Assembly (NCBI RefSeq): GCF_024227715.1
Contig: NZ_CP100448.1
Coordinates: 1,116,001-1,180,000 of the forward strand
Direction: 5' to 3'
Length of the DNA: 64,000 nt
Origin: Halomarina litorea
GTDB taxonomy: Archaea; Halobacteriota; Halobacteria; Halobacteriales; Haloarculaceae
The position numbers and the translations under genes are program-made. Under the pieces are notes generated by a model that saw nothing but the letters and a program-made list of their open reading frames with translations, ran no database searches and was not told the DNA's origin. Shown here in pieces: positions 1 to 64,000 of the stretch. The number at the start of each line of letters is the position of its first letter. Position 1 is the stretch's first letter.

Positions 1-415
1 CGGTCCAGAAGTCGAACAGCCCGAGCGACGAGGGGTCCCGGAGGGCGCCGAGCGCGGCCAGCGCTCGCCCGATGCGCTCCAGCGCGCGGAAGAAGCCGTC
101 GCCGGCGACGGTGAGGACGCCCGCGCCGCCCACCGCGGCGAAGACGGCGGCCGTCTGGACGACGGGACCGGGGCGGCGGTCGTCGAGTGCCGCCCGGAGG
201 CGGTCGGGGTCGCCCGCCCGCACCGGGCGGGTCCTGAGTTGTCGGCGAAGCTGGTAGCCGAACGCGAGGCCCACCAGCGCCCAGAGGACGCCGGCGAGTC
301 CATCGAGGAGCGTCGTGCGGTCGAGGAGGAAGTAGAGGCCTGCCGCCGAGAGGAGGAGTGCGACGGTTCCGGCGCGGGGGAGGTGCACCACGCGTCGACC
401 TGGCGACCCGGACAT
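1..415 (-). CDS. Membrane protein, C-terminal part outside the window
   Basis: An open frame reads leftward from an ATG at 413-415 and runs off the window edge, so only about 138 N-terminal residues are seen. The start MSGSPGRRVVHLPRAG is followed by two hydrophobic stretches at about residues 17-33 and 37-55, then a basic polar segment and a further hydrophobic stretch near residue 85-105. This suggests a small multi-pass membrane protein. No catalytic motif is visible and I do not recognise the family. It is divergent from the endonuclease III gene, with about 110 bp between them. The frame has the strong third-position GC bias of its neighbours, which supports it being real. Confidence 0.6.
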   Translation of the reverse strand, partial: MSGSPGRRVVHLPRAGTVALLLSAAGLYFLLDRTTLLDGLAGVLWALVGLAFGYQLRRQLRTRPVRAGDPDRLRAALDDRRPGPVVQTAAVFAAVGGAGVLTVAGDGFFRALERIGRALAALGALRDPSSLGLFDFWT

Positions 416-525
416 ACCCGCGAGTCGGGCGACGGGGCGTATGAACTCGTCGGGTATGAGTCCTAATCCGGCGGGGACCGCCCGCGTAGCGACACGCCCA
501 AGTCCGGGCCGCGCGGGGTCCCCGC

Positions 526-1209
526 ATGGGCGTTCCCCTCGACAGCCGTGAGGCGCAGGCAGAGGAGGTCGTCGACCGCCTCCGCGAGGCGTATCCGGAC
601 TCGACCATCTCGCTGAACTACTCGAACCGCCTCGAACTCCTCGTGGCGGTGGTCCTCTCGGCGCAGTGTACCGACGAGCGCGTGAACTCCGTGACCGAGG
701 ACCTCTTCGAGACCTACCGCACGCCGGAGGACTACGCGAACGCGACACAGGACGAACTCGCGGACGCCATCTACGGCATCACGTTCCACAACAACAAGGG
801 CGGCTACCTGCAGGGCATCGGCGAGCGAATCGTCGAGGAGTTCGACGGCGAGGTGCCCGACACGATGACCGACCTCCAGAGCCTCCCCGGCGTGGGGCGG
901 AAGACGGCGAACGTGGTGCTCCAGCACGGTCACGATATCGTGGAGGGCATCGTCGTGGACACGCACGTCCAGCGCATCTCCCGGCGACTCGGACTCACGG
1001 AGGAGGAACGGCCCGAGGCCATCGAGACGGACCTCATGACCACCGTCCCCGAGGATCACTGGCAGCAGTTCACCCACCTGCTCATCGACCACGGACGGGC
1101 GACCTGCACGGCCCGGAACCCCGACTGCGCCGACTGCGTGCTGGAGGACATCTGTCCCTCCTCGAAACTCGACAGCGAGGTCGACCTCGCCAGCGGCGAG
1201 CCGTGGTGA
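526..1209 (+). CDS. nth: Endonuclease III (DNA glycosylase/AP lyase)
   Basis: A base-excision-repair enzyme that removes oxidised pyrimidines and cleaves the abasic site. The 227-residue protein has the family's usual length. The helix-hairpin-helix LPGVGRKTANVV carries the Schiff-base lysine K126, and the catalytic aspartate is D145 in VDTHVQR. The C-terminal C194-x6-C201-x2-C204-x5-C210 pattern is the classic [4Fe-4S] site. The ATG at 526 gives the conserved N-terminal helix about ten residues in. About 17 residues follow the cluster. The gene is monocistronic and convergent with the membrane-protein gene that ends at 1226. Confidence 0.96.
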   Translation: MGVPLDSREAQAEEVVDRLREAYPDSTISLNYSNRLELLVAVVLSAQCTDERVNSVTEDLFETYRTPEDYANATQDELADAIYGITFHNNKGGYLQGIGERIVEEFDGEVPDTMTDLQSLPGVGRKTANVVLQHGHDIVEGIVVDTHVQRISRRLGLTEEERPEAIETDLMTTVPEDHWQQFTHLLIDHGRATCTARNPDCADCVLEDICPSSKLDSEVDLASGEPW

Positions 1210-1225
1210 GCAGCTCGGAGAGGAG

Positions 1226-1720
1226 TCAGAACAGCACGTCGTACTTGCTGACGTACCGTCCGATGCCGATGACGTAGGCCAGGAGCCAGAAGAAGACGTA
1301 GCCGAAGACGCCGACCCGGAGTCGTCGCCGCCAGAAGCGCATGTTCTCGTCGCCGATTTCGTCGAGGAGGACGTCCTCGTCGTAGTCGTGGTAGAGGTCG
1401 TGTTCCCACTTCGCCCGGAAGATGCGGACGATGCCGGTCCCGCCGAAGCCGAGCATGGCGTACGCCTGCAGGCCGAAGAAGGCGTGGATGGCGGCGAGGC
1501 CGCTCAACTGGTCAAACAGTCGAGGGGCCATCCAGAACACGACGGGGACCGTCGTGAGCGTCAGGCCGGTGACGATGAACTTGAGGTGGTAGGTGAGGAC
1601 GTCCCACGTCACCTCCTCGGCGTCGATCATGATCCACGCGCCGTAGAGGAAGAGGGGGAACGAGAGGGTCACCGCCCCGGCGACGAGCGTCGCGATCTGT
1701 CCGTCGCTCAGCCCGAACAT
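1226..1720 (-). CDS. Four-helix membrane protein (DUF7321-like)
   Basis: A 164-residue protein from the ATG at 1718-1720; a longer frame exists upstream but the hydrophobic core starts only at MFGLSDGQ. Four transmembrane segments are apparent (about residues 8-30, 42-62, 70-92 and 135-155), with an acidic loop rich in D and E around residues 105-125. From memory this resembles the haloarchaeal DUF7321 family found next to the halocyanin/cytochrome bc genes. It is divergent from the gene at 1818, and the 97 bp between them holds both promoters. The four-helix layout resembles small heme-binding membrane proteins, but I see no convincing paired histidines, so function is unassigned. Confidence 0.75.
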   Translation of the reverse strand: MFGLSDGQIATLVAGAVTLSFPLFLYGAWIMIDAEEVTWDVLTYHLKFIVTGLTLTTVPVVFWMAPRLFDQLSGLAAIHAFFGLQAYAMLGFGGTGIVRIFRAKWEHDLYHDYDEDVLLDEIGDENMRFWRRRLRVGVFGYVFFWLLAYVIGIGRYVSKYDVLF

Positions 1721-1817
1721 ACTCGATGTTCGACCGGCGGGCGCTTGAGGGTGCCGGAAGCGGCGTCCCCGCCGGTCCTCGGAAACGATAAACCGCTCGC
1801 GGCCGTACCCGTGGCAC

Positions 1818-2660
1818 ATGGCCGACCCCGACTCCGCCCCGTCCACGGACGACGAGCGGACGGTCCCCGACGGGTCGCGTCCGGACGACTCCTCCGAGAA
1901 CTTCGAGGACGACCTGTCGCTGGAGGAACTCCGCGCGCAGGTCGAGGAGAAGTACGACTTCGACAACTTCGGCCCGCGGGACATGGCGCAGATGACGGCC
2001 CGCGAGTGGGACGCCGTCTTCGACCCCGACTCGTGGATCACGGGTCCCGAACTGCTCGACCGGGTCGAGGCCGACGTGAAGACCCGCGTCGTCCAGCGAG
2101 ACGTGTTCGCCCGCGTCGAACGCTTCTCGGACCCCGACCGACTGGTCGCGTACTCCGACGAGGGGTACGCCGTCGTCTACGAGGACGGCACCGTCGAGGG
2201 GATGGGGACGGTCCTCCGGGACGTCAAGCCCTCGGTGGCGCTGGCCTCGATGGACGACTACGACGTGCCCGAGATGCCCGAGGGCGAGGTGCTGCCTCGA
2301 CCGCTGGAGGTGCCCGAGGGGACCGGCGAACTGGGCAATCAGGTGTTACAGGTCGTCGCGGGGGTGCAGGTGCTGATGGGCGTCGCGCTGGTGTTCTCGC
2401 CGCTCGTCGTGGACCTCGGGCGCTCGTGGGTGGTGGCGCTGGTCGCCGGACTGGGATTTCTCGTCATCGGCGGCCTCCTGTTCCTCGTCGTCGCCAACGC
2501 CAGACTCTCCGATAAGTTCCGGGCCGAGGAGTACCGCAACCGACTCCGCGCGGTCGGGCTGGACTCCGACGAGCGACCGGCCTTCTTAGACGACCTCGAA
2601 CGGGGGCGACTGCCGGGGCGCGACGGGGGCGAATCCGACCTCGACGAAGAGTCGGCCTGA
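1818..2660 (+). CDS. Membrane-anchored protein of the bc cluster (DUF7319-like)
   Basis: A 280-residue protein. The N-terminal 60 residues are highly acidic and disordered (many D, E, S, P). A folded region of about residues 60-170 follows, then two transmembrane helices at about 180-200 and 205-228 and a charged cytoplasmic tail. The segment EMPEGEVLPRPLEVPEG just before the helices is a proline-rich linker. From memory it matches DUF7319, a family seen beside haloarchaeal halocyanin and Rieske genes. It ends 70 bp before the halocyanin gene on the same strand, suggesting a role in assembly or stability of that respiratory complex. That role is inference only. Confidence 0.75.
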   Translation: MADPDSAPSTDDERTVPDGSRPDDSSENFEDDLSLEELRAQVEEKYDFDNFGPRDMAQMTAREWDAVFDPDSWITGPELLDRVEADVKTRVVQRDVFARVERFSDPDRLVAYSDEGYAVVYEDGTVEGMGTVLRDVKPSVALASMDDYDVPEMPEGEVLPRPLEVPEGTGELGNQVLQVVAGVQVLMGVALVFSPLVVDLGRSWVVALVAGLGFLVIGGLLFLVVANARLSDKFRAEEYRNRLRAVGLDSDERPAFLDDLERGRLPGRDGGESDLDEESA

Positions 2661-2695
2661 GGGGCCACAGCGCCGCTCTACGCGCGTTCGGTGGG

Positions 2696-2702
2696 TTTAT
2701 AC
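2696..2702 (+). promoter_or_regulatory. TATA box of the halocyanin/bc operon
   Basis: The sequence tttatac lies 28-34 bases before the ATG at 2730. That spacing is typical of haloarchaeal promoters driving leaderless or very short-leader mRNAs. It also argues that translation starts at MNRREF and not at the in-frame ATG at 2691, which lies upstream of this box. Confidence 0.6.
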
Positions 2703-2729
2703 GAACACGACACCGAATCCGTGACGTGC

Positions 2730-3410
2730 ATGAATAGACGGGAATTTCTCATGACCGCCGGCGGCACCGCCGGTGCCGTTGCCGCCTCGGGAGCGGCCAC
2801 CGCACAGGAGGGTAACAACTCCAGCGGCGGAAACGGTTCGGGCGGCGGCGGTGGTGGCGGGAGTAGCGGTCCCATCGACTACGGTGGGTGGTTCTCGGAC
2901 GTGCCCTACTGGGGCGGTCCCGGCAGCACGCAGGACATGACGGGCCAGTCGGAGGTGACCATCGAGGTCGGCGCGGACGCCAACGACGGCCTCTCCTTCG
3001 CCCCCGCTGCGGTCCAAATCGACGAGGGGGCGACGGTCATCTGGGAGTGGACAGGTGCGGGCGGCGCGCACAACGTCGAGGCCGAGTCCGGCGCGGACTT
3101 CGCCTCCGAGATCGTCGGCGAGGAGGGCCACACCTTCGAGTGGACCGCCAACACCACCGGCGTCGTGCCCTACTTCTGCAACCCTCACAAGGGCCAGGGG
3201 ATGAAGGGCGCGCTCGCCATCGGCAGCGACCTGCCACGACAGGCGGCGGGCGGTGCGGCGACGCCGGTCGACCCCGAGCACATGGGTGTCCCCATCCAGG
3301 CGCACTTCGTGGGTCTGGCGACGGTGCTGATGGTCGTCTCGTCGCTCATCTTCACCTTCTTCCTCCTGAAGTACGGTGAGAGTGCCCACACGAAGGGAGG
3401 GAACAACTGA
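2730..3410 (+). CDS. Halocyanin (blue copper) with C-terminal membrane anchor
   Basis: A 226-residue type-1 copper electron carrier. It starts with the twin-arginine signal MNRREFLMTAGG, followed by a Gly/Ser-rich linker (about residues 33-50) and a cupredoxin domain. Copper ligands are the His of GAHNVEA and the Cys, His and Met of PYFCNPHKGQGM. A transmembrane helix near the C-terminus (about 190-215) would hold the domain on the outer face of the membrane. It opens the bc cluster, overlaps the next start by one base, and probably accepts electrons from the Rieske protein. About 409 bp are identical to the halocyanin at 38998-39672. The start was chosen because of the Tat motif and TATA spacing. 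Confidence 0.93.
   Translation: MNRREFLMTAGGTAGAVAASGAATAQEGNNSSGGNGSGGGGGGGSSGPIDYGGWFSDVPYWGGPGSTQDMTGQSEVTIEVGADANDGLSFAPAAVQIDEGATVIWEWTGAGGAHNVEAESGADFASEIVGEEGHTFEWTANTTGVVPYFCNPHKGQGMKGALAIGSDLPRQAAGGAATPVDPEHMGVPIQAHFVGLATVLMVVSSLIFTFFLLKYGESAHTKGGNN
2827..3235. repeat. Inverted copy of halocyanin domain (partner 39143-39551)
   Basis: By direct reading, this 409-bp stretch is identical to the reverse complement of 39143-39551. It covers the Gly-rich linker and the entire copper domain, while the Tat signals and the C-terminal anchors outside it differ. Identity including third codon positions indicates recent gene conversion or very recent partial duplication. Confidence 0.9.
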
Positions 3411-3796
3411 TGAGTTCCGGAAACAACTCCTACGGCGATATCCACCGCTACGAACCGGCCCGCGAGAGCACGGCGGCGGCCATCGCCATCGTCCTGCTGA
3501 CGGTCGTCGAGATCGTGTTCGTCGGGATGTTCAGCTACGGCCTCGCCACCGGGTGGGGCTTCGACGAGTTCGGAAACATGTTCCTCGGCGGCCTGCTGGC
3601 CGTCATCTTCGTGGACCTCGCGTTCATCCTCCTGCTGTACCGCAAGGAGTTCTTGCCCGACGTGATGGTCGTCAAGAAGCGCCGTCGCAAGTGGGAGGAC
3701 CTCTACATCCGCGAGGAGGACATGTATGGTACCGACTCGACCGGTGACGCCTGGGAGAGCGTGAAACGTGCGGTCTACCCCTACTACAAGAAATAA
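3410..3796 (+). CDS. Two-helix membrane protein of the bc cluster (DUF7318-like)
   Basis: A 128-residue protein with two transmembrane helices (about residues 22-45 and 52-78) followed by a basic stretch VVKKRRRKWEDLY and a polar C-terminal tail of about 40 residues. It lies between halocyanin and Rieske genes and overlaps each by a single base (tgATG and taATG), so the three are translated from one mRNA. No cofactor-binding motif is apparent. From memory the family is DUF7318, restricted to haloarchaea. It is probably an accessory or structural subunit of the bc-type complex. The gene context is strong; the biochemical role is inference. Confidence 0.8.
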   Translation: MSSGNNSYGDIHRYEPARESTAAAIAIVLLTVVEIVFVGMFSYGLATGWGFDEFGNMFLGGLLAVIFVDLAFILLLYRKEFLPDVMVVKKRRRKWEDLYIREEDMYGTDSTGDAWESVKRAVYPYYKK

Positions 3797-4632
3797 TGGC
3801 TGACGAAGACAAGTATCCGAGCGAAACCGGCCGCCGGCGCTTCGTGAAGGGCGTCGTCGGCGCTGGCTCCCTCGCCGCGGTGGGGACCGGTGCCGCGGCC
3901 GCTATCAACACCGCCACGTCGCCGACCGGCGCGGGCGGTGGTATCACGACGTTCAAGGGAATCGCCAACACCGACGGCCCCGCCCCGCGCGGGATGCCCA
4001 TCGTCCCCGTCGAGATTCAGGACGACGGCACGATCAAGGGGGTCTGGCCGGAGGTGAAAGAAGTCGAGGAGGCTGGCCGGACGATCCAGATCGCCGAGAT
4101 GGAACTCGGTGGGGTGACCTACACCTCCGAGTGGTTCCAGTACTGTGGCGTCCAGACGTACGCCGGTATCCAGCCGAGCTACGAGTCCGACAACCTGTTC
4201 AAGTCCGCACCGAGTCCACCGTACGCCTGGCAAGAGGAGGTCTATGGTGAGGGAGACCCCATCAACATCCGTGACTTCCAGGACTACCGGACGTTCAGCA
4301 CGGGCATCGGCAAGGCCGGTCTCGGCAAGCCCGCCATGTGTACGTGGCGCTCCGAGGAGGGCGAGAACACCATCCCGGTGCAGGTTCTCCGCGCCCCGCA
4401 GGTCGAGCGACTGGCACAGGAAGACGAGTTCATGGCCGCCGCGACCGACCAGGGCGTGATGGCGTGGCTCGACAAGTGCACCCACTTCTGCTGTGTCCCC
4501 GCCTACAAGGCGTACGCGCAGTCCGCGAACTTCGGCGCGGCGAACAAGGTGTACTGCCAGTGCCACCAGTCGGTGTACGACCCGTTCGAGATCGTCGAGA
4601 AGTCGTTCGTCGCCCTGCCCCGTCCGGAATGA
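3796..4632 (+). CDS. Rieske iron-sulfur subunit of cytochrome bc complex
   Basis: A 278-residue Rieske protein that passes electrons from quinol to halocyanin. The N-terminus has a twin-arginine type signal (GRRRFVKGVVG followed by a hydrophobic helix at about 18-38) that serves as membrane anchor. The [2Fe-2S] ligands are C228 and H230 in CTHFCC, and C254 and H257 in CQCHQS. The first box has an extra cysteine (C232 next to C233) in place of the glycine seen in CTHLGC of bacterial proteins. The second disulfide-forming cysteines C233 and C256 are present. The protein is longer than bacterial homologues because of an insertion before the cluster domain. Confidence 0.93.
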   Translation: MADEDKYPSETGRRRFVKGVVGAGSLAAVGTGAAAAINTATSPTGAGGGITTFKGIANTDGPAPRGMPIVPVEIQDDGTIKGVWPEVKEVEEAGRTIQIAEMELGGVTYTSEWFQYCGVQTYAGIQPSYESDNLFKSAPSPPYAWQEEVYGEGDPINIRDFQDYRTFSTGIGKAGLGKPAMCTWRSEEGENTIPVQVLRAPQVERLAQEDEFMAAATDQGVMAWLDKCTHFCCVPAYKAYAQSANFGAANKVYCQCHQSVYDPFEIVEKSFVALPRPE

Positions 4633-4661
4633 ACAAGACGACCCACCACTAGCACAACACA

Positions 4662-5462
4662 ATGAGTCTGGAACGAAAGGACGAACACGACCACAAGGGC
4701 TGGATGAAGGGCCGCGAGCTCTCTCCCGTCGAGAAGGGCTACCTCACGGTGCTCATCTGGCTCGACCGGCGTCTGCGCATCGTCGATTACCTCGAGATTC
4801 TCGAGAACCTCTACTACAAGGCGAACCTGCAGATGCCGAAGAGTCACACCGAACAGTACAACCTCGACAACAAGTTCTGGTACTGGTACCCCCTGTACGC
4901 GCTCGGGTCGTTCAGTACCATCGCCTACGTAGTAGCCGCCATCAGCGGTGCGTTGCTCGGCTTCTACTACTCGCCGTCGACGGCGGCGGCCGAGACTGGG
5001 ACCGTCGCGTACTCCTCTATCACGTTCATCATGACGGAGCTGAACTTCGGGTTCCTGCTCCGGTCGCTCCACCGGTGGAGCGCGCAGGTGATGGTCGCGG
5101 CCGTCTTCCTGCACATGCTGCGGGTCTACTTCACGGGCGCGTACAAGGAGCCGCGCGAACTCAACTGGATCATCGGCATCGTGCTCATCTCGCTGACGAT
5201 GGTCTTCGGGTACACCGGCTACCTGCTCCCGTGGGACCAGCTCGCCTTCTGGGCCGGCCAGATCGGCGTGGAGATGTCGCTGTCCATCCCGCTGGCCGGC
5301 GAGTGGGTCGCACAGCTCCTGTTCGGCGGGTTCACCCTGAGCCAGAGCACGCTCATGCGGATGTACATCCTGCACGTGTTCTTCCTGCCGTTCATCACGA
5401 CGGCGCTCATCGCCATCCACATCGGTATCGTCTGGATGCAGGGCATCGCCGAGCCCCACTGA
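4662..5462 (+). CDS. Cytochrome b, N-terminal (b6-like) subunit
   Basis: A 266-residue di-heme membrane subunit that oxidises quinol. Four heme-ligand histidines are visible: H137 and H151 in one helix, and H238 and H253 in another. The second pair is separated by 14 residues, the spacing of plastid b6 proteins, not the 13 of mitochondrial cytochrome b. GYTGYLLPWDQ after helix C is a conserved family motif. The C-terminal half of cytochrome b is encoded separately downstream, as in b6f complexes. A 29-bp gap separates it from the Rieske gene. The N-terminal 75 residues are polar and basic and should face the cytoplasm. Confidence 0.94.
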   Translation: MSLERKDEHDHKGWMKGRELSPVEKGYLTVLIWLDRRLRIVDYLEILENLYYKANLQMPKSHTEQYNLDNKFWYWYPLYALGSFSTIAYVVAAISGALLGFYYSPSTAAAETGTVAYSSITFIMTELNFGFLLRSLHRWSAQVMVAAVFLHMLRVYFTGAYKEPRELNWIIGIVLISLTMVFGYTGYLLPWDQLAFWAGQIGVEMSLSIPLAGEWVAQLLFGGFTLSQSTLMRMYILHVFFLPFITTALIAIHIGIVWMQGIAEPH

Positions 5463-5654
5463 TTCGGCGCTCTCGCGGCGCACTTCGCCGCTCTTCTCGG
5501 TTCGTCGCGTTCCACACCCGCTGGCCGCTCGATACCGCGCGGTCCGCCGGACGGTGACGACCCCGAGAGCACGACGGAAACCGCCGAGAACGCCGGGACG
5601 GCGGCGCGGCTAACACAACCTTGATGATTGGCGGGCCGCTAGCTGAACTAAGAC

Positions 5655-6416
5655 ATGGCACCGAGCGACGACGAGGGTGAGGTCCGCGCCGACGGGACGG
5701 GTATCGTCGCGCCGGACGACGAGACCCCGACCTGGAGCGAGCGGAAGTCCCGCTCGCAGGGCCTCTCTCGACTCACCTACGAGTACTTCGAACGCGCCCG
5801 TCGGGAGGACCAGGACCTCCGCACGGAGTCGAGCTACGTCGAACGCGACGTGCTCGGGTTCCCGACGTGGCCCCACGAGATGATTCGCAACCTCGCGATT
5901 ACCAGCTTCTTCGTCGGGATGATCATCTTCCTGGCGGCGACGCTCCCGCCGCACATCGGCCCGCCGGCGAACCCGAGTCAGACGCCGGCGGTCATCCTGC
6001 CGGACTGGTATCTGTACTGGTCGTTCGGCCTGCTAAAGCTGGGGCCGCTGAACCCCGACCTCACCATCCTCGGCGGGCAGAAGCTGATGGCCGACCGGAC
6101 GTACGGCGTGCTGGCGAACCTGGTCGTCGTCGGGTTCATCGCCATCGTGCCGTTCCTCAACAAGGGGAGCGCCCGTCGACCCGTCGAGCAGCCGTTCTGG
6201 GCGGCGGTCGGCGTCTTCGGCGTCGTGTTCTCCATCACCGTCGCGATGCTGTCGGTGAAGAACCTCCTGCCGATGGACCCGAACCTGCTGTTCGACCTGA
6301 CGTTCCTCCTGCCGTTCGTGGCGGGGTTCATCGCCTACGGGGCGCTGAAGACGATGCGCGAGGGCTACATGTTCGAACTCAACCGCCGGTACTACCGCCT
6401 CCGTCCCCCGAAGTAG
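5655..6416 (+). CDS. Cytochrome b, C-terminal (subunit IV-like) subunit
   Basis: A 253-residue protein. After a hydrophilic N-terminus of about 75 residues come three or four transmembrane helices. The segment LPDWYLYWSFGLLK near residue 115 corresponds to the quinol-site PEWY loop of subunit IV; here it reads PDWY. That identifies it as the second half of a split cytochrome b. It is separated from the first half by 192 bp, which holds a possible internal promoter region near 5610-5640 but no gene. Together with the Rieske and halocyanin it forms the quinol:halocyanin oxidoreductase. Confidence 0.9.
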   Translation: MAPSDDEGEVRADGTGIVAPDDETPTWSERKSRSQGLSRLTYEYFERARREDQDLRTESSYVERDVLGFPTWPHEMIRNLAITSFFVGMIIFLAATLPPHIGPPANPSQTPAVILPDWYLYWSFGLLKLGPLNPDLTILGGQKLMADRTYGVLANLVVVGFIAIVPFLNKGSARRPVEQPFWAAVGVFGVVFSITVAMLSVKNLLPMDPNLLFDLTFLLPFVAGFIAYGALKTMREGYMFELNRRYYRLRPPK

Positions 6417-6464
6417 TCGGGCGGAAGTGACGGAGTGAAGTAGCCGGAACCCTTCTTTCGAAGT

Positions 6465-6803
6465 ATGGCAGACGCCGACGAGCCACGGCGCGGCGCAGAC
6501 GGTGACGTGGTCGTCCCGATGGAGCTGTACAAGGTCGTCACCGTCTTCTCGACGCTCATCGCCGTCTTCTGCGTCGTCTTCGGGTTCATCCTGCTCGACG
6601 CCGCCACGCTCGACGCGAGTCTCCTCCGGCGGGCGTTCACCGACCTGCTTGCCGCGGTGGGCCTGCGCGCTGACGAGGGGGCCCTGGAGATAGCGTTCGC
6701 GCTGGCCGGCATCCTCCTCATCGGTGCCGGTGCTGGCACCTACGTCCTCGGGACGCGGTTCCGCACCGAGGGAATGGGAAACCATAAAGACGACGCTGAC
6801 TAA
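6465..6803 (+). CDS. Two-helix membrane protein (DUF7315-like)
   Basis: A 112-residue protein with an acidic/basic N-terminal tail of about 20 residues, a first helix near residues 22-45 and a second near 72-93. It lies 48 bp after the subunit IV gene and 10 bp before the next gene on the same strand, so it belongs to the bc operon. From memory it corresponds to DUF7315. There are no cysteines, and no histidine pair that could bind heme. The role is unknown; the position suggests a small accessory subunit of the complex. Confidence 0.75.
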   Translation: MADADEPRRGADGDVVVPMELYKVVTVFSTLIAVFCVVFGFILLDAATLDASLLRRAFTDLLAAVGLRADEGALEIAFALAGILLIGAGAGTYVLGTRFRTEGMGNHKDDAD

Positions 6804-6813
6804 CGATTCGGCA

Positions 6814-7071
6814 ATGGCTGACGAATTCATGAAGGGGCTCGCCATCCTCATCGTCTGCGGGCTGGGATGGATGGTCCTCGCGGGTTGGTACAACACGCCG
6901 GGGTTCGAGGCGGCCCAGTTGACGGGCGCGACCTCCGGTGCCGGAACGCTCTACGACCAGGTCGCCTACGTCCTCCGGGACGGGTTCTTCTGGGCGGCCG
7001 TCCTCGGACCGGTGACGTTCTGGCTGGTCCTCCCGGCGATCAGCGAGTACCGCGGCCGCAACGCCAACTGA
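6814..7071 (+). CDS. Two-helix membrane protein (DUF7314-like)
   Basis: An 85-residue protein from the ATG at 6814; an upstream in-frame ATG at 6724 lies inside the previous gene and is not used here. The first helix spans about residues 4-22 and the second about 55-75, with the short basic end RGRNAN. It is the last gene of the bc operon, 10 bp after the preceding stop. From memory it matches DUF7314. The small size and two helices fit a single-purpose stabilising subunit, but nothing in the sequence shows a cofactor or catalytic site. Confidence 0.75.
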   Translation: MADEFMKGLAILIVCGLGWMVLAGWYNTPGFEAAQLTGATSGAGTLYDQVAYVLRDGFFWAAVLGPVTFWLVLPAISEYRGRNAN

Positions 7072-7448
7072 CTCACTTCTCCGCCCCGCCGACCCGACTC
7101 GGCGGCACCGCCGTCACGCCCCTTCCGGAGTGACTTCGCCACCCGCGCCTCGCCCGGACGGCTCCGCCCGCGTACGGCGAGTGCGCCGACGCGCCCCCAC
7201 CGACTTCCCGGGAACGGCGCGTCTCGCGCGCTCCGGTCGGCGCGGGCGGACCACTCGTCCCGGGAGAGCCGACGCACTCGGCGCGCTCGCACAGTCGAAC
7301 CAGACGAACGGCGCCGGGTCGAACGGGAATCGGCGCGTCCTGCTCTCGGTCGGGGAGCGACGAGAAGCGGTCTGCAGCGGCCCGTAGCGGTTCGTAGCAC
7401 TCCGGTAGCGGTCCGTCGCAGGCTGGCAGAACGAAGCGGGCGTCCGCC
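7072..7448. other. Intergenic stretch, no gene seen
   Basis: 377 bp between the convergent bc operon and the membrane-protein gene ending at 7449. Open frames here are shadows of GC-rich sequence, with no start signal or family resemblance. The last 80 bases hold a loosely repeated unit resembling gtagcggtccg (about 7380-7425). I see no stable terminator. Confidence 0.5.
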
Positions 7449-7895
7449 TCAGACGATCGAGGACCAGACGCCCTTGACGAGGAAGAACAGCGCCGTGTAG
7501 GCGGCGTACGCGAGGACGAGCATCGAGGCGGCGATGGCTCCCTTGGGGCGCTCGATGGGGATGCCCTGTCTGGCCTCGACGAGGCGCGACTCGAACTCGA
7601 AGAGGTCGGTGATGACCATCCCGACGACGAGCATGGAGAGGACCATCCCGGCCTGGTACTGGACGGTCACGAGGTAGAACGACGCGACGACGAGGAGGAT
7701 GTTCGTCGCGACGCGCGCTGCGCTCCGCGAGATGGCCTCCGTGCCGCCCTCGTCGGCCGCTTTGACGATCGAACGGTACTCGGCGGCCCGGGCGCCGATG
7801 TTCGCCACCACGAGCACGAGCACGACGTACTCGATGTACGGGGCGAGGAGCGCATCGACGGGGCCGAATAGCGAGGCGAACGGCTCCAGTTGCAT
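7449..7895 (-). CDS. Four-helix membrane protein (DUF7313-like)
   Basis: A 148-residue protein with four hydrophobic segments (about residues 16-36, 62-80, 82-102 and 122-143). A polar loop with the conserved-looking GIPIERPKG precedes the last helix. Convergent with the bc operon, it is still part of the neighbourhood that I recall for haloarchaeal bc clusters (DUF7313). The start MQLEPFASLFG is 15-25 bp downstream of a low-GC patch ggttttccaatc that could hold its promoter on this strand. Function is unknown. Confidence 0.75.
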   Translation of the reverse strand: MQLEPFASLFGPVDALLAPYIEYVVLVLVVANIGARAAEYRSIVKAADEGGTEAISRSAARVATNILLVVASFYLVTVQYQAGMVLSMLVVGMVITDLFEFESRLVEARQGIPIERPKGAIAASMLVLAYAAYTALFFLVKGVWSSIV

Positions 7896-7967
7896 ACGTT
7901 ATCCGCAGTCGCGCACCCATTAGAGGTTTTCCAATCCGGCGGGGGCGCTCGGGCCCGCCGGCGCGGG

Positions 7968-8714
7968 TCACTCCGGTCCCGTCGGGACCGACCTCGGGTC
8001 GACCAGCGGGAGGTCACCGGCGCGCCCCAGTCGGACGGGTTCGCCGGCCGGAATCGACCCCGCGCGCCGGTCGTCGGCTAGCAGTTCCACGTCGGCCTCG
8101 TCGCGTTCGACGCACAGCGAGAGGGGGAGAGGGAGAACCCAGCGGTCGGTGTCGATGGCGAACGGGGCGACGGGGACGACGGCGGCCACGCCGGCGGTGG
8201 GCGCGAGCGAGGGGCCGCCGGCGGCCGCCGCGTAGCCGTGACTGCCGAGGGGCGTGGCGACGACACAGCCGTCCGCCCGGAAGCGCGCCACCTCGCGGCC
8301 CCGGTGGTGGACGGAGTACTCGGAGATGCGCGCCGGTTCGGCGGTGACGAGCATCGCGTCGGTCAGGACGTGCTCGCGCCCGCCGGGGTACTCCACCGCG
8401 ACGACCGACTGGTCGACGGTCTCCAGCGTGCCGCGGGCGAGGTGCGAGAGCGCCGCGGCGGCCCGCTCCCGGGAGAACGAGAGGGGACCGCAGACGTCGA
8501 CGGCGAGCGTCGGGCGCGCGCCGTCGGGGACGAGCGAGAGCAGGGCCGACTCGCCGACGGCGACCACCGCCTCGGCGTCCGCCGGGTCGTCCACCACGTC
8601 GCCGGCGTCGGCGGCGGCGGCCGCGATGATCGGGTCGTCGCCGACGATCGCCAGTCGGGTCGACCCGCGTCGTCCCGCCCCGGCGGCCCGCGGCCCCGCT
8701 CCCTCGTCGCTCAT
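7968..8714 (-). CDS. NAD kinase-like protein lacking the GGDG motif
   Basis: A 248-residue protein. The C-terminal half clearly follows ATP-NAD kinase: a FRADG strand leads into ATPLGSHGYAAAAGGPSL, the counterpart of the TPTGSTAY...AGGP nucleotide loop, followed by VVPVAPF. The N-terminal half departs from the family: where active kinases have the phosphate-binding GGDG, this has VAVGESALLSL, and the NE/D substrate motif is replaced by TDAMLV. It may therefore be inactive or have a changed substrate. The start at the ATG of MSDEGAG was chosen because the longer start would begin too close to the M28 peptidase gene that ends at 8746. Confidence 0.8.
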   Translation of the reverse strand: MSDEGAGPRAAGAGRRGSTRLAIVGDDPIIAAAAADAGDVVDDPADAEAVVAVGESALLSLVPDGARPTLAVDVCGPLSFSRERAAAALSHLARGTLETVDQSVVAVEYPGGREHVLTDAMLVTAEPARISEYSVHHRGREVARFRADGCVVATPLGSHGYAAAAGGPSLAPTAGVAAVVPVAPFAIDTDRWVLPLPLSLCVERDEADVELLADDRRAGSIPAGEPVRLGRAGDLPLVDPRSVPTGPE

Positions 8715-8745
8715 GCCCGTCCGGTCGGGTGCCTCGGGCAAAAGC

Positions 8746-10071
8746 CTACGGTAAGTCGCCCGTGATGCGCATCCCCTCGGCCTGGTTCTCGCGTTCGAGG
8801 TGAGCCACGATGTCCTCGCGGGACTGGCGGGCGAGGGTCGTCTCCTCGCGCGCGAGGCGGACGACGAGGTCCGTCAGGAGGACCGCCTGTTCGCGGAGGT
8901 TCCGCGGTTCGAGTTTGTCCAGCGTGTCGGCACGGGTGTGGCCCCACCCTCGCCCGCGTTCGCCCGTCTCACTCATGAAGTGGACGCCGGGGACGCCGCC
9001 CTCGAGGACGAACGGCCAGTGGTCGCTGTGGGGTCCCTGCCCGGGGTTGGTCTCGATGGGGTGGTCGAAGCGGTCGGCCGTGGAGGCGATGGCCGCGTCG
9101 AGGTCCTCGAAGCCGTGGGTGAACCCGTTCAGGGTGCGTCCCCGGACGACGCCGTCGTTGTTGACGACGGCCTTCACCGAGTCGAGGTCGACGCGGTCGG
9201 CCTCGTGTTCCGCCCCGCAGAGGCCGACCTCCTCGCTCCCGAAGGCGACGAAGCGCACGCGCGTCTCCAGGTCGTCCTCGCGCATCGCCAGCGCGTTCGC
9301 GAGTTCGACGACCATCGCCGTCCCCGCGCCGTTGTCCATCGCGCCCTCCGCGATGTCGTGGGCGTCGACGTGGCTCGTGACGAGGAGTTCCTCGTCGGTG
9401 TCCGGCCCGAGGACCGCGTGGACGTTCTGGCTCGTCGTCTCCTCGTACTCGCAGTCGACGTCGACCGTCACCTGTTCGCCCTCGAAGCGGCGGGCGAGGC
9501 GCGCGCCGAGTTCGCTGGAGACGCCCACCGCGGGCACCTCGCCGATGGGGGCGTCGGCGGTTCCGACGCTCCCGGTCGGGGCGAGACAGCCCTCGACGTG
9601 GTTGCGGAAGACGAACGCCGCGGCTCCCGCCTGTACCGCCCGGTAGTACTTCTCGCGGCGGTGGATGAACCGGTCGTGGTAGTCAGGGACCGTCGAGGAG
9701 CACATCACGACCGCCCCGGAGAGGTCGCGGTCGAAGTCCTCGGGGAGGCCGTAGCCGAGGTCGACGAGTTCGCCCGTCACCTCACCCGCGGGCGACCGGG
9801 GGAGCGCGATGCAGTCCCACGTGTACTCGTCGGCCACGGTTTCCTCGCCCGCCCGAACCGCGCTCGACCCCCGCGTCCACCCCTGGACGGGGAACTCGTC
9901 GAGGTGCGCGTCGCGCGCGCCGGCCTCGCCGAGGGCGTCCCGGGTCGCCTCGGCGGCGGCGCGTTCGCCCGCACTCCCGGCCATGCGGTTTCCGATGTCG
10001 ACGAGGGTCTCGAGGTGCTCCCAGCCCGCGCGACTGGTGAACGTGACGCCGATCCAGTTGCTGTCGCTCAT
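8746..10071 (-). CDS. M28 family metallopeptidase (aminopeptidase-like)
   Basis: A 441-residue co-catalytic zinc peptidase. The domain order is an N-terminal part of the catalytic fold, a PA-type insert at about residues 95-215, and the main metal-binding part. Candidate ligands are His and Asp in VTSHVDAHD, Asp in GAMDNGAG, the general-base pair in FGSEEVGL, Asp in VVNNDG and His in GWGHTRADT. There is no signal peptide, so it should act in the cytoplasm on short peptides or N-acyl substrates. It is followed on the same strand by the NAD-kinase-like gene after 31 bp. Substrate specificity cannot be told from sequence. Confidence 0.9.
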   Translation of the reverse strand: MSDSNWIGVTFTSRAGWEHLETLVDIGNRMAGSAGERAAAEATRDALGEAGARDAHLDEFPVQGWTRGSSAVRAGEETVADEYTWDCIALPRSPAGEVTGELVDLGYGLPEDFDRDLSGAVVMCSSTVPDYHDRFIHRREKYYRAVQAGAAAFVFRNHVEGCLAPTGSVGTADAPIGEVPAVGVSSELGARLARRFEGEQVTVDVDCEYEETTSQNVHAVLGPDTDEELLVTSHVDAHDIAEGAMDNGAGTAMVVELANALAMREDDLETRVRFVAFGSEEVGLCGAEHEADRVDLDSVKAVVNNDGVVRGRTLNGFTHGFEDLDAAIASTADRFDHPIETNPGQGPHSDHWPFVLEGGVPGVHFMSETGERGRGWGHTRADTLDKLEPRNLREQAVLLTDLVVRLAREETTLARQSREDIVAHLERENQAEGMRITGDLP

Positions 10072-10422
10072 GGCGACGCTGTGGCCGGGGCGCGCCTAAG
10101 CGTTGTGTCACGTGGGCTATTCACGTGTCCGTATATTTTTCACGGCGTGCGCGCATCTGCGACCAACCGTGGCAGGAACAGGGCGGTACCTCCGGCTCGA
10201 GGCGGTCGACGGCCCGACGGGGCTGACGGTCGCGGACGAACGATTCGACGTCGTGAGAGTCGCTTGCTGCGGACATTACATTCTATACTCGCCCCCATAG
10301 TATACTAATTCTAATTTATTCCATATTTAATTCAAATAAAAAATAATACGTTATTGACTCGGTTCACGTGACGGCGGGCGAATGGCGAGGTTTTTGCCTC
10401 TCGCCCTATCAGCACGCACATC
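10072..10422. other. Intergenic region with AT-rich promoter tract
   Basis: 350 bp between divergent genes. Bases 10300-10350 are strikingly AT-rich for this genome and contain several TATA-like runs. A second box, gtatattttt at about 10130-10139, faces the plus strand. The only candidate gene is the 43-codon frame at 10169-10300, listed separately. Confidence 0.6.
10169..10300 (+). CDS. Possible small protein, 43 residues
   Basis: A GTG-initiated frame encoding a 43-residue peptide that begins MAGTGRYLRLEAVDGPTG and ends GHYILYSPP. The reasons to consider it are that a TATA-like box (gtatattttt, 10130-10139) sits about 35 bases upstream, the composition looks coding (alternating hydrophobic and charged residues), and two adjacent cysteines occur near the end. 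Against it, no family is recognised, and the region is also upstream sequence for two divergent genes. It may equally be a chance frame in a promoter region. Confidence 0.3.
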   Translation: MAGTGRYLRLEAVDGPTGLTVADERFDVVRVACCGHYILYSPP

Positions 10423-11487
10423 ATGCGGGACGTACTCGCCGAGTGGCGGCCGGTCATCGACGGGGAGATTGAGCGACTACTCCCGCGAGCGGTCGACGAG
10501 GAGTACCTGACGGAGTTCTTCGGGTCGCCGTCGTACGAGTACGACCCCGACGCCATCCAGCAGGCGCTCTCGGCGCCCATCTGGAACCTGCTCGACCGAG
10601 GGGGCAAACGCTGGCGCGCGGTCCTCTTCTTGCTCGTCGTCGAGGCGCTCGGGGAGGACCCGGAGGCGTACCTCCCCTACGCGTGCATCCCCGAGATACT
10701 CCACAACGGCACCATCATCGTCGACGACGTGGAGGACGGTGCGTCCATGCGCCGGGGCGAACGGGCGCTCCACCACGTCCACGGCACGGACGTGGCGCTC
10801 AACGCCGGGAACGCGATGTACTTCCTCCCGCTGAAGGTCATCACGCGCAACCCGGGCGACCTCGACGCGGAGACGCGACTCGCGGCCTACGAGATGCTGA
10901 TGCACGAACTCAACCGCACGCACCTCGGCCAGGGGATGGACATCTGCTGGCACAACCGCGAGACCATCGACATCTCCGAACTGGAGTACCTCGAGATGTG
11001 CGCGTGCAAGACCGGATGTCTCGGGCGCATCGTCGCCCGCCTCGCCGCCATCGTCACCGAACAGGACCGGGAGACGGAACTCGCGCTCGCGCGCTACGCC
11101 GAGCAGATGAGCGTCGCCTTCCAGATCGGCGACGACATCCTCGACGTGGAGACGGCACTCGAAGCCGGCGGCGACTTCGGGAAGGGCATCGGCAACGACA
11201 TCCGCGAGGGCAAGAAGACGCTGATGGTCATCCACGCCGCGGCGAACGCGCCCGCCGAACGGGTCGCGCGACTGGAGGAACTGCTCTGGGCCGACGACAC
11301 CAGCGAGGAGGAGGTCCGCGAGGTCGTCGACATCCTCGACGAGACGGGGAGCGTCGAGTACGCCCGCGAACAGGCCGAACGGCTGAGCCAGCGCGCGCGC
11401 GACGAACTCGACGGGCTGGACCTCGCGCCCGGCCCCGCCGAACAGCTCTCCTCGTTCACCCGCTTCGTCATCGACCGCGAGGTCTGA
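10423..11487 (+). CDS. Polyprenyl diphosphate synthase (isoprenyl chain elongation)
   Basis: A 354-residue trans-prenyltransferase that condenses isopentenyl diphosphate onto an allylic diphosphate, supplying archaeal lipid, quinone or dolichol precursors. The first aspartate-rich motif is DDVED at 101-105, and the second is GDDILD with D237 and D238. GGKRWR at about 60-65 binds diphosphate. The helix before the first Asp motif (PEILHNGTIIV) lacks bulky aromatic residues just upstream, so chain length may be C20 or longer. The family is certain; product length is not. The mRNA probably starts in the AT-rich tract or at the gtttttgcc element about 30 bp upstream. Confidence 0.92.
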   Translation: MRDVLAEWRPVIDGEIERLLPRAVDEEYLTEFFGSPSYEYDPDAIQQALSAPIWNLLDRGGKRWRAVLFLLVVEALGEDPEAYLPYACIPEILHNGTIIVDDVEDGASMRRGERALHHVHGTDVALNAGNAMYFLPLKVITRNPGDLDAETRLAAYEMLMHELNRTHLGQGMDICWHNRETIDISELEYLEMCACKTGCLGRIVARLAAIVTEQDRETELALARYAEQMSVAFQIGDDILDVETALEAGGDFGKGIGNDIREGKKTLMVIHAAANAPAERVARLEELLWADDTSEEEVREVVDILDETGSVEYAREQAERLSQRARDELDGLDLAPGPAEQLSSFTRFVIDREV

Positions 11488-11534
11488 GGCGCGGTTGCAG
11501 ACGTTTCTTGTAGGGTCCGACCGGACGGTCCCGC

Positions 11535-12620
11535 ATGACTCCCGCAGCCGACGAGGGGGAGGCCGCCCCCGACTTCGGGTTCGACTTCGACCTGCTCCGC
11601 GAACTGACCGAGACCAGCGGCGTCCCCGGCTACGAGGACCGCATCCGCGACATCGTCCGGCGCGAACTCGACGCGGCGACCGACGAGGTACGCTCCGACG
11701 CGATGGGCAACGTGGTCGGCACCATCGAAGGCGAGAGCGACTACGAACTCGTCGTCACCGCCCACATGGACGAGATCGGGTTCATGGTCCGGCACGTCAC
11801 CGACGAGGGGTTCCTGCAGGTGGACGCCCTCGGCGGGTGGGACCCGCGCGTGCTGGCCGCCCAGCGAGTCACCGTCCACACGGAGGCCGGCGACCTGCTC
11901 GGTCTCATCGGGTCGCCGCCCCCGCACACGCAGGACGAAGACGAGAAAGCCAGACAGCGCACCGTCGAGGACGTGTACGTCGACATGGGGATGGACGGCG
12001 AGGCCATCGAGGAACGCGTCTCGGTCGGCGACCTCGTGACGATGCGCCAGACGACCACGACGGTCGGCGACCACGTCACCGGGAAGGCCCTCGACGACCG
12101 CGTCTGCCTGTTCGCCATGCTCGAGGCGGCGCGCCGACTGGAGGACCCCGCCGTGACCGTCCACTTCGCCGCCACCGTCCAAGAGGAGGTCGGTCTCCGG
12201 GGGGCGCAGGCGCTCGGCGTCGACCTCGACCCCGACCTCGCCGTCGCCCTCGACGTGACCGTCGCCAACGACGTGCCGGGCTTCGAGAAGGGCGACCGGG
12301 TGACCCGCCTCGGGAAGGGGGCCGCCGTCAAACTCAAGGACAGTTCCGTCATCACGAACCCGAAGGTGAACCGACGGCTCCGCGCCCTCGCAGAGGCCCG
12401 CGACATCCCCCACCAGTTGGAGGTGCTCCCTCGCGGCGGCACCGACACGGCCGGGTTCCAGAAGGCGGGCGGGGCGAAACCCGTCGGGGCCATCTCCATC
12501 CCGACGCGGTACCTCCACACCGTCACCGAGAGCGCCCACCACGCCGACGTGACGGCGGCCATCGACCTCCTCTCGGCGTTCATGGAGACAGAGACGGGCG
12601 CCCACGACTACACGCTCTGA
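11535..12620 (+). CDS. M42 family aminopeptidase
   Basis: A 361-residue member of the M42 (TET/FrvX) family, large self-compartmentalising aminopeptidases. Metal and catalytic residues can be placed at His and Asp of AHMDEIG (about 76-78), Asp of ALDDRV, the Glu pair in QEEVGLRG, Asp of ALDVT and a C-terminal His in YLHTVTE. The acidic N-terminal extension of about 18 residues is extra compared with bacterial forms and fits halophily. It probably trims peptides released by the proteasome. It sits 47 bp after the prenyl synthase gene but shows no functional link to it. Confidence 0.92.
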   Translation: MTPAADEGEAAPDFGFDFDLLRELTETSGVPGYEDRIRDIVRRELDAATDEVRSDAMGNVVGTIEGESDYELVVTAHMDEIGFMVRHVTDEGFLQVDALGGWDPRVLAAQRVTVHTEAGDLLGLIGSPPPHTQDEDEKARQRTVEDVYVDMGMDGEAIEERVSVGDLVTMRQTTTTVGDHVTGKALDDRVCLFAMLEAARRLEDPAVTVHFAATVQEEVGLRGAQALGVDLDPDLAVALDVTVANDVPGFEKGDRVTRLGKGAAVKLKDSSVITNPKVNRRLRALAEARDIPHQLEVLPRGGTDTAGFQKAGGAKPVGAISIPTRYLHTVTESAHHADVTAAIDLLSAFMETETGAHDYTL

Positions 12621-12715
12621 GTCGAGGCGACACGCGCCCCATCGCGAACGTTTATTTCCCTTCGGAAACTACTGAATCAGAAGGCCCGCGGCCGGTTCTC
12701 TAGGTTTACCAACCA

Positions 12716-12895
12716 ATGTGCAACTCCTCCATCGACTCCGAACAGGACTTCGCCGAGGCACTCCGCTCGCTCGTCCGGGAGGCGGACCGAAACGGCGTCG
12801 CCATCGAAGGCGGGTGGGTGGTGACGGGGCCGGACGACGCCCCCGGGTGGGACGTGGAAGTCGTCGAACTCGCGTCCGGCGACGACGAGGCGTGA
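12716..12895 (+). CDS. Small acidic haloarchaeal protein, 59 residues
   Basis: An ATG at 12716 opens a 59-residue frame beginning MCNSSIDSEQDFAEALRSL. An amphipathic helix covers about residues 10-26. It is followed by a short strand-rich part with three tryptophan-containing turns (GGWVVTG and GWDVEVVEL), then an acidic end. The strongly biased GC third positions and the pattern of W and V residues look like a real protein, and I have an impression of similar short proteins in other haloarchaea, without a name. A TATA-like gtttattt lies at about 12649-12656, giving a leader of roughly 40 bases. Confidence 0.6.
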   Translation: MCNSSIDSEQDFAEALRSLVREADRNGVAIEGGWVVTGPDDAPGWDVEVVELASGDDEA

Positions 12896-12953
12896 CCGAG
12901 AGGGCGACCACACTCCATTCCAGTCGTGACGCTCGCCGGCCCCTCGCGCCCGC

Positions 12954-15305
12954 TCACCCGGCGGACCCATTCGCAGCCGCCCCGCCCGTCTCCAGTGCGG
13001 ACTGGTCCACCCGGTAGATAGTGACGCCGTCGAAGCGCTTCGCGACGGTGACGCCCGGCACGCGGTCGAAGGACACCTCGCCGTAGGCGGCGCGTTCGCG
13101 CGGCCCGACGTAGACGTAGTCCACGTCGTAGGCGGCGAGGTACTTCGCGGTGCGGCGCGGCGAGTCGCCGAATATCCAGTCGGCGTCCCTCGCGCGCTCC
13201 GTGTACGCCTCGCGCCCGCGGTAGCCGATCTCGTGGGCCCACCCGACGACGCTCTGGTGGCCGGTGAGCGTCGTCGGCGCGTTAGCCCACGTGTAGGGCT
13301 GCCTGCCGGGAGCCTCGGCGACGACGACCCGACCGGGTCGTTCGTCCAGCCACCGGATGGCGGCGGCCTCCTCCGTGCGGTAGGTGTCGACGAAGGCGAG
13401 GGCGTCGAGCGTCGGGTCGTCGGTCCGCGGGTACAGTTCCTGCGCGTCGGCGTCGTAGTGGCCCTCGGCGGTGAAGTGGTCGGCGGCCGCGAGCGCACCG
13501 TAGGCGGACGTCGAGACGACGAGCAGGACCACGCCGACCTGCACGAGGCCCACGTCGCCGAACGCCGCGCGGTCCGCGCTCCGGAAGGGGGTGAGGGTGG
13601 GGGCGGGCCGCCCGCGCGCGAGCATGGTTCCGAGGGCCGCGCCCGCGGCGGGCGCCCAGAGCGCCCACACCTGCGCGTAGGTCTTGAAGACGGTGTTCAT
13701 CCGCCCCGGCCCAGCCTCCTCGCGGATGTAGACGAGTTCGACCAGCAGGACGAGGCCCGTCGCGGCGAGCATCAGGACGGCGGCGAACCCCGGTCCGTCG
13801 GCGTCGGTGGCGGCCTCGCGCGGGGCGAGACGGAGCAGCGCCCACGCCCCGAGGGCGACGGGACCGGCGACGAGGAACGCGGCGAACCCGAGGAGCCACG
13901 CGAACGACCCGACGAACAGCATGCCGGCCACGCCGAGGCCGAGCGTCCGGGCGTCCACGGCGCGTCGACCCCACCCGAGCAGATACGGCAGGGTGACGAG
14001 CAGGAAGGTGCCGTGGACGACGAGCAGTCCCACGAGCGGGCTGTGGTCCTCGACGAGGGCGACGGCCCGACCGCTCGCCGTCCCCAGCCAGAAGGGAAGC
14101 GAGAGGAGGACGCCGCCGACGGCGAGGAGGGCGACGACGCCGAGTGCGCCGCCGGTCCACCGGAGTTCGCGGGCGAGCCACGAGTCGGGCCGGCGGGTCT
14201 CGTCGCCCCCGAGGCCGACCAGCGAGAGGGGGTCCGCGGGCGCGAAGGCGACTGCCAGCCACGCCACGCCGAAGACGGTGGGGAACGACCACGTGTTGAC
14301 GACGGCGACGAGCGCCGAGAGGGGGGCGAGGGACCCGAGCAGGAGCCACCGGCGGCCCACCTCTGCCTCGGGGGTGCGGTAGTAGCTGTACGCGAGGGTG
14401 GCCGCCAGCAGGAGGAACGGCGTGCTCATCATGTGGGCGTGCAGGTCGCCGTTGAGGTAGGCGAACAGCGGGAACTCGTTGATGGTCCCCGGGATGACGC
14501 GACTCGCGCCCCAGTAGGTGAACTCGCCGACGGGGTCGTAGCCGGCGGCCGTGAAGCCCTCGATGCCACCCACTCCAGCGGCCCAGTTCACCAGACCGTC
14601 GGGGAGGACGCCGCCGAGCAGTCTGAGGGGCGTCCAGAGGTTCGAGGCGAGGCCGACGAAGAACGCGCCGAGGGCGCCCGCCGTCGTCCGGTTCGCCCCC
14701 ATGTGCGCGCCGACGCTCCCCGCGAGGCCGTAGGCCGCGGTGACGAACATGCCGAAGAAGCCCGCCAGCGCGAGGTTGTACGCGAAGCGCGCCTCGGTGA
14801 ACGTGAGGCGCGCGAGCAGTGCCGCGAGCAGGTGGCCGCCGTAGTAGTACTGCACCGCCTCCCCGGCGAACCAGAAGTCCCCCGGGGGGACGCTCTCGGC
14901 CCGGAGGAGGCTCTTGAGGAGGCCGAAGTCGAGGAACTTCTCGCCCATCGTGGCGTGGACCGAGGGGTCGACGGCCCGGACCGCGACCATCGCGAGGAAG
15001 GCGAGCGTGAAGACGACGGCCGTCTCCGCCACGGCCTCCCACTCCACCCCCACCAGCGCGCCGCGACGGACCGCGAGGGCGAGCAGGGAGACGAGGACGA
15101 CGTTGCCCGCGAGGAGCGCGGGCCACCCGAAGGAGACGTGGCCGACGGCCCACGCGACGAACCCGACGATGGCGAGTGCGGCGGGGAGGGCTACGCCCGC
15201 ACCCCGGTCCGCGAGGCGGGGACAGAGGGCCGCGAGGAGGGGGACGCCGGCGACGAGAAGCGAGAGGTACGTCGCCAGCCACAGCGCGACGAGACCGTAT
15301 TCCAT
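12954..15305 (-). CDS. DUF2298 (YYY-motif) multi-pass membrane protein, copy 1
   Basis: A 783-residue integral membrane protein with about 16 hydrophobic helices. The family signature is a run of three tyrosines followed by GGH (near residue 155), after the conserved GEKFLDFGLLKSLLR. The C-terminal 120 residues form a soluble domain ending in VTIYRVDQ. Family members are thought to be GT-C-type glycosyltransferases by fold, but their reaction is not established. The start at 15303-15305 is favoured by a TATA box 23 bp upstream; an upstream in-frame extension lacks hydrophobic character. Divergent from a GT2 gene and paralogous to 17139-19847. Confidence 0.88.
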   Translation of the reverse strand: MEYGLVALWLATYLSLLVAGVPLLAALCPRLADRGAGVALPAALAIVGFVAWAVGHVSFGWPALLAGNVVLVSLLALAVRRGALVGVEWEAVAETAVVFTLAFLAMVAVRAVDPSVHATMGEKFLDFGLLKSLLRAESVPPGDFWFAGEAVQYYYGGHLLAALLARLTFTEARFAYNLALAGFFGMFVTAAYGLAGSVGAHMGANRTTAGALGAFFVGLASNLWTPLRLLGGVLPDGLVNWAAGVGGIEGFTAAGYDPVGEFTYWGASRVIPGTINEFPLFAYLNGDLHAHMMSTPFLLLAATLAYSYYRTPEAEVGRRWLLLGSLAPLSALVAVVNTWSFPTVFGVAWLAVAFAPADPLSLVGLGGDETRRPDSWLARELRWTGGALGVVALLAVGGVLLSLPFWLGTASGRAVALVEDHSPLVGLLVVHGTFLLVTLPYLLGWGRRAVDARTLGLGVAGMLFVGSFAWLLGFAAFLVAGPVALGAWALLRLAPREAATDADGPGFAAVLMLAATGLVLLVELVYIREEAGPGRMNTVFKTYAQVWALWAPAAGAALGTMLARGRPAPTLTPFRSADRAAFGDVGLVQVGVVLLVVSTSAYGALAAADHFTAEGHYDADAQELYPRTDDPTLDALAFVDTYRTEEAAAIRWLDERPGRVVVAEAPGRQPYTWANAPTTLTGHQSVVGWAHEIGYRGREAYTERARDADWIFGDSPRRTAKYLAAYDVDYVYVGPRERAAYGEVSFDRVPGVTVAKRFDGVTIYRVDQSALETGGAAANGSAG

Positions 15306-15327
15306 ATCGCACGACGGGTTCGCCTGT

Positions 15328-15343
15328 GTATATCCCTTGTGAC
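15328..15343 (-). promoter_or_regulatory. Promoter of YYY gene copy 1
   Basis: Read on the minus strand: GTCACAAGGGATATAC, a BRE plus TATA box 23 bp before the start codon. The same element with two changes lies at 19874-19889 before YYY copy 2. Confidence 0.6.
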
Positions 15344-15408
15344 AGCGCGTGGGCGGTGCTCGGCGAAGCCGAACCGCTTTTGCCTCGCACGCGCGTTCGA
15401 CTCGGGTA

Positions 15409-16179
15409 ATGCCGACCGTCGGTCTCGTCATCCCCGCGTTCAGCCCGGACCCCCGAGCGCTGTCCACCTACGTCCGGGCGCTCGACGAGTACCTCGCCCC
15501 CGAGACCATCCGTATCGAACTGGACGACCCGACCCCCGAACTGGTCGGGCGACTCGCCGACCTCCCGGCGACGGTCAACGCCTTCCCCTACCGTCGGGGG
15601 AAGGGGGCGGCCATCACCGATGGGTTCGAGGCGCTCGACACCGACATCCTCGCGTTCGCCGACGCGGACGGGAGCACGCCCGCGAGGAGTATCGTCGACG
15701 TGGTCACCCCCCTCCTCACGGGCGAGGTGGACGTCTGCGTCGGGTCGCGTCGCCACCCGGAGGCGGTCGTCCAGAGCCACCAGACGCACGCGCGCAGGCG
15801 GATGGGCGACGCGTTCGCGTGGCTCGCCCGCCGGGCGCTGGAAGCGGACCTCTACGACTACCAGTGCGGGGCGAAGGCGCTCACCCGCGACGCCTGGGTG
15901 ACGGTCAGACAGCACCTCTACGAACCCGGATTCGCGTGGGACATCGAGTTCGTCGCCATCGCGGCCGCCTTCGAGTACCGCATCCGCGAGGTCCCGGTAA
16001 CGTGGTGTGACAGCCCCAACTCGACTGTCTCGCCCGTCAGAACCGCCGTCTCGATGGGACGGAGCCTCCTCACCGCCCGCCACCGCGCGAAGCGCCTGCA
16101 GGACCACGGCCTCCACCGCGCGTTGCCCGCCGACGACACGACGGCGCTGGTCGACCGGCAGGGTGGGACCGACAGATGA
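15409..16179 (+). CDS. GT2 family glycosyltransferase (polyprenyl-phosphate sugar synthase-like)
   Basis: A 256-residue enzyme resembling dolichol-phosphate mannose/glucose synthases. The N-terminus MPTVGLVIPAF is the usual first strand. The sugar-nucleotide DxD motif is ADADGS at about residues 83-88, and NAFPYRRGKGAAI is the conserved turn that precedes it. The later YQCGAKALTR and WDIEF stretches match the acceptor region. There are no transmembrane helices, so it should work at the inner membrane face. The start overlaps no other gene, and its stop overlaps the GtrA gene by 4 bases, which suggests the product is handed to GtrA. Confidence 0.88.
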   Translation: MPTVGLVIPAFSPDPRALSTYVRALDEYLAPETIRIELDDPTPELVGRLADLPATVNAFPYRRGKGAAITDGFEALDTDILAFADADGSTPARSIVDVVTPLLTGEVDVCVGSRRHPEAVVQSHQTHARRRMGDAFAWLARRALEADLYDYQCGAKALTRDAWVTVRQHLYEPGFAWDIEFVAIAAAFEYRIREVPVTWCDSPNSTVSPVRTAVSMGRSLLTARHRAKRLQDHGLHRALPADDTTALVDRQGGTDR

Positions 16180-16634
16180 GTGTCGGGTCGCGCGCCCGTG
16201 CACTCCTCTCCGGCGTCCGCTTCGGCCAGTTCGTCTCCGTCGGCGCCGTCGGCGCGGTGTTCGACCTCTCCGTCTCGACGGCGCTCATCGTCCTCGCCGG
16301 GTTCGCCCCGGAGCTGGCGAAGCTCGTCGGCGCGGAGGTGGCCATCGTCGTCATGTTCTTCATCAACGACAACTGGACGTTCGCCGACGAGGGTGCCGGC
16401 GGTGTCCTCCCCACCCTCCGCCGACTGCTGACGTCGAACCTCGTCCGCAGTGGCGGCGTCCTCGTCCAGGTGCTCGTCGTCCGCTCGCTGACGTCCCTCC
16501 CGCTCTCCGCCGAGGTGCTGGGCGTGGAACTGTGGAATCTCATCCCCCTCCCCATCGCCATCGTCGCCTCGATGTTCGTCAACTACGTCTTCGAGAGCCT
16601 GTTCACGTGGCGGGTGGCTGTCGACCCGGAATAG
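16176..16634 (+). CDS. GtrA family membrane protein (putative lipid-sugar flippase)
   Basis: A 152-residue protein with four transmembrane helices, the size and layout of GtrA proteins, which are proposed to flip polyprenyl-phosphate sugars across the membrane. The conserved second-helix end FFINDNWTFADEG (near residues 62-74) is the family signature. It is translationally coupled to the GT2 gene by an ATGA overlap at 16176-16179. Together the pair would make and translocate a lipid-linked sugar for extracytoplasmic glycosyl transfer, plausibly by the flanking YYY proteins. The flippase role is from family knowledge and is not proven here. Confidence 0.88.
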   Translation: MSVGSRARALLSGVRFGQFVSVGAVGAVFDLSVSTALIVLAGFAPELAKLVGAEVAIVVMFFINDNWTFADEGAGGVLPTLRRLLTSNLVRSGGVLVQVLVVRSLTSLPLSAEVLGVELWNLIPLPIAIVASMFVNYVFESLFTWRVAVDPE

Positions 16635-16681
16635 CCCGACGGCGCCACGGTACAACGTGACGCGGGGACGGACGAACCACA

Positions 16682-16690
16682 ACCCTTACC
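16682..16690 (+). promoter_or_regulatory. Promoter element of tRNA-Met
   Basis: The sequence acccttacc lies about 28 bases before the first base of the tRNA, a spacing and sequence often seen at haloarchaeal tRNA genes. Confidence 0.5.
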
Positions 16691-16714
16691 TATGCGACTC
16701 GGGTACGAAGAGGT

Positions 16715-16789
16715 AGCGGGATGGGATAGCCAGGAGATTCCGCCGGGCTCATAACCCGGAGATCGGTAGTTCAAATCTACCTCCCGCTA
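16715..16789 (+). tRNA. Initiator tRNA-Met (CAT)
   Basis: A full cloverleaf can be folded: acceptor AGCGGGA with TCCCGCT and discriminator A; the anticodon stem-loop CCGGG-CTCATAA-CCCGG with anticodon CAT at 16750-16752; T arm GGTAG-TTCAAAT-CTACC. The A1-U72 pair and three consecutive G:C pairs in the anticodon stem identify the initiator form. No intron and no encoded CCA. Its 3' end is the source of two partial copies downstream. Confidence 0.96.
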
Positions 16790-16861
16790 TGATTTTGCCG
16801 AACTTGACCGTCGAGCGAGGCGTCTCGGCGCCGACCGGCGTGTTCGGCACTCATAGCACAA

Positions 16862-16913
16862 GTAGATTGGAACGAGACTGCGAGCGGAGCGAGCAGGCGT
16901 CGTTCAAATCTAC
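16862..16913. repeat. Inverted repeat built on T-arm sequence
   Basis: gtagattggaacg (16862-16874) is the reverse complement of cgttcaaatctac (16901-16913) with one mismatch, separated by 26 bases. The right arm is part of the partial tRNA copy. Confidence 0.6.
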
Positions 16914-16922
16914 CACCCGCTA
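16902..16922 (+). repeat. Partial copy of tRNA-Met 3' end (att-like scar 1)
   Basis: 21 bases match tRNA positions 16769-16789 with a single change (t to a at 16915). The match covers the T loop, the 3' T stem and the whole 3' acceptor strand with discriminator base. This is the part typically duplicated when an integrase uses a tRNA gene as attB. Confidence 0.75.
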
Positions 16923-17086
16923 CTCACGCGCCGTCTTCGGGTCCGCGATACCTTCTTACTTCGAACGGGTCACGCTCCAGTAACGAGGGTGACCGAACAG
17001 CGGGCGCTCGTAAAGACGCTGGCCGATGGCAGTGATGGCGTGTTAGCGTAACCCGCGGGACGTCCGAGATTCGGCTCGGACAGTTC

Positions 17087-17098
17087 ACCTCCCGCTAT
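17087..17098 (+). repeat. Partial copy of tRNA-Met 3' end (att-like scar 2)
   Basis: acctcccgctat is identical to the last bases of the tRNA and the base after it (16779-16790). It is preceded by agttc at 17082-17086, so it may be a longer copy with a small deletion. Confidence 0.5.
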
Positions 17099-17138
17099 TT
17101 TCACCCGCGAACCGTCGACAGCCACTGCACAGCACTGC

Positions 17139-19847
17139 TCACCCCTCGCTCGCGTTCAGCGCCGTCCGGTTCACCTCGTAGATGGTCACACCCTCGTTCT
17201 CGAAGGCCGTCGAGATGCCGCTGTGGCCCTCGAACTCCCTGAGGTCGCGCCCGAAGCACTCGCGTTCCTTCGGGCCGACGTAGACGTACTCCACGTCGTA
17301 CTCGCGGAAGGTCTCCGTCGCGTCGGCCCACGAGCCGATGTAGACCGCGACGACGGCGTCCACGCGCTCGAAGTACGCCTCGTCGCCCCGGTAGCCGCGT
17401 TCGTGCTCCCACCCGGCGAGCGTGGGGACGCCGCTGAACGTCGAGGGGGCGTTCACCCACTGATAGATGCCGGTACAGCCGTACTCGGGGCTGCGGACCC
17501 CCGGCATCGTCATCATGTTGGGCGTGCCCTCGCGGGCGTTCAGCCACTCGATGGCCTCGGCCTCCCGGGGGTGCCAGTCGCGGACGAACCGCGTCGCGTC
17601 GAGGGTGGCGCGGACGTCGTCTCCGGTCCACGTCACCTCGCCGGAGGTGTCGTTGTAGCTCACGAACGGGCCGGCGAGTTGCCAGCCGCCGCCGAGGACG
17701 CCGAAGCCGCCCGCCGAGACGAGCAGGAGGGCGATACCCGCCCGGAGCGCCCACGCGCCGGAGGCACGCGAGAGGTAGCCGTCGCCGTCCGATGCGGTGC
17801 TGGCCGTCCGGTCTCGCAGGCCCCCGAGCGCCCGGGCGAGGAACCCCCCGGTCGCCACGCCCCAGAGGAGCCACACCTGCATCGACACCTTGTAGACCGT
17901 GTTCCAGCGGATGGCGTTGGGGTCGTGGGGCCACACCTTCGCGTAGGCGAACTCGACGGCGACGACGAGACCCGCGCCCGCAACGAGGAGGACGGGTTCG
18001 TACGGGGCGAGCGCGGTCCGCCCCCCGTCGGATTCTGTCGTACCGAGTGGGTGTCGGGCGGTGGGGTCGTCCGGGGCGTCGGACGCGCCCGCCCGCGCGA
18101 GCATCCACCCGCCGCCGAGCAGTGGACCGACGAGGCCCACCACGGCGAGGTCGGTCAGGCCCGCGACGACGACGCCCGCGAGGCCGACGAGGGCGGCGAC
18201 GACAGCGGCTGGCGTCCCGAGGCGACCCCTGACGCGTGCGAGGAGGACGCCGGCGAAGACCAGCAGGAACGCCCCGTAGACGAGGAAGAGGGGAACCATC
18301 GCGCTCCGGGGCGGGAGCCAGCCGATCCCCTGGCTCTCGGGGCGGTGGAAGAGGAGGAACGGCGACCCGACGAGGACGGCGAGGACGCCGAGTACCCCGG
18401 CGACGGGGACGGCCGCAAACGGCCGAGAGAGTTCGTCGAGCGTGCGGGACCCGCCGAAGCGCTCGCGGCCGGGCAGGAGCGTCACCGGGTGGGCGGGCGC
18501 GAGTGCGACCGTGAGCGCGGAGAGGCCGAGGGCGGTCGGGAGGCTCCAGAGGTTGACGAGGGCGAGGAGGCCGGCGAGGAGGCCCACGGTCGACAGGAGG
18601 AGCCAGCGCTGGCCGCGTTCGCGGGCGGGCGTCCGGAAGTAGGCGAGACAGCAGGCGGCGACCGTGAGCAGGAACGGCGTGCTCATCATGTGGGCGTGCA
18701 GGTCGCCGTTGACCCACTCCCAGAGGGGGAAGACGGTGATAGCGTCGGGAATCACGTAGCGGCCGTACCAGTAGTTGAACGTGAACGGGGTGGTCTGGCT
18801 CACGAGGACGGCGTCGAGGGGTGCGCGGATTCCGCCCAGGACGGCCTCGCCGACGGTCCGTCGAGTCTCGGGCGAGAGACCGAAGTCACGGATGGCGACG
18901 CCAAGGAGCATCCGGGCGGGCGTGGCGAGGGTGCCGGTGAACCCGACGAGGAAGGCGGCGAGGACGCCCGCCGTGCGTCGTCGCGAGGTCGTCGCGACCT
19001 CGTGGACCGCAGTCCACCCCGGAATCGGGACTCCCGCGAACCGCTCGCGCCACTCCAGCGCGCGGCGGACCCGTTCGACGCCGTTTCCCCCCTCGCCGGT
19101 CAGTTGTTCGCGGACCGTGAGGGGGACGAGGAGGACGAACGCGCCCGCCCGCACGACGAGTCCGGCGAGGAAGGCGGGGAGGGCGAGGAGCGTCCCGACG
19201 AACCCGGCGAGACCGCCGACGGCGTCGTGTTCCCGTCTGCGTGCGGACTCCCGCTGGGCGACGAGCGCTCCACCGAGGCCGTAGGCGGCACTCACGAGCG
19301 CGCCGAAGTAGCCCGCCAGCAGGAGGTTGTAGGCGTAGCTCGCGGGAGTGAACGTGAGGCGCGCGAGGGCGCTCCCGACGAGGTGGCCGCCGTAGTAGTA
19401 GCGAAGCGACTCGCCCGCGAACCAGAAGTCCTCGACGGGGAGGTGGTCGGCCCGGAGGAGGCTCCGCAGGAGGCCGAAGTCGAGGAACTTCTCCCCGCCC
19501 GCGGCGTGCGCGGCGGGGTCGAGAGCGCGCATGGCGACCATCACGGCGAAGGCGACGCCGAAGACGGCGAGCGTCTCACCCACCGCGCGGGCGTCGAACT
19601 CGTAGCCCCTGCGGGTCAGGGTGGCGGCGAGGGCGACGAGGAGGGCGACGCCGCCCCACGTCCCGGCGGCGAGCGAGAGGCGGCCGACCCAGAAGGCGAC
19701 GAGGCCGAGAACGGCGAGCGCCAGCGGGAGACCGAAGGCACTCCCGAGGCGGGGAAAGCGGGGGAAGAGCCGCGCGGCCAGCGGTTGGCCGAGGAGGGAG
19801 AGGGCGGCGAACGCGAGGAACCACAGGGCGGCGAGGTGGTACTCCAT
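17139..19847 (-). CDS. DUF2298 (YYY-motif) multi-pass membrane protein, copy 2
   Basis: A 902-residue paralogue of 12954-15305. Both begin MEY followed by a hydrophobic helix and share the GEKFLDFGLLRSLLR block, the tyrosine triplet with GGH, a FPLWEWVNGDLHAHMMSTPF block and a soluble C-terminal domain. This copy is about 120 residues longer, mainly through a hydrophobic, basic insertion around residues 195-300. A GT-C-type glycosyltransferase role is inferred from the fold class and from the GT2/GtrA neighbours; no reaction has been demonstrated as far as I know. The promoter 27 bp upstream is almost the same as that of copy 1, so the two are probably co-regulated. Confidence 0.88.
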   Translation of the reverse strand: MEYHLAALWFLAFAALSLLGQPLAARLFPRFPRLGSAFGLPLALAVLGLVAFWVGRLSLAAGTWGGVALLVALAATLTRRGYEFDARAVGETLAVFGVAFAVMVAMRALDPAAHAAGGEKFLDFGLLRSLLRADHLPVEDFWFAGESLRYYYGGHLVGSALARLTFTPASYAYNLLLAGYFGALVSAAYGLGGALVAQRESARRREHDAVGGLAGFVGTLLALPAFLAGLVVRAGAFVLLVPLTVREQLTGEGGNGVERVRRALEWRERFAGVPIPGWTAVHEVATTSRRRTAGVLAAFLVGFTGTLATPARMLLGVAIRDFGLSPETRRTVGEAVLGGIRAPLDAVLVSQTTPFTFNYWYGRYVIPDAITVFPLWEWVNGDLHAHMMSTPFLLTVAACCLAYFRTPARERGQRWLLLSTVGLLAGLLALVNLWSLPTALGLSALTVALAPAHPVTLLPGRERFGGSRTLDELSRPFAAVPVAGVLGVLAVLVGSPFLLFHRPESQGIGWLPPRSAMVPLFLVYGAFLLVFAGVLLARVRGRLGTPAAVVAALVGLAGVVVAGLTDLAVVGLVGPLLGGGWMLARAGASDAPDDPTARHPLGTTESDGGRTALAPYEPVLLVAGAGLVVAVEFAYAKVWPHDPNAIRWNTVYKVSMQVWLLWGVATGGFLARALGGLRDRTASTASDGDGYLSRASGAWALRAGIALLLVSAGGFGVLGGGWQLAGPFVSYNDTSGEVTWTGDDVRATLDATRFVRDWHPREAEAIEWLNAREGTPNMMTMPGVRSPEYGCTGIYQWVNAPSTFSGVPTLAGWEHERGYRGDEAYFERVDAVVAVYIGSWADATETFREYDVEYVYVGPKERECFGRDLREFEGHSGISTAFENEGVTIYEVNRTALNASEG

Positions 19848-19873
19848 TCACATCGTTCGGAACCGCACCGCGG

Positions 19874-19889
19874 GTAAATCTCTTGTGAC
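19874..19889 (-). promoter_or_regulatory. Promoter of YYY gene copy 2
   Basis: Read on the minus strand: GTCACAAGAGATTTAC, 14 of 16 bases the same as the promoter of YYY copy 1. It lies 27 bp before the ATG, consistent with a short-leader transcript. Confidence 0.6.
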
Positions 19890-19931
19890 CTCAGCGACGG
19901 GCGGGCATCGGGTCCCCGAGGTGTCGTCCCC

Positions 19932-20633
19932 TCAGGTCTGTGCCGGCGCGTCGACGCCGAGTTCCTCGAGGAGCGTCTCGGCGGCGGCCGCCGAGGATCC
20001 CGGGCCGCGAGCGGTGACGAGGTCGCCGTCGACCGTGACGCTCTCGTCGGCGTCGAGTTCGGCGTCCCAGTTGCCGCCTGCCGCCTTCACCTCGTCTTCG
20101 ACCCAGTAGGGGAGTTTGCGCCCGTCGGGCATCCGGTCGTACTCGTCGACGATGTCCTCCTCCCACTCGTTGGGGAAGCCGGTCACGTCGCGGCCCTCGA
20201 CGAGGCGGCCCTCCCCGTCGCCCCACGTGAATCCGAGGATACCGACGGCGTGACAGACGACGAGTGCCGTCCCGTCCTCGCCTTCGACGGCGTCGGCGAG
20301 GAGGCCCCGTGCGTGGACGTCCTGATTGATGTCCCACTCGGTGCCGTGGCCGCCGGGGAAGACGACGGCGTCGTAGTCGGCGGCGTCCTCGCCCGCGACG
20401 GGGGCGGGGTCGTTCAGTCGCTCGTCGCTCTCGATGATCTCCTTCAACTCCTCGACTCGCTCCTCCCCGTCGGCGCTCTCGGGGTCGAGCGAGCGCTCGT
20501 CGACGACGGGTTCGTCGCCGCTCGGCGTCGCGACCGTAATCTCGACGCCCGCGTCCGAGAGCGTCGTGAGCGGCTCGATGCACTCTTCGGCCCAGTACCC
20601 CTCCTCGCTGACGACGAACAGCGCTTTCGTCAT
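19932..20633 (-). CDS. DJ-1/PfpI family protein (Hsp31-like)
   Basis: A 233-residue class I glutamine-amidotransferase-like protein. The nucleophile elbow is ALVVCHAVG with the catalytic Cys near residue 145. VVFPGGHGTEWD about 30 residues earlier is the conserved oxyanion strand with an acidic residue that would polarise the Cys. GYWAEECIEPL near the N-terminus supplies the Glu seen in this superfamily. The length and the inserted WGDGEGRL loop resemble Hsp31-type glyoxalase III or deglycase proteins more than short PfpI peptidases. It is monocistronic. Its exact activity (glyoxalase, chaperone or peptidase) is not decided by sequence. Confidence 0.85.
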   Translation of the reverse strand: MTKALFVVSEEGYWAEECIEPLTTLSDAGVEITVATPSGDEPVVDERSLDPESADGEERVEELKEIIESDERLNDPAPVAGEDAADYDAVVFPGGHGTEWDINQDVHARGLLADAVEGEDGTALVVCHAVGILGFTWGDGEGRLVEGRDVTGFPNEWEEDIVDEYDRMPDGRKLPYWVEDEVKAAGGNWDAELDADESVTVDGDLVTARGPGSSAAAAETLLEELGVDAPAQT

Positions 20634-20728
20634 ACCAGTATCGAGGGGACTGACACGGAAAAGGCCCGGAGTACCTGAAAATACCGAGGCTTCCTTCCCG
20701 AGTGACCTGTCGGCTCGTCGGCCGGGGT

Positions 20729-21292
20729 CTACCCGTCGCCGTGTTCGTCGACGATGACGACCTCGCCGTCGACGACGTCCACGTTGATGAGCGTCTTCAC
20801 GTCGTAGTCGGTCATCTCGTTCCCGCCGCCGACCTTCTTGATGACCGCGACGATGTCCGCGACGTCCGCGCCGACCTCCTCCAGGGCCTGCGTGATACCG
20901 AGCAGGGTGCCGCCCGTCGAGAGCACGTCGTCGAGCAGGAGGACGCGGTCGTCCTCCGCGACGTCGTTCATGAACATCTCGTTCTCGGAGTAGCCCGTCA
21001 CCTGCGCGAGGCTGACCTCGCCTTCCAGCCCGTACTGGCGCTTGCGGATGACGACCAGCGGGATGTCGGTCATCAGCGAGACGGCGGTGGAGATGTGGAT
21101 GCCCATCGCGGCGGGCGTGACGATCTTGTCGACGTTCTCCAGTTCGGCCTTGCGGATGATGCGGATGGTGATCTCGCGCAGGAGGCGCGGGTCGAGCATC
21201 GGGACCCCGTCGCTGATGGGGTGGACGAAGTACTCGTAGTCGCCCTTCTCGATGATCGGAGCCTCGCGCAGTGACTGGGCCAGCCGGTCCAT
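20729..21292 (-). CDS. hpt: Archaeal hypoxanthine/guanine phosphoribosyltransferase-like enzyme
   Basis: A 187-residue type I phosphoribosyltransferase for purine salvage. The PRPP-binding motif [13 protein letters not shown] is near residues 118-130. The N-terminal hood region and length are those of the archaeal HGPRT group, which also resembles adenine phosphoribosyltransferase, so the preferred base could be hypoxanthine, guanine or adenine. The start MDRLAQSL at 21290-21292 fits family alignments in memory; in-frame upstream sequence lacks coding character. The gene is divergent from nothing obvious upstream and is followed by the DJ-1 family gene on the same strand after 95 bp. Confidence 0.88.
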
Positions 21293-21371
21293 GTCGCCCG
21301 TATCCAGCGGGGGACTAAAACAGGCGTGGTACGACTGAGCCGTGTGTTGCCGTGGCACGACGCACCCGACG

Positions 21372-21764
21372 CTAGCCGGCCCCCGTCCACACGAGGAGCA
21401 GTTCGGTCCGACCGTCGGGGCTGCGCCAGACCAGCCGGACCGTCTCGCCGGGCGAGACGGCGACACTCGCGCGGTCGCCGACCTCGACTCTCCCCTCGCC
21501 CCACGTCCCGAGGGAGGTGCCGTCGGCCCCGACGAAGTGGACTCGACCCCCGTCGAAGCCGTCGCCGTTGAGATGCGTGACCGAGAGCGTCCCGGTTCCC
21601 GCGTCGTACGACGTCCGCACGGCGACGTTCGGTCGCTCGGCGGTGTGGTCGAGGACGCCCACTGCCGGGACGGCGATGCTGGCGAACAGGAGCAGGACGA
21701 TACCGACGAGGAGCACCTCGCTCACTACGCGCGAGTCACCTCTCCTGTCGGTGCGGAGTCCCAT
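21372..21764 (-). CDS. Type IV pilin-like secreted protein
   Basis: A 130-residue protein starting [20 protein letters not shown]. The short basic leader, the RGDSRVVSE cleavage-like site and the following 20-residue hydrophobic helix (about 15-38) follow the plan of archaeal prepilins processed by PibD; in canonical members the site reads like RAVSPVIG. The mature part is a beta-rich domain with the pattern [17 protein letters not shown]. It differs from the pilin at 27843 in the Glu after the serine. A close relative is present as a pseudogene at 22518-22874. Subunit of a surface filament or a minor pilin is likely; the filament type is unknown. Confidence 0.65.
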
Positions 21765-21864
21765 CGATCGACCGAAGGGAAGTCGGCCCCGGGGATAGCT
21801 AATCGGTGGTTCGTCAGACGCACGTCGTCGCGTCAGACGGACGAAACGGGCGATTAGGCCCGGT

Positions 21865-22116
21865 TCACGCGAGGTGGAGGCGGAGCGCGAGCCACCGCGC
21901 GGCCGGGAGGACGAAGTCGCCCATGGAGGCGAAGTGGTCGAACCCCGCGAGGAGGAGGAAGTCGACGCCCGTCGCGACGGCCACGCCGAGGACCACCGCG
22001 CCGACGCGAACCGACCGTCTGCCGCCCAGCACGCCGACCCGCGTCGCGAGCGTCCACGCGGCGACGAGGCTCGCGACGACGAGGCCCGCCTCCGCGAACT
22101 CGGTGTCGGCCCCGAA
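21865..22116 (-). pseudogene. C-terminal fragment of a 25456-27333-type membrane protein
   Basis: The last 75-83 residues of this frame align with the C-terminus of the 625-residue membrane protein at 25456-27333. Both end in a near-identical HFASxGDFVLPAARWLALRL block, and the preceding helix reads ATGVDFLLLAGFD here and GTNFILLTSFN there. Upstream of about 22116 the similarity stops and the frame loses coding character. No promoter or start is apparent. It is therefore a remnant of a deleted paralogue left beside the pilin-like gene. An independent small membrane protein of 83 residues is possible but less likely. Confidence 0.7.
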
Positions 22117-22118
22117 CT

Positions 22119-22436
22119 GATGACGGCCGAACTCGTCACGCTCGCCCGGAACGCGGACAGCGGGGGCCGATGACGACGAACCGATGGGCGTTCCTTGGGG
22201 TCGGGGGACTGCTCGCGGCCGGGGCCGTCGGCGCGCGCCCGGGCGGACGGCGACCGACGGGCCGCCGGTCGCTCTCGACCCCGACCCCGAGGTCGTCGCG
22301 ACGCTGCGCGCGATGGACGTCGACCCGGACCGGCCGATCACGGACCTCCTCCGGGAGTCCGAGGCCGGTCTGGTACGCCTCGGTGGCGGACCTGGTCCGG
22401 AGCGCCCGCGCGACGGGCGCGTACCCCGGCCGATGA
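22119..22436 (+). pseudogene. Frameshifted remnant of one or two small genes
   Basis: A short plus-strand end (MTAELVTLARNADSGGR, then a stop at 22171-22173) overlaps by ATGA with a new frame at 22170 that begins MTTNRWAFLGVGGLLAAG, a membrane-anchor or lipoprotein-like start. The coding look then moves to another frame (VALDPDPEVVATLRAMDVD) and returns to the first for VWYASVADLVRSARATG before a stop at 22434-22436. Two compensating frameshifts are needed to join the three parts. It looks like a decayed gene of about 88 codons plus the tail of an upstream gene cut at about 22117. The family is not recognised. Confidence 0.5.
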
Positions 22437-22517
22437 GCGAGCTGGCCACACGGCCGGCGGTCGTTCTTTCGGTTCGTCCCCTCTTTTGTTCCTACTCGAC
22501 GTATCGCGGGGGAGTCG

Positions 22518-22874
22518 CTACAAGCGGGGGCTCCAGACCGCGAGGAGGTGGGTCCGTCCGTCGGGGCCGCGCCAGACGACCCGGACCTCCTCGCCCGCCG
22601 GGACGCGAAGCGCGACCCGGTCGTCCACCTCGACTCGGTCCTCTCCCTACGTCCCGAGGGTGGCACCGTCCGCCCCGACGAAGTACACCGCCCCGCCGCC
22701 GAACGCCTCGCCGTTGATGTGCGTGACCGCCAGCGTGCCGGTCTCAGTATCGTAGGCGGTCCCGAGGGCGACCGTCGGCCGCTCGGTCGTGTGTTCCAGC
22801 GCGCCGATGGACGGGAGGGCGATGCCCGCGAAGAGGACGAGGACGGCACACGTGAGGAGGACCTCGTTCACCAC
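22518..22874 (-). pseudogene. Pilin-like pseudogene with in-frame amber codon
   Basis: A paralogue of 21372-21764. The frame SRVVNEVLLTCAVLV and later VYFVGADGATLGT matches the intact copy residue for residue in many places. At 22647-22649 a TAG codon replaces the TGG tryptophan that follows LGT in the intact copy. The same frame then continues GEDRVEVDDRVALRV to a natural stop at 22518-22520. The 5' end has also lost its ATG: only GTG codons are available. A one-base nonsense change plus start loss make it a pseudogene. Readthrough is very unlikely because haloarchaea do not decode UAG as pyrrolysine. Confidence 0.75.
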
Positions 22875-22883
22875 GCGCGAGTC

Positions 22884-24401
22884 CTCCCTGCCGCCGGTTT
22901 GAATCCTCGCCGTTCTCGACTCGTCCGTATTCGGGAACGAGTATGGCTGATGGCCGGTTAGTCACCTGGTGAGGTCGCGTTACGTGCCGTCGAACGAGGG
23001 GTTAAACCGGTTAGTAAGGACGGAGCGACGACTGAGTGCTCCAGTGGCCGATCGCCATGCTTGTCGGCCATCTCGGTACCAGCTATCACGATCTGGCGGC
23101 ACGGTTAATTCAGCTAATCGCCCGTGGTGATCACACCTGGGCAGAGACGGCCGAATCATCTCACAAGCGTTTTCGCTGGTCCGCAAGAACGGAGAGTTCC
23201 ATGTGGCAAACCCGAACTAGGAGTTGTACCCCACTGTGGGCGCACGAACGTGGCAGCAACTGACACTACTGTTCCCTTTGTGGAGTCCATCAAGTCGTCT
23301 ACACACAGTTGGCCTCGGCGACTTGCATTTCCGCTCACGACCGTTCGAGGCGGTCTCTCGATTATCTGCCGATTCGGAAGTAATCCGGCCGCCAGCTATC
23401 CCTCTACGTCTGGCGGCCGATCGACTCCTCGCATGAGTTCATAACCGGGCGCAGCCGTGTGGCTTCCTGTTTCTGCCTCGCTCACCTTGCCACCTCGCGC
23501 GGGCTATATCGCCTGTTCTAGACCTCCACGAGAGCGCCTTTCTCGGCATCTCTCGGTCGTGGGAGTGCACGCGCGCTGTCCGCTCGCTCATTGACGTCCT
23601 AGTTCACCATCTGGTCTCTGGTCCGCCACCTTCTTGCGGACGCATACACTGATCGGGAACTGCTCAAGAGTACTGCACAAATCAGCTTCTTCACATTCTA
23701 CAAATGCGACGCAGCAGGTCTGTTGCTCCTGATATCCAGGGGAAGTCAGATCGCTGTCATGGCCGCGACAGTCGGTAGCGCTTGGCTACTCCCCCGGATA
23801 TTTCCCTGAAAGCAGCCAAATCCGATTGTGAGATTTCAGCCATACGTCGGTAGATTGCCATGGCGAGCTGAGTCTTCTTGACGATGCTTATAGCCTCTCT
23901 GAAGACCAAAATCGGCACGCTCGTGATCGAGCTATCCGCGGACCATAGCTCTCGTCGAGATTGGCGTTCACAATCGGATCGGCCCAGTACTCTGTCGATT
24001 ATAATCGGAGCGACGCGCGCAACATTTCGGCTACGGGGGGACTCGTCGAGCGAACAACAGTGCTGCACCTATCGATACGTAGTTACCATCGGTCTGGACC
24101 GAATCTTCCGAACGTCTGCGTTAGAAGTGACGGCGAGGTACCGAACACCACCCGCTACTCCCGTTCGCCTATTCGTCAGCTGCAGTAGCAAGAGAACGGG
24201 GCCGTATCCAGACGTCTACACAGAGTGCTGAGCTGGTCGAGAGTTATCCCAGCCAACCGAACAGCGTAGTGCGGGGTCACGACGAGTTGGCCTCGGACGG
24301 TTCACATTCCACCAAGCGACGCTGGTCACTCGTCCGCGACGTCTGGCCGAGAGTTTATATCAGAATTCGCAACTATTCTCCCTATAGATGCAGGTCTGCC
24401 G
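22884..24401. other. Lower-GC geneless tract, probable decayed mobile DNA
   Basis: About 1.5 kb with visibly lower GC than the rest of the window and no frame of convincing coding character. The longest candidates are about 100 codons (for example 23757-24068 on the minus strand, ending KRYRLSRP) and lack starts with promoters or recognisable motifs. A near repeat, agttggcctcggcgacttgc (23303-23322) and agttggcctcggacggttca (about 24284-24303), occurs at the two ends. The tract leads into an HNH nuclease gene. I read it as degraded foreign sequence, but I cannot name the element. Confidence 0.5.
24353..24362 (+). promoter_or_regulatory. TATA box of HNH nuclease gene
   Basis: gtttatatca lies 40-49 bases before the first usable GTG start (24402). 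It is a strong archaeal TATA box and supports transcription of the nuclease gene from within the low-GC tract. Confidence 0.55.
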
Positions 24402-25415
24402 GTGGTGGGCGTGACGTCTCGACTCTCGCGCGGTGAATTGCTCCGTGCGCTCCGTGCGTTCGCCAACGAGCTCGGTGGGCCACCGACCCGAGCGGCGATG
24501 AACGAGGACGGGCCATACTCCAGCCAGCCGTACTACCGTGAGTTCGGCGGGTGGAACGACGCGTTGGCGGCGGCCGGACTGAGGACGAACCATCGTAACG
24601 GCGTCCCCGAGGCGGAACTCGTCGCCGAGTTACAGCGACTCGACGAGCTGTTGGAGCGTGTCCCTCGATTCGAGGATATGGAGGAGCGAGGGGCATTTTC
24701 GGGGCATACGTACATGCGACGGTGGGGCTCGTGGCCCGAGGCGAAGGTCGCGGCGGGGCTCCGGCGAGAGACACGAACGAGTCGCCGTATCGAGCGTGAG
24801 GAGTTGGTCGACGCGCTCGTCGAGTTGGCACAGGAACTCGGAAAGGCGCCGACACAGTCGGAGATGAACGAACTGGGCGAATTCTCACAGCGTCCGTTTT
24901 ATCGGAAGTGGGATTCCTGGGACGAGGCGCTTGACGCCGCCGGATTGACTGCCGATCGCAGCTACGGCACATCAGACGAGCGGCTCCTCGAAGCGCTACG
25001 GTCGCTTGCCGATGATCTCGGCTACACGCCGACGGTAATGGAACTCAACGAACAGGGGTCGTTTTCCGTATGGCCATATCTCCATGCGTTCGGCTCGTAC
25101 AACGATGCCGTTCGAGCAGCCGGTCTTTCCGTGAATAAGGAATACGACGCGCTCATGGATGCACTGCAGTACGGCAAAGGCTGGTCTGTCCAGCGAGAGA
25201 AGGCCCTCGAACGCGACGACTGGTCGTGCCAGCATCCGGGTTGCTCAGTAACTGAGGAGGACCACCAGACGACATTCGGATGGGGACTGGAGGTCCACCA
25301 TGTGACCAAGTTCAGGACGTTCGACGATCCGGAAACTGCAAACGAACTGTCGAACTTGATCACGCTCTGCCGTCCCCATCACGCCAAGTGGGAGCGACAG
25401 GGCTCCCCGGACTAG
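24402..25415 (+). CDS. HNH endonuclease with four homing-endonuclease-associated repeats
   Basis: A 337-residue protein. Four repeats of about 50 residues occur at about 11-60, 71-120, 133-182 and 193-242, each ending in a W/Y-(N/D/P)-(D/E)-A-x3-AAGL pattern; from memory this is the HNH-associated repeat type, likely DNA-binding. The HNH domain follows at about 270-331, with C276, C281, H299-H300, C323 and H326-H327 as metal and catalytic residues. It starts at one of three GTG codons (24402, 24405, 24411); there is no in-frame ATG. Its GC content is lower than that of its neighbours, and it sits in a decayed region, which points to horizontal gain. A free-standing homing-type or defence nuclease are both possible. 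Confidence 0.85.
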   Translation: MVGVTSRLSRGELLRALRAFANELGGPPTRAAMNEDGPYSSQPYYREFGGWNDALAAAGLRTNHRNGVPEAELVAELQRLDELLERVPRFEDMEERGAFSGHTYMRRWGSWPEAKVAAGLRRETRTSRRIEREELVDALVELAQELGKAPTQSEMNELGEFSQRPFYRKWDSWDEALDAAGLTADRSYGTSDERLLEALRSLADDLGYTPTVMELNEQGSFSVWPYLHAFGSYNDAVRAAGLSVNKEYDALMDALQYGKGWSVQREKALERDDWSCQHPGCSVTEEDHQTTFGWGLEVHHVTKFRTFDDPETANELSNLITLCRPHHAKWERQGSPD

Positions 25416-25455
25416 TTCTAAAGCGTGAGTAACCACGTTTGATTAGCGAAGTGAG

Positions 25456-27333
25456 CTACGCGACTAACAGTCGCAACGCGAGCCAGCGGGCAGCCGGAAG
25501 GACGAAATCCCCCGCCGAGGCGAAGTGGTTGAAGCTCGTCAGGAGGATGAAGTTCGTCCCGGCGCCAAGTGCGAGGCCGATGCAGACCGCGCCGGCGCGC
25601 TGGTACCTGGGGTTCGAGGACAGTGTGCCGAAGAGGGCACCGAGCGCCCACACGGCCACGACGGTACCCAGTGCGAGGCCGATGTACGCGTGGACCTGCA
25701 GGAGGTCGCCACCCGACGTCGACGAGTAATGGAGGTAGACGAACAGCAGCTGTGCGCCGATGAACACTCCCCCTGCGGTCGTCCAGCCGACAGTCCCGAA
25801 CTCGGTGTCGAGGACCTCGCGGACGACGCCCATCCTGACGACGCCGTAGACGCCCAGCGGGTACAACATCAGCAGGTAGCGGACGCCGATTTGCGCGTGC
25901 AGCGGGAGCACGCGGATGTAGACGAGGGTGAACAACAGCGCCGTGAGCACAATGAACACGTCGGCGACGACCAGCGGGTCGTGGCGGTCGGGGAGTGCTG
26001 TGGATTTGCGGAGGCGACGAACCGCGAGTGCAGGGAAGGCGACCAGCACGCCGAGCAGCGGCGTGGTCTCGAGGATAGAGAGTTCGACGGCCGGGGTGCC
26101 CTTGTCGATGAACGGGGCGGCCACATCCCCGCTCCGGAGGAACGTCCCGACGAGTCGGAGCGGTTCCTGGAGGATGACCGTGAGTCCCCCCGTGAAGTAC
26201 TCGACGAGGATGAGCAGTTTGCTGCTCGCGCCGCCGTCGCTTCCAGAGCGTGTGGCGCCCGTCTCGCCGGGCGTGACGGTATTCCCGTCGGAGGCCAGCG
26301 GTTCGCCGTTGTACGCCGGCCACAGGTTCGCCGGCGTGACCGGACTCCCGACGACGAGGTAGTTCGTCAGGAAGAACGGCACGAGCGAGAGGCCGAAGGC
26401 GACCGCCACGGTTGTGAGCGTCCGTACGTCGTTCGAGCGTGCGGTCGGCAGGTCAACGGCGAGCAGGGCGACGAACAGGACGAGGCCCTCCATCGCGTTG
26501 ATCCACGTCACGAACCCGACCCACACGTACGCGAGCGCGCGGAACCGCGCCGCGCTCCCCGAGCTATCGGTCTCGCGCGACCGGTACAGGCAGTACAGCG
26601 TCGCCAGCAGGAGTGCCGCCACGACCGCGTGGCGCTTGGGGATGTTCGCCCAGAAGCCGAAGCCCGTCGCCGTGACCGTCGCCACCCCGGCGAACACGCC
26701 TGCCCGCCGCGAGTGCATCCGCGCGAGCAAACGGTAGAGCAGGAGGGCGACGGCGGCCGAGGCGAGGGTGGTGCTCACCTCCAGGGCGAGCAGCGCGAAC
26801 CACTGCTCCGTGAGCGGGGTGGCGACGGCGAGGTTCGCCGCGAACGCGCCGAGTGCGAGGGCGCTCCCCGCGAGGGTCGCCTCGCGTTCGTGGTCGAACT
26901 CGCGGCCGAGGAGCACCGCCAGCGTGAGGACGAGGAGGCTCCAGAGGGCGGCGAACGCCACCCGCGGGTCGGCGACCGTCGCGACCCCCTCCAGCGTCCA
27001 GAGGAACGGGAGCGCGAGGAAGACGTGGCCGTAGTTCCGGCCGTAGAGCTTCCCGTCCACGAGGTGCATCCCCGGCGAGTTCGCCTGCGCGTACCGCACC
27101 TCGCCGACGTGGAGGTGGCCGTCCGCGACGCCGACGAGCGTGTTCGCTATCGTCCAGTTGTCGTTGATGACGAACCCCGTGCGCCAGAACACCGACCCGA
27201 AGATAACCGTCGCGAGGAAGACGCACAGGCCGAGTCGGTCGCCGAACAGCGCCCGGCGGAGGTGCGCCCTGAGGGCCTCGAACCGCTCGCGCGTGTCGCC
27301 CGTGGTGTGATCGAGGAGCGTCTCGGTGCTCAT
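25456..27333 (-). CDS. Large multi-pass membrane protein, GT-C glycosyltransferase-like
   Basis: A 625-residue protein with about 12 transmembrane helices. After helix 1 the extracytoplasmic loop has FVINDNWTIANTLVGVADG, which resembles the acidic first-loop motif of PMT/GT39-like GT-C enzymes, with N-D in place of D-E. The second loop has NSPGMHLVDGKLYGRNYGH. The C-terminus ends in a conserved FNHFASAGDFVLPAARW block that also survives in the fragment at 21865-22116. It overlaps the upstream gene by 4 bases (ATGA at 27330-27333). Glycosylation of the neighbouring pilin is an attractive role but is inference. Confidence 0.7.
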   Translation of the reverse strand: MSTETLLDHTTGDTRERFEALRAHLRRALFGDRLGLCVFLATVIFGSVFWRTGFVINDNWTIANTLVGVADGHLHVGEVRYAQANSPGMHLVDGKLYGRNYGHVFLALPFLWTLEGVATVADPRVAFAALWSLLVLTLAVLLGREFDHEREATLAGSALALGAFAANLAVATPLTEQWFALLALEVSTTLASAAVALLLYRLLARMHSRRAGVFAGVATVTATGFGFWANIPKRHAVVAALLLATLYCLYRSRETDSSGSAARFRALAYVWVGFVTWINAMEGLVLFVALLAVDLPTARSNDVRTLTTVAVAFGLSLVPFFLTNYLVVGSPVTPANLWPAYNGEPLASDGNTVTPGETGATRSGSDGGASSKLLILVEYFTGGLTVILQEPLRLVGTFLRSGDVAAPFIDKGTPAVELSILETTPLLGVLVAFPALAVRRLRKSTALPDRHDPLVVADVFIVLTALLFTLVYIRVLPLHAQIGVRYLLMLYPLGVYGVVRMGVVREVLDTEFGTVGWTTAGGVFIGAQLLFVYLHYSSTSGGDLLQVHAYIGLALGTVVAVWALGALFGTLSSNPRYQRAGAVCIGLALGAGTNFILLTSFNHFASAGDFVLPAARWLALRLLVA

Positions 27334-27800
27334 TCGCGGACCTCGACGGTGACGTTCCCTGCGTAGAGCGTCTCAACGCGCTCGCCCGCGCGGAGTTCGA
27401 GCGTCACGGTACCGGTGTACGATTCGTTCGCGATTTCATTCCGTGGGAGGGTCGTCTCCGGCGCGCCGACAGTGGGCTGCTCACTATCAGCATCGAGGAA
27501 CGTGATGCCGGTCGTGTAGAACTGAAGCGCCGGGATATGTACTTTGTAGGCGACGACGGGACTACCGGTCACGTTCGACGCCCGTAACGTCGCAGGCTCG
27601 ATGTCGAAGGCCATCCGCGTCTCGCTGTCGGGAATCGACTCGATGAGTGCCCGCTCGGGAACCGACTCGGTGGAGACCTCCCCCCACCCGGCATCCCGGG
27701 TGAGGTCGAGGAGGCCGACCCCCGGTCCGGAGAGTATCGTCGCGACGACGAGGATGCCTGCGGTGAGGTACGCGATGCTGTCGGGTGATGGGACGTCCAT
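27330..27800 (-). CDS. Single-pass exported protein between pilin and GT-C-like gene
   Basis: A 156-residue protein. The first 12 residues are followed by a hydrophobic helix (about 9-30) and then an extracytoplasmic part of about 120 residues rich in beta-favouring residues, ending TLYAGNVTVEVRE. The middle has several N-x-S/T sites (for example SNVTGS and ANESYTG) that could be glycosylated. It lies in the operon pilin - this gene - GT-C-like protein and overlaps the last by 4 bases. I do not recognise the family. A minor pilus-associated or scaffold protein would fit its context. Confidence 0.65.
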   Translation of the reverse strand: MDVPSPDSIAYLTAGILVVATILSGPGVGLLDLTRDAGWGEVSTESVPERALIESIPDSETRMAFDIEPATLRASNVTGSPVVAYKVHIPALQFYTTGITFLDADSEQPTVGAPETTLPRNEIANESYTGTVTLELRAGERVETLYAGNVTVEVRE

Positions 27801-27842
27801 AAGGTGAGAGTAGTGAGGTGGTAGCCGATGCGGGCTGTCGAA

Positions 27843-28256
27843 TCAGACCGAGTCGGTAGTCTGCTGGATGACGGTCTTCTGTCCGTCTTTTATTGCGGTA
27901 ATGGTGACTCTTAGCTCGTCGGTATCTTCTGCACTAAATGAGTGAACCTGTCCAACGTCGTTGAGCGTCGTAGAGCCACTATTAACGGTACTGCTTCCTC
28001 CGTCAATGTCCTCGACGACAACTTGGAGCTTACTTGCAGTCCCTTTGGTAGTCCACGTAACGTCGACTGCGTTGTTCGCATCGTCGAAGTTGATATTCGC
28101 ACCAGCGTTCACGTTACTCTGCACATTGTCGCCCAGTCCGAGGACGAACGTCCCGATGACGGCGGCCAGGATGACCGTGATGGCCACCATCAAAATCACG
28201 CCGATAACCGGCGAGACGGCGCGTTCGTCGCCCGTTAGGAATTCCTTGAGTTGCAT
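27843..28256 (-). CDS. Archaeal type IV pilin
   Basis: A 137-residue prepilin. The N-terminus [20 protein letters not shown] has the classic archaeal pilin processing site before SPVIG, followed by a hydrophobic helix to about residue 38 and [13 protein letters not shown]. The mature domain is a Ser/Thr/Asn-rich beta domain. It leads the operon with the single-pass protein and GT-C-like membrane protein, 42 bp before the next start. Codon usage and GC are lower than the average of the window, as is common for pilins. It would form an adhesive or surface pilus after PibD cleavage. Confidence 0.9.
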
Positions 28257-28554
28257 TGTTGTTGGTTCTCCCACGCTCAGCCGCCGAATCCGGCCGGGTC
28301 CCACGTGCCATCGTGGACTCGCGCCGCGCGGCGCGACAGTACTGCCAGCCGAGTTCTTTGACTCGCGTGTTATTCATGGAAACGAACCAATCACACATAA
28401 ACCCTTCCGCTATTCCTATGTGTTCGGCGCCGAGGACTGTTCAGCGGAGCGTTAGCAGGCAGGTGGCACGTGGGTCACAGCACCCGTTCTCAGTACTGAG
28501 CCACGGGCGACGACATTCAGAACGATTAAGCGGCCGACACCCGGTGAGTGAGGT
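28257..28554. other. Divergent promoter region: pilin and Mrp operons
   Basis: 298 bp between divergent starts. Minus-strand TATA-like GGGTTTATGTG at 28393-28403 serves the pilin and implies a leader of about 110 bases. gattaag at 28524-28530 serves the Mrp operon, about 26 bases before the GTG start. A perfect 18-bp palindrome lies in between at 28319-28336. Confidence 0.55.
28319..28336. promoter_or_regulatory. Perfect 18-bp palindrome in pilin leader
   Basis: tcgcgccgcgcggcgcga is its own reverse complement. It lies between the pilin promoter and its start, next to a second short hairpin (ccacg-tgccat-cgtgg, 28301-28316). It could be an operator for a dimeric regulator or an mRNA leader structure. 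Confidence 0.5.
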
Positions 28555-30987
28555 GTGCAACCGGAACCGGCGGTTCTCCTCGCCGTGCTCGCGCTCCCGT
28601 TCCTCGGTGCGGCGCTGATACCTCTCGTCTACCGGGTTCTGGGGGAGCGGACGGCCTACTTCGCCGCGGGCGTCGCGGCGGTCTGTCTGGCGCTGCTGTT
28701 CACGCAGTACGGGATGGAGGGCCGCGTCGTCGTCGAGTGGATACCGCAGTTGAACGCGAACCTCGTGCTGTACCTCGATGGACTCGCCTTCCTCATCGCC
28801 CTGCTCGCCTCGGGCGTCGGCGTGCTCATCTTCACCTACTCGGGGGGGTACATGCACGGCGAACCGTGGCAGGCGAAGTACTACACCTCGCTTCTGGTCT
28901 TCATGGGCGCGATGCTCGGCGTCGCCCTCGCGGCGGACCTCATCGCGCTGTTCGTCTTCTGGGAGCTGACGAGCGTCGCCTCGTTCGTCCTCATCGGCCA
29001 CTACCAGCGCAGCGAGTCCTCTCGCTACGCGGCGCGCAAGTCGATGCTCATCACCGTCTCGGGGGGGCTGTTCATGCTCGTCGGCTTCCTCCTGCTTCGC
29101 TTCGTCGCCGCCGACGCCATTGGGCAGGCCACGTTCGCCCTCGTCGGGTCACCCGACTCCATGATTGCCAACGCGGAGGCGATGCGCGCCGCGCTGGAGG
29201 AGTCGGGCCTCTACCTGCCCGTCCTCGCGCTCGTGGGTATCGGCGCGGCGGCGAAGTCCGCGCAGGTGCCCCTCCACATCTGGCTGCCCGACGCGATGGA
29301 GGCACCCACGCCCGTCTCCGCCTTCCTCCACAGCGCGACGATGGTGAAGGCCGGCGTCTACCTCGTCGGGCGGTTCCGACCGTTGTTGATAACGGACGAG
29401 TGGATGCTGGCGTTCGCCGTCCTCGGACTGGTGACGATGACCGTCGCCGCCATCCTCGCGGTGGGCGCGACGGACATCAAGGAACTCCTCGCGTACTCGA
29501 CTGCCTCCCACCTCGGCCTCATCGTCGCCGGATTCGGCATCGCCAACGTCTACGGCGGCGAGACGGGCGTCCTCCACATCCTCAACCACGCGGTGTTCAA
29601 GGCGTCGCTGTTCCTCGTCGCTGGCATCGTCGCCCACGAGGCGGGCACGCGGGCCATCGCCGAACTGGGTGGCCTCCGCGAGGACCTCCCGATAACGGCT
29701 GGCATCACCGCCATCGCCGCTCTCGGGATGGCCGGTCTGCCGCCGTTCAACGGCTTCTACTCGAAGGAACTGCTGTTCGAGGCCACCTACGAAGTGGGCC
29801 TCGAACACGGCGGTCTCTGGTGGCTCTTACCCGTCGTTGCGGTCTTCGGGAGCGTCTTCACGTTCCTCTACTCGATTCGCTTCCTCATGCTGTTCTTCGG
29901 CGAGAAGCCGTCGGGGCTCGGCGAGGTCCACCGCCCGCCGTGGGCGATGCTCGCCCCGCCGCTCCTGCTCGCTGGTATCGCCAGCTATCAGGCGCTCTCC
30001 TACACGGGCATCCTCCCGCAGGTGTTCCTCTCGGGCATCGCGGACCCCGCGCTGGCGAGCGTTTCCGCCGGTGAGGAGGCCCACCACTTCGACATCCACT
30101 TCCCGACGAAGCTCTCGCCGTACGTGCTGATGAGCGTCGTCACCATCGCGCTGGGGGCCGTGGCCTACCCGTTCTACGACCGCCTGCACCACGGCGTCCG
30201 GCGGGTCCGCTCGGTCGACCTGCTCAGCCCGAACGCGTACTACGACGGCGGCATCGCCGCCCTCGTGTCCGTGAGCGACTACGTCCCCCGGTACGTCCAG
30301 ACGCGCCTGCTGCGGACGTACGCCTCCACCGTCATGCTCGGCGTCTGTGCCCTCGGGCTGGGCGGGTACGCCGCCGCGGGCGCGGACATCCCCGCCATCG
30401 GTCAACTGGCCCAGTCAGTGGCGGCGTTCGTCGCCGGTCCCGCGGGCCTCGCCATCGCCATCGTCCTCGGCGTGGCGCTGGTCGGTGCGGTGGCCGTGAG
30501 CGTCGCACCCTCGCACATCGCGGGCGTGCTCACGCTCTCCATCCTCGGGTTCATGGTCGCGGTGTTCTACGTGCTCGCGAGCGCACCGGACCTCGCGTTG
30601 ACCCAGTTGGTCATCGAGACGCTGGTGCTGGTCATCTTCCTGCTCGTCCTCGACAAACTGCCGGCGTTCTACGGCGACCTCGACGTGCGCGAGGCGATAC
30701 CGGACGCCCTCGTCGCCGCCGTCGTCGGCATCACGGTGACGTTCACCGTCCTGACGACGACGACGGACCGCCCGGACACCATCGCCCGGTTCTTCGTCGA
30801 GCGCGCGCCCGTGCCCGACGAACACGGGCACGTCCTGCTCGACTACGGGGGCGGGGGGAACGTCGTGAACGTCATCCTCGTCGACTTCCGGGCGCTCGAC
30901 ACGATGGGCGAGATATCGGTGGTGGCGATGGCCGCCCTCGCCGTCCTCACGCTGGTGGGGATGCGAAACCGGGGTGAGAACGCGTGA
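28555..30987 (+). CDS. mrpA: Mrp Na+/H+ antiporter subunit A
   Basis: An 810-residue subunit related to complex I NuoL. The N-terminal two thirds hold about 14 helices with the proton-channel core; the conserved block AAAKSAQVPLHIWLPDAMEAPTPVSAFLH-like region is visible near residues 238-265 (kept short here: KSAQVPLHIWLPDAM). The C-terminal part (about 640-800) carries the MbhD/MbhE-type helices fused as in other MrpA proteins. It starts at GTG 28555, about 26 bases after a TATA-like box. It heads a seven-subunit operon and should exchange Na+ for H+ across the membrane, vital in high salt. Confidence 0.93.
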   Translation: MQPEPAVLLAVLALPFLGAALIPLVYRVLGERTAYFAAGVAAVCLALLFTQYGMEGRVVVEWIPQLNANLVLYLDGLAFLIALLASGVGVLIFTYSGGYMHGEPWQAKYYTSLLVFMGAMLGVALAADLIALFVFWELTSVASFVLIGHYQRSESSRYAARKSMLITVSGGLFMLVGFLLLRFVAADAIGQATFALVGSPDSMIANAEAMRAALEESGLYLPVLALVGIGAAAKSAQVPLHIWLPDAMEAPTPVSAFLHSATMVKAGVYLVGRFRPLLITDEWMLAFAVLGLVTMTVAAILAVGATDIKELLAYSTASHLGLIVAGFGIANVYGGETGVLHILNHAVFKASLFLVAGIVAHEAGTRAIAELGGLREDLPITAGITAIAALGMAGLPPFNGFYSKELLFEATYEVGLEHGGLWWLLPVVAVFGSVFTFLYSIRFLMLFFGEKPSGLGEVHRPPWAMLAPPLLLAGIASYQALSYTGILPQVFLSGIADPALASVSAGEEAHHFDIHFPTKLSPYVLMSVVTIALGAVAYPFYDRLHHGVRRVRSVDLLSPNAYYDGGIAALVSVSDYVPRYVQTRLLRTYASTVMLGVCALGLGGYAAAGADIPAIGQLAQSVAAFVAGPAGLAIAIVLGVALVGAVAVSVAPSHIAGVLTLSILGFMVAVFYVLASAPDLALTQLVIETLVLVIFLLVLDKLPAFYGDLDVREAIPDALVAAVVGITVTFTVLTTTTDRPDTIARFFVERAPVPDEHGHVLLDYGGGGNVVNVILVDFRALDTMGEISVVAMAALAVLTLVGMRNRGENA

Positions 30988-31064
30988 GTTCGATCGCTCC
31001 CTCCGACCGCTCACTGCTCACGCTCGCCGACGCCGGACCGACGGCCGGGGGTGACCTCGCGTGA
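30984..31064 (+). CDS. Coupling micro-ORF between mrpA and mrpB (26 residues)
   Basis: A GTG at 30984 overlaps the mrpA stop (GTGA), opening a 26-codon frame (start MSSIAPSDRSLLTLADAG) whose stop TGA at 31062-31064 overlaps the GTG start of mrpB in the same manner. The peptide has no recognisable domain. Its arrangement suggests that ribosomes finishing mrpA translate it and are delivered to mrpB. It could be a chance frame, but both 4-base overlaps are exact. Confidence 0.45.
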   Translation: MSSIAPSDRSLLTLADAGPTAGGDLA

Positions 31065-31579
31065 GCCAGTCCGGCCAGCGGGGACCGACCGGCCCCGACA
31101 CGGACACCACGGTCATCGCGCGCACGGTCACCCGACTGGTGGTGCCCATCATCCTGCTGAACGCCGTGGCGCTACTCCTGCAGGGGCACAACCTCCCCGG
31201 CGGCGGGTTCATCGCGGGCGTACTCACGGTGACGGCGTTCGCGCTGGTCTACGTCATCTTCGGGCGGGAGTACCTCCAGCGCGAACTCCTGCACTCGGAC
31301 GCCTCGGACGGGTTCTTCGACGGCGCGGTCGGCGAGTACAGCCGGACGTTCACCTTCGGCCTCGCGCTGGCGGCCCTCTCGGGGGCCGGGGCCATCGTCC
31401 TCCCGGCGGCGCTCGGGGGCGAGCCGTTCCCGTTCCTCTCGCAGGCGGTGGTGTTCGTCGAGCACGTTCCGCTGTATCACGAGATAGAGATTCCGACGGC
31501 GCTGTTCTTCGACCTCGGGGTGTACTTCGTGGTCGTCGGCGCGTTGCTGACCATCCTCGCGGTGGTGGGGGCAGAATGA
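31061..31579 (+). CDS. mrpB: Mrp antiporter subunit B (MnhB domain)
   Basis: A 172-residue membrane protein with four helices, the MnhB fold. The stretch LLQGHNLPGGGFIAG near residues 38-52 is the family hallmark. It starts at GTG 31061, within the stop of the preceding micro-ORF, and its stop overlaps the next micro-ORF start (ATGA at 31576-31579). It is a structural subunit at the MrpA/MrpC interface; it has no independent transport activity in known systems. The N-terminal 20 residues are polar and disordered (SGQRGPTGPDTDT), longer than in bacterial forms. Confidence 0.92.
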   Translation: MSQSGQRGPTGPDTDTTVIARTVTRLVVPIILLNAVALLLQGHNLPGGGFIAGVLTVTAFALVYVIFGREYLQRELLHSDASDGFFDGAVGEYSRTFTFGLALAALSGAGAIVLPAALGGEPFPFLSQAVVFVEHVPLYHEIEIPTALFFDLGVYFVVVGALLTILAVVGAE

Positions 31580-31695
31580 CCGACACGACACAGACGATAC
31601 AGACGACACTGACGACAGGGTCCGATGGCTGGCGAACCGTCGGGACGGCATCGGACCGTCCCGAGCCGACACCGGCGGCGAGGTGGTCGGCGTGA
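31576..31695 (+). CDS. Coupling micro-ORF between mrpB and mrpC (39 residues)
   Basis: An ATG at 31576 overlaps the mrpB stop, giving a 39-codon frame that starts MTDTTQTIQTTLTTGSDGW and ends at a TGA (31693-31695) that overlaps the GTG start of mrpC at 31692. It is polar, Thr-rich, and has no hydrophobic segment. The double overlap mirrors the mrpA-mrpB junction, which makes a coupling role plausible. Whether the peptide itself has a function is unknown. Confidence 0.45.
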   Translation: MTDTTQTIQTTLTTGSDGWRTVGTASDRPEPTPAARWSA

Positions 31696-32072
31696 CACAG
31701 GTCGTGCTGGCGCTCGTCCTCGGCTTGCTGTTCGCGCTGGGGACGTTCCTCGTCCTCCGCCGGGACGTGGTGCGCGTCGTCTGGGGGGTGACCATCATCA
31801 GCCAGTCGGCGAACGTCTACCTCGTCACGATGGGCGGCCTCTCCGGGACCGTCCCCATCCTCGGCCACGGCGTGCCCGGCGCGCCCGGGGCCGTCACTGA
31901 CCCGCTGGTGCAGGCGCTCGTCCTCACGGCCATCGTCATCGGCTTCGGGACGACGGCGTTCGCCCTCGTGCTCACCTACCGGGTGTACGAGGAACACGGC
32001 ACCATCGACCTCCACGACCTCGGGCGGGCGGCCGACGCCGAGGCGGAGGCCGACGGGGGGGTGGACCGATGA
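31692..32072 (+). CDS. mrpC: Mrp antiporter subunit C (NuoK-like)
   Basis: A 126-residue protein with three transmembrane helices, homologous to NuoK of complex I. The helix-2 segment VVRVVWGVTIISQSANVYL carries the usual family polar residues, and TDPLVQALVLTAIVIGFG is the conserved third helix with its entry motif DPLxQALVLTAIVIG. I chose GTG 31692, which overlaps the micro-ORF stop as GTGA; GTG 31683 would add three residues and is also possible. The C-terminus is an acidic tail typical of halophiles. Its stop overlaps the mrpD ATG by 4 bases. Confidence 0.92.
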   Translation: MTQVVLALVLGLLFALGTFLVLRRDVVRVVWGVTIISQSANVYLVTMGGLSGTVPILGHGVPGAPGAVTDPLVQALVLTAIVIGFGTTAFALVLTYRVYEEHGTIDLHDLGRAADAEAEADGGVDR

Positions 32073-33646
32073 GCGTCGTCGTCGTCGGACCCCTGCTCGT
32101 GGCGCTGTTCACCGCCATCGTGACCCTCGCCCTCCGTCGGTGGGGGCCCGTCCAGCGGGCGGCGAGTCTGGTCGGGAGCATCCTCTACCTCGGCGTGGTC
32201 GCCCTATTGATTCGGGACGTCAGGGCCGACGAGGCGGGCTATCTCGTCTACCAGCTCTCGAACTGGCAGGCCCCCTACGGCATCTCGCTGGTGGCGGACG
32301 ACCTCGCCGTGTTGATGCTCGCGCTGACGGCCGTCGTCTCCCTGCTCGCCGTCGTCTTCTCGGCGCGCTACATCGACGAGGAGGGCCAGCGCCTCTCGTA
32401 TCACCCGCTGTACCACCTGATGGTCGCCGGCATCACGGGGTCGTTCCTCACCGGTGACATCTTCAACCTGTTCGTCTGGTTCGAGGTGATGTTGATGTCG
32501 AGCTACGTGCTCGTCGTCTTCTACAGCGGCCCCGAGGAGACGCGCGCGGCGCTCCACTACGCCTTCCTCAACCTCATCGGGAGCGCGGTGATGCTGCTCG
32601 CCATCGGCGGGTTGTACGCCACGACGGGGACGCTGAACATGGCCGATATGGCCCAGCGCCTCGGCGCGCCGGGACAGTACGGCGTCGACCTGCCGGCCGT
32701 CCTCGGCCTCTCGGCGCTGTTGCTCTCGGTGTTCGCGCTGAAGGCGGGTATCGTCCCCTTCCAGTTCTGGGTGCCCGACGCCTATCGCGCCGCCCCCGCA
32801 CCCGTCGCCGCGATGCTCGCGGGCGTGGTCAAGAAGGTGGGCGTCTACGCCATCATCAGGCTGTACTTCACCGTCTTCGCGGCCGCGAGCCTTCCGAACC
32901 TGTCCGGGTTCGGCGGCGGCGGGGAACTCGGCTTCCTCGCCTTCTTCGGGCCGGTGTTCTTCCTGATGGCGCTCGGCTCCGTCGTCGTCGGCGGGTTCGG
33001 CGCCGTCGCCCGGAAGGACCTCGACGGCCTGCTCGCGTACTCCAGCATCGGGCAGGTGGGGTTCATCGTCCTGCCGCTGGCGGTGGCGGCCTCCGTCCCC
33101 GCCGACAGCTCAATCCGGACGCTCGGCGTCGTCGCGGCGCTGGTCTACTCGGTCAACCACGGCATCGCCAAGAGCCTGCTGTTCTTCGTCAGCGGGGCGA
33201 TCCAGGGGGCCGTCGGCTCCGTCGACTTCGAGGACCTCGGCGGCCTCGCGGAGCGCGAACCCCTCCTGTCAGGGACGTTCTTCGTCGGCGCGCTGGCGCT
33301 CATCGGTATCCCGCCACTGTCGGGCTTCTTCGGCAAGCTGCTGGTGTTCGACGCCGCCGTGCAGGCCCAGTCGGCGCTCGCACTCGGCGTCTCGCTCGGC
33401 GGGGCCATCCTCACCATCGCCTACTTCACGCTGGCGTGGTCCCGCGGGTTCTGGAGCGAACCGGGGATGGCCGTCGAGGGGACGCGCGCGGACCGGTCGC
33501 TCGTCGGCGTCGCCGCCGTCCTCGCGGTGCTCATCGTCGTCTTCGGAGTGGGCTTCGGCCCGCTCCTCGAACTCGCGGAGGACGCGGCGGTGGCCGCGAC
33601 CGAAACACAAGGCTATATCGACGCCGTCCTCGGAGGTGAAGCATGA
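32069..33646 (+). CDS. mrpD: Mrp antiporter subunit D (NuoM/N-like)
   Basis: A 525-residue proton-channel subunit with about 14 helices. The conserved transport residues are expected in WFEVMLMSSYVLVVF (the TM5 Glu near residue 137) and in the Lys of ALKAGIVPFQFWVPDAY near residue 226. A second paralogous channel half to MrpA makes the operon a complete seven-subunit type. ATGA overlaps occur at both ends (with mrpC at 32069 and mrpE at 33643). The C-terminal 60 residues are more hydrophilic and end in a short acidic tail. The identification is secure. Confidence 0.93.
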   Translation: MSVVVVGPLLVALFTAIVTLALRRWGPVQRAASLVGSILYLGVVALLIRDVRADEAGYLVYQLSNWQAPYGISLVADDLAVLMLALTAVVSLLAVVFSARYIDEEGQRLSYHPLYHLMVAGITGSFLTGDIFNLFVWFEVMLMSSYVLVVFYSGPEETRAALHYAFLNLIGSAVMLLAIGGLYATTGTLNMADMAQRLGAPGQYGVDLPAVLGLSALLLSVFALKAGIVPFQFWVPDAYRAAPAPVAAMLAGVVKKVGVYAIIRLYFTVFAAASLPNLSGFGGGGELGFLAFFGPVFFLMALGSVVVGGFGAVARKDLDGLLAYSSIGQVGFIVLPLAVAASVPADSSIRTLGVVAALVYSVNHGIAKSLLFFVSGAIQGAVGSVDFEDLGGLAEREPLLSGTFFVGALALIGIPPLSGFFGKLLVFDAAVQAQSALALGVSLGGAILTIAYFTLAWSRGFWSEPGMAVEGTRADRSLVGVAAVLAVLIVVFGVGFGPLLELAEDAAVAATETQGYIDAVLGGEA

Positions 33647-34224
33647 AGCGTTGGCCAGCGGTCGGGGTCGTGCTCGCGGTCCTGTGGCTGTTCGTCAACG
33701 GGGTGGAGCTGTCGGCGGAGACGCCGCTGGGCCTGCTCACCACCGTCGTCGGCACGTTCCTCGTCGGTCTCGCGGTGGGCGTCCCCATCGCCTACGCGAC
33801 GCGGAACTTCTACGCCGACTCCTACCGGCCGGGACACGTCGCGAGCGTCGTCCCCTCGGCCGCCCTCTACGTCCTGTTGTTCCTCCGGGAACTGCTGACG
33901 GCGAACGTCGACGTGGCCTACCGCGTGCTCAGTCCGTCGATGCCCATCGACCCGGACGTGGTCGCGGTGCCCCTGCGCGTCGAGGGCGACACCGCCATCA
34001 CGACCATCGCTAACTCCATCACGCTCACGCCGGGGACGCTGACGATGGATTACGACGAGTCCTCGAACACGCTGTACGTCCACGCCATCACGGGCGGCAG
34101 CAACTACGACGCCGTCGTCGACCCCATCCGGGCGTGGGAGGACCTCGCGCTGGTCATCTTCGACGAGGACCGAGACCCCGACGAGACACCGCCGAACATC
34201 GGGGGTGGTGTCAGTGGCGACTGA
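33643..34224 (+). CDS. mrpE: Mrp antiporter subunit E
   Basis: A 193-residue protein. Three N-terminal helices (about residues 5-22, 25-45 and 62-80) are followed by a cytoplasmic domain with the MnhE motif LTANVDVAYRVLSP, then AITTIANSITLTPGTLTMD, both characteristic of the family. The C-terminal 40 residues are an acidic tail (DEDRDPDETPPN) longer than in bacteria. It overlaps mrpD by 4 bases and mrpF by 11 or 20 bases depending on the mrpF start. It is needed for assembly of the Mrp complex in other organisms. Confidence 0.92.
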   Translation: MKRWPAVGVVLAVLWLFVNGVELSAETPLGLLTTVVGTFLVGLAVGVPIAYATRNFYADSYRPGHVASVVPSAALYVLLFLRELLTANVDVAYRVLSPSMPIDPDVVAVPLRVEGDTAITTIANSITLTPGTLTMDYDESSNTLYVHAITGGSNYDAVVDPIRAWEDLALVIFDEDRDPDETPPNIGGGVSGD

Positions 34225-34507
34225 GAGCGTCCCCATCTACCTCCAGTGGGCCATCCTCGTCGGCCTCGTGGTGGCGTCCAGCGTCACCCTGGTCGCCGGC
34301 TACCGCGTCATCACCGGCCCGACGACGCCCGACCGCGTGGTCGCACTCGACGTCATCGGGACGAACGTCGTCGCCATCGCACTCCTGTTCGCACTGGAGA
34401 CGACCGAGGCGCTGTTCATCGACGTGAGCCTCGTGCTCGCCATCATCGGCTTCATCAGCACCATCGCCGTCGCGCGCTACGTGACGGAGGGGGACATCAT
34501 CGAGTAA
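34214..34507 (+). CDS. mrpF: Mrp antiporter subunit F
   Basis: A 97-residue protein with three helices. The loop GPTTPDRVVALDVIGTNVVAI is the family signature (kept here as TTPDRVVALD), with the conserved Asp in the second helix. Candidate starts are GTG at 34205, 34208 and 34214; I use 34214 because it gives the usual N-terminal length before helix 1 (VATESVPIYL), although translation from 34205 cannot be excluded. All of them lie within the mrpE end. A 4-bp gap separates it from mrpG. Confidence 0.9.
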   Translation: MATESVPIYLQWAILVGLVVASSVTLVAGYRVITGPTTPDRVVALDVIGTNVVAIALLFALETTEALFIDVSLVLAIIGFISTIAVARYVTEGDIIE

Positions 34508-34511
34508 CACA

Positions 34512-34901
34512 ATGGTCGGAACCATCGCAGCGGTCGTCGCGACGGCCCTCATCGTCGTGGGGAGTTTCTTCCTCCTCGTCGGCACCGTGGGCCTGTTGCG
34601 ACTGCCCGACGTCTACAACCGGATGCACGCCACCTCGAAGGCCACGACGCTCGGCGCGGCGAGTATGTTCCTCGCGTGCGCCGTCTTCTTCGGCCCGCAG
34701 GGTGAGAGCCTCACCGCCGTCGTCGGTATCGTCTTCCTGTTCCTGACGGCCCCGACAGGCGCGCACATGATATCGCGGTCGGCCCAGAAGATGGGCGTCG
34801 AGTTCGCGGGCGGGGCGACGTGGCCCGGCGCGACCGATAGCACGCCGGAGGCACCCGCCGACGCCGACCCCGAGGGGTCCGACGCCGAGAGCGCCGACTG
34901 A
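34512..34901 (+). CDS. mrpG: Mrp antiporter subunit G
   Basis: A 129-residue protein, last gene of the Mrp operon. Three helices occupy about residues 5-27, 38-58 and 62-82. The conserved GLLRLPDVYNRMHATSKATT (kept as LPDVYNRMHA) follows helix 1 and is diagnostic for MnhG/PhaG proteins. The C-terminal 35 residues are an acidic Ala/Asp/Glu tail that has no counterpart in bacteria and looks like a halophilic extension. It ends 12 bp before the convergent coaBC gene, so the operon terminator must lie within coding sequence or in those few bases. Confidence 0.92.
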   Translation: MVGTIAAVVATALIVVGSFFLLVGTVGLLRLPDVYNRMHATSKATTLGAASMFLACAVFFGPQGESLTAVVGIVFLFLTAPTGAHMISRSAQKMGVEFAGGATWPGATDSTPEAPADADPEGSDAESAD

Positions 34902-34913
34902 GGCCGGGCGGCC

Positions 34914-36080
34914 TCAGCCGTCCAGTTCCGCGACCAGTTCGTCGGCCACCCGGCCGCCGAGTCCCGCCTTGTCGCCCTCGTACTCGCCGACGGAGTCCGC
35001 GCGCACCACGAGCGCACGGGTCGTGTCCGCGCCCATCACGGTGGCGTCGTTGGCGACGACGAACGACAGGTCCGCCCGGTCGAGAATCGCGCGGGCGGCG
35101 GCGACCATCGCCTCGTCCTCCCCGCTGGTCTCCAGTTTGAACCCGACGATGGGGAGGTCGGGGGCCGACTCGCGGACCGTGTCGATGAGTTTCGGCGTCG
35201 GTTCGAGGTCCAGCGTGAGGTCCTGCCCCGAGCGAATCTTCTCGTCGGCGGTCGAAGAAACGGTGTAGTCGGAGATGGCGGCCGCGGAGACGAGGGCGTC
35301 CGCCTCGGCCGCGAGGTCCGCGACGACGGCGGTCATCTCGGCAGCCCCCTCGCAGCGTTCGACGGTCGCGTAGGGCACCTCGGGGCCGTCGTGGACCAGC
35401 GTCACGTCCGCCCCGCGGACGTAGCACGCCTTCGCCACCGCCTGCCCGGTGCGCCCCGACGCCCGGTTCGTGAGCGTGCGGACGGGGTCGATGCGCTCGC
35501 TCGTCGCGCCACTCGTGACGACGACCCGTTTCCCCGCGAGGGGGCGGGGACCGACCTGCCGGGCCGTCGCGAGGACGATAGCCTCCTCGGTGGCGATCTT
35601 GGCCTTCCCCTCCTCGACGCGCGGGTCGACGAACGCCACCCCCCACTCGCGGACGCGGTCGATGGCGTCGAGGACGCCCGGGTGGTCGTACATCGGTTCG
35701 TGCATCGCGGGGGCGATTACGACGGGGATGCCCGCGCCGAGGGCCGTCGTCGCACAGGTCGTGACGGGCGTGTCGTCGACGGCGTGCGCTATCTTCCCCA
35801 CCGTGTTCGCGGTGGCCGGCGCGAGGAGGAGGACGTCCGCCCACCCGTCGTTGCCGCACAGTTCGACGTGTTCGACCCGACCCGTTATCTCGGTGACCAC
35901 GTCGTTGCCCGTGGCGTACTGGAGCGACCACGGGTGGAGGATACCCCGCGCGCTCCCGGTCATGACCGCGCGGACCGCGGCCCCCTCCCGGCGTAACTCG
36001 TGGGCGAGTTCGACCGTCTTCACGGCGGCGATGGACCCGCTCACCCCGAGGGCGACGTTGACTCCGTCGAGCACTCCCAT
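34914..36080 (-). CDS. coaBC: Bifunctional phosphopantothenoylcysteine decarboxylase/synthetase
   Basis: A 388-residue coenzyme A biosynthetic enzyme with two domains. The N-terminal CoaC flavoprotein (about 1-180) has GVSGSIAAVKTVELA for FMN binding and PAMHEPMYDHPG, the counterpart of the bacterial PxMNxxMW motif with His in place of Asn, as I recall for other archaea. The C-terminal CoaB domain starts at about 185 with VVVTSGATSERIDPVRTLTN and the family's SGRTGQAVA. A conserved Lys in the CTP/ATP region should be around GFKLETSGE. It is convergent with mrpG. The enzyme pair converts phosphopantothenate and cysteine to 4'-phosphopantetheine. Confidence 0.93.
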   Translation of the reverse strand: MGVLDGVNVALGVSGSIAAVKTVELAHELRREGAAVRAVMTGSARGILHPWSLQYATGNDVVTEITGRVEHVELCGNDGWADVLLLAPATANTVGKIAHAVDDTPVTTCATTALGAGIPVVIAPAMHEPMYDHPGVLDAIDRVREWGVAFVDPRVEEGKAKIATEEAIVLATARQVGPRPLAGKRVVVTSGATSERIDPVRTLTNRASGRTGQAVAKACYVRGADVTLVHDGPEVPYATVERCEGAAEMTAVVADLAAEADALVSAAAISDYTVSSTADEKIRSGQDLTLDLEPTPKLIDTVRESAPDLPIVGFKLETSGEDEAMVAAARAILDRADLSFVVANDATVMGADTTRALVVRADSVGEYEGDKAGLGGRVADELVAELDG

Positions 36081-36137
36081 ACCGGGGGTTCGGGGGCGAC
36101 GACTAAAAACCGGGTACGATTCGCGTCCCGCACCCGC

Positions 36138-36920
36138 TCACTCCTCCTGACTCGGGTGTGGCGTCGGTGGGTCGGGGTGCGGTTCCGCGAAGTACTCCCG
36201 CATGGCCTCCATGGACTCGCGTTCCCGGCGCTCGCGTTCCTCGTCGTCGATTTCCTCGCATCCCGGGGGCACCTCGCGCCCCCGCCCGGTGAAGTAGCCC
36301 TCCGTGGCCGTCCAGTCGTGGTAGTAGGGGACGTCGCTGTCCTCGACGACGGCGAGACCGACCGTCGCGCCGTGGCCCGCCGCGACGACGGTCTGGTGTG
36401 GCTGTTCGGCCACTCTCCCGGCGGCGTAGAGGCCGTCCACCTCGGTGCGGCCCTCCCAGTCGGCGTCCACGTAGGTCTTCGACCCGCGCGTGACGATGCC
36501 GAGGTCCGGCAGGTCCGCGAGAAAGCCCGTGTCGTTCTTCGTGGCGACGACGACGAATCGGGTTCGGACGCTCTCGCCGTCGAGGGAGACGTCGAATCCG
36601 GCTTCGTGCTCCTCCCCGTCCCCGCGTTCGACTTCGGTGACGGCCGTGACGGTCCCCTCCCGGACCGTGCACCCGGCGCGTTCGGCCTGCGCCTCGGTCA
36701 TGTCGAGCAGGGTCCGGGGGTTGACGCCGGCGGGGAAACCGGGGTAGTTCTCGAGGTGGGCGTTGCGCCGGAGGATGGACTCACCCGCCCGGACGACGAG
36801 GGTGTCGAGGCCCGCCCGCGCGGTGAAGATGCCGGCGGTCAGTCCGCCCACCCCACCCCCGACGACCAGTACGTCCGTCGTCTCGGTGTCGGTCCGCCCG
36901 TCTGTCGCGTCGTTCGGCAT
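36138..36920 (-). CDS. FAD-dependent oxidoreductase, thioredoxin-reductase-like without CxxC
   Basis: A 260-residue flavoprotein. DVLVVGGGVGGLTAGIFTARAG near residues 15-36 is the FAD Rossmann motif (GxGxxG), and LYAAGRVAE plus HQTVVAAGHGA near 180-205 form the second FAD site, as in thioredoxin reductase. The redox CxxC of true thioredoxin reductases is absent, and the NADPH domain is strongly reduced, so it is a partner-specific or substrate-specific relative. The start at MPNDATDG was chosen because the GxGxxG should lie within the first 30 residues. The C-terminal 60 residues are rich in E and R and probably form a helix. Confidence 0.85.
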   Translation of the reverse strand: MPNDATDGRTDTETTDVLVVGGGVGGLTAGIFTARAGLDTLVVRAGESILRRNAHLENYPGFPAGVNPRTLLDMTEAQAERAGCTVREGTVTAVTEVERGDGEEHEAGFDVSLDGESVRTRFVVVATKNDTGFLADLPDLGIVTRGSKTYVDADWEGRTEVDGLYAAGRVAEQPHQTVVAAGHGATVGLAVVEDSDVPYYHDWTATEGYFTGRGREVPPGCEEIDDEERERRERESMEAMREYFAEPHPDPPTPHPSQEE

Positions 36921-37013
36921 ACCCGACGGTTTCCCCCCGCCGGTTACAAAGGTAGGCATCGCGTTCGCGGCCGGGGGGCGAACACTTACCCACCGTGCGG
37001 GCGAAGCGCGGGT

Positions 37014-37544
37014 GTGGACTCCGTCGAAGTCAGCACCCTCGTCTACCTGCCGCCCGAGGAGGTCTACGACTTCCTCGTGGACTTCCCGCGCTACGCCAAC
37101 TACTCCGAACACCTGCAGGAGGTCCGCCGTCACGGCGACGGGTCGCCGGGCACCGAGTACGAACTCACCTTCGCGTGGTGGAAGCTCACCTACACGACCC
37201 GGTCGAAGGTGACGGGCGTGGACCCCCCCGAGCGGGTCGACTGGGCCATCGTCAAGGACATCGACGCGGAGGGCGCGTGGCTCATCGACGCGGTCCCCGA
37301 GGAGGTCCCCGACGGGAAGGAACACGCCACCCGCGTCACGTTCTACGTCGAGTTCCGTCCCGAGTCGGCGAACAGGAGCGCCATCGACCTCCCCGCGTTC
37401 GTCTCGCTCGGGTGGGTCATCGACAAGGTCAAACCGAAGATCAAGAAGGAGGCGGAGCACATCGTCCGGCGCATCGTCGCCGACCTGGAGGGCGAGGAGC
37501 GCCCGGTGGACATCGTCGTCCACGACCGGCCCGACGCCATCTGA
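37014..37544 (+). CDS. SRPBCC/START-like family protein
   Basis: A 176-residue protein from GTG 37014. It begins MDSVEVSTLVYLPPEEVYDFLVD, the typical first strand and helix of polyketide-cyclase/RatA-like SRPBCC folds. TYTTRSKVTGVDPPERVDWAIV is the central strand pair, and a long C-terminal helix (KVKPKIKKEAEHIVRRIV) closes the cavity. The family binds hydrophobic ligands or ribosomes; nothing in the sequence settles which. It is divergent from the flavoprotein gene, with 93 bp between them. The start codon is weakly supported: GTG at 37012 is out of frame, and no ATG is in frame nearby. Confidence 0.82.
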   Translation: MDSVEVSTLVYLPPEEVYDFLVDFPRYANYSEHLQEVRRHGDGSPGTEYELTFAWWKLTYTTRSKVTGVDPPERVDWAIVKDIDAEGAWLIDAVPEEVPDGKEHATRVTFYVEFRPESANRSAIDLPAFVSLGWVIDKVKPKIKKEAEHIVRRIVADLEGEERPVDIVVHDRPDAI

Positions 37545-37613
37545 ACCGGGTCGGGACGCCACTCGCCGTCGGGCCGGCGGGCGTCGACTCGCCCGGCGGT
37601 CACACCGTTCTCG

Positions 37614-38543
37614 CTAGCGCCCCCGATGTGTCAGGGTGAGGGCGCTGGCACCGACGGTTCGAATCGCGTCGACGACGCCCGAGGGGAGGAGCGGCCCGAC
37701 GAACGCCCGGAACTCGTAGATGGGTCCCCCCTCCGAGTTGAGGCGGTAGAGGAGCGGCCCCTCCAGTTCGTCTATCTCGTGCATCTCGCGCTCGGTGAGC
37801 GCGAAGTCGAACACGTCGCGGTTCTCCCGGATGTAGCGCTCGGTGGCGCTCTTGGGGATGGTGACGACGCCCTCCTGCTGGACGAGCCAGCGAATCGCGA
37901 CCTGCGCGGCGGTCTTTCCGTACCGCGCGCCGATGCGGGTCAACACCTCGTCGTCGACGACGCGCCCCTGCGCCAGCGGACTGTACGCGGTCAGCAGGAC
38001 GTCGTTGGCCCGACAGAACGCGAGCATCTTCTCCTGGTCGAAGTACGGGTGGTACTCGACCTGGTTCGTGAAGATGGGCTCGTCCGAGAGCCGCATCGCC
38101 CGTTTGAGCTGTTCGATGGAGAAGTTGCTCACGCCGATGTGTCTGACCTTCCCCTCGTCGACGAGTTGGTTCAGGGCGTCCATCACTCCCGCCATGTCGC
38201 CCGTCGGGAACCACCAGTGGACCAACAGCAGATCGACGTAGTCGGTGTCGAGTCGCTCCAGACAGCCCTCTGCGGCGCGGAGGAACCCCTCGCGGGTCAG
38301 GTACTCCGGGTACCCCTTGACCTTGGTCGTGAGGAAGATGTCCTCGCGCGGGACGCCCGAGTCCCTGATGGCCCGCCCGACGGCGGCCTCGTTCTCGTAC
38401 GCCATCGCGGTGTCTATGTGACGATAGCCCGTCTCGAGAGCCGCCCGGGTGGCAGCCTCGCACTCCTCCGGGTCCATCTGGTAGGTACCGAACCCGACCG
38501 AAGGAACGTTCGATTCGCTGACAGATACGCACTCATCCCTCAT
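37614..38543 (-). CDS. Aldo/keto reductase
   Basis: A 309-residue NADPH-dependent reductase. The tetrad is visible: Asp and Tyr in HIDTAMAYENE (about 41-51), Lys in LTTKVKG (about 75) and His in LLLVHWW (about 108). IPKSATERYIREN near residue 225 is the family's cofactor phosphate-binding segment. The C-terminus has an unusual extension after the normal end (about residues 275-309) that is hydrophobic and includes a possible amphipathic helix. The start at 38541-38543 adds eight residues before the common SESNVPSVGFGTYQ. Physiological substrate unknown; it may be a 2,5-diketogluconate-reductase-like enzyme. Confidence 0.9.
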   Translation of the reverse strand: MRDECVSVSESNVPSVGFGTYQMDPEECEAATRAALETGYRHIDTAMAYENEAAVGRAIRDSGVPREDIFLTTKVKGYPEYLTREGFLRAAEGCLERLDTDYVDLLLVHWWFPTGDMAGVMDALNQLVDEGKVRHIGVSNFSIEQLKRAMRLSDEPIFTNQVEYHPYFDQEKMLAFCRANDVLLTAYSPLAQGRVVDDEVLTRIGARYGKTAAQVAIRWLVQQEGVVTIPKSATERYIRENRDVFDFALTEREMHEIDELEGPLLYRLNSEGGPIYEFRAFVGPLLPSGVVDAIRTVGASALTLTHRGR

Positions 38544-38997
38544 AGTGTTGTTTCAGGCTATATGTCTCGCATCGACGGTTAGTTATCTGGTAATTACGTC
38601 ACCTGCGGGTGTAATAGATGATTAATTGTAACTCTGAATAGTTGTCATTTGTTCCGTGTGACGGTTTCGACTCCGGAGACGCACTCCGAGAATTGCGTAC
38701 AGTGCCGAACGGTCGGAAATAGGAGCCATCTAACGCGAGTAATCGGAGGTTCAAGACGAGACGGTGGAGCAACGATACGACGAAACCCCGCGACGGGGGC
38801 GGGTTCCCGTCGTGTGGCAGTGCGGACATCGGGCCGCACAGTTGCACAAGTGGCAACTGATAAACCACTCAACAATCAGACGGTATTCGCCGCGTTCAGC
38901 GCGGTCGGCGCCGCTGAACGCCCGAGTGCTCGACAGTTCGAACCGGAAGAAAGGACGGCGAAATGTTACGAAAGTCGACGCGAGGGACCGCGTCGAG
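38544..38997. other. Intergenic region, AT-rich, no gene seen
   Basis: 454 bp between the aldo/keto reductase start and the halocyanin stop. Bases 38560-38650 are AT-rich and probably hold the reductase promoter (minus-strand TATA-like elements near 38595-38640). Frames of up to 89 codons exist on the minus strand but show no motif and have mixed codon use. The remainder looks like decayed or regulatory sequence. Confidence 0.5.
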
Positions 38998-39672
38998 TTA
39001 CTCGTAGTCTCCGCCGTATTTCAGGAAGAAGTACGCGAGGCCGAGCGTCGAGACCATCGCGATCATCGTCGCGATGCCGAGGGTCTTCGCGCTGTCGGCG
39101 ACGACGGGTTCGGCCGAACCACCGCTGGCGGGTTCCATCGTGGGCAGGTCGCTGCCGATGGCGAGCGCGCCCTTCATCCCCTGGCCCTTGTGAGGGTTGC
39201 AGAAGTAGGGCACGACGCCGGTGGTGTTGGCGGTCCACTCGAAGGTGTGGCCCTCCTCGCCGACGATCTCGGAGGCGAAGTCCGCGCCGGACTCGGCCTC
39301 GACGTTGTGCGCGCCGCCCGCACCTGTCCACTCCCAGATGACCGTCGCCCCCTCGTCGATTTGGACCGCAGCGGGGGCGAAGGAGAGGCCGTCGTTGGCG
39401 TCCGCGCCGACCTCGATGGTCACCTCCGACTGGCCCGTCATGTCCTGCGTGCTGCCGGGACCGCCCCAGTAGGGCACGTCCGAGAACCACCCACCGTAGT
39501 CGATGGGACCGCTACTCCCGCCACCACCGCCGCCGCCCGAACCGTTTCCGCTCCCGTTTCCGCTCCCGTTGCCCTCCTGTGCGCTGGCGGTCGCACTCGC
39601 GCCGACGGCGGCGACGCCCGCCCCGCCCGCACGGAGGAAGCCACGGCGACTCAGGCCCGAATCTGTGTCCAT
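38998..39672 (-). CDS. Halocyanin, second copy
   Basis: A 224-residue membrane-anchored blue copper protein. The signal MDTDSGLSRRGFLRAGGAG has the Tat RRGFL motif; the linker is Gly/Ser/Asn-rich; the copper ligands are His of GAHNVEA and Cys, His and Met of FCNPHKGQGM; and a C-terminal helix anchors it (about 195-218). The linker and copper domain are identical at DNA level to those of the halocyanin in the bc operon over 409 bp, while signal, spacer after the domain and anchor differ. It is monocistronic, so it may deliver electrons to another oxidase or be a differently regulated version. Confidence 0.92.
   Translation of the reverse strand: MDTDSGLSRRGFLRAGGAGVAAVGASATASAQEGNGSGNGSGNGSGGGGGGGSSGPIDYGGWFSDVPYWGGPGSTQDMTGQSEVTIEVGADANDGLSFAPAAVQIDEGATVIWEWTGAGGAHNVEAESGADFASEIVGEEGHTFEWTANTTGVVPYFCNPHKGQGMKGALAIGSDLPTMEPASGGSAEPVVADSAKTLGIATMIAMVSTLGLAYFFLKYGGDYE
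39143..39551. repeat. Inverted copy of halocyanin domain (partner 2827-3235)
   Basis: Identical to the reverse complement of 2827-3235 over 409 bp by direct reading. The match stops sharply on both sides: it begins in the Gly-rich linker and ends at the codon after the domain's SDLP. A recombination event between the two would invert the roughly 36 kb between them. Confidence 0.9.
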
Positions 39673-39729
39673 GGTGGCCCTTGGAAACCGGGCTAACTGA
39701 ATGCTTCGACTCCACTTTTTTCTTCGTCG

Positions 39730-39748
39730 GGTGCGCCTCCGGCGCACC
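39730..39748. terminator. Hairpin and T-run between 39881 gene and halocyanin
   Basis: ggtgcgcc (39730-39737) and ggcgcacc (39741-39748) form a perfect 8-bp stem with a 3-base loop. Slightly upstream on the transcribed minus strand is a run of five T (39757-39761). This may end transcription of the small gene before the halocyanin promoter. A further inverted repeat (ccgacgg/ccgtcgg, 39778-39806) lies just beyond. Confidence 0.45.
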
Positions 39749-39880
39749 GCTCCTCGAAAAACCTAGGCTGAAAATGGCCGACGGCTCGGCAGAGCCTCGC
39801 CGTCGGGGAACCGCGCTCGTGCTTCGCCCTCGCGCGGACGTTCGACTGAAAACGGAAGTGGTGTCGAGTGCTCGACGCCG

Positions 39881-40147
39881 TCAGATGGCGAGGTCGCCCT
39901 TCGCCTTCACGACCTCGATGGCCTCGGCCTCGACGTGGTCCGTCGGGAGGTGCATCGGGACGTACTCGCGCGTCTCGAAGGTCTCTCGCTCGTCGTCGGT
40001 CCCGATGGTACACCACAACTGGACGCGGTCCGGGCCGTGCCAGTCGCCCTGACGCTTGACCGAGAAACAGGTCACCTCCTCCTCGTCGTACTTGATGACG
40101 GCGTCCTTCCGGATGCCGGGGTCCCCGTTGATGATGAGGTTGCGCAT
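39881..40147 (-). CDS. Small conserved haloarchaeal protein (HAH_0734-like)
   Basis: An 88-residue protein from the ATG at 40145-40147. It begins [20 protein letters not shown] and contains [17 protein letters not shown], both patterns that I recall from the haloarchaeal family named HAH_0734. It is beta-rich and acidic, with one Cys after the central Trp. It is divergent from the L44e ribosomal gene, an arrangement that I believe is conserved. Function unknown. No transmembrane segment or metal motif is seen. The longer upstream frame crosses the L44e promoter and is not used. Confidence 0.8.
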
Positions 40148-40261
40148 GCGACACACTCGGACTGAAGGCCGGTTAAGCGCTTCGAGTTTTGGAGGCCCGT
40201 CGGGTCCCTCGCGCGCGACGTGCCAGTCTCCCGCACGGCGACGGCCTCCGAACCAAACCGG

Positions 40262-40267
40262 TTTTAA
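40262..40267 (+). promoter_or_regulatory. TATA box of the L44e gene
   Basis: ttttaa sits 32-37 bases before the ATG at 40299, preceded by the BRE-like ccgg. The spacing fits a short-leader mRNA for the ribosomal and translation cluster. Confidence 0.6.
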
Positions 40268-40298
40268 GCCGCGGTCCGATACTACCGACCAACCAACC

Positions 40299-40583
40299 AT
40301 GCAGATGCCACGCCGGTTCAACACGTACTGTCCGTACTGCAAGACCCACCACGAACACGAGGTGGAGAAGGTGCGCTCCGGGCGCTCCTCGGGCATGAAG
40401 AAGGTCAACGACCGACAGCGCGCCCGTCGCGGCTCCGGCATCGGTAACAAGGGGAAGTTCTCGAAGGTCCCCGGTGGCGACAAGCCCACCAAGAAGACCA
40501 ACCTCCTCTACCGGTGCAGCGACTGCGGCAAGGCCCACCTGCGCGAGGGATGGCGCGCCGGCCGACTGGAGTTCCAGGAGTAA
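40299..40583 (+). CDS. rpl44e: 50S ribosomal protein L44e
   Basis: A 94-residue archaeal/eukaryotic type large-subunit protein. Two zinc-binding pairs are visible: CPYC at residues 11-14 and CSDC near 72-75. The segment [21 protein letters not shown] is the conserved basic strand that reaches the ribosomal E site. The ATG at 40299 gives the universally conserved [14 protein letters not shown] start. It is followed by S27e with a 4-bp gap, an arrangement kept in most archaea. Confidence 0.97.
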
Positions 40584-40587
40584 GACG

Positions 40588-40764
40588 ATGGCAGGGAACT
40601 TCTACCAGGTCAAGTGCCCGGACTGCGAGAACGAACAGGTCGTCTTCGGCAAGGCCTCCACCGAGGTCGTCTGTGCCGTCTGCGGTCACGTCCTCGTCCG
40701 CCCCGGCGGCGGCAAGGCCACCATCGAGGGCGAGGTCTTAGAGACCGTCGAGCAGCGTTCCTGA
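40588..40764 (+). CDS. rps27e: 30S ribosomal protein S27e
   Basis: A 58-residue zinc-ribbon protein of the small subunit. The zinc ligands are CPDC (residues 10-13) and CAVC (residues 29-32). [17 protein letters not shown] is the conserved C-terminal strand region. It lies directly after L44e and 108 bp before aIF2-alpha, which has its own promoter. Length and motifs match the archaeal family exactly. Confidence 0.97.
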
Positions 40765-40840
40765 ACCGCGCGACGCTCCCTTCTCGACGCGGCTACTCCC
40801 GACCAGCGGCCGCGCTCTCCCCGGACGGGCGTGACGGTGG

Positions 40841-40847
40841 ATTTATT
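40841..40847 (+). promoter_or_regulatory. TATA box of the aIF2-alpha gene
   Basis: atttatt lies 25-31 bases before the ATG at 40872, so the initiation factor gene has its own promoter in addition to readthrough from S27e. Confidence 0.55.
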
Positions 40848-40871
40848 CGCGCCAGTCGGCTACCCCACCCT

Positions 40872-41672
40872 ATGAAATACAGCGGTTGGCCCGACCCGGG
40901 CGACCTCGTCGTCGGCAACGTCGACGAGATAGAGGACTTCGGCGTGTTCGTGGACCTGGAGGAGTACGAGGACCGACGCGGCCTCGTCCACGTCAGTGAG
41001 GTGGCGAGCGGGTGGATCAAGAACATCCGCGACCACGTCACCCCCGGCGAGACGGTCGTCTGCAAGGTGCTGGAGGTCGACGAGAGCTCCCAGCAGATCG
41101 ACCTCTCCATCAAGGACGTCAACGACCACCAGCGCTCGGACAAGATTCAAGACTGGAAGAACGAGCGCAAGGCCGACAAGTGGATGAGCCTCGCGTTCGG
41201 CGAGGACATGAGCGACGAGCAGTACACCACCGTCGCCAACGGACTGCTCGGCGAGTACGGGTCGCTGTACGACGGCTTCGAGCAGGCGGCCATCCACGGC
41301 AAGGAGGCCCTCGACGGGACCGACCTCTCGGAGGAGGAAATCGAGGCGCTCGTCGCGACGGCCCGCGAGAACGTCTCGGTGCCGTACGTCAACGTGACGG
41401 GCTACGTCCAGTTGCGCTCGCCGAACCCCGAGGGCGTCGACGACGTCCGCGCGGCACTCGAAGCCGCCGAGGGCAACGGCGAGGTGCCAGACGAGGTCGA
41501 ACTGAGCGTCACCTACGTCGGCGCCCCCGAGTACCGCATCAAGGTGAAGGCCCCGAGCTACAAGGTGGCGGAGGACGCCCTCGAAGCCAGCGCGGACCGC
41601 GCGAGGGACGCCATCGCCGAACGCGGCGGCACCGCCCAGTTCCACCGCGAGCGCCAGCTCGAAGACGAGTAG
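40872..41672 (+). CDS. eif2a: Translation initiation factor aIF2, alpha subunit
   Basis: A 266-residue subunit of the GTPase that brings initiator tRNA to the ribosome. The N-terminal S1 domain (about 10-85) has [19 protein letters not shown] and [19 protein letters not shown] helical middle domain (about 90-175) and an alpha/beta C-terminal domain (about 180-266) follow, ending [13 protein letters not shown]. There is no Ser51 regulatory context like that of eukaryotes that I can assign with confidence. It is followed by nop10 after 7 bp and the PAC2 gene after 5 more. Confidence 0.96.
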
Positions 41673-41679
41673 TCAGCGG

Positions 41680-41862
41680 ATGAAGAGCGACATCCGGGTC
41701 TGCGGGGAGTGGCGCGAGACCCACGAGCGCCCCGTGTACACGCTCTCCGACACCTGTCCCGAGTGCGGGGGGCGGGCGGTCAACAGCGCGCCCGCCCCGT
41801 TCGACCCGACGGACCGCTACGGCGAGTACCGACGTTCACTTAAGCGCCGCACCCGCGAGTAG
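41680..41862 (+). CDS. nop10: H/ACA ribonucleoprotein subunit Nop10
   Basis: A 60-residue subunit of the pseudouridylation complex. The zinc ribbon uses C8 and the pair CPEC (about 26-29); archaeal forms often have four cysteines, and only three are clear here. The C-terminal NSAPAPFDPTDRYGEYRR is the conserved linear segment that contacts Cbf5. The position right after aIF2-alpha is conserved in archaea. It starts at ATG 41680, 7 bp after the preceding stop. Confidence 0.95.
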   Translation: MKSDIRVCGEWRETHERPVYTLSDTCPECGGRAVNSAPAPFDPTDRYGEYRRSLKRRTRE

Positions 41863-41867
41863 CGGGT

Positions 41868-42608
41868 ATGGACGAGTTCGACATCGAGCGAGTCGCCGAC
41901 CCGGACCTCGACGAGCCGGTGCTCATCGAGGGGCTGCCGGGCGTCGGGCACGTGGGGAAACTCGCCGCGGAACACCTCCTCGAGGAGTTCGACGCCGACC
42001 TCGTGGCCCGCCTCTACTCCGAGCACTTCCCCCCGCAGGTGACCATCGAGGAGGGGCGCTCGCAGCTCGCCTGTGTCGAGTTCCACGCCATCCCCGAAGT
42101 CGACCTCCTCGTCCTCACGGGCGACCATCAGGCCCAGGACAACGCCGGCCACTACCGCCTCACCGACCGGATTCTCGACATCGCGGAGGACCACGGCGTC
42201 GGGCGGGCCTTCGCGCTCGGCGGCGTCCCCACCGGCGAACTCATCGAGGAGTACAACGTCATCGCCGCCGCCTCCGACGCCGACCTGAAGGAGGAACTCG
42301 AACCGATGGTCGAGTTCCGCGAGGACGAACCCGCCGGCGGCATCGTCGGCGTCTCGGGGCTTCTCCTCGGCCTCGGCGAGCGTCGTGGCATCCCGACTGC
42401 CTGCCTGATGGGCGAGACGTCGGGTTACCTCGTCGACCCCAAGAGTGCCCGCGCGGTCCTCGAAGTGTTACAGGACATCGTCGACTTCGAGGTGGGCTAC
42501 GACTCCCTCGAGGACCGCGCCGAGGAGATGGAAGAGGTCGTCAAGAAGATACAGGAGATGGAACAGGGTGCGGCGCCGAGCGACGACGACCTGCGCTACA
42601 TCGGCTGA
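41868..42608 (+). CDS. PAC2 family proteasome assembly chaperone-like protein
   Basis: A 246-residue protein. LIEGLPGVGHVGKLAAEHLLEEF near residues 18-40 is the family signature, and the fold is a PAC2-type nucleoside-phosphorylase-like sandwich. The C-terminal helix EEMEEVVKKIQEMEQG could form a coiled coil. The family includes archaeal homologues of proteasome assembly chaperones (PbaB-like); direct involvement in the proteasome is only inferred for this one. It follows nop10 by 5 bp, as the last gene of the translation cluster, and overlaps the converging small gene by 13 bp. Confidence 0.88.
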   Translation: MDEFDIERVADPDLDEPVLIEGLPGVGHVGKLAAEHLLEEFDADLVARLYSEHFPPQVTIEEGRSQLACVEFHAIPEVDLLVLTGDHQAQDNAGHYRLTDRILDIAEDHGVGRAFALGGVPTGELIEEYNVIAAASDADLKEELEPMVEFREDEPAGGIVGVSGLLLGLGERRGIPTACLMGETSGYLVDPKSARAVLEVLQDIVDFEVGYDSLEDRAEEMEEVVKKIQEMEQGAAPSDDDLRYIG

Positions 42609-42868
42609 CCGTCCCGCGACCTCTCCACCCGCCGTTCCCGGCCGTCCCCCTCACAGAGCACCTCGCCCGCCTCGCTGTCGAGGTAGAACGCTTCGCCCGC
42701 CCCGACGGACGCGCCACAGACCGCACAGCCGTCGGCGTGGTCGATGGCGTACTTCGTGCCCTCCACGTCCGTCCGGAGTCGTCCCGCCTCCCGTGCGGGT
42801 CGGGTCAGTCCCTCGCCGATGGCCGTGTACTCCTCCCCGTCAGCCGCCTCGAACCTGATGACTGGCAC
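42596..42868 (-). CDS. Small zinc-ribbon-like protein
   Basis: A 90-residue protein from GTG 42868 (MPVIRFEAADGEEYTAIG). It has a Cys pair CAVC near residues 53-56 and one more Cys in EVLCEGD near residue 74, three of the four that a zinc ribbon would need. A fourth may be substituted by the His in DHADGC. Strands dominate the rest. Its stop overlaps the PAC2 gene end by 13 bp, convergent. I do not recognise the family; the codon use supports a real gene. The start could also be a nearby alternative, since no ATG is in frame. Confidence 0.65.
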   Translation of the reverse strand: MPVIRFEAADGEEYTAIGEGLTRPAREAGRLRTDVEGTKYAIDHADGCAVCGASVGAGEAFYLDSEAGEVLCEGDGRERRVERSRDGQPM

Positions 42869-42937
42869 GGGTGAGGAGAGGGCCGCCAGCGCTTTACCCT
42901 TCGTGAGGTTCTTGAGGGTACCATCCCTACCTCGCGT

Positions 42938-43549
42938 GTGAACACGGTGGCGCAGGCGGTACTGCCGAACTGGCTCTTCCTCGGGATACTCATCGGCATC
43001 GGCCTGAGCGTCTTCGTCGCCGGGGCGTTCGTCGTCGGGCGGCGGGCGTTCCCCGACCCGCCGTCGACGGGTCCCCGGCGGAGCGGCGAGACGCGTCGTC
43101 GCGCCGAGATTCGCCAGTACCTCCGCGCCATCGACGAACCGTTCGCGGAGGACCACGTCGTCGCCGGCGAGACGGTCGAGTTCTACCTGCCGCGACGCGA
43201 CGTCGCCATCACCTTCGACCCGCGGGTGTTCTACGCCATCGAGCGCGGGTCCGCCTACACGTACCCCGTCCTCGTCGAACACGAGATGCCGGGAATGTTC
43301 CTCGGGTCGCGCCTCCCCTTCGAGACGCCGGACCTCGGGTTCGGCGACGGGGAGCGGGACGACGAGGTAGACCGGGATCGGGCCGCCTTCGCCGTCCTCG
43401 GCCTCCCGGCAAGTGCAAGCGAGAACGAGGTGCGGGCGGCCTACCGCGCGAAGGTCAAGGCCGTCCACCCCGACCAGGGGGGCGACCCCGACGAGTTCAG
43501 ACAGCTTCAGGAGGCCTACGCCACCGCCCGCGAACAGGTCGCCGGGTGA
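42938..43549 (+). CDS. Membrane-anchored J-domain protein
   Basis: A 203-residue protein from GTG 42938. One N-terminal helix (about 8-32) anchors it, then comes a soluble part of about 110 residues with two strand-rich segments, and a J domain at the C-terminus (about 145-203). The HPD motif is in KVKAVHPDQGGDPDEF, preceded by the typical AYRAKVKAVH helix II. The J domain should stimulate DnaK ATPase at the membrane. It ends 4 bp before the metallophosphoesterase gene, so the two are probably co-transcribed. What the middle domain recognises is unknown. Confidence 0.85.
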   Translation: MNTVAQAVLPNWLFLGILIGIGLSVFVAGAFVVGRRAFPDPPSTGPRRSGETRRRAEIRQYLRAIDEPFAEDHVVAGETVEFYLPRRDVAITFDPRVFYAIERGSAYTYPVLVEHEMPGMFLGSRLPFETPDLGFGDGERDDEVDRDRAAFAVLGLPASASENEVRAAYRAKVKAVHPDQGGDPDEFRQLQEAYATAREQVAG

Positions 43550-43553
43550 CGCG

Positions 43554-44252
43554 ATGCCCGGGGGAGTCCAGTACCGCGACCGCGCCGTCTACCTCGAACC
43601 GGCGTCGACGCTCGTCCTCGCGGACCTCCACGTCGGCCGTGACGCGACGAGCGACGTCGCGTTCCCCGTCGGCGAGCGGCGCGACCTGACGGGGCGACTC
43701 GAGGCGCTGCTGGCACAGTTCTCCCCCGAGACGGTCGTGTTCGCGGGCGACGTCCTCCACTCGTTCTCGGAGATACCGCGGGAGACGCCCGAGACGCTGG
43801 CGGCGCTCCGGCGGGCCGTCCGCGAGGCCGGCGCACGCCTCGTCGTCACGCCGGGGAACCACGACACGATGCTCGCTTCGCTGTGGGACGGCCCGACCGC
43901 GGACGCCCACCGAGTCGGCGGCGACGAGGGCGACACCGTCGTCTGTCACGGCCACGCGGTCCCCGACGTGAACGCCGCCCGCTACGTCCTCGGACACGAC
44001 CACCCGACCATCACCATCGAGGGGCGCACGCACCCTTGCTACCTCTGGGGCGAGCATCGAGGCAGCGAGGTGCTGATGCTCCCGGCGTTTACCCGCCTCG
44101 CGGCGGGCGTGGTCATCAACCGGATGTGGGCGAGCGACTTCCAGTCGCCGTTCGTGACGGACGCGAACGTCCTCCGGCCGGTGGTCGCGAGCGAATCGAG
44201 CGACGAGGTCCACGAGTTCCCCCCGCTCGGGGAGTTCCGTCGCCTGCTCTGA
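43554..44252 (+). CDS. Metallophosphoesterase (MJ0037/ligase-associated-like)
   Basis: A 232-residue calcineurin-like phosphoesterase. Metal-binding motifs are VLADLHVGRD (D and H near residue 22-24), VVFAGDVLHSF (D near 62), VVTPGNHDTML (N-H-D near 101), VVCHGHAVP and VLGHDHPTI (H-x-H). The order and spacing resemble archaeal MJ0037-type nucleases or phosphatases. It is coupled closely to the J-domain gene. The substrate may be DNA, RNA or a cyclic nucleotide. Confidence 0.88.
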   Translation: MPGGVQYRDRAVYLEPASTLVLADLHVGRDATSDVAFPVGERRDLTGRLEALLAQFSPETVVFAGDVLHSFSEIPRETPETLAALRRAVREAGARLVVTPGNHDTMLASLWDGPTADAHRVGGDEGDTVVCHGHAVPDVNAARYVLGHDHPTITIEGRTHPCYLWGEHRGSEVLMLPAFTRLAAGVVINRMWASDFQSPFVTDANVLRPVVASESSDEVHEFPPLGEFRRLL

Positions 44253-44382
44253 CCCGTCCGGGAGGACGCTTCCTGTGCAAGCGCCGGCTTCACGCTCGAA
44301 GGCGCGGTACGACGGTCCACTGAACGGCGACGTGACGCGACGTCCCCGACGACCCGTCGCGCGTCCGCCGACGCACACCAGC

Positions 44383-45564
44383 ATGCACACAGACTACGAA
44401 CTCCACGAACGCATCCAGCAGGTCTCGGGCGTCGAGGCGGACACGGACCGACTCGTCACGCTCTCGCTCCCGGCAGGCGGGTCGCTCGCGGAGGCTCGCG
44501 AGCGCATCCAGTCGGAACACGCCGAAGCGGAGTACATCGACTCGGACGGCACCGACGCGCCGGTTCGCGAGGCCCTCGAACGCGTCCGGCGCGTCCTGGG
44601 GGAGTACGAGGAAACGCCCGCGAACGGCCTCGTCGTCTACGCGGGCGTCGTCGACGGCGAGGTGGCCGACTGGATCTTCGACGACCTGCCCGGGTCCGTC
44701 GACGCCTCGGTGTACGCCCAGGCAAACACGTTCGACGTGGGGCCGCTGGAAGCCGCCTCGTCGCCCGACGCAACCCACGGCCTCGTCGTGGTCGAACGCG
44801 GGGGCGGGGCGATCGGGCGCTTCGAAGACGGCGGAGTCGAACACGTCGAGACGGTCGAGAGCGGTGTCATGGGGAAGACGCGGGCCGGCGGGCAGTCCGC
44901 CGACCGCTTCGAGCGCAAGCGCGAGGAACAGAAGGAGGACTTCTTCGAGGCCGTCGCCGAGGCCGCCGCCCGCGCGTTCCTCCCCGCCGAGACCACCGGG
45001 AACGCCACGGAGGACGTAGCCGCCGCTGACGACGACGAGCGAGGCGGCGAACCGACCGTCGACTCCCTCCTCCTCGGCGGGACCGACGTGACCGTCGACC
45101 AGTTCCAGACCGGCGAGTTCCTCGACCACCGCCTGCGCGAGCGAGTCGCTGGCGGGACGTTCCCCGTCGAGTACGCCTCCGAGCAGGGGCTGCGTCAACT
45201 CGCCGAGAAGGGGGAGAGCCACCTCCTCTCGCCCGAGGAACGGGCCGCCCACGAGACGCTCGACCGGTTCTTCGCGGCGGTCGGCGCGTCGGGGGAGGCG
45301 ACGGACGACGGCGGCGACGAAGGGACGGAGTCGGACCCGGTGGTCTACGGGCACGACGACGTGGCACAGGCCATCGAGTTCGAGGCCGTCGAGACGCTCC
45401 TCGTCGCCGAGTCGCTCTCCATCGAAGAACTCGGCGAGTACGAGAAGCGCGTCACTGACATCGGCGGCGAGGTGGTGGTCGTCCCCGCCGACGTCGAGCG
45501 TGGCGAGCAGTTCGAGACCGGCTTCGGCGGCGTCGGGGCGCTCCTGCGGTTCCCCGTCGAGTGA
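44383..45564 (+). CDS. aRF1-like/Vms1-type protein with GGQ but no NIKS
   Basis: A 393-residue protein with the three-domain plan of archaeal release factor 1. The N-terminal domain aligns with the stop-codon reading domain, but where aRF1 has NIKS this has YIDS (51-54). The middle domain keeps VMGKTRAGGQSADRFERKR with GGQ at 169-171, the peptidyl-tRNA hydrolysis motif. The C-terminal domain (about 330-393) is close to the eL30/eRF1 type. From memory it matches the family annotated as Vms1/Ankzf1 peptidyl-tRNA hydrolase. It likely acts in ribosome rescue, not in normal termination. Confidence 0.85.
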   Translation: MHTDYELHERIQQVSGVEADTDRLVTLSLPAGGSLAEARERIQSEHAEAEYIDSDGTDAPVREALERVRRVLGEYEETPANGLVVYAGVVDGEVADWIFDDLPGSVDASVYAQANTFDVGPLEAASSPDATHGLVVVERGGGAIGRFEDGGVEHVETVESGVMGKTRAGGQSADRFERKREEQKEDFFEAVAEAAARAFLPAETTGNATEDVAAADDDERGGEPTVDSLLLGGTDVTVDQFQTGEFLDHRLRERVAGGTFPVEYASEQGLRQLAEKGESHLLSPEERAAHETLDRFFAAVGASGEATDDGGDEGTESDPVVYGHDDVAQAIEFEAVETLLVAESLSIEELGEYEKRVTDIGGEVVVVPADVERGEQFETGFGGVGALLRFPVE

Positions 45565-45573
45565 GCCGCCGGG

Positions 45574-46836
45574 CTACGTCTCCCGGTCGACGACCGCGTC
45601 TGCGACCCGCTTGCCGCTCTCCAGCGCACCGTTGATGGATGACCACTCGGTGTAGTCGCCGGCGAGATACACCGGTCCGTCCGGCGCGTCCACGGCGGGG
45701 AGGGTGTCCCGGAACCCGGGTGGCTGGGCGAACTGCGCGAACTCGACGCGCTCGGTCCGCAGGTGGGTCAACTCGTCGAAGTTCCGCACCGGGAACCACG
45801 CTGCCAGCGTCTCGCGGGTCCGCTCGGTGAGTTCCTCGTCGGTCGCGTCGGGCGTCCCGAGATACGTCGCCGAGAGCAGTTGCTGGCCGTCGGGGGCGTA
45901 CTCGGGCGCGACGTCCGAGAGCGGGGCGACCTGGTTGGGCGCGTCGTCGACCGCGTTGAGGAGCAGGCGCTTGCCGGTGTCGAGGGGGACGTGGTCGGGC
46001 AGCGAGAGGTACTGGGTGACACAGCCGTTCGCCGCCTCGGGCGTCTCGACGCCGGTCAACTCGGCCGCCGACGCGGGGTCGGTCGCGACGACGGCCGCGT
46101 CGAACGCGACCGTCTCGCCCCTGAGGTCGACCGTCACGCCGTCGCCGTCCGGGCGGACCGCCTCGACGGTCACGCCGGTGTCGATGGACGCCCCCGAGTC
46201 GCGGGCGCGCGCGCCCACCTGCTCTGGTATCGCGCTCATCCCGACGGCGGGGACCGCGATACGTCCCGCGGAGAGCATCTTGAAGGTGTACTCGAAGACG
46301 ACGCTCGACGTGCCGAGCGAGCGGTCGAGGGTGATGCCGCCGTAGAACGGCGCGGCGAAGTTCTCGACGAACTGCCGGGAGAACCCCCGCTCGGCGAGGT
46401 AGGACTGGATGTCCGTATCGGGGGCCGAGAGGATGGCGTCGACGTCCTCGTGTTCGAGTTCGCGCTGGAGGCGGAACGTCCGCAGTTTGTCGGTGAGGCG
46501 CACGTCGGTGTTGAACAGCGTCTCGGTCAGCGCGCCGGGGTCGCGGAGGGGGTCCGAGAGGACGCTCCGGTGGCCGGGACGGGCGATGGTCGCCCCCGGC
46601 GTGAACGTCCGCAGGTCGAGGGCCGCGTAGTCGAGTTCCCGGCGTGCGGCGGGGTACGCGGTGAACAGCACCTGGAACCCCCGGTCGAAGGTGAAGCCGT
46701 CCTCGTGGGTGGTTCTGACCCTGCCGCCGACCGTCGCCTCGCGTTCGTACAACTGGACGTCGACGCCCGCCACCGCGAGGTGCCGTGCCGCCACCAGCCC
46801 GGCGAGTCCCCCACCGACGACCGCAACACGTGTCAT
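45574..46836 (-). CDS. NAD(P)/FAD-dependent amine-oxidase/phytoene-desaturase-like oxidoreductase
   Basis: A 420-residue flavoprotein. MTRVAVVGGGLAGLVAARHL at the start is the FAD Rossmann motif, and VYLAGDYTEWSSINGALESG near 385-405 is the C-terminal FAD motif of the amine oxidase/protoporphyrinogen oxidase/carotenoid desaturase superfamily. Position 35-45 has LYEREATVGGRVRT with the family's GGR. There is no transmembrane anchor. The size is smaller than phytoene desaturase and nearer to protoporphyrinogen-oxidase-like proteins; substrate unknown. The start ATG at 46834-46836 is chosen because the Rossmann motif must begin near residue 4. Confidence 0.85.
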   Translation of the reverse strand: MTRVAVVGGGLAGLVAARHLAVAGVDVQLYEREATVGGRVRTTHEDGFTFDRGFQVLFTAYPAARRELDYAALDLRTFTPGATIARPGHRSVLSDPLRDPGALTETLFNTDVRLTDKLRTFRLQRELEHEDVDAILSAPDTDIQSYLAERGFSRQFVENFAAPFYGGITLDRSLGTSSVVFEYTFKMLSAGRIAVPAVGMSAIPEQVGARARDSGASIDTGVTVEAVRPDGDGVTVDLRGETVAFDAAVVATDPASAAELTGVETPEAANGCVTQYLSLPDHVPLDTGKRLLLNAVDDAPNQVAPLSDVAPEYAPDGQQLLSATYLGTPDATDEELTERTRETLAAWFPVRNFDELTHLRTERVEFAQFAQPPGFRDTLPAVDAPDGPVYLAGDYTEWSSINGALESGKRVADAVVDRET

Positions 46837-46928
46837 GGCCGACAGCACTCGCGGGGAGGGTATAAACACCGGCGGGCGGCGCGGGCGGAGACGGACACGG
46901 CTTAGTCGCTCGCGGCGCTAGCGCCGGT

Positions 46929-48101
46929 ATGGACACGACGTCGGCCTTCGAGGGACTGGTCTGTCCGGGGACGGACGAGCACTTCGACGCCGGGACGAGC
47001 CACCACCCGGAGGGACGGCCGCTGGACGCGGTGTACGACTACGACTCGATGACGCTCTCGCGCGAGCAACTCGAATCGCGCCCCACGGGGCCGGCGAAGT
47101 ACGCCGAACTGCTCCCGTTCCCGCCGGACGCGCGGTTCACGCTCGGCGAGGGAGCGACGCCGCTGGTCGAGGCACCGGCGCTCGCGGAGTCGCTCGGCGT
47201 GGGTCGCGTCGTCGTCAAGGACGAGGGGCGCAACCCGACGGGCACCTTCGAGGACCGGGGGCTAGCGCTCGCGGTGGCGGCGGCACGACAGCACGGCGCC
47301 GAGGACGTGGCGCTGGCGACGACGGGCGACGGCGGGCAGTCGGCGGCGGCCTACGCCGCGCGCGCGGGACTGACGAGCCACTCGTTCGTCCCGACCCGGT
47401 CGACGTTCGTCACGAAGGCGATGATAAACGTCCACGGCGGCGACATGCGCGTCGTCGAGGGGCGCTACCCGGACGCGGAGGCGGCCTTCGAGGAGGGGGC
47501 GGCCGACGAGGACTGGTACTCCCTGCAAGAGTTCGCGACGCCCTACCGTCACGAGGGGCAGAAGCCCGTGATGTACGAACTCCTCGAACAGCTGGACTGG
47601 TCGGTCCCGGACGCCGTCTTCTACCCCTTCGAGGGTGGGTCGGGCCTCGTCGGGATGCACAAGGGGGCACGCGAGTTCCGAGAGTTGGGACTCGTCGACG
47701 ACGTGCCGCCGCTGTACGCCTGCCAGTCGACGGGCTGTGCGCCGGTCGTGGAGGCGTTCGAGGCGGGACGGTCGAGTCACGACCCGTGGGAGGTCCCGGA
47801 CACCGTCTGTGGCGGCATCGAACTCCCCGACCCGGCGGGCGGCGAACTCGTCCAGACGGCGCTGCGCGAGAGCGACGGCGGGGCCGTCGCGACGGACGAC
47901 GAGGACATCCTCGAGAGCGCGGCGGCCGTCGCCAGTCGGGAGGGAATCGAGATGAGCGCCTCGGCGGCGAGCGCGGCCAGCGCGCTCTGGTCGGTGGCCG
48001 ACGAGTACGGCCCCGACGACACGCTCGTCCTCGTCAACACCTCCGCCGGGACGAAGGACGCGGACCTCCTGCGCAGTCACCTGATGGGACAGGGGTTCTG
48101 A
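46929..48101 (+). CDS. Threonine-synthase-like fold-type II protein lacking PLP lysine
   Basis: A 390-residue protein similar to threonine synthase. VVKDEGRNPTGTFEDRGLAL (kept as PTGTFEDRG at 103-111) aligns with the PLP site PTGSFKDRG, with E108 replacing the Schiff-base lysine (codon GAG). ATTGDGGQSAAAYAARAG and EGGSGLVGM match the pyridoxal-phosphate phosphate-binding loops, and the C-terminal NTSAGTKDAD replaces the usual end. The N-terminal Cys-rich finger of haloarchaeal threonine synthases is reduced to a single VCPG. It may be a non-catalytic paralogue or one with changed chemistry. Coding quality is good throughout, so it is not simply decaying. Confidence 0.82.
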   Translation: MDTTSAFEGLVCPGTDEHFDAGTSHHPEGRPLDAVYDYDSMTLSREQLESRPTGPAKYAELLPFPPDARFTLGEGATPLVEAPALAESLGVGRVVVKDEGRNPTGTFEDRGLALAVAAARQHGAEDVALATTGDGGQSAAAYAARAGLTSHSFVPTRSTFVTKAMINVHGGDMRVVEGRYPDAEAAFEEGAADEDWYSLQEFATPYRHEGQKPVMYELLEQLDWSVPDAVFYPFEGGSGLVGMHKGAREFRELGLVDDVPPLYACQSTGCAPVVEAFEAGRSSHDPWEVPDTVCGGIELPDPAGGELVQTALRESDGGAVATDDEDILESAAAVASREGIEMSASAASAASALWSVADEYGPDDTLVLVNTSAGTKDADLLRSHLMGQGF

Positions 48102-48332
48102 GTCGGGAACGGTCGCTCGTGGGTGTCGTGTGGCGAACAGGCGGCGGGTATCTGTGCCGCTCGCGAGGCGTCGTGCCGCACAGTCGCTGTCGGTCGACTC
48201 GTCGCCGACCGCGACCGCCCCGCGTCGGTGCGTCAGGTCACGGCGGGGGTGGTCCCGCAACCGTACTTCAACCCTCGCGTCGCCCGACGCTTTCGGTGTG
48301 TTTTTCGGGCCGCCGCCCGGCAATGCGGGTGA

Positions 48333-48992
48333 ATGGGAGTCGCCGTCACCTTGCTCGCGGGCGTCGTGTTCGGGTTGGCGCTCGCCGCCCCGCCGGGCCC
48401 GATGAACGCCATCATCGCCGAGGAGAGCGTCGTCCGCGGCTGGGACGCCGGCGTGCGTGCGGGCTTCGGTGCGATGCTCGCGGACTTCTGTTTCTTCCTC
48501 GGTGCCCTGTTCGGCGTCGTCGCGTTCGTCCAGCGTTACCCGCTCGTGCGGGGGGCGATGGTCGGCGTCGGCGGCGTGTTGATGCTCTACTTCGGCTACG
48601 GGGCGGCGAGAGAACTGGAGAGTGGTTTCCGGGCCGAAGGGGCCGACGGCAAGGGCTTTCGCAAGGCGTTCGTCCTCGCCATCACCAACCCCTATCAGGT
48701 CGTCTTCTGGCTGACCGGCGGCGTCGCCCTCCTCGCGCCGGGGACCGTTGACGTACTGGAACCGCTCTCCGGTGCGCTGGCGGACCTGCTCGTGGTACGG
48801 ACCGGAAGCCCGGCGCTCCTCGTGGGCCTGTTCGGCGGCATCGCCGTCTGGGTGGTCGGGTTCCCCGCGGCGCTCGTGGCCGCCGAGCGCCGCATGGACG
48901 CCCTCGCGCCCGTCGTCGCGGGCGTCAGCGCCGTCGTCCTCGGCGGGTTCGGCGTCTACTTCCTCTACGACGCGCTGATGACCGTGTTATAG
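48333..48992 (+). CDS. LysE/RhtB family amino-acid exporter
   Basis: A 219-residue membrane protein with six helices. LAAPPGPMNAIIAEESVVRG near residues 18-37 is the hallmark of LysE/RhtB exporters (APPGP then N). Helices 3 and 4 are joined by KGFRKAFVLAITNPYQVVFW, another family block. It probably exports amino acids or related compounds; specificity cannot be inferred. Convergent with the HD-domain gene, with one base between the stop codons. Upstream 48102-48332 is GC-rich and holds no clear gene. Confidence 0.88.
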   Translation: MGVAVTLLAGVVFGLALAAPPGPMNAIIAEESVVRGWDAGVRAGFGAMLADFCFFLGALFGVVAFVQRYPLVRGAMVGVGGVLMLYFGYGAARELESGFRAEGADGKGFRKAFVLAITNPYQVVFWLTGGVALLAPGTVDVLEPLSGALADLLVVRTGSPALLVGLFGGIAVWVVGFPAALVAAERRMDALAPVVAGVSAVVLGGFGVYFLYDALMTVL

Positions 48993-48993
48993 G

Positions 48994-49695
48994 TTACCGT
49001 TCGTCCTCGGTGGGGTCGTCGATGGACTCCATCTCGACGACTTCGCTCTCCAGCCACTCGCAGAACCAGCGTACGCGCTTGAGGCGCTGGTGGGCGATGC
49101 TCTCGGCCGTCTCGGACTCGATGCGCCGGACGGCGTCCTCGCCGCGTTCGAGGACGCGCTTGACCATCTCGGAGGCGTCCATGTGCGTGCGGGCCTCGTA
49201 GCCCATCCGCAGGAGCATCAGCGTCGTCCCGTTGGCTCCCACCTTGTCGAGCAGGTCGGCCTCGATGAGACAGCGCGTCTCGAGGGGGAGGTCCGAGAGC
49301 GGTCCCTGATAGGAGTGCTCCTCGATGGACGTACAGACCTCGTCGACGAACGACTCGGGGTACTCGCAGTGCGCCTCGAGGTACTCGCGGGCGACGCGCG
49401 CGCCCTCGTCGGCGTGGACGTCCTGGTCGGCCTCCAGTTTCGAGATGTCGTGGAACAGGGCCGCGACGCGGACGACGTCCATGTTCGCCCCTTCCCGGCG
49501 GGCGATGCGCGTCGCCAGGTCGACGACGTTCAGGATGTGGTTGAACCGGTACTCGGCGGAGTGCCACGGGTACCAGCGCATCCGACCGCCGCCGTCCTCG
49601 CTCTCGACGCTGGCGGCGAGGTAGTCGTGGACGAACCGTTTCATCTGCTCGAAGTCGGCATCCGTGACGGGCGACTCGCGGATTTCAACCCCCAC
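48994..49695 (-). CDS. HD-domain metal-dependent phosphohydrolase
   Basis: A 233-residue HD-superfamily protein. The metal-binding His comes from NHILNVVDLATRIA (about 53-66), the HD pair is in ALFHDISKLEAD near 84-96, and a later Asp is in LIEADLLDKVGANG (about 170). The fold runs from about residue 40 to 180, followed by a helical tail rich in Arg and Glu with EWLESEVVEMES at the end. Related proteins hydrolyse nucleotides or nucleotide second messengers. Substrate unknown. The start MGVEIRESPV at 49693-49695 is followed at once by a soluble helix. Confidence 0.88.
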   Translation of the reverse strand: MGVEIRESPVTDADFEQMKRFVHDYLAASVESEDGGGRMRWYPWHSAEYRFNHILNVVDLATRIARREGANMDVVRVAALFHDISKLEADQDVHADEGARVAREYLEAHCEYPESFVDEVCTSIEEHSYQGPLSDLPLETRCLIEADLLDKVGANGTTLMLLRMGYEARTHMDASEMVKRVLERGEDAVRRIESETAESIAHQRLKRVRWFCEWLESEVVEMESIDDPTEDER

Positions 49696-49800
49696 GGTAC
49701 CACCTCCGAAGGGCGTGCTCGTTCATATTGGCCGTAAATACTACAGTTCGAGTCTTGAGGCTTACGACAGGTAAAAACGGACCGACATCCTCGAACGACT

Positions 49801-50541
49801 ATGGCAGAGGCCCGCTACCTCACGGACTCGTCGGTTCGGCGCTTCGAGGCGCGTGTCGAGCGAACGCTCGACGACCGGGTCGCCCTCGACGGGACGCACT
49901 TCTACCCCGAAGGCGGCGGCCAACCCGCCGACCGGGGAACCGTGAGCACCGAGGACGGCCGCTGGCGGGTCGTCAGCGTCCAGAAGCGAGACGCCATCTA
50001 TCATACCCTCGAACCGGTCGACGGGACCGTCGGCCTCCCCGAGGAGGGGGCGACGGTGACGGGCGAACTCGACTGGGAGCGCCGCGCGGCGCACATGCGA
50101 TATCACACCGCACAGCATCTCCTCTCGGCGGTTCTCCTCGACCAGTTCGACGCGCCGACCGTCGGGAACCAGTTGTACGCCGACCGCGCGCGCATCGACG
50201 CGGGCTACGAGCGCTTCACGCCCGAGGACCTCGAACGCGTCGAGACCCGGATGAACGACATCGTCGGGCGGGACCTCGCCGTGACGTGGTACACGACGGA
50301 CCGCGCGGAGGCGGAGGCGACCCTCGACTCCGAACGGACGCGAATCGACCTCCTGCCCGAGAGCATCACGGACCTGCGAATCGTCGAGATCGCCGGCGAG
50401 GACGGTGCCGACGACCCCTTCGACCGGACGGCCTGCGCGGGGACGCACGTGACGACGACCGCCGACCTCGGGCGGTTCCGCGTGACGGGGCGGAGCACGC
50501 AGGGCCGGGAGGCCGAACGGCTCTCGTTCGTCCTCGAGTGA
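49801..50541 (+). CDS. alaX: Alanyl-tRNA editing protein AlaX
   Basis: A 246-residue trans-editing enzyme that removes mischarged serine (or glycine) from tRNA-Ala. The N-terminal domain has FYPEGGGQPADRG (about 35-46). The zinc site is H102 and H106 in RYHTAQHLLS with C212 and H216 in TACAGTHV. The size falls in the medium (AlaX-M) class. It has no synthetase body. Starts at ATG 49801. The gene stands alone, divergent from the HD-domain gene. Confidence 0.93.
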   Translation: MAEARYLTDSSVRRFEARVERTLDDRVALDGTHFYPEGGGQPADRGTVSTEDGRWRVVSVQKRDAIYHTLEPVDGTVGLPEEGATVTGELDWERRAAHMRYHTAQHLLSAVLLDQFDAPTVGNQLYADRARIDAGYERFTPEDLERVETRMNDIVGRDLAVTWYTTDRAEAEATLDSERTRIDLLPESITDLRIVEIAGEDGADDPFDRTACAGTHVTTTADLGRFRVTGRSTQGREAERLSFVLE

Positions 50542-50569
50542 GGGGACTGCCGGGAACCGCCGCGCGTAG

Positions 50570-50578
50570 CTTTATTTT
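50570..50578 (+). promoter_or_regulatory. TATA box of the GNAT gene
   Basis: ctttatttt ends 22 bases before the ATG at 50600, which points to a leaderless transcript. Confidence 0.55.
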
Positions 50579-50599
50579 CTCGGCGGGTGACGACGTGGT

Positions 50600-51328
50600 A
50601 TGGAAATCAGAGCAGCCGAGCAGCGCGACGTGGAGGCGGTACGCGAACTGTCGCTGCGGTCCATGCAGGCGTCGTACACGCTCAGCCCGCAGACCATCGA
50701 GGGGGCCGTCAAGCAGTGGTACGACGACGAGGCCTTCGAGGAGAAACTGAACGACCCGGACGCCGTGTTGCTCGTCGCGGAGGAAGACGGCGACATTCGG
50801 GGGTTCAGCGAGGCCGTCCTCGTCGCGGAGGACGGCGACGGCGACATGAACTGGCTCCACGTCGACCCGGACTACCGCGGGGAGGGCATCGCTCGCCGCC
50901 TGTTCGACGCGACCCGCGAGCGTCTCATGGACAAGGGGGCCGCCCGGATGCGCGGGCGCGTCCTCCGCGACAACACCGCCGGCAACGAGTTCTACGAGCA
51001 CATGGGGTTCAACCGCGTGGCGGACGGCTCCATCGACATCGACGGCACCGAACACGTCGAGAACGTCTACGTCGAGAGCGAACCCGAGGAACTCGAACCC
51101 ATCTCCATCGACGGTCGGGAGCTGTTCATCGACTACAACGACTCCGACCGCGCCACCCTCGCGCCCTTCCTCGCGGTGTACGCGGACGCCGGCCGCGACG
51201 AGCGCTACGGCTACTACTGTACGAACTGCGAGGGCGTCGACGTCGCCGTCGACACGATGGGCCGCGTCGAGTGCAACGAGTGTGGCAACACGAGCAAGGC
51301 GACGCGCTGGGACGCGGCGTACCTCTGA
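50600..51328 (+). CDS. GNAT acetyltransferase with C-terminal zinc ribbon
   Basis: A 242-residue protein. The N-terminal GNAT domain (about 1-150) has the acetyl-CoA binding block VDPDYRGEGIARRLFDATRE, kept here as YRGEGIARRL. The C-terminal 90 residues form another domain ending in a zinc ribbon, CTNC near residue 209-212 and CNEC near 230-233. From memory the second domain is DUF5816, often fused to GNAT in haloarchaea. The zinc ribbon might bind a nucleic acid or protein target; the acetyl acceptor is unknown. Confidence 0.9.
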   Translation: MEIRAAEQRDVEAVRELSLRSMQASYTLSPQTIEGAVKQWYDDEAFEEKLNDPDAVLLVAEEDGDIRGFSEAVLVAEDGDGDMNWLHVDPDYRGEGIARRLFDATRERLMDKGAARMRGRVLRDNTAGNEFYEHMGFNRVADGSIDIDGTEHVENVYVESEPEELEPISIDGRELFIDYNDSDRATLAPFLAVYADAGRDERYGYYCTNCEGVDVAVDTMGRVECNECGNTSKATRWDAAYL

Positions 51329-51443
51329 GTCCACCCGACGCCGGAATCTGACGGCCCGCCGGACGCTACGCCGAATCGGCTACACTGTTTATCTCCTCGG
51401 CTCGCCTCTATGAGACTCAGGTCGAACGCGTGTTATGGCGGCT

Positions 51444-51461
51444 GACTCACCACCGTGAGTC
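51444..51461 (+). promoter_or_regulatory. Leader hairpin before DUF1328-type gene
   Basis: gactcac-cacc-gtgagtc forms a perfect 7-bp stem with a 4-base loop. It lies in the likely 5' leader of the gene at 51499, between a TATA-like tgtttatct (51385-51393) and the start codon. A regulatory leader is possible but unproved. Confidence 0.35.
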
Positions 51462-51498
51462 GCGACGCCCCCGACACGGTCGCCCGAAGGTGAACAAT

Positions 51499-51705
51499 AT
51501 GTTCCAGACCATGACGAACGCGTTGATGGCGCTCCCGATGCAACTCGGCACGGGCAACTTCCTGTACTTGGCGGTGGTGTTCTTCGTCATCGCCCTCGTC
51601 GCGGCCCTCGTGGGCTTCCGCGGCGTAGCCGGCATCTCCGCCAGCGCGGCGCGCCTGTTCGTCGTCGTGTTCCTGGTGCTCGCGGTCATCTCGCTACTCC
51701 TGTAG
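51499..51705 (+). CDS. DUF1328-type small membrane protein
   Basis: A 68-residue protein with two helices: about 22-43 and 47-67. The motif ALVGFRGVAGISASAARLF between the helices matches the DUF1328 family of small membrane proteins (YtjA-like). The function of the family is not established. The ATG at 51499 gives the usual short N-terminus; a longer upstream frame is open but includes the leader hairpin. It is close to the tRNA-Gln gene but has no tie to it. Confidence 0.85.
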   Translation: MFQTMTNALMALPMQLGTGNFLYLAVVFFVIALVAALVGFRGVAGISASAARLFVVVFLVLAVISLLL

Positions 51706-51848
51706 CGCGTGACCCGGCCCGGAGCGACGAACAGTGAGACGAACGACCCGACTTTTCGAACCCGATCCCTGAGCGATCACCCCGTCACGCCAGTAGGCGC
51801 GTCGGCACTCCTGTTCGGCGTCGGGCAGATGAATAATTTATTTGTCAT

Positions 51849-51951
51849 AGTCCCGGGCGGATTCGAACCGCCGTCAGCGGCTTTCTTTCGAGAGCGCTCG
51901 TGACCGCTCGCGTCCAAAGGCCGCTATGATTGGCCACTACACCACGGGACT
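51849..51951 (-). tRNA. tRNA-Gln (TTG) with 31-nt intron
   Basis: On the minus strand the acceptor AGTCCCG pairs with CGGGACT. The anticodon loop reads CTTTGG then A after splicing, anticodon TTG. A 31-nt intron sits between tRNA positions 37 and 38; the spliced tRNA is 72 nt. From memory, an intron of the same length is known in tRNA-Gln(UUG) of Haloferax. The T arm GGCGG-TTCGAAT-CCGCC is canonical. Confidence 0.95.
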
Positions 51952-52059
51952 TCGCGGTGCTCGTCCCGTCTACCTCGCCGTCCGGGCGACGGCTCCTATC
52001 ACGGGACTGCAGTGGGAGATACCCGGGGGTCGCACTTCAACGCTTCGAGGTGGCCCGCT

Positions 52060-52509
52060 TCAGTCCGCCAGTTCCGAGTCGGCCGCCTGCGGGTACTCCA
52101 CGTCGAGGAGGGCGCAGACGTCGCCCTCGGGGTCGAAGCAGTCGGGGCACTCCGACTCGCGGTTGATGATGGTGTCCAGTCGCTCGGCGACGGTGTCGTC
52201 GATGACGCTCTCTAGCTGTTTGGCCTCCGCACGGAACTCCTCGACTTCCAACACCTCCGAGAGGAACCGCTCGATGATGCAGTACGTCTGGAGGGCATCG
52301 CGCGCCCGAACGATGCCCTCGTTGGTGAGCGAGACGCCCTTGTACTTCTCGTGGTCCGCGAGGCCGCGTGCCTCGAGCTTTCCGATCATCTCGTTTGCGC
52401 TCGCGGGACTCACGTCCAGCAGGTCTGCGACGCGACCCGTCGATGCGGGGGCGTTCTCCGACTCCTGGACGAGGTAGATGGCCTTGAGGTACTGGTCTGC
52501 CGTGTTCAT
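52060..52509 (-). CDS. DtxR/MntR family metal-dependent regulator
   Basis: A 149-residue transcription regulator. The winged helix-turn-helix occupies about residues 5-65 (MNTADQYLKAIYLVQ and SPASANEMIGKLEARG), followed by a dimerisation and metal-binding domain. The lower domain holds C and H/E residues; ESECPDCFDPEGDVC near 117-131 gives a Cys-rich cluster (CPDC and a further C), which might be a zinc or iron site. It overlaps the ferritin-like gene (ATGA) and so may respond to the iron it stores. A SirR/MntR-type role is likely. Confidence 0.9.
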   Translation of the reverse strand: MNTADQYLKAIYLVQESENAPASTGRVADLLDVSPASANEMIGKLEARGLADHEKYKGVSLTNEGIVRARDALQTYCIIERFLSEVLEVEEFRAEAKQLESVIDDTVAERLDTIINRESECPDCFDPEGDVCALLDVEYPQAADSELAD

Positions 52510-52997
52510 TCGCGTTCCTCCATCAGTCGGGTCACCTTCTCCACGCCGTCGGCCTCCTCCGCACGGATGTCGCTCAGCACCTCGATGACGCGCTCGCGGT
52601 CCACGCTGAACTGCGCGTCGGAAGCTTCGAGCGAGGCGATGACGTCGTCGTAGAACTTGTACGCCGTCTCCTCGTTGCACAACTGGTCGTAGAGGACGCC
52701 GTCGAAGTCCTCCGGCTTCGTCTTGCCGTACTGTGCCTCCACGAGTGTCTGAATCTGCTCGAAGGGGACCCGCTCGGCGTCGAGGGCGTCCACCAGTGAC
52801 GCCAGCGCCGCGCGGTGCTCCGCGGACTCCTCGGCGGCCTCCGAGAGGAGGTCGCGCACGTCGTCGTCGAGGGCATCGTCGTCGAGCGTCTGGGCGTGCT
52901 TGTGCGCCCGGGCCTCGACCACCTCCTCGAGGACCATCCCGATCTGAAGGAGTCGGGCCAGTTGGTGGTCACTCCCGACCGGTCGCGTGACGCTCAT
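52506..52997 (-). CDS. Ferritin-like (rubrerythrin-type) protein
   Basis: A 163-residue four-helix protein. Likely di-iron ligands are Glu in MVLEEVVEARAHKHA (E-x-x-x-A-H), Glu and His in AAEESAEHRAALA, and Glu in CNEETAYKFYDDVI plus DIRAEEADGVEKV near the end. The exact pairing is uncertain, and the fourth-helix His of bacterioferritin-like sets is not obvious. The protein is translated before DtxR and overlaps it by 4 bases. It probably stores iron or detoxifies peroxide; the coupled regulator supports a metal role. Confidence 0.8.
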   Translation of the reverse strand: MSVTRPVGSDHQLARLLQIGMVLEEVVEARAHKHAQTLDDDALDDDVRDLLSEAAEESAEHRAALASLVDALDAERVPFEQIQTLVEAQYGKTKPEDFDGVLYDQLCNEETAYKFYDDVIASLEASDAQFSVDRERVIEVLSDIRAEEADGVEKVTRLMEERE

Positions 52998-53157
52998 CGC
53001 GGGCGACGGACGGGGGGGTCGGCGGACGGTTCGGTCATACTCGAACTGTCGCGTGCGCACAGTTAAGTCGTTCCCTCGTCCGACCACGGCGCCGAAAAGC
53101 GGTCGCTGTCGGTCGGTTGCGTCCGGGGCGAAAAATCGACGACAGACGGAACGGCGC

Positions 53158-54426
53158 TTACTGTTCGCGGGCCTTGAGACGGTCGCGGATGCGACTCTGC
53201 AGGTCCTCGCGCAGTTCGTCGACCTCGATCTCCTCGAGGACGGGCACGTAGAACCCCTCCACGAGCATGTTCTTCGCGAGCTGTTCGGGCACGGCACGCG
53301 AGGTCATGTAGAACAGGTCCTCGGCGTCGACCTGTCCGACGGTCGCGGAGTGGCTGGCCTCCGTGTCGTGGTTGTTGATGATGAGCTTCGGCGAGGCGTC
53401 TGCCTCGCTCTCGTCGCTCAGCATCAGCGTGTTCTCGCGCTGGTACGAGGAGGTGTCCCAGGCGTCGCGACCGACGTTCTGGACGCCCTCGTACACCGAG
53501 CGCGCGCGGTCGTCGATGACGCCGCGCGTGACGAGGTCCGCGGTGGTGTGCTCGGCGTTGTGCCACACCCGCGTGTCGATGTCGAAGTGCTGGTCCTCGT
53601 GACCGTAGAACGCCCCGATGAGTTTCGTCTCCGAACTGTCGCCGTCGAGGTTCGCCTCGACGGAGGACTTCGTCAGCCGGGAGCCGATGTTACAGTCGAT
53701 GACGTTGACCGTCCCGTAGGTATCGACGGTCGCCTTCTTCAGCTGGTAGTTGTACGTCGTCCGGTCGAGGTCCTGCAACGAGCCGTACTGGACGTAGGCG
53801 TTCTCGCCGCCGACGACCTCGACGATGCCGGAGTAGTAGCGGTTGCCGGTCCGCGAGTCGGCGTCGTCGTCGCTCGCCCGGCGTCGCTCGGGCGTGACGG
53901 CCGCGCCGCCGGTCTCCTGGCGTTCGAGGATGGTCACCGAGGAGGACTCCTCGGCGACGACGAGCGTGTAGTTGAACAGCGACCGGGAGTTCATCGTCGT
54001 CCGGACGGTGACGTCCTCCGCGTCGACGCCCTCCGGGACGTAGATGACGGTGCCCGTCGAGAACAGCGCCGTCGAGAGCGCCGTCAGGTAGTTCGTCTGC
54101 GGGTCGACGACGCTCCCGAAGTGCTCCTTGACGAGGTCCTCGTGGGAGTCGAGGGCCTCCGCCATCGAGAGCACCTCGACGTCGTCGGGCCCGACCTGGT
54201 CTTTCTCCTCGGCGGCGTTCAGCGGGTCGACGAACGACTCGAAGTCGAGGTTCGCGAGGTTCGTCCACTGACGACCGGGCGTGCGGATGACGTCGGGGAA
54301 GTCGAGGTCCGCCAGTGCGTCGAGGGCGTCCAGACGGGTCTGGAGGAGCCACTCGGGTTCGTCGAGGCCCTCGCTGATCTGTCGCACCTGTTCTTCCGTG
54401 AGGTTGGCGTGTATCTGCGTGCTCAT
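53158..54426 (-). CDS. sufD: SufD, Fe-S assembly scaffold subunit
   Basis: A 422-residue protein of the SUF system. The central part (about 150-350) is the parallel right-handed beta helix of SufB/SufD, with the conserved block NIGSRLTKSSVEANLDGD. The C-terminal part has ADASPKLIINNHDTEASHSATVGQVD with the conserved His shared with SufB. It is the third gene of sufCBD, one base after sufB. With SufB it forms the scaffold on which clusters are built before transfer to apoproteins. No cysteine desulfurase gene is next to it. Confidence 0.93.
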   Translation of the reverse strand: MSTQIHANLTEEQVRQISEGLDEPEWLLQTRLDALDALADLDFPDVIRTPGRQWTNLANLDFESFVDPLNAAEEKDQVGPDDVEVLSMAEALDSHEDLVKEHFGSVVDPQTNYLTALSTALFSTGTVIYVPEGVDAEDVTVRTTMNSRSLFNYTLVVAEESSSVTILERQETGGAAVTPERRRASDDDADSRTGNRYYSGIVEVVGGENAYVQYGSLQDLDRTTYNYQLKKATVDTYGTVNVIDCNIGSRLTKSSVEANLDGDSSETKLIGAFYGHEDQHFDIDTRVWHNAEHTTADLVTRGVIDDRARSVYEGVQNVGRDAWDTSSYQRENTLMLSDESEADASPKLIINNHDTEASHSATVGQVDAEDLFYMTSRAVPEQLAKNMLVEGFYVPVLEEIEVDELREDLQSRIRDRLKAREQ

Positions 54427-54427
54427 G

Positions 54428-55855
54428 TTAGCCCAGCGACCCCTCCATCTCGAGTTCGATGAGGCGGTTGAGTTCGACCGCGTACTCGATGGGCAGTTCC
54501 TCCGTGATGGGTTCGATGAACCCGGCGACGATCATCTGCTTGGCGTCGTCGTCGTCCAGTCCGCGCGATTGGAGGTAGAAGACGTCCTCGTCGCCGATCT
54601 TCCCGACGGTGGCCTCGTGGGCCACGTCGACCTTCGACTCCTCGATCTCCATGTACGGCATGGTGTCCGAGGTGGACTCGTTGTCGAACATCAGCGCGTC
54701 GCACTCCACGCTCGTACTGGAGTTCTCGGCGCCGTCCGCGATGTGGACGAGGCCGCGGTAGTTCGTGCGGCCGCCGTCCTTCGAGATGGACTTCGACTCG
54801 ATGGTCGACTTCGTGTTGGGCGCGTTGTGGTACACCTTCGCGCCGGTGTCGATGTTCTGGCCCTTCCCGGCGAACGCGATGGTGATGTGGTTGTCCGTCG
54901 CGCCGGGGCCCTTGAGGATGGTACAGGGGTAGAGCATCGTCGCCTTCGACCCCATCGACCCGGAGACCCACTCCATCGTGGCGTCCTTCTCGCAGATGGC
55001 GCGCTTGGTGTTCAGGTTGTAGGTGTTCTTCGACCAGTTCTGCACGGTGGAGTACTGGACGTGGGCACCCTCCTTGACGAACACCTCGACGCCGCCGGAG
55101 TGCAGGTTGAACTTGCTGTACTGCGGGGCCGAACAGCCCTCGATGTAGTGGACCTCGCTGTTCTCCTCGGCGATGATGAGCGTGTGCTCGAACTGGCCCA
55201 TCCCCTCGGAGTTCATCCGGAAGTACGCCTGGATGGGCATCTCGACGGTGACGCCCTCGGGGACGTAGACGAACGACCCGCCGGACCAGACGGCGCCGTG
55301 GAGTGCGGCGAACTTGTTGTCGCTCGGGGGGACGCACTTCGTCATGAAGTACTCCTCGACGAGGTCTTCGTGCTCCTGGACGGCCTTGTCCATGTCACAG
55401 AAGATGACCCCCTTCTCCTCCCACTGCTCTTGCATGTTCTGGTAGACGATCTCGGACTCGTACTGCGCACCGACGCCCGAGAGCGCGTTCTTCTCGGCCT
55501 CGGGGATGCCCAGTTTGTCGAACGTGTCCTTGATCTCGTCGGGGAGGTCCTCCCAGTTGTCGGTGCCGCCGCGGGTCTCGATGTCCGGGCGGATGTAGGG
55601 GACGATCTCGTCGATATCGACTTCCGACAGGTCGGGCTGGCCCGGCCAGTCGGTCGGCATCGGCATCTCCTGGAACTGTCGGAGGGCGCGCAGGCGACGG
55701 TCGAGCATCCACTCGGGTTCGCCCTTGTCTTCGGAGATGACGCGGATGGTCTCCTCGTTGAGACCCATCTCGGTCTTGAACGCGGACTTCTGCTCCTTCT
55801 TGAACTCGAAGCGAGCTTCGGTGTCCGTCTCTTTGAGGTGGTCTTCGGAACTCAT
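54428..55855 (-). CDS. sufB: SufB, Fe-S assembly scaffold subunit
   Basis: A 475-residue protein. The N-terminal helical part (about 1-110) is followed by the beta helix. YIEGCSAPQYSKFNLHSGGVEV near residue 235-255 and SMGSKATMLYPC near 300-310 are family blocks; the Cys that accepts sulfur from SufS/SufE lies in the former. GRTNYRGLVHIADGAENSSTSVECDALMFDN holds another conserved Cys. It is the middle gene of sufCBD, 30 bp after sufC. It is one of the most conserved genes of the system. Confidence 0.95.
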   Translation of the reverse strand: MSSEDHLKETDTEARFEFKKEQKSAFKTEMGLNEETIRVISEDKGEPEWMLDRRLRALRQFQEMPMPTDWPGQPDLSEVDIDEIVPYIRPDIETRGGTDNWEDLPDEIKDTFDKLGIPEAEKNALSGVGAQYESEIVYQNMQEQWEEKGVIFCDMDKAVQEHEDLVEEYFMTKCVPPSDNKFAALHGAVWSGGSFVYVPEGVTVEMPIQAYFRMNSEGMGQFEHTLIIAEENSEVHYIEGCSAPQYSKFNLHSGGVEVFVKEGAHVQYSTVQNWSKNTYNLNTKRAICEKDATMEWVSGSMGSKATMLYPCTILKGPGATDNHITIAFAGKGQNIDTGAKVYHNAPNTKSTIESKSISKDGGRTNYRGLVHIADGAENSSTSVECDALMFDNESTSDTMPYMEIEESKVDVAHEATVGKIGDEDVFYLQSRGLDDDDAKQMIVAGFIEPITEELPIEYAVELNRLIELEMEGSLG

Positions 55856-55885
55856 GATGTAATGTGGGTTGGGACTGTGGACTTA

Positions 55886-56806
55886 TCAGGCTGTCTCGTA
55901 CACTTCCTCGCGGACCCAGTCGTACCCCTTGTCCTCTAGCTGCTCGGCGAGTTCGGGGCCGCCGCTCTTGACGACCTTCCCGTCGAGCATGATGTGGACG
56001 TGGTCGGGTTCGACGTAGTCGAGGATGCGCTGGTAGTGCGTGATCTGCAGGATGCCGGTGCCCTGTTCGTCGCGAAGCGCGTTGATGCCCGTCGCGACGT
56101 CCTGCAGGCGGTCGATGTCCAGCCCGGAGTCGATCTCGTCGAGCACCGCGATGGACGGCTCGAGGATGGCGGCCTGGAGGACCTCGTTTTGCTTCTTCTC
56201 GCCGCCGGAGAAGCCGGCGTTGAGGTAGCGCGAGGCGAACTTCTCGTCCATGTCAAGCTGCTCCATCTTCTCAGCCATCAGCTGCTGGAACTCGGAGACG
56301 CCGACGGCACCGTCGTCGACGTTCCCCTCCATCGGTGAGGTGTCGTAGCCCGAGTCCTCTTCGTCGTCGGCCTCCGCCTCCTCGCTCTCCTCGTCCTCAA
56401 AGAGCTCTTCGCGCTCCTCGAGTTTGGCGTTCAGGGCCGTCCGCAGGAAGTTGACCATCGTGACCCCCTCGATCTCGGCGGGGTACTGGAAGGCGAGGAA
56501 CACGCCGAGGGCGGCGCGCTCGTTCGGCTCCAACTCGAGCAGGTTCCACGTGCGCTTGTCCTCGGGAATCTCGAAGTCCTCGCCGAAGTCGCCCTCCTCC
56601 AGGTGGATGAGGACCTCGCCGTCGGTCACCCGGTAGGCCGGGTGGCCGGCGATGACCTTCGCCGTCGTGGACTTCCCGGAGCCGTTGGGACCCATCAGCG
56701 CGTGGATCTCGCCGGACTCCACCTCCAGGTTCACGCCGTTCAGAATCTGCTCACCGTCTTCCTCGTTGACCTCCGCGTGAAGGTTCTTGATTTCTAATCG
56801 TGCCAT
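55886..56806 (-). CDS. sufC: SufC, Fe-S assembly ATPase, with acidic insertion
   Basis: A 306-residue ABC-type ATPase. Walker A is GPNGSGKST (39-47), the Q-loop glutamine is Q107, the signature is FSGGEKK (199-205), and Walker B leads to [10 protein letters not shown] (221-230). An acidic, flexible insertion at about 131-168 ([15 protein letters not shown]) is absent from bacterial SufC, which is about 250 residues. It probably reflects salt adaptation. First gene of sufCBD; a TATA-like cattaaa on the minus strand at about 56851-56857 is 45 bp upstream. The start MARLEIKN is standard. Confidence 0.95.
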
Positions 56807-56968
56807 AAGGAGCACCAGTCGGGTTCGTCCATCACTCGGGTCGTGGGCCGTTTAATGGTTTCGTATTCACCCCGTTCGTTTTCCCGGTTCGGAAATTGAA
56901 ATTGCCGTTTGACAAAGTCGATGTGGGGTCGGGACGACGGGTCGTTCCGGCGTGCGGACCGCTCGCGC

Positions 56969-59743
56969 CTACATGAACGAGCCGAGTCCCGTCTGGGTCT
57001 GCCCCGACTGGACCTCGTCCCACGAGACGCCGATGGCGTCGAGGACCCGCTCGATGGGCCCTTTCAGCGTCTTGTCGAGCATCACCTCCCAGTCCACCTC
57101 GAACTCCTCGGGCAACTGGTCGGCGAACTCGATGCAAATGACGTCCTCCTTCGTGCGGAACTCCCGGTAGACCGGGTCCGACCGGGCGTCGATGTCGAGT
57201 TCCGCCTCGATGCGCTCGTAGAAGTCGTTGTGGACGCTCTTCAGGTAGAGGCGTTTGGGTTTCGAGCCGCGCTGGAAGTTCGTCCCCAGCATGAGGTTCG
57301 CGTACTTCGCCCCCCGGATGTGGGCGGTGTCCGTGTCGTAGTTGTCCAGTCGCTTGCCAATGCCGCCGGGGATGCCCACCTCCTCGACGCTCATCTCGCC
57401 GTCGCGGAACCGCTCGATGACGCCGTGGACGTACTCCTTGGCCTCCTCGCGGTACTCCTCGCCCTCGCCCGTGACGATGAGTTCGAGAACGTATTGCTGG
57501 ACCTCCTTCGTGATGGGGGCGATGTCAGAGCGCTTGTACTCGAAGCCCGTGATGTCGATGTCGTCGACGTCCTTCCCCTCCTTCCAGACGATGTGGCCCG
57601 CGTAGCGCTTCTTCTTGCCCGCCTGGAAGAACCGCCGGTACAGCTTCTCGAACTCGATCTGGAAGCGGTGTTCCTCGGCCCCGAGCTCCTCGCGGGCGAA
57701 GTCGTCGTAGGAGGCGTTGACCGCCTCCTCTATCTCGAAGGACTGCTCGATTGCCTCCTCTTTCGATACCTGTTTCCCCAGCTCCAACATAATCGAATCC
57801 GTGTCACCATATGCGACTTGATGTCCGAGTTCGTTCACCGACTCCTCGGTGAAGTTGATGACCTCCCGACCCGTCGCGGTGACGGCGGCGGCGTTCTCCT
57901 TGTCGTAGAGGCGGAACCGATCCCACCCCGAAACGCCGTAGAGAGAATTCATGATGACCTTCACCGCCGCCTGCTGGCGGTCGTAGGTCTCGTAGGCCTG
58001 ACTGCCGGGGTCGTGTTCGTTCCTGAGACCTTTCTTCTCCTCGCGTTCGTCCAACAGTTCCGTCACCATCTCCCGGATGATGCCGTCCGGTTCCCGCCGG
58101 AAGTGCTGGCCGTTGGGGGCGTGGAACGTCTCGCCGTCGTATTCGGCGGGGTCGACCTTCGTCTCCGGCGAGGCGTTGATGGTCACCATGCACATGGGAT
58201 AGAGACTTTTCAGGTCTAGAACACTTACCATCTCCTTGACGCCCGTGATGGGTTCGAAGACGGCTCCGCCCTCGAACTCCTCGGCCTCCTGGCGGCCCTT
58301 CGAGGGGAGCGCGAACTTCCCGTGGGCCTTGTGGAGGACGTACATGTCCACCGCGTCGCCGGGGGTGGTGGCGTCCTCCAGTTTACAGCCGACGAACGTG
58401 GCCACTTCCTCCCAGAAGGCGACGATGTCCTGTTTGCGGTCGAGTTCGACGCACAGCTCCACGTCGCGCAGGTTGTACTCCAGCAGTCGTTCCGGTTCCT
58501 CCTCCCACAGGTCGCCGATGTCGCCGGGGTAGCGTTCCTTCCCGACGCCCAACTCGACTTCACCCACCGCGTCCAGTCGGTAGGAGTCGAGTTCGGAGAA
58601 CTGCGTGCGCTTGTAGGCGTACAGCAGGTCGAACGCGACCCGGCCCTTGACGTTCGGCCCCTGCCAGTCCGAGCGCCACACCTCGTTCACCCGCGAGAGG
58701 CGGTCCGGGTCGAGGTCGCCCTCCCCGCCCAGCACTTCCAGTCGGTCGATGAAGTACGGGGCGTCGAAGTCGGTGAAGTTCCACCCGGTCAGTACGTCGG
58801 GGTCCGTCTCCTCGACGTAGTCGACGAACGCACCGAGCATCGCCTCCTCGGTGTCGAACCGGCGGACGTCCACGTCCACGGCGTCCTCGATTGGTTCGTA
58901 GCCGTCGAGGGCGTCGGGGCCGGGGGCACCGTCGGGTGCTTCGTAGAGCCAGACGACGTACTCGTCGCGGTAGTTGTCGTGGCTCGTCAGGCAGATGATG
59001 GTCTCCTCGCCCTCCTCGGGGAAGCCGTGTCGGTCGTCCACCTCGATGTCGAAGGTGTTCACCCGGAGGTCGGCCTCCACGTCGACGGCCCGTATCTCCT
59101 GGTGGGGCACGTCGATGGCCCCGTCGTCGGACCGCCGACAGGGCACCCGAATCCCGCTCGTGATGTCCTTGTCGATGAGCAGGCGGTTCGGGAAGAGGAT
59201 GTCCGCCTCGTAGTGGTCGAACCGGTCGCGCAGTTGGCCCACGTCGCGGGGCGTCTGCCCGAGGACCTTCACGAGTCGCTCGCCCCGGATGCCCTCGTAG
59301 AGCACGACCGTCTCGCCATCGTCCTCGGTCTCCAGCCCTCGGAGGCGGTCGTTCTGGAGACGGCTGTCGGCGAAGTCGTCGAGCGTCACGGGGTCCTCGT
59401 CGAACCCGGACCCGTCGAAGGAGTCGATGGGCGCGTAGAAGTACGGGTCGAACTCGCGAACCCGGACGTGTTCGACCTCGTTGTCCGTCGTCCGCCCGAA
59501 GACGTGAAGGACCGGGTGTTCGTTCCGACCGCTCCCCTCGACGGTGTAGTCGACCTGCGTGACGGCGATGTCGACGGTGCCGTCGGGGTCGGGGTACCGG
59601 TAGTCCGACGTGTCGACCACGTCGGCGGCGAGGCCGCCGTCGCCCGCGACCTCCGCTGCTTCTGCCTCCGTCGGGCGGCGGTCGTCGCCGTCCTGAGGCT
59701 CCCCTCGCCCGAAATTCGAGAGGCTGCTCTGTCCTGCGTTCAT
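56969..59743 (-). CDS. polB: Family B DNA polymerase, intein-free
   Basis: A 924-residue replicative polymerase. Exonuclease motifs are NTFDIEVDD (near 228) and GWNFTDFD (near 315). Polymerase motifs are region II SLYPMCMVT, region III AAVKVIMNSLYGV and region I YGDTDSIML (near 645). Inteins often interrupt haloarchaeal polB at these motifs; none is present here. The N-terminus has QSSLSNFG (5-12) and the C-terminus QTGLGSFM (917-924), both like PCNA-binding PIP boxes. Monocistronic. It may replicate together with PolD. Confidence 0.95.
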   Translation of the reverse strand: MNAGQSSLSNFGRGEPQDGDDRRPTEAEAAEVAGDGGLAADVVDTSDYRYPDPDGTVDIAVTQVDYTVEGSGRNEHPVLHVFGRTTDNEVEHVRVREFDPYFYAPIDSFDGSGFDEDPVTLDDFADSRLQNDRLRGLETEDDGETVVLYEGIRGERLVKVLGQTPRDVGQLRDRFDHYEADILFPNRLLIDKDITSGIRVPCRRSDDGAIDVPHQEIRAVDVEADLRVNTFDIEVDDRHGFPEEGEETIICLTSHDNYRDEYVVWLYEAPDGAPGPDALDGYEPIEDAVDVDVRRFDTEEAMLGAFVDYVEETDPDVLTGWNFTDFDAPYFIDRLEVLGGEGDLDPDRLSRVNEVWRSDWQGPNVKGRVAFDLLYAYKRTQFSELDSYRLDAVGEVELGVGKERYPGDIGDLWEEEPERLLEYNLRDVELCVELDRKQDIVAFWEEVATFVGCKLEDATTPGDAVDMYVLHKAHGKFALPSKGRQEAEEFEGGAVFEPITGVKEMVSVLDLKSLYPMCMVTINASPETKVDPAEYDGETFHAPNGQHFRREPDGIIREMVTELLDEREEKKGLRNEHDPGSQAYETYDRQQAAVKVIMNSLYGVSGWDRFRLYDKENAAAVTATGREVINFTEESVNELGHQVAYGDTDSIMLELGKQVSKEEAIEQSFEIEEAVNASYDDFAREELGAEEHRFQIEFEKLYRRFFQAGKKKRYAGHIVWKEGKDVDDIDITGFEYKRSDIAPITKEVQQYVLELIVTGEGEEYREEAKEYVHGVIERFRDGEMSVEEVGIPGGIGKRLDNYDTDTAHIRGAKYANLMLGTNFQRGSKPKRLYLKSVHNDFYERIEAELDIDARSDPVYREFRTKEDVICIEFADQLPEEFEVDWEVMLDKTLKGPIERVLDAIGVSWDEVQSGQTQTGLGSFM

Positions 59744-59896
59744 TGACGGTGGCTTCGGTTCCTCCGGTAAAAACCCCCGCGGTCGCCACCGACGCCCCCG
59801 CCCGCGGGCGTGGAACCGGCGGCCCGTCCCACCGTGGCGGGAGTTGCAGTAGACACAAGACCTTTACCATGTGATAGCATACCAGTGGGGACGACA

Positions 59897-60079
59897 ATGG
59901 TCGATATAGACGTCCAGTCGGACGGTGAGCCGTTTGGTGAACCGAGCGAGGCGGCCGACGACGCCATCGCGTCGACGGAGTCCTACGAGACCGACGACGG
60001 AATCGTCCTCTTCGACGGGGACAACCTCCTCGCCTGGATTCAGGCGAACTCTGCGGTGCGACTCGACGACGCGGCGTAA
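59897..60079 (+). CDS. Small acidic protein, 60 residues (DUF7331-like)
   Basis: A 60-residue protein that begins MVDIDVQSDGEPFGEPSE and contains STESYETDDGIVLFDGDN followed by LLAWIQANSAV. From memory this ESYE(T/E)xxGxVxxDxxNxLAWIQ pattern belongs to the haloarchaeal DUF7331 family. It is acidic and may be largely disordered in its first half. It is divergent from polB and in the same direction as the next two genes. TATA-like sequence tttacc lies at about 59864. Function unknown. Confidence 0.7.
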   Translation: MVDIDVQSDGEPFGEPSEAADDAIASTESYETDDGIVLFDGDNLLAWIQANSAVRLDDAA

Positions 60080-60129
60080 GCGACTTCGCGGATGAGGAGA
60101 CTTTTTTCACCGGGGTTCGAAGACGAGGC

Positions 60130-60519
60130 GTGAGTCCCTTCGAGGAGGACGACAGCGACGACTACTGGCCCGACGAGCCGAAGGAGTTCGACCCGGACAG
60201 CATCGGGCCGAAGGTGGACATCCCCGAGGCACCGTCGTTCGACGGCGACGCGGACGACGACGTGGTCCAGTCGTTCTGGGCGGCGGTCCTCCTCGCCAAC
60301 TTCGGCCTGTTCGCCGCCAGCCTCGGCCTCATGCTCGTCGTCTTCCAGGGCCGGTACGAACTCGGCGGCTTCGTCTTCGCCCTCGGCGCCCTCGGCCTCC
60401 TCTTCACCTACCGGCGCTACCGGGCATTCCAGGGTCAGAGCGGGGACGAGGAGGGACAGTCGGAGTCGGACGGTCCCGACGTGGCCGACACGCCGGACGC
60501 CACGGACGACAACGACTAA
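60130..60519 (+). CDS. Two-helix membrane protein (DUF7322-like)
   Basis: A 129-residue protein from GTG 60130. An acidic 48-residue N-terminus (FEEDDSDDYWPDEPKEFDPD) is followed by two helices (about 50-72 and 78-96), a basic turn TYRRYRAFQ, and an acidic tail. From memory it matches DUF7322. It may be co-transcribed with the genes on both sides, given the short gaps (50 and 24 bp). There is no catalytic motif. Confidence 0.7.
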   Translation: MSPFEEDDSDDYWPDEPKEFDPDSIGPKVDIPEAPSFDGDADDDVVQSFWAAVLLANFGLFAASLGLMLVVFQGRYELGGFVFALGALGLLFTYRRYRAFQGQSGDEEGQSESDGPDVADTPDATDDND

Positions 60520-60543
60520 CCCCGCCGGGCCGTCCCTCCCGGT

Positions 60544-60981
60544 ATGCGAAGCGTCCGCGCCGACGGCACGCGCTACCTCCTCGTCAAGCAGTCCGGCGAC
60601 TCCTCGCTCGTCCGAAACCCGACGACCGGCGAGGAGCGTTACCTCCCGAACGACGACCTCGAACCCGCGGGCGGGGAGTCACCGCTGGAGACGGCTGCCC
60701 GCGCGGTCCCCGAGGCGGCCCGGCGAGTCCTCTCCGCGGTCCACGACGACCGCTCGCTCGGCCTCCTGCTGGAACTCGACCGGCGCGGCCCCCTCGCCGC
60801 CGTCGACCTGATGGGCGACTACGACTACTGCGAGAGCGACGTTCACGGCCTGCTGGCGGAGTTCCGGGCCGCGGGGCTGGTCGAGGAGGCGACGGTGGCC
60901 GGTCAGCGCGGCTACGACACGACGCCCCTCGGAGGCGAGGGGTTGGCGCACCTGCGCGGGAAGGACGGGACGGACGAGTAG
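60544..60981 (+). CDS. Winged-helix-like protein (DUF7346-like)
   Basis: A 145-residue protein. The N-terminal 45 residues form a small beta domain (MRSVRADGTRYLLVKQ), and the rest (about 60-140) looks like a winged helix: VLSAVHDDRSLGLLLELDRRG, then ESDVHGLLAEFRAAGLVEEATV, then a wing with RGYDTTPLGGEG. From memory it is DUF7346. It ends 8 bp before the converging rad50 gene. A role as a DNA-binding regulator is plausible from the fold but unproved. Confidence 0.75.
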   Translation: MRSVRADGTRYLLVKQSGDSSLVRNPTTGEERYLPNDDLEPAGGESPLETAARAVPEAARRVLSAVHDDRSLGLLLELDRRGPLAAVDLMGDYDYCESDVHGLLAEFRAAGLVEEATVAGQRGYDTTPLGGEGLAHLRGKDGTDE

Positions 60982-60988
60982 TTCCCCT

Positions 60989-63664
60989 TCAGTCCGCGTT
61001 CGTCAGCACCGCCGCCGCCTCGCTCCGCGTGACCGCAGAGCGGTTCGTCGTGGGGTCCTTCTCGACCTGCACGAGGTCGTCGGCCGCCCCGACCAGTTCC
61101 TCGTCGTGGCTCACGACGACGATCTGTTCGACGCCGACCTGCCGCATCGACTCGATGAGTTCGACCAGCTTCGAGACGTGCCCCGAGTCGAGGAACACGG
61201 TCGGTTCGTCGAGGATGAGCGGCGGCATGGGCGCGGCCCCCTCGATGCCCTCCGCCAGCAGGCGGTAGATGGCACAGCGCAGCGAGAGGTTGAACAGCGC
61301 CCGCTCGCCGCCCGAGAGCTGTTCGGGTTCGAGCGCCTCGCCGTCCTTCTGGTAGACGGTCAGCGCGTAGTCGCCGTCGAGTTGGATGCGCGCGTAGGAG
61401 TCGTTCTGATAGACGAGCGAGAACGTCTCATTGAGCAGTGCCTCCAGCTTGCGGACGTTGCGCTGGCGGAGTTCCGCCCTGAGGTCGGCGTACATCGCCT
61501 GTAGCTCCTCGGTCTCCTCGGACAGCGATTCGAGACGCTCGACGGTGGCCGCGAGTTCCTCCCGGCGCTCGCGGAGATCCGCGAGGGCGTCGAGTTCGTT
61601 GCGAATCGCCCCGATGCGGCTCTGTGTCTCGTCGTGCCGTCCTCGCAGTTTCGGGAGCAGTTCCTCGTCGGCGTACTCGATGTACTCCTCCGCGCCCCGC
61701 TTGTTCGCCCGGGCCTCCTCGACCGTCGTCTCGTCGAACTCCTCGGCCAGTCGCTCGCGGCGCTCGCGCTGTTCGCCGAGGCGCTCGCGGCGCTCCTCGT
61801 TGACCTCGTCGGCCTTCGCCCGATCCTCGCGCAGACGCTCGCGTTCGGCCTCGTGATCAGCGATGTCGTCGACGACCTTCCGGAGCGACTCGAGGGTCTC
61901 GACGCGTTCCTTGACGCTCATGCGCTCCCCGTTGACCTCCCCGATGGCGGCGCGCGCCTCGGCGGCGGCCGCCTCGGCTTCCTCGGCCGTCTCACGCCGT
62001 TCGGCAGCCGCCGTCTCCAGCGTCTCAGCCTCCTCGCGGAGCGTGGCGATGCGCTCGCGCTGGCTCTCGACGGTCGCTTCGCGCTCGGCGATGCGCTCGC
62101 GCCGTGCTTCGACGTCGGACGCCGCCTGCTCGATTTCGCCCTCCAGTTCGACCAGTTCGTCGGCGCGTTCGAGGCGCGCCTCTGCGGTCTCGCGCTCCTC
62201 GCGGGCGTCGTCGAGCGCGGCTTCGAGGTCCGCGACCGCCTCTCGACGCTCCTCGATGGCCTCGACGTGCGGCGACCCCTCGACGGCCTGCCCGCACTCG
62301 GGGCACTTCCCCTCGGCTTTCAGGCGTTCGGCCTCCTCCAGCGACTCGCGGGCGTTCTTCAGCTCGGTCTTCCGGGTCGCCTCGGCCTGCTGGCGCTCGC
62401 TGACCGTCTCGGCGACCGACTCGCGGTGGTCGCTCGCCGCGCCCAACTCGCAGGGGGCGTCCTCGAACGCCTCGCGCTTCGCCTCCAGAGTCGACTCGAG
62501 GTCGGCCACCCGTTCGCGCTCCTCGACCAGTCGCTCCTCGGTGTCCTCGACGGTCGATTCGAGGTCGGCGGCCTCCTCGCGTTTGCTCGCCGCGCGCTCC
62601 TCGCGCTCGTCGGCCTCGTCGACGAGGCGGTCGGCCCGGCCGCTCTCCTCCTGGGCGGTCAGGCGGAGGTCCTCGATGCGGTCGCGCAGGTCGTCCGTGC
62701 GCTCGCGGAGGTCGGCGAGACGGTCGGCGGCGGCGTCCGGGTCCGCCGCGTCGAGGCCGGTCTCGGCCAGCAAATCGTCGCGCTCGTCGGCCTTCGCCTC
62801 GATCGCCTCGCGGAGCGTCGAGAGGCGCTCCCGTTGCTGGTCGCGCTCGCGTTCGGTCTCCGCGATCTTCGACTGGAGGGACTCGATTCGCTCTTCGACC
62901 TCCTCCAGTCGTTCGCGCTTCTCGGCGGCCTCCTCGAGGACCCCCTCGTAGTGGTCGCGGGTCCGTTCGGCCTGTTTGCGCTTCTCCTCTTTGGCCTCGA
63001 TCTTCTCGGCCAGTTCGTTGCGCTCGGTCTCCAGTTCGTTCAGCGTGGCGTGGAGGTCCTTCCCCTCCTTCTCCTCGATTCGCGAGACGGTGTCGTCCAG
63101 CAGTTCCCGCTTGCCGTCGAGGACGCGATTGACGCCGATGCGGGCGTTGCTGGCGCGCTCGCGGTACTCCTCCAGTGTCCCGAGCTGGAGGAGGTCGTCG
63201 ATCATGTCCTGTCGCTGACTCGGCGAGGCGTTGATGAGTTTGTTCACCTCGCCCTGCCGGACGTACGCGCAGTTGACGAACGCGCCCGCGTCCATCCGCA
63301 GGAGGTCGGCGACGTACCCGCGCACGTCGCGCGCCCCCTCGACGGGGTCGCCGGGCGTCTCGAGGACGCACTTCGCGGTGGTCGCCCGCTCGCCCGTGTT
63401 GCGCACCCGACGCTCGATGTGGTACTCCTCGCCGCCGTGGGCGAACCAGAGTTCGACGGTGGCCTCCTCCGCGCCGATGGTGACCACCTCGTCGAGGGTG
63501 GTGTCGAGCGCCTTCGCCCCGTACAGCGCGAAGAAACAGGCTTCGAGGAGCGAGGACTTCCCGCTCCCGTTCAGGCCGTGGATGACCGTCACGCCCGGGC
63601 CGAGGGTGAGGTCGGCGTCCGCGTAGCACTTGAAGTTCTCCAGTCGGACCCGCTCGAAGCGCAT
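60989..63664 (-). CDS. rad50: DNA double-strand break repair ATPase Rad50
   Basis: An 891-residue SMC-like ATPase of the Mre11-Rad50 complex. Walker A is GLNGSGKSS (near residue 30-38). A long Glu/Arg-rich coiled coil runs from about 170 to 700, with the zinc hook CPEC at about 455. The ABC signature is LSGGERALFN (near 785), and Walker B with D-loop is LILDEPTVFLD. It starts with ATG at 63662-63664, which overlaps the mre11 stop by one base, so the two are co-transcribed. It resects broken ends and regulates repair. Confidence 0.96.
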   Translation of the reverse strand: MRFERVRLENFKCYADADLTLGPGVTVIHGLNGSGKSSLLEACFFALYGAKALDTTLDEVVTIGAEEATVELWFAHGGEEYHIERRVRNTGERATTAKCVLETPGDPVEGARDVRGYVADLLRMDAGAFVNCAYVRQGEVNKLINASPSQRQDMIDDLLQLGTLEEYRERASNARIGVNRVLDGKRELLDDTVSRIEEKEGKDLHATLNELETERNELAEKIEAKEEKRKQAERTRDHYEGVLEEAAEKRERLEEVEERIESLQSKIAETERERDQQRERLSTLREAIEAKADERDDLLAETGLDAADPDAAADRLADLRERTDDLRDRIEDLRLTAQEESGRADRLVDEADEREERAASKREEAADLESTVEDTEERLVEERERVADLESTLEAKREAFEDAPCELGAASDHRESVAETVSERQQAEATRKTELKNARESLEEAERLKAEGKCPECGQAVEGSPHVEAIEERREAVADLEAALDDAREERETAEARLERADELVELEGEIEQAASDVEARRERIAEREATVESQRERIATLREEAETLETAAAERRETAEEAEAAAAEARAAIGEVNGERMSVKERVETLESLRKVVDDIADHEAERERLREDRAKADEVNEERRERLGEQRERRERLAEEFDETTVEEARANKRGAEEYIEYADEELLPKLRGRHDETQSRIGAIRNELDALADLRERREELAATVERLESLSEETEELQAMYADLRAELRQRNVRKLEALLNETFSLVYQNDSYARIQLDGDYALTVYQKDGEALEPEQLSGGERALFNLSLRCAIYRLLAEGIEGAAPMPPLILDEPTVFLDSGHVSKLVELIESMRQVGVEQIVVVSHDEELVGAADDLVQVEKDPTTNRSAVTRSEAAAVLTNAD

Positions 63665-64000
63665 CAGTAGTCACCCCACGTCGCCTGCCCGTCGCCGTCA
63701 CCCTCACCGTCGTCGCCGTCGCCTGCGACGTCCCCGCCGTCGGCTTCGGCCGTCGCCGCCGGGGAAGGAGCCGCCGCGGAGGGCGGGTCCTCGTCGCCAC
63801 CCTCCGGTTCGTCCGGTGGTGCGGGGTCGGACGCTCCCGGAGGCTCCTCCTCAGCGGTCTCCTCGTCCGTCTCCGGGTCGGCGCGGGCGAACGCCTCGGC
63901 ATCCTCGACGAGTTCGGCGACCCGCGACTGGACGGCCTCGGTGACGTTCGAGTCCGCCACCTTGCTCGCCCGAATGGTCTCGTCGATGTCGCGTGCGGCC
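63664..64000 (-). CDS. mre11: Mre11 nuclease, C-terminal part only
   Basis: The visible last 111 residues run from the right edge of the window. They begin AARDIDETIRASKVADSNVT and continue with a helix, EAVQSRVAELVEDAEAFAR, then a low-complexity tail rich in P, E, D and G that ends WGDY. The catalytic phosphoesterase domain is outside the window. Identification rests on the one-base overlap with rad50 (TGATG) and the typical position of mre11 upstream of rad50 in archaea. The disordered acidic tail is usual for haloarchaeal Mre11. Confidence 0.8.
   Translation of the reverse strand, partial: AARDIDETIRASKVADSNVTEAVQSRVAELVEDAEAFARADPETDEETAEEEPPGASDPAPPDEPEGGDEDPPSAAAPSPAATAEADGGDVAGDGDDGEGDGDGQATWGDY

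Follow-up and report, generated by a model that had tools for sequence, protein, structure and literature searches.

Two old halocyanin paralogues of haloarchaea whose copper domain is very probably homogenised by recurrent gene conversion

The paralogues mtrA-1 and mtrA-2 of Methanococcales and Methanomicrobiales have had their cofactor domain homogenised over a very long time, with a transmembrane part that is divergent (PMC4632066). A survey of prokaryotes describes 26 recurrently converting genes, including tuf, psbA/psbD, amo and eftA/B; the seven archaeal genes in its tables are all from methanogens, and halocyanin is absent from them (PMC6053082). In polyploid Haloferax volcanii, intermolecular gene conversion is efficient, also between divergent genes, and proceeds in kilobase tracts (PMC8223754, PMC11276520). 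Halocyanin is regarded as the probable one-electron carrier in haloarchaea, and the bc/b6f-like complex is absent from about a third of them (reviewed in PMC8305020). Halocyanins fused to CbaD (subunit IIa) are encoded upstream of subunit II of the ba3 oxidase in Halobacterium and Haloarcula (PMC3128077, PMC8305020). No paper on gene conversion of halocyanins was found in the open-licence literature. The pair of halocyanin genes described here joins the rare known class of recurrent concerted evolution, the main difference being that its loci are dispersed.

The window, by which we mean the whole stretch of 64,000 nucleotides that was analysed, carries two halocyanin genes of a Halomarina genome. 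The pet-linked halocyanin gene, hcy1 (2730..3410, + strand), is an open reading frame of 226 aa matching TIGR03102 and PF00127, and encodes a Tat-type signal (MNRREFL), a Gly/Asn/Ser linker, a plastocyanin-type copper domain and a C-terminal transmembrane tail ending in KYGESAHTKGGNN, which falls into the "pet" class of the tail tree. The second, hcy2 (38998..39672, - strand, 224 aa), encodes a Tat-type signal (SRRGFLRAGG), a linker, a copper domain and another C-terminal transmembrane tail, which ends in FFLKYGGDYE and belongs to the "h2" class. Each scores 119.2 bits against the TIGR03102 halocyanin model (cut-off 93.8), and the copper ligands His/Cys/His/Met are invariant in 202/202 aligned domains. 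Based on the curated cut-off and the ligands, both genes encode halocyanins, which are type I blue copper proteins, with copper binding and electron transfer predicted; among solved structures, plastocyanins and pseudoazurins come closest.

The hcy1 gene is the first of the pet cluster. Upstream lies a conserved neighbour without a family match (1818..2660, +), syntenic in Halomarina and in other families. Downstream, the gene for the small membrane protein DUF7318 (3410..3796, +; PF24002, E 1.8e-72), a marker of the pet locus, overlaps the hcy1 stop codon. It is followed by genes for a Rieske iron-sulfur protein (3796..4632, +), assigned by synteny and by TIGR01416, its best match, which is below cut-off (E 6e-8), and for the N-terminal, b6-like (4662..5462, +; PF00033) and C-terminal, subunit IV-like (5655..6416, +; PF00032) subunits of cytochrome b. 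Two further membrane proteins of the cluster are DUF7315 (6465..6803, +; PF23997) and DUF7314 (6754..7071, +; PF23996), the coordinates of the latter being those of the translation used, with a real start that is probably internal. The hcy2 gene is flanked by an aldo/keto reductase gene and, upstream, by an HAH_0734-family/DUF7098 gene that is conserved in Halomarina (39881..40165, -; NF045545 and synteny), and otherwise stands alone. The aldo/keto reductase gene (37614-38543, -) separates hcy2 from an SRPBCC gene in the window genome only; hcy2 and the SRPBCC gene are adjacent in the other Halomarina examined, and the reductase gene therefore looks recently inserted.

The original prediction held that the two genes share a perfectly identical inverted segment of 409 bp with different ends on both sides, and that the identity extends to silent sites, and all of this is borne out. 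A base-by-base comparison of positions 2827-3235 (+) with the reverse complement of 39143-39551 (the second copy, on the - strand) gives 0/409 mismatches. Each copy takes in the last part of the Gly-rich linker together with the entire copper domain, ending at ...IGSDLP in the first copy, and at both edges the identity falls straight to background. Over the 121 codons of the domain, the silent-site difference between hcy1 and hcy2 is pS = 0.012 (only the final codon differs, right at the block's edge), as compared to about 0.34-0.40 between the window domains and the nearest same-locus genes of other species. Likewise, the two domains are 99.7% identical to each other and 69-70% identical to the nearest same-locus gene elsewhere, whereas the C-terminal tails of the two proteins are 28% identical to each other and 67-79% identical to those of the same locus in other species. 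The 3.88-Mb genome holds two copies of the segment only, and the next-best halocyanin matches are 67-68% identical. Two-copper-domain halocyanins are encoded elsewhere in this genome (G000:C1:1353514-1354278 and G000:C1:1890104-1890907) and are not homogenised with the pair. The window has no other repeat of such quality, its next-best long repeats being 76-78% identical (direct repeats 14704-15026 / 19255-19577, 21396-21737 / 22542-22883 and 21886-22008 / 25477-25599); a direct pair of 46 bp (14410-14455 / 18667-18712) is 98% identical. These other direct repeats are probably tandem paralogues.

The pet-linked gene was compared with the h2 gene in a family-level set of 64 genomes from 16 genera, to which 37 genomes were added for an order-level set of 101 genomes, 8 family codes and 202 sequences. 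In the 64-genome comparison, a domain that is more similar to its paralogue than to its same-locus orthologue recurs in many genera, and further examples of high within-genome domain identity are 0.980 (G010), 0.983 (G034), 0.986 (G086), 0.963 (G009) and 0.975 (G130). The pS of recently converted pairs is 0.01-0.2, as compared to 0.3-0.5 for most orthologues. Long-lasting recurrent concerted evolution has been defined by paralogues that are nearer to each other than orthologues in at least five species, by a duplication older than the species, by similarity at silent sites and by persistence over hundreds of millions of years (PMC6053082). Here, in 59/101 genomes the domain resembles the paralogue within the genome more closely than the same-locus copy of any other genome (0/101 for the tail by the same test), the neighbours of both loci are conserved and the tail tree splits once by locus, and pS is 0.012 for the window pair and 0.03-0.2 for other recent pairs; the pattern extends over 8 family codes of the order. 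Families with such paralogue-nearest domains are f1, f4, f5, f6, f7, f14 and f15, and not f12; recent homogenisation was found in 0/5 genomes of f12, and in only part of genera g6, g10, g26 and g27.

Phylogenetic trees of the two parts of the protein disagree in the manner described for mtrA, in which the soluble domain is homogenised and the transmembrane part is locus-specific (PMC4632066). The tail tree of the 101 genomes consists of two perfect locus clades with 1 change of locus label, and the domain tree has 77, these tree counts giving no dated number of events and the higher figure being inflated by tree error. The two domains of one genome are sisters in 50/101 genomes, with an SH-aLRT of at least 95 in 41 of these 50, and the 41 well-supported pairs are a conservative lower bound on conversion. 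The family tail tree likewise has 1 locus change. On the family domain DNA tree, the 48 changes (43 once weak branches are collapsed) show no more clustering by locus than shuffled labels do (43.3 +/- 3.0), and compare to 56.5 +/- 2.2 with random swaps within genomes, the latter comparison indicating that a slight locus signal is left. In relatives, the domains thus cluster by genome, silent sites included, and the anchors cluster by locus. The view that recent conversion acted between old paralogues is upheld as to the conversion and the old, syntenic loci, but not as to a single recent event, as homogenisation is recurrent in most of the sampled families.

These patterns very probably reflect two old halocyanin paralogues that undergo recurrent, domain-limited gene conversion, a form of concerted evolution. 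As we reconstruct it from the sequences, hcy1 stood at the head of the pet operon and hcy2 was probably located just downstream of the same cluster, and the hcy2 of Halomarina would since have come to lie about 26-36 kb off, in inverted orientation. One gene would occasionally serve as the template for repair or overwriting of the other across the linker and copper domain. The tracts would find their limits at the locus-specific signal/linker and C-terminal anchor, either because the sequences are too different there or because selection removes the products. In the window species, such an event, or repeated ones, very probably happened just recently and left the 409 identical bases. The machinery is presumed to be homologous recombination in a polyploid cell, between loci that may lie on one chromosome copy or on two.

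Like mtrA-1 and mtrA-2, the halocyanins are archaeal paralogues of a membrane bioenergetic complex that have different transmembrane parts and in which only the cofactor domain is recurrently converted (PMC4632066). Whereas the mtrA copies share an operon, the halocyanin genes are dispersed, and those of the window are inverted and separated by 36 kb; the pair is also haloarchaeal, it involves a copper domain, and both the N- and C-terminal ends are spared. With the surveyed genes it shares within-genome paralogues that are more similar than orthologues, at silent sites too, and recurrently so; except for mtrA, the surveyed cases are presented as whole genes (PMC6053082), whereas a single domain is affected here. 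Like the CbaD fusions, the pair combines a halocyanin with a single C-terminal transmembrane helix and is tied to a respiratory complex. Unlike them, the pet and h2 tails are without the Pro-X-Gly-Thr motif and the Trp, and the window genes are not located beside an oxidase gene, their neighbours being pet genes or SRPBCC/CoaBC/HAH_0734; it is their gene context and co-occurrence that tie them to the bc/b6f-like complex. The idea that the h2 tail is itself the helix of oxidase subunit IIa was rejected, as the tail matches neither the published description (PMC3128077) nor any entry in the Pfam/NCBIfam tail scans.

The best-matching tract usually starts in the linker, at a median of 7 codons before the domain, and ends at a median of +1 codon after it. 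The tails were already different, and the end of the tract alone therefore cannot distinguish a stop of recombination from the weeding-out of converted tails. Elsewhere, hcy1 and hcy2 are from 5.6 kb to more than 2 Mb apart, or on separate contigs. The Spearman correlation between within-genome identity and gene distance is 0.07 (p = 0.53, n = 89 genomes), and median domain identity is 0.79 at less than 15 kb and 0.85 at more than 60 kb or on other contigs. Conversion is polarised from pet to h2 in G082, G038 and G188 and from h2 to pet in G020 and G076, the direction being polarisable in a few genomes only, with the comparisons of G084 left out for unknown bases in its h2 sequence. It appears that conversion is able to act between dispersed loci whatever the distance.

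Recurrent conversion is not universal, and two further observations speak against it. First, conversion as described in H. volcanii is the likely machinery for the halocyanin pair (PMC8223754, PMC11276520), but there it acts on allelic chromosome copies and yields kilobase-long tracts, whereas here different loci exchange a few hundred bases (about 300-450 bp), so that heterology or selection must be invoked. Second, a quite different plastocyanin-like domain is found at both loci in G031, in G072-G074, in G015 and G083, in G099 and G101, and in G156 (families f6, f7 and f12), and within genus g15 the domain type of G021 is not that of G212 at either locus. The domain type of such genomes is unlike that of relatives and thus seems to switch at both loci together, and divergent types of this sort (e.g. 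in G031 and G072-G074) would not readily spread by conversion of the ordinary, homology-driven kind. The loci of these joint cases are L238/L239 (G021) versus L222/L223 (G212), L097/L098 (G031) and L122-L124 (G072-G074).

The h2 tail is present in 106/106 genomes that have DUF7318 and the pet complex (65/65 in the family and 41/41 in others), and was found in 0/25 genomes without DUF7318. Pet-type cytochrome b, more than 80% identical in three control genomes, is absent from the same 25 genomes, and in 4 of these the sole cytochrome b is of another kind, at about 40% identity. The co-presence of hcy2 and the pet complex varies inside genus g10 and families f7 and f12 with 0 discordant genomes, implying several independent joint losses, the absences in f7 being less certain because the h2-tail model is short and weaker there (E about 1e-10 to 1e-14 where present). 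One Halomarina (G006) has a pet operon without its leading halocyanin and a tandem h2-pet pair on another contig beside sulfur/persulfide-type genes (L093 4038-4451, L073 4480-5955); in G004, an extra tandem h2-pet pair provides a third and fourth halocyanin beside the canonical pair (L063 4924-6456). The co-occurrence, together with these tandem pairs, indicates that the pair behaves as a unit. We infer that both halocyanins serve the same bc/b6f-like complex. The original prediction of two carriers kept alike in the domain and unlike in anchoring fits these data, and is strengthened by the perfect co-occurrence of hcy2 with pet.

The sharing of a quinol-oxidising complex and its partners, with one halocyanin beside cytochrome b and Rieske and the other on a different anchor, may account for the tolerance of, or preference for, an identical domain. 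At its fullest, this idea states that complex III of haloarchaea depends obligately on a pair of halocyanins whose shared copper domain co-evolves. One, encoded in the pet operon, would be subunit-like and would stand in for cytochrome f/c1; the other would be differently anchored. Through gene conversion, whatever alters the domain, up to its exchange for another plastocyanin-like type, would reach both proteins, and electron transfer between them would thereby be kept matched. We hold this to be tentative, at close to but short of an even chance. Somewhat further below even, but a serious alternative nonetheless, is a neutral account in which ectopic conversion is simply frequent between similar paralogues in polyploid haloarchaea, the tails are spared because changes there are harmful or the sequences too divergent, and nothing is gained from an identical copper domain as such. 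The very high efficiency of conversion in H. volcanii (PMC8223754), conversion in both directions and irrespective of distance, and the near-random distribution of locus labels on the domain tree all agree with it. The other halocyanins of the same genome, at 67-68% identity, are not homogenised with the pair, and the pair is kept together wherever the pet complex is kept; both observations count against the neutral account, but are compatible with it.

Both loci are old, and their neighbourhoods are conserved. In the Halomarina genomes G001, G003, G004, G005 and G007, hcy1 is flanked by the homologue of the 1818-2660 gene and DUF7318, and hcy2 by HAH_0734 and SRPBCC/CoaBC, the two genes having the inverted layout of the window at a spacing of 26-33 kb (36 kb in the window). 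Both loci are separate and syntenic across Halomarina and other genera. A compact cluster in five families reads g1818-hcy1-DUF7318-(Rieske)-cytb-cytbC-DUF7315-DUF7314-YuiD-NADK-hcy2; its two halocyanin genes point the same way, with about 6-15 kb between them, and Rieske was not detected in either of the two f4 loci that were inspected. The ancestral layout was probably of this compact type, in which case hcy2 was originally a pet-cluster gene in distal position. An inversion of about 36 kb by way of the repeats had also been proposed, but in the five relatives each gene joins the same outer flank to the same inner flank as in the window, with swapped flanks in 0/5; such an inversion is thus not seen, and is no more than a possibility.

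A recent duplication, in which a fresh gene copy was joined to another signal and anchor lineage by lineage, is also expected to give identical domains with different ends. Yet the neighbours of both loci are conserved in many genera, each tail is a single clade across the 101 genomes, and the same fusions would have to have arisen independently, dozens of times over, at these two sites, which makes this account very improbable. The 409-bp repeat is longer than short reads, and a collapsed repeat might have given false identity to two slightly different copies. Since the flanks are unique, the independent synteny of both loci is conserved in relatives, and the pattern recurs in many independent genomes, often with a few differences and also in genomes on one or few long contigs, near-identical pairs on long contigs being found in, e.g., G010, G033 and G034, an assembly artefact is just as hard to credit. 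Selection at the protein level alone, with domains kept alike by common partners and no exchange of DNA, agrees with the 202/202 invariant ligands and the low non-synonymous divergence but is the least credible account, given silent sites at which the paralogues hardly differ, if at all (pS 0.01-0.2 in recently converted pairs, as against 0.3-0.5 for most orthologues).

Concerted evolution is rarely confined to one domain and sustained across an order; among archaea, mtrA is the known case, and the halocyanins would be the second, in a different enzyme system. The tails provide a built-in natural control for conversion of the domain, and trees of halocyanin domains are unfit for assigning orthologues. 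For the organisms themselves, the pair offers a lead on which one-electron carriers serve the haloarchaeal bc/b6f-like complex, as hcy2 is found exactly where the complex is in the genomes tested.
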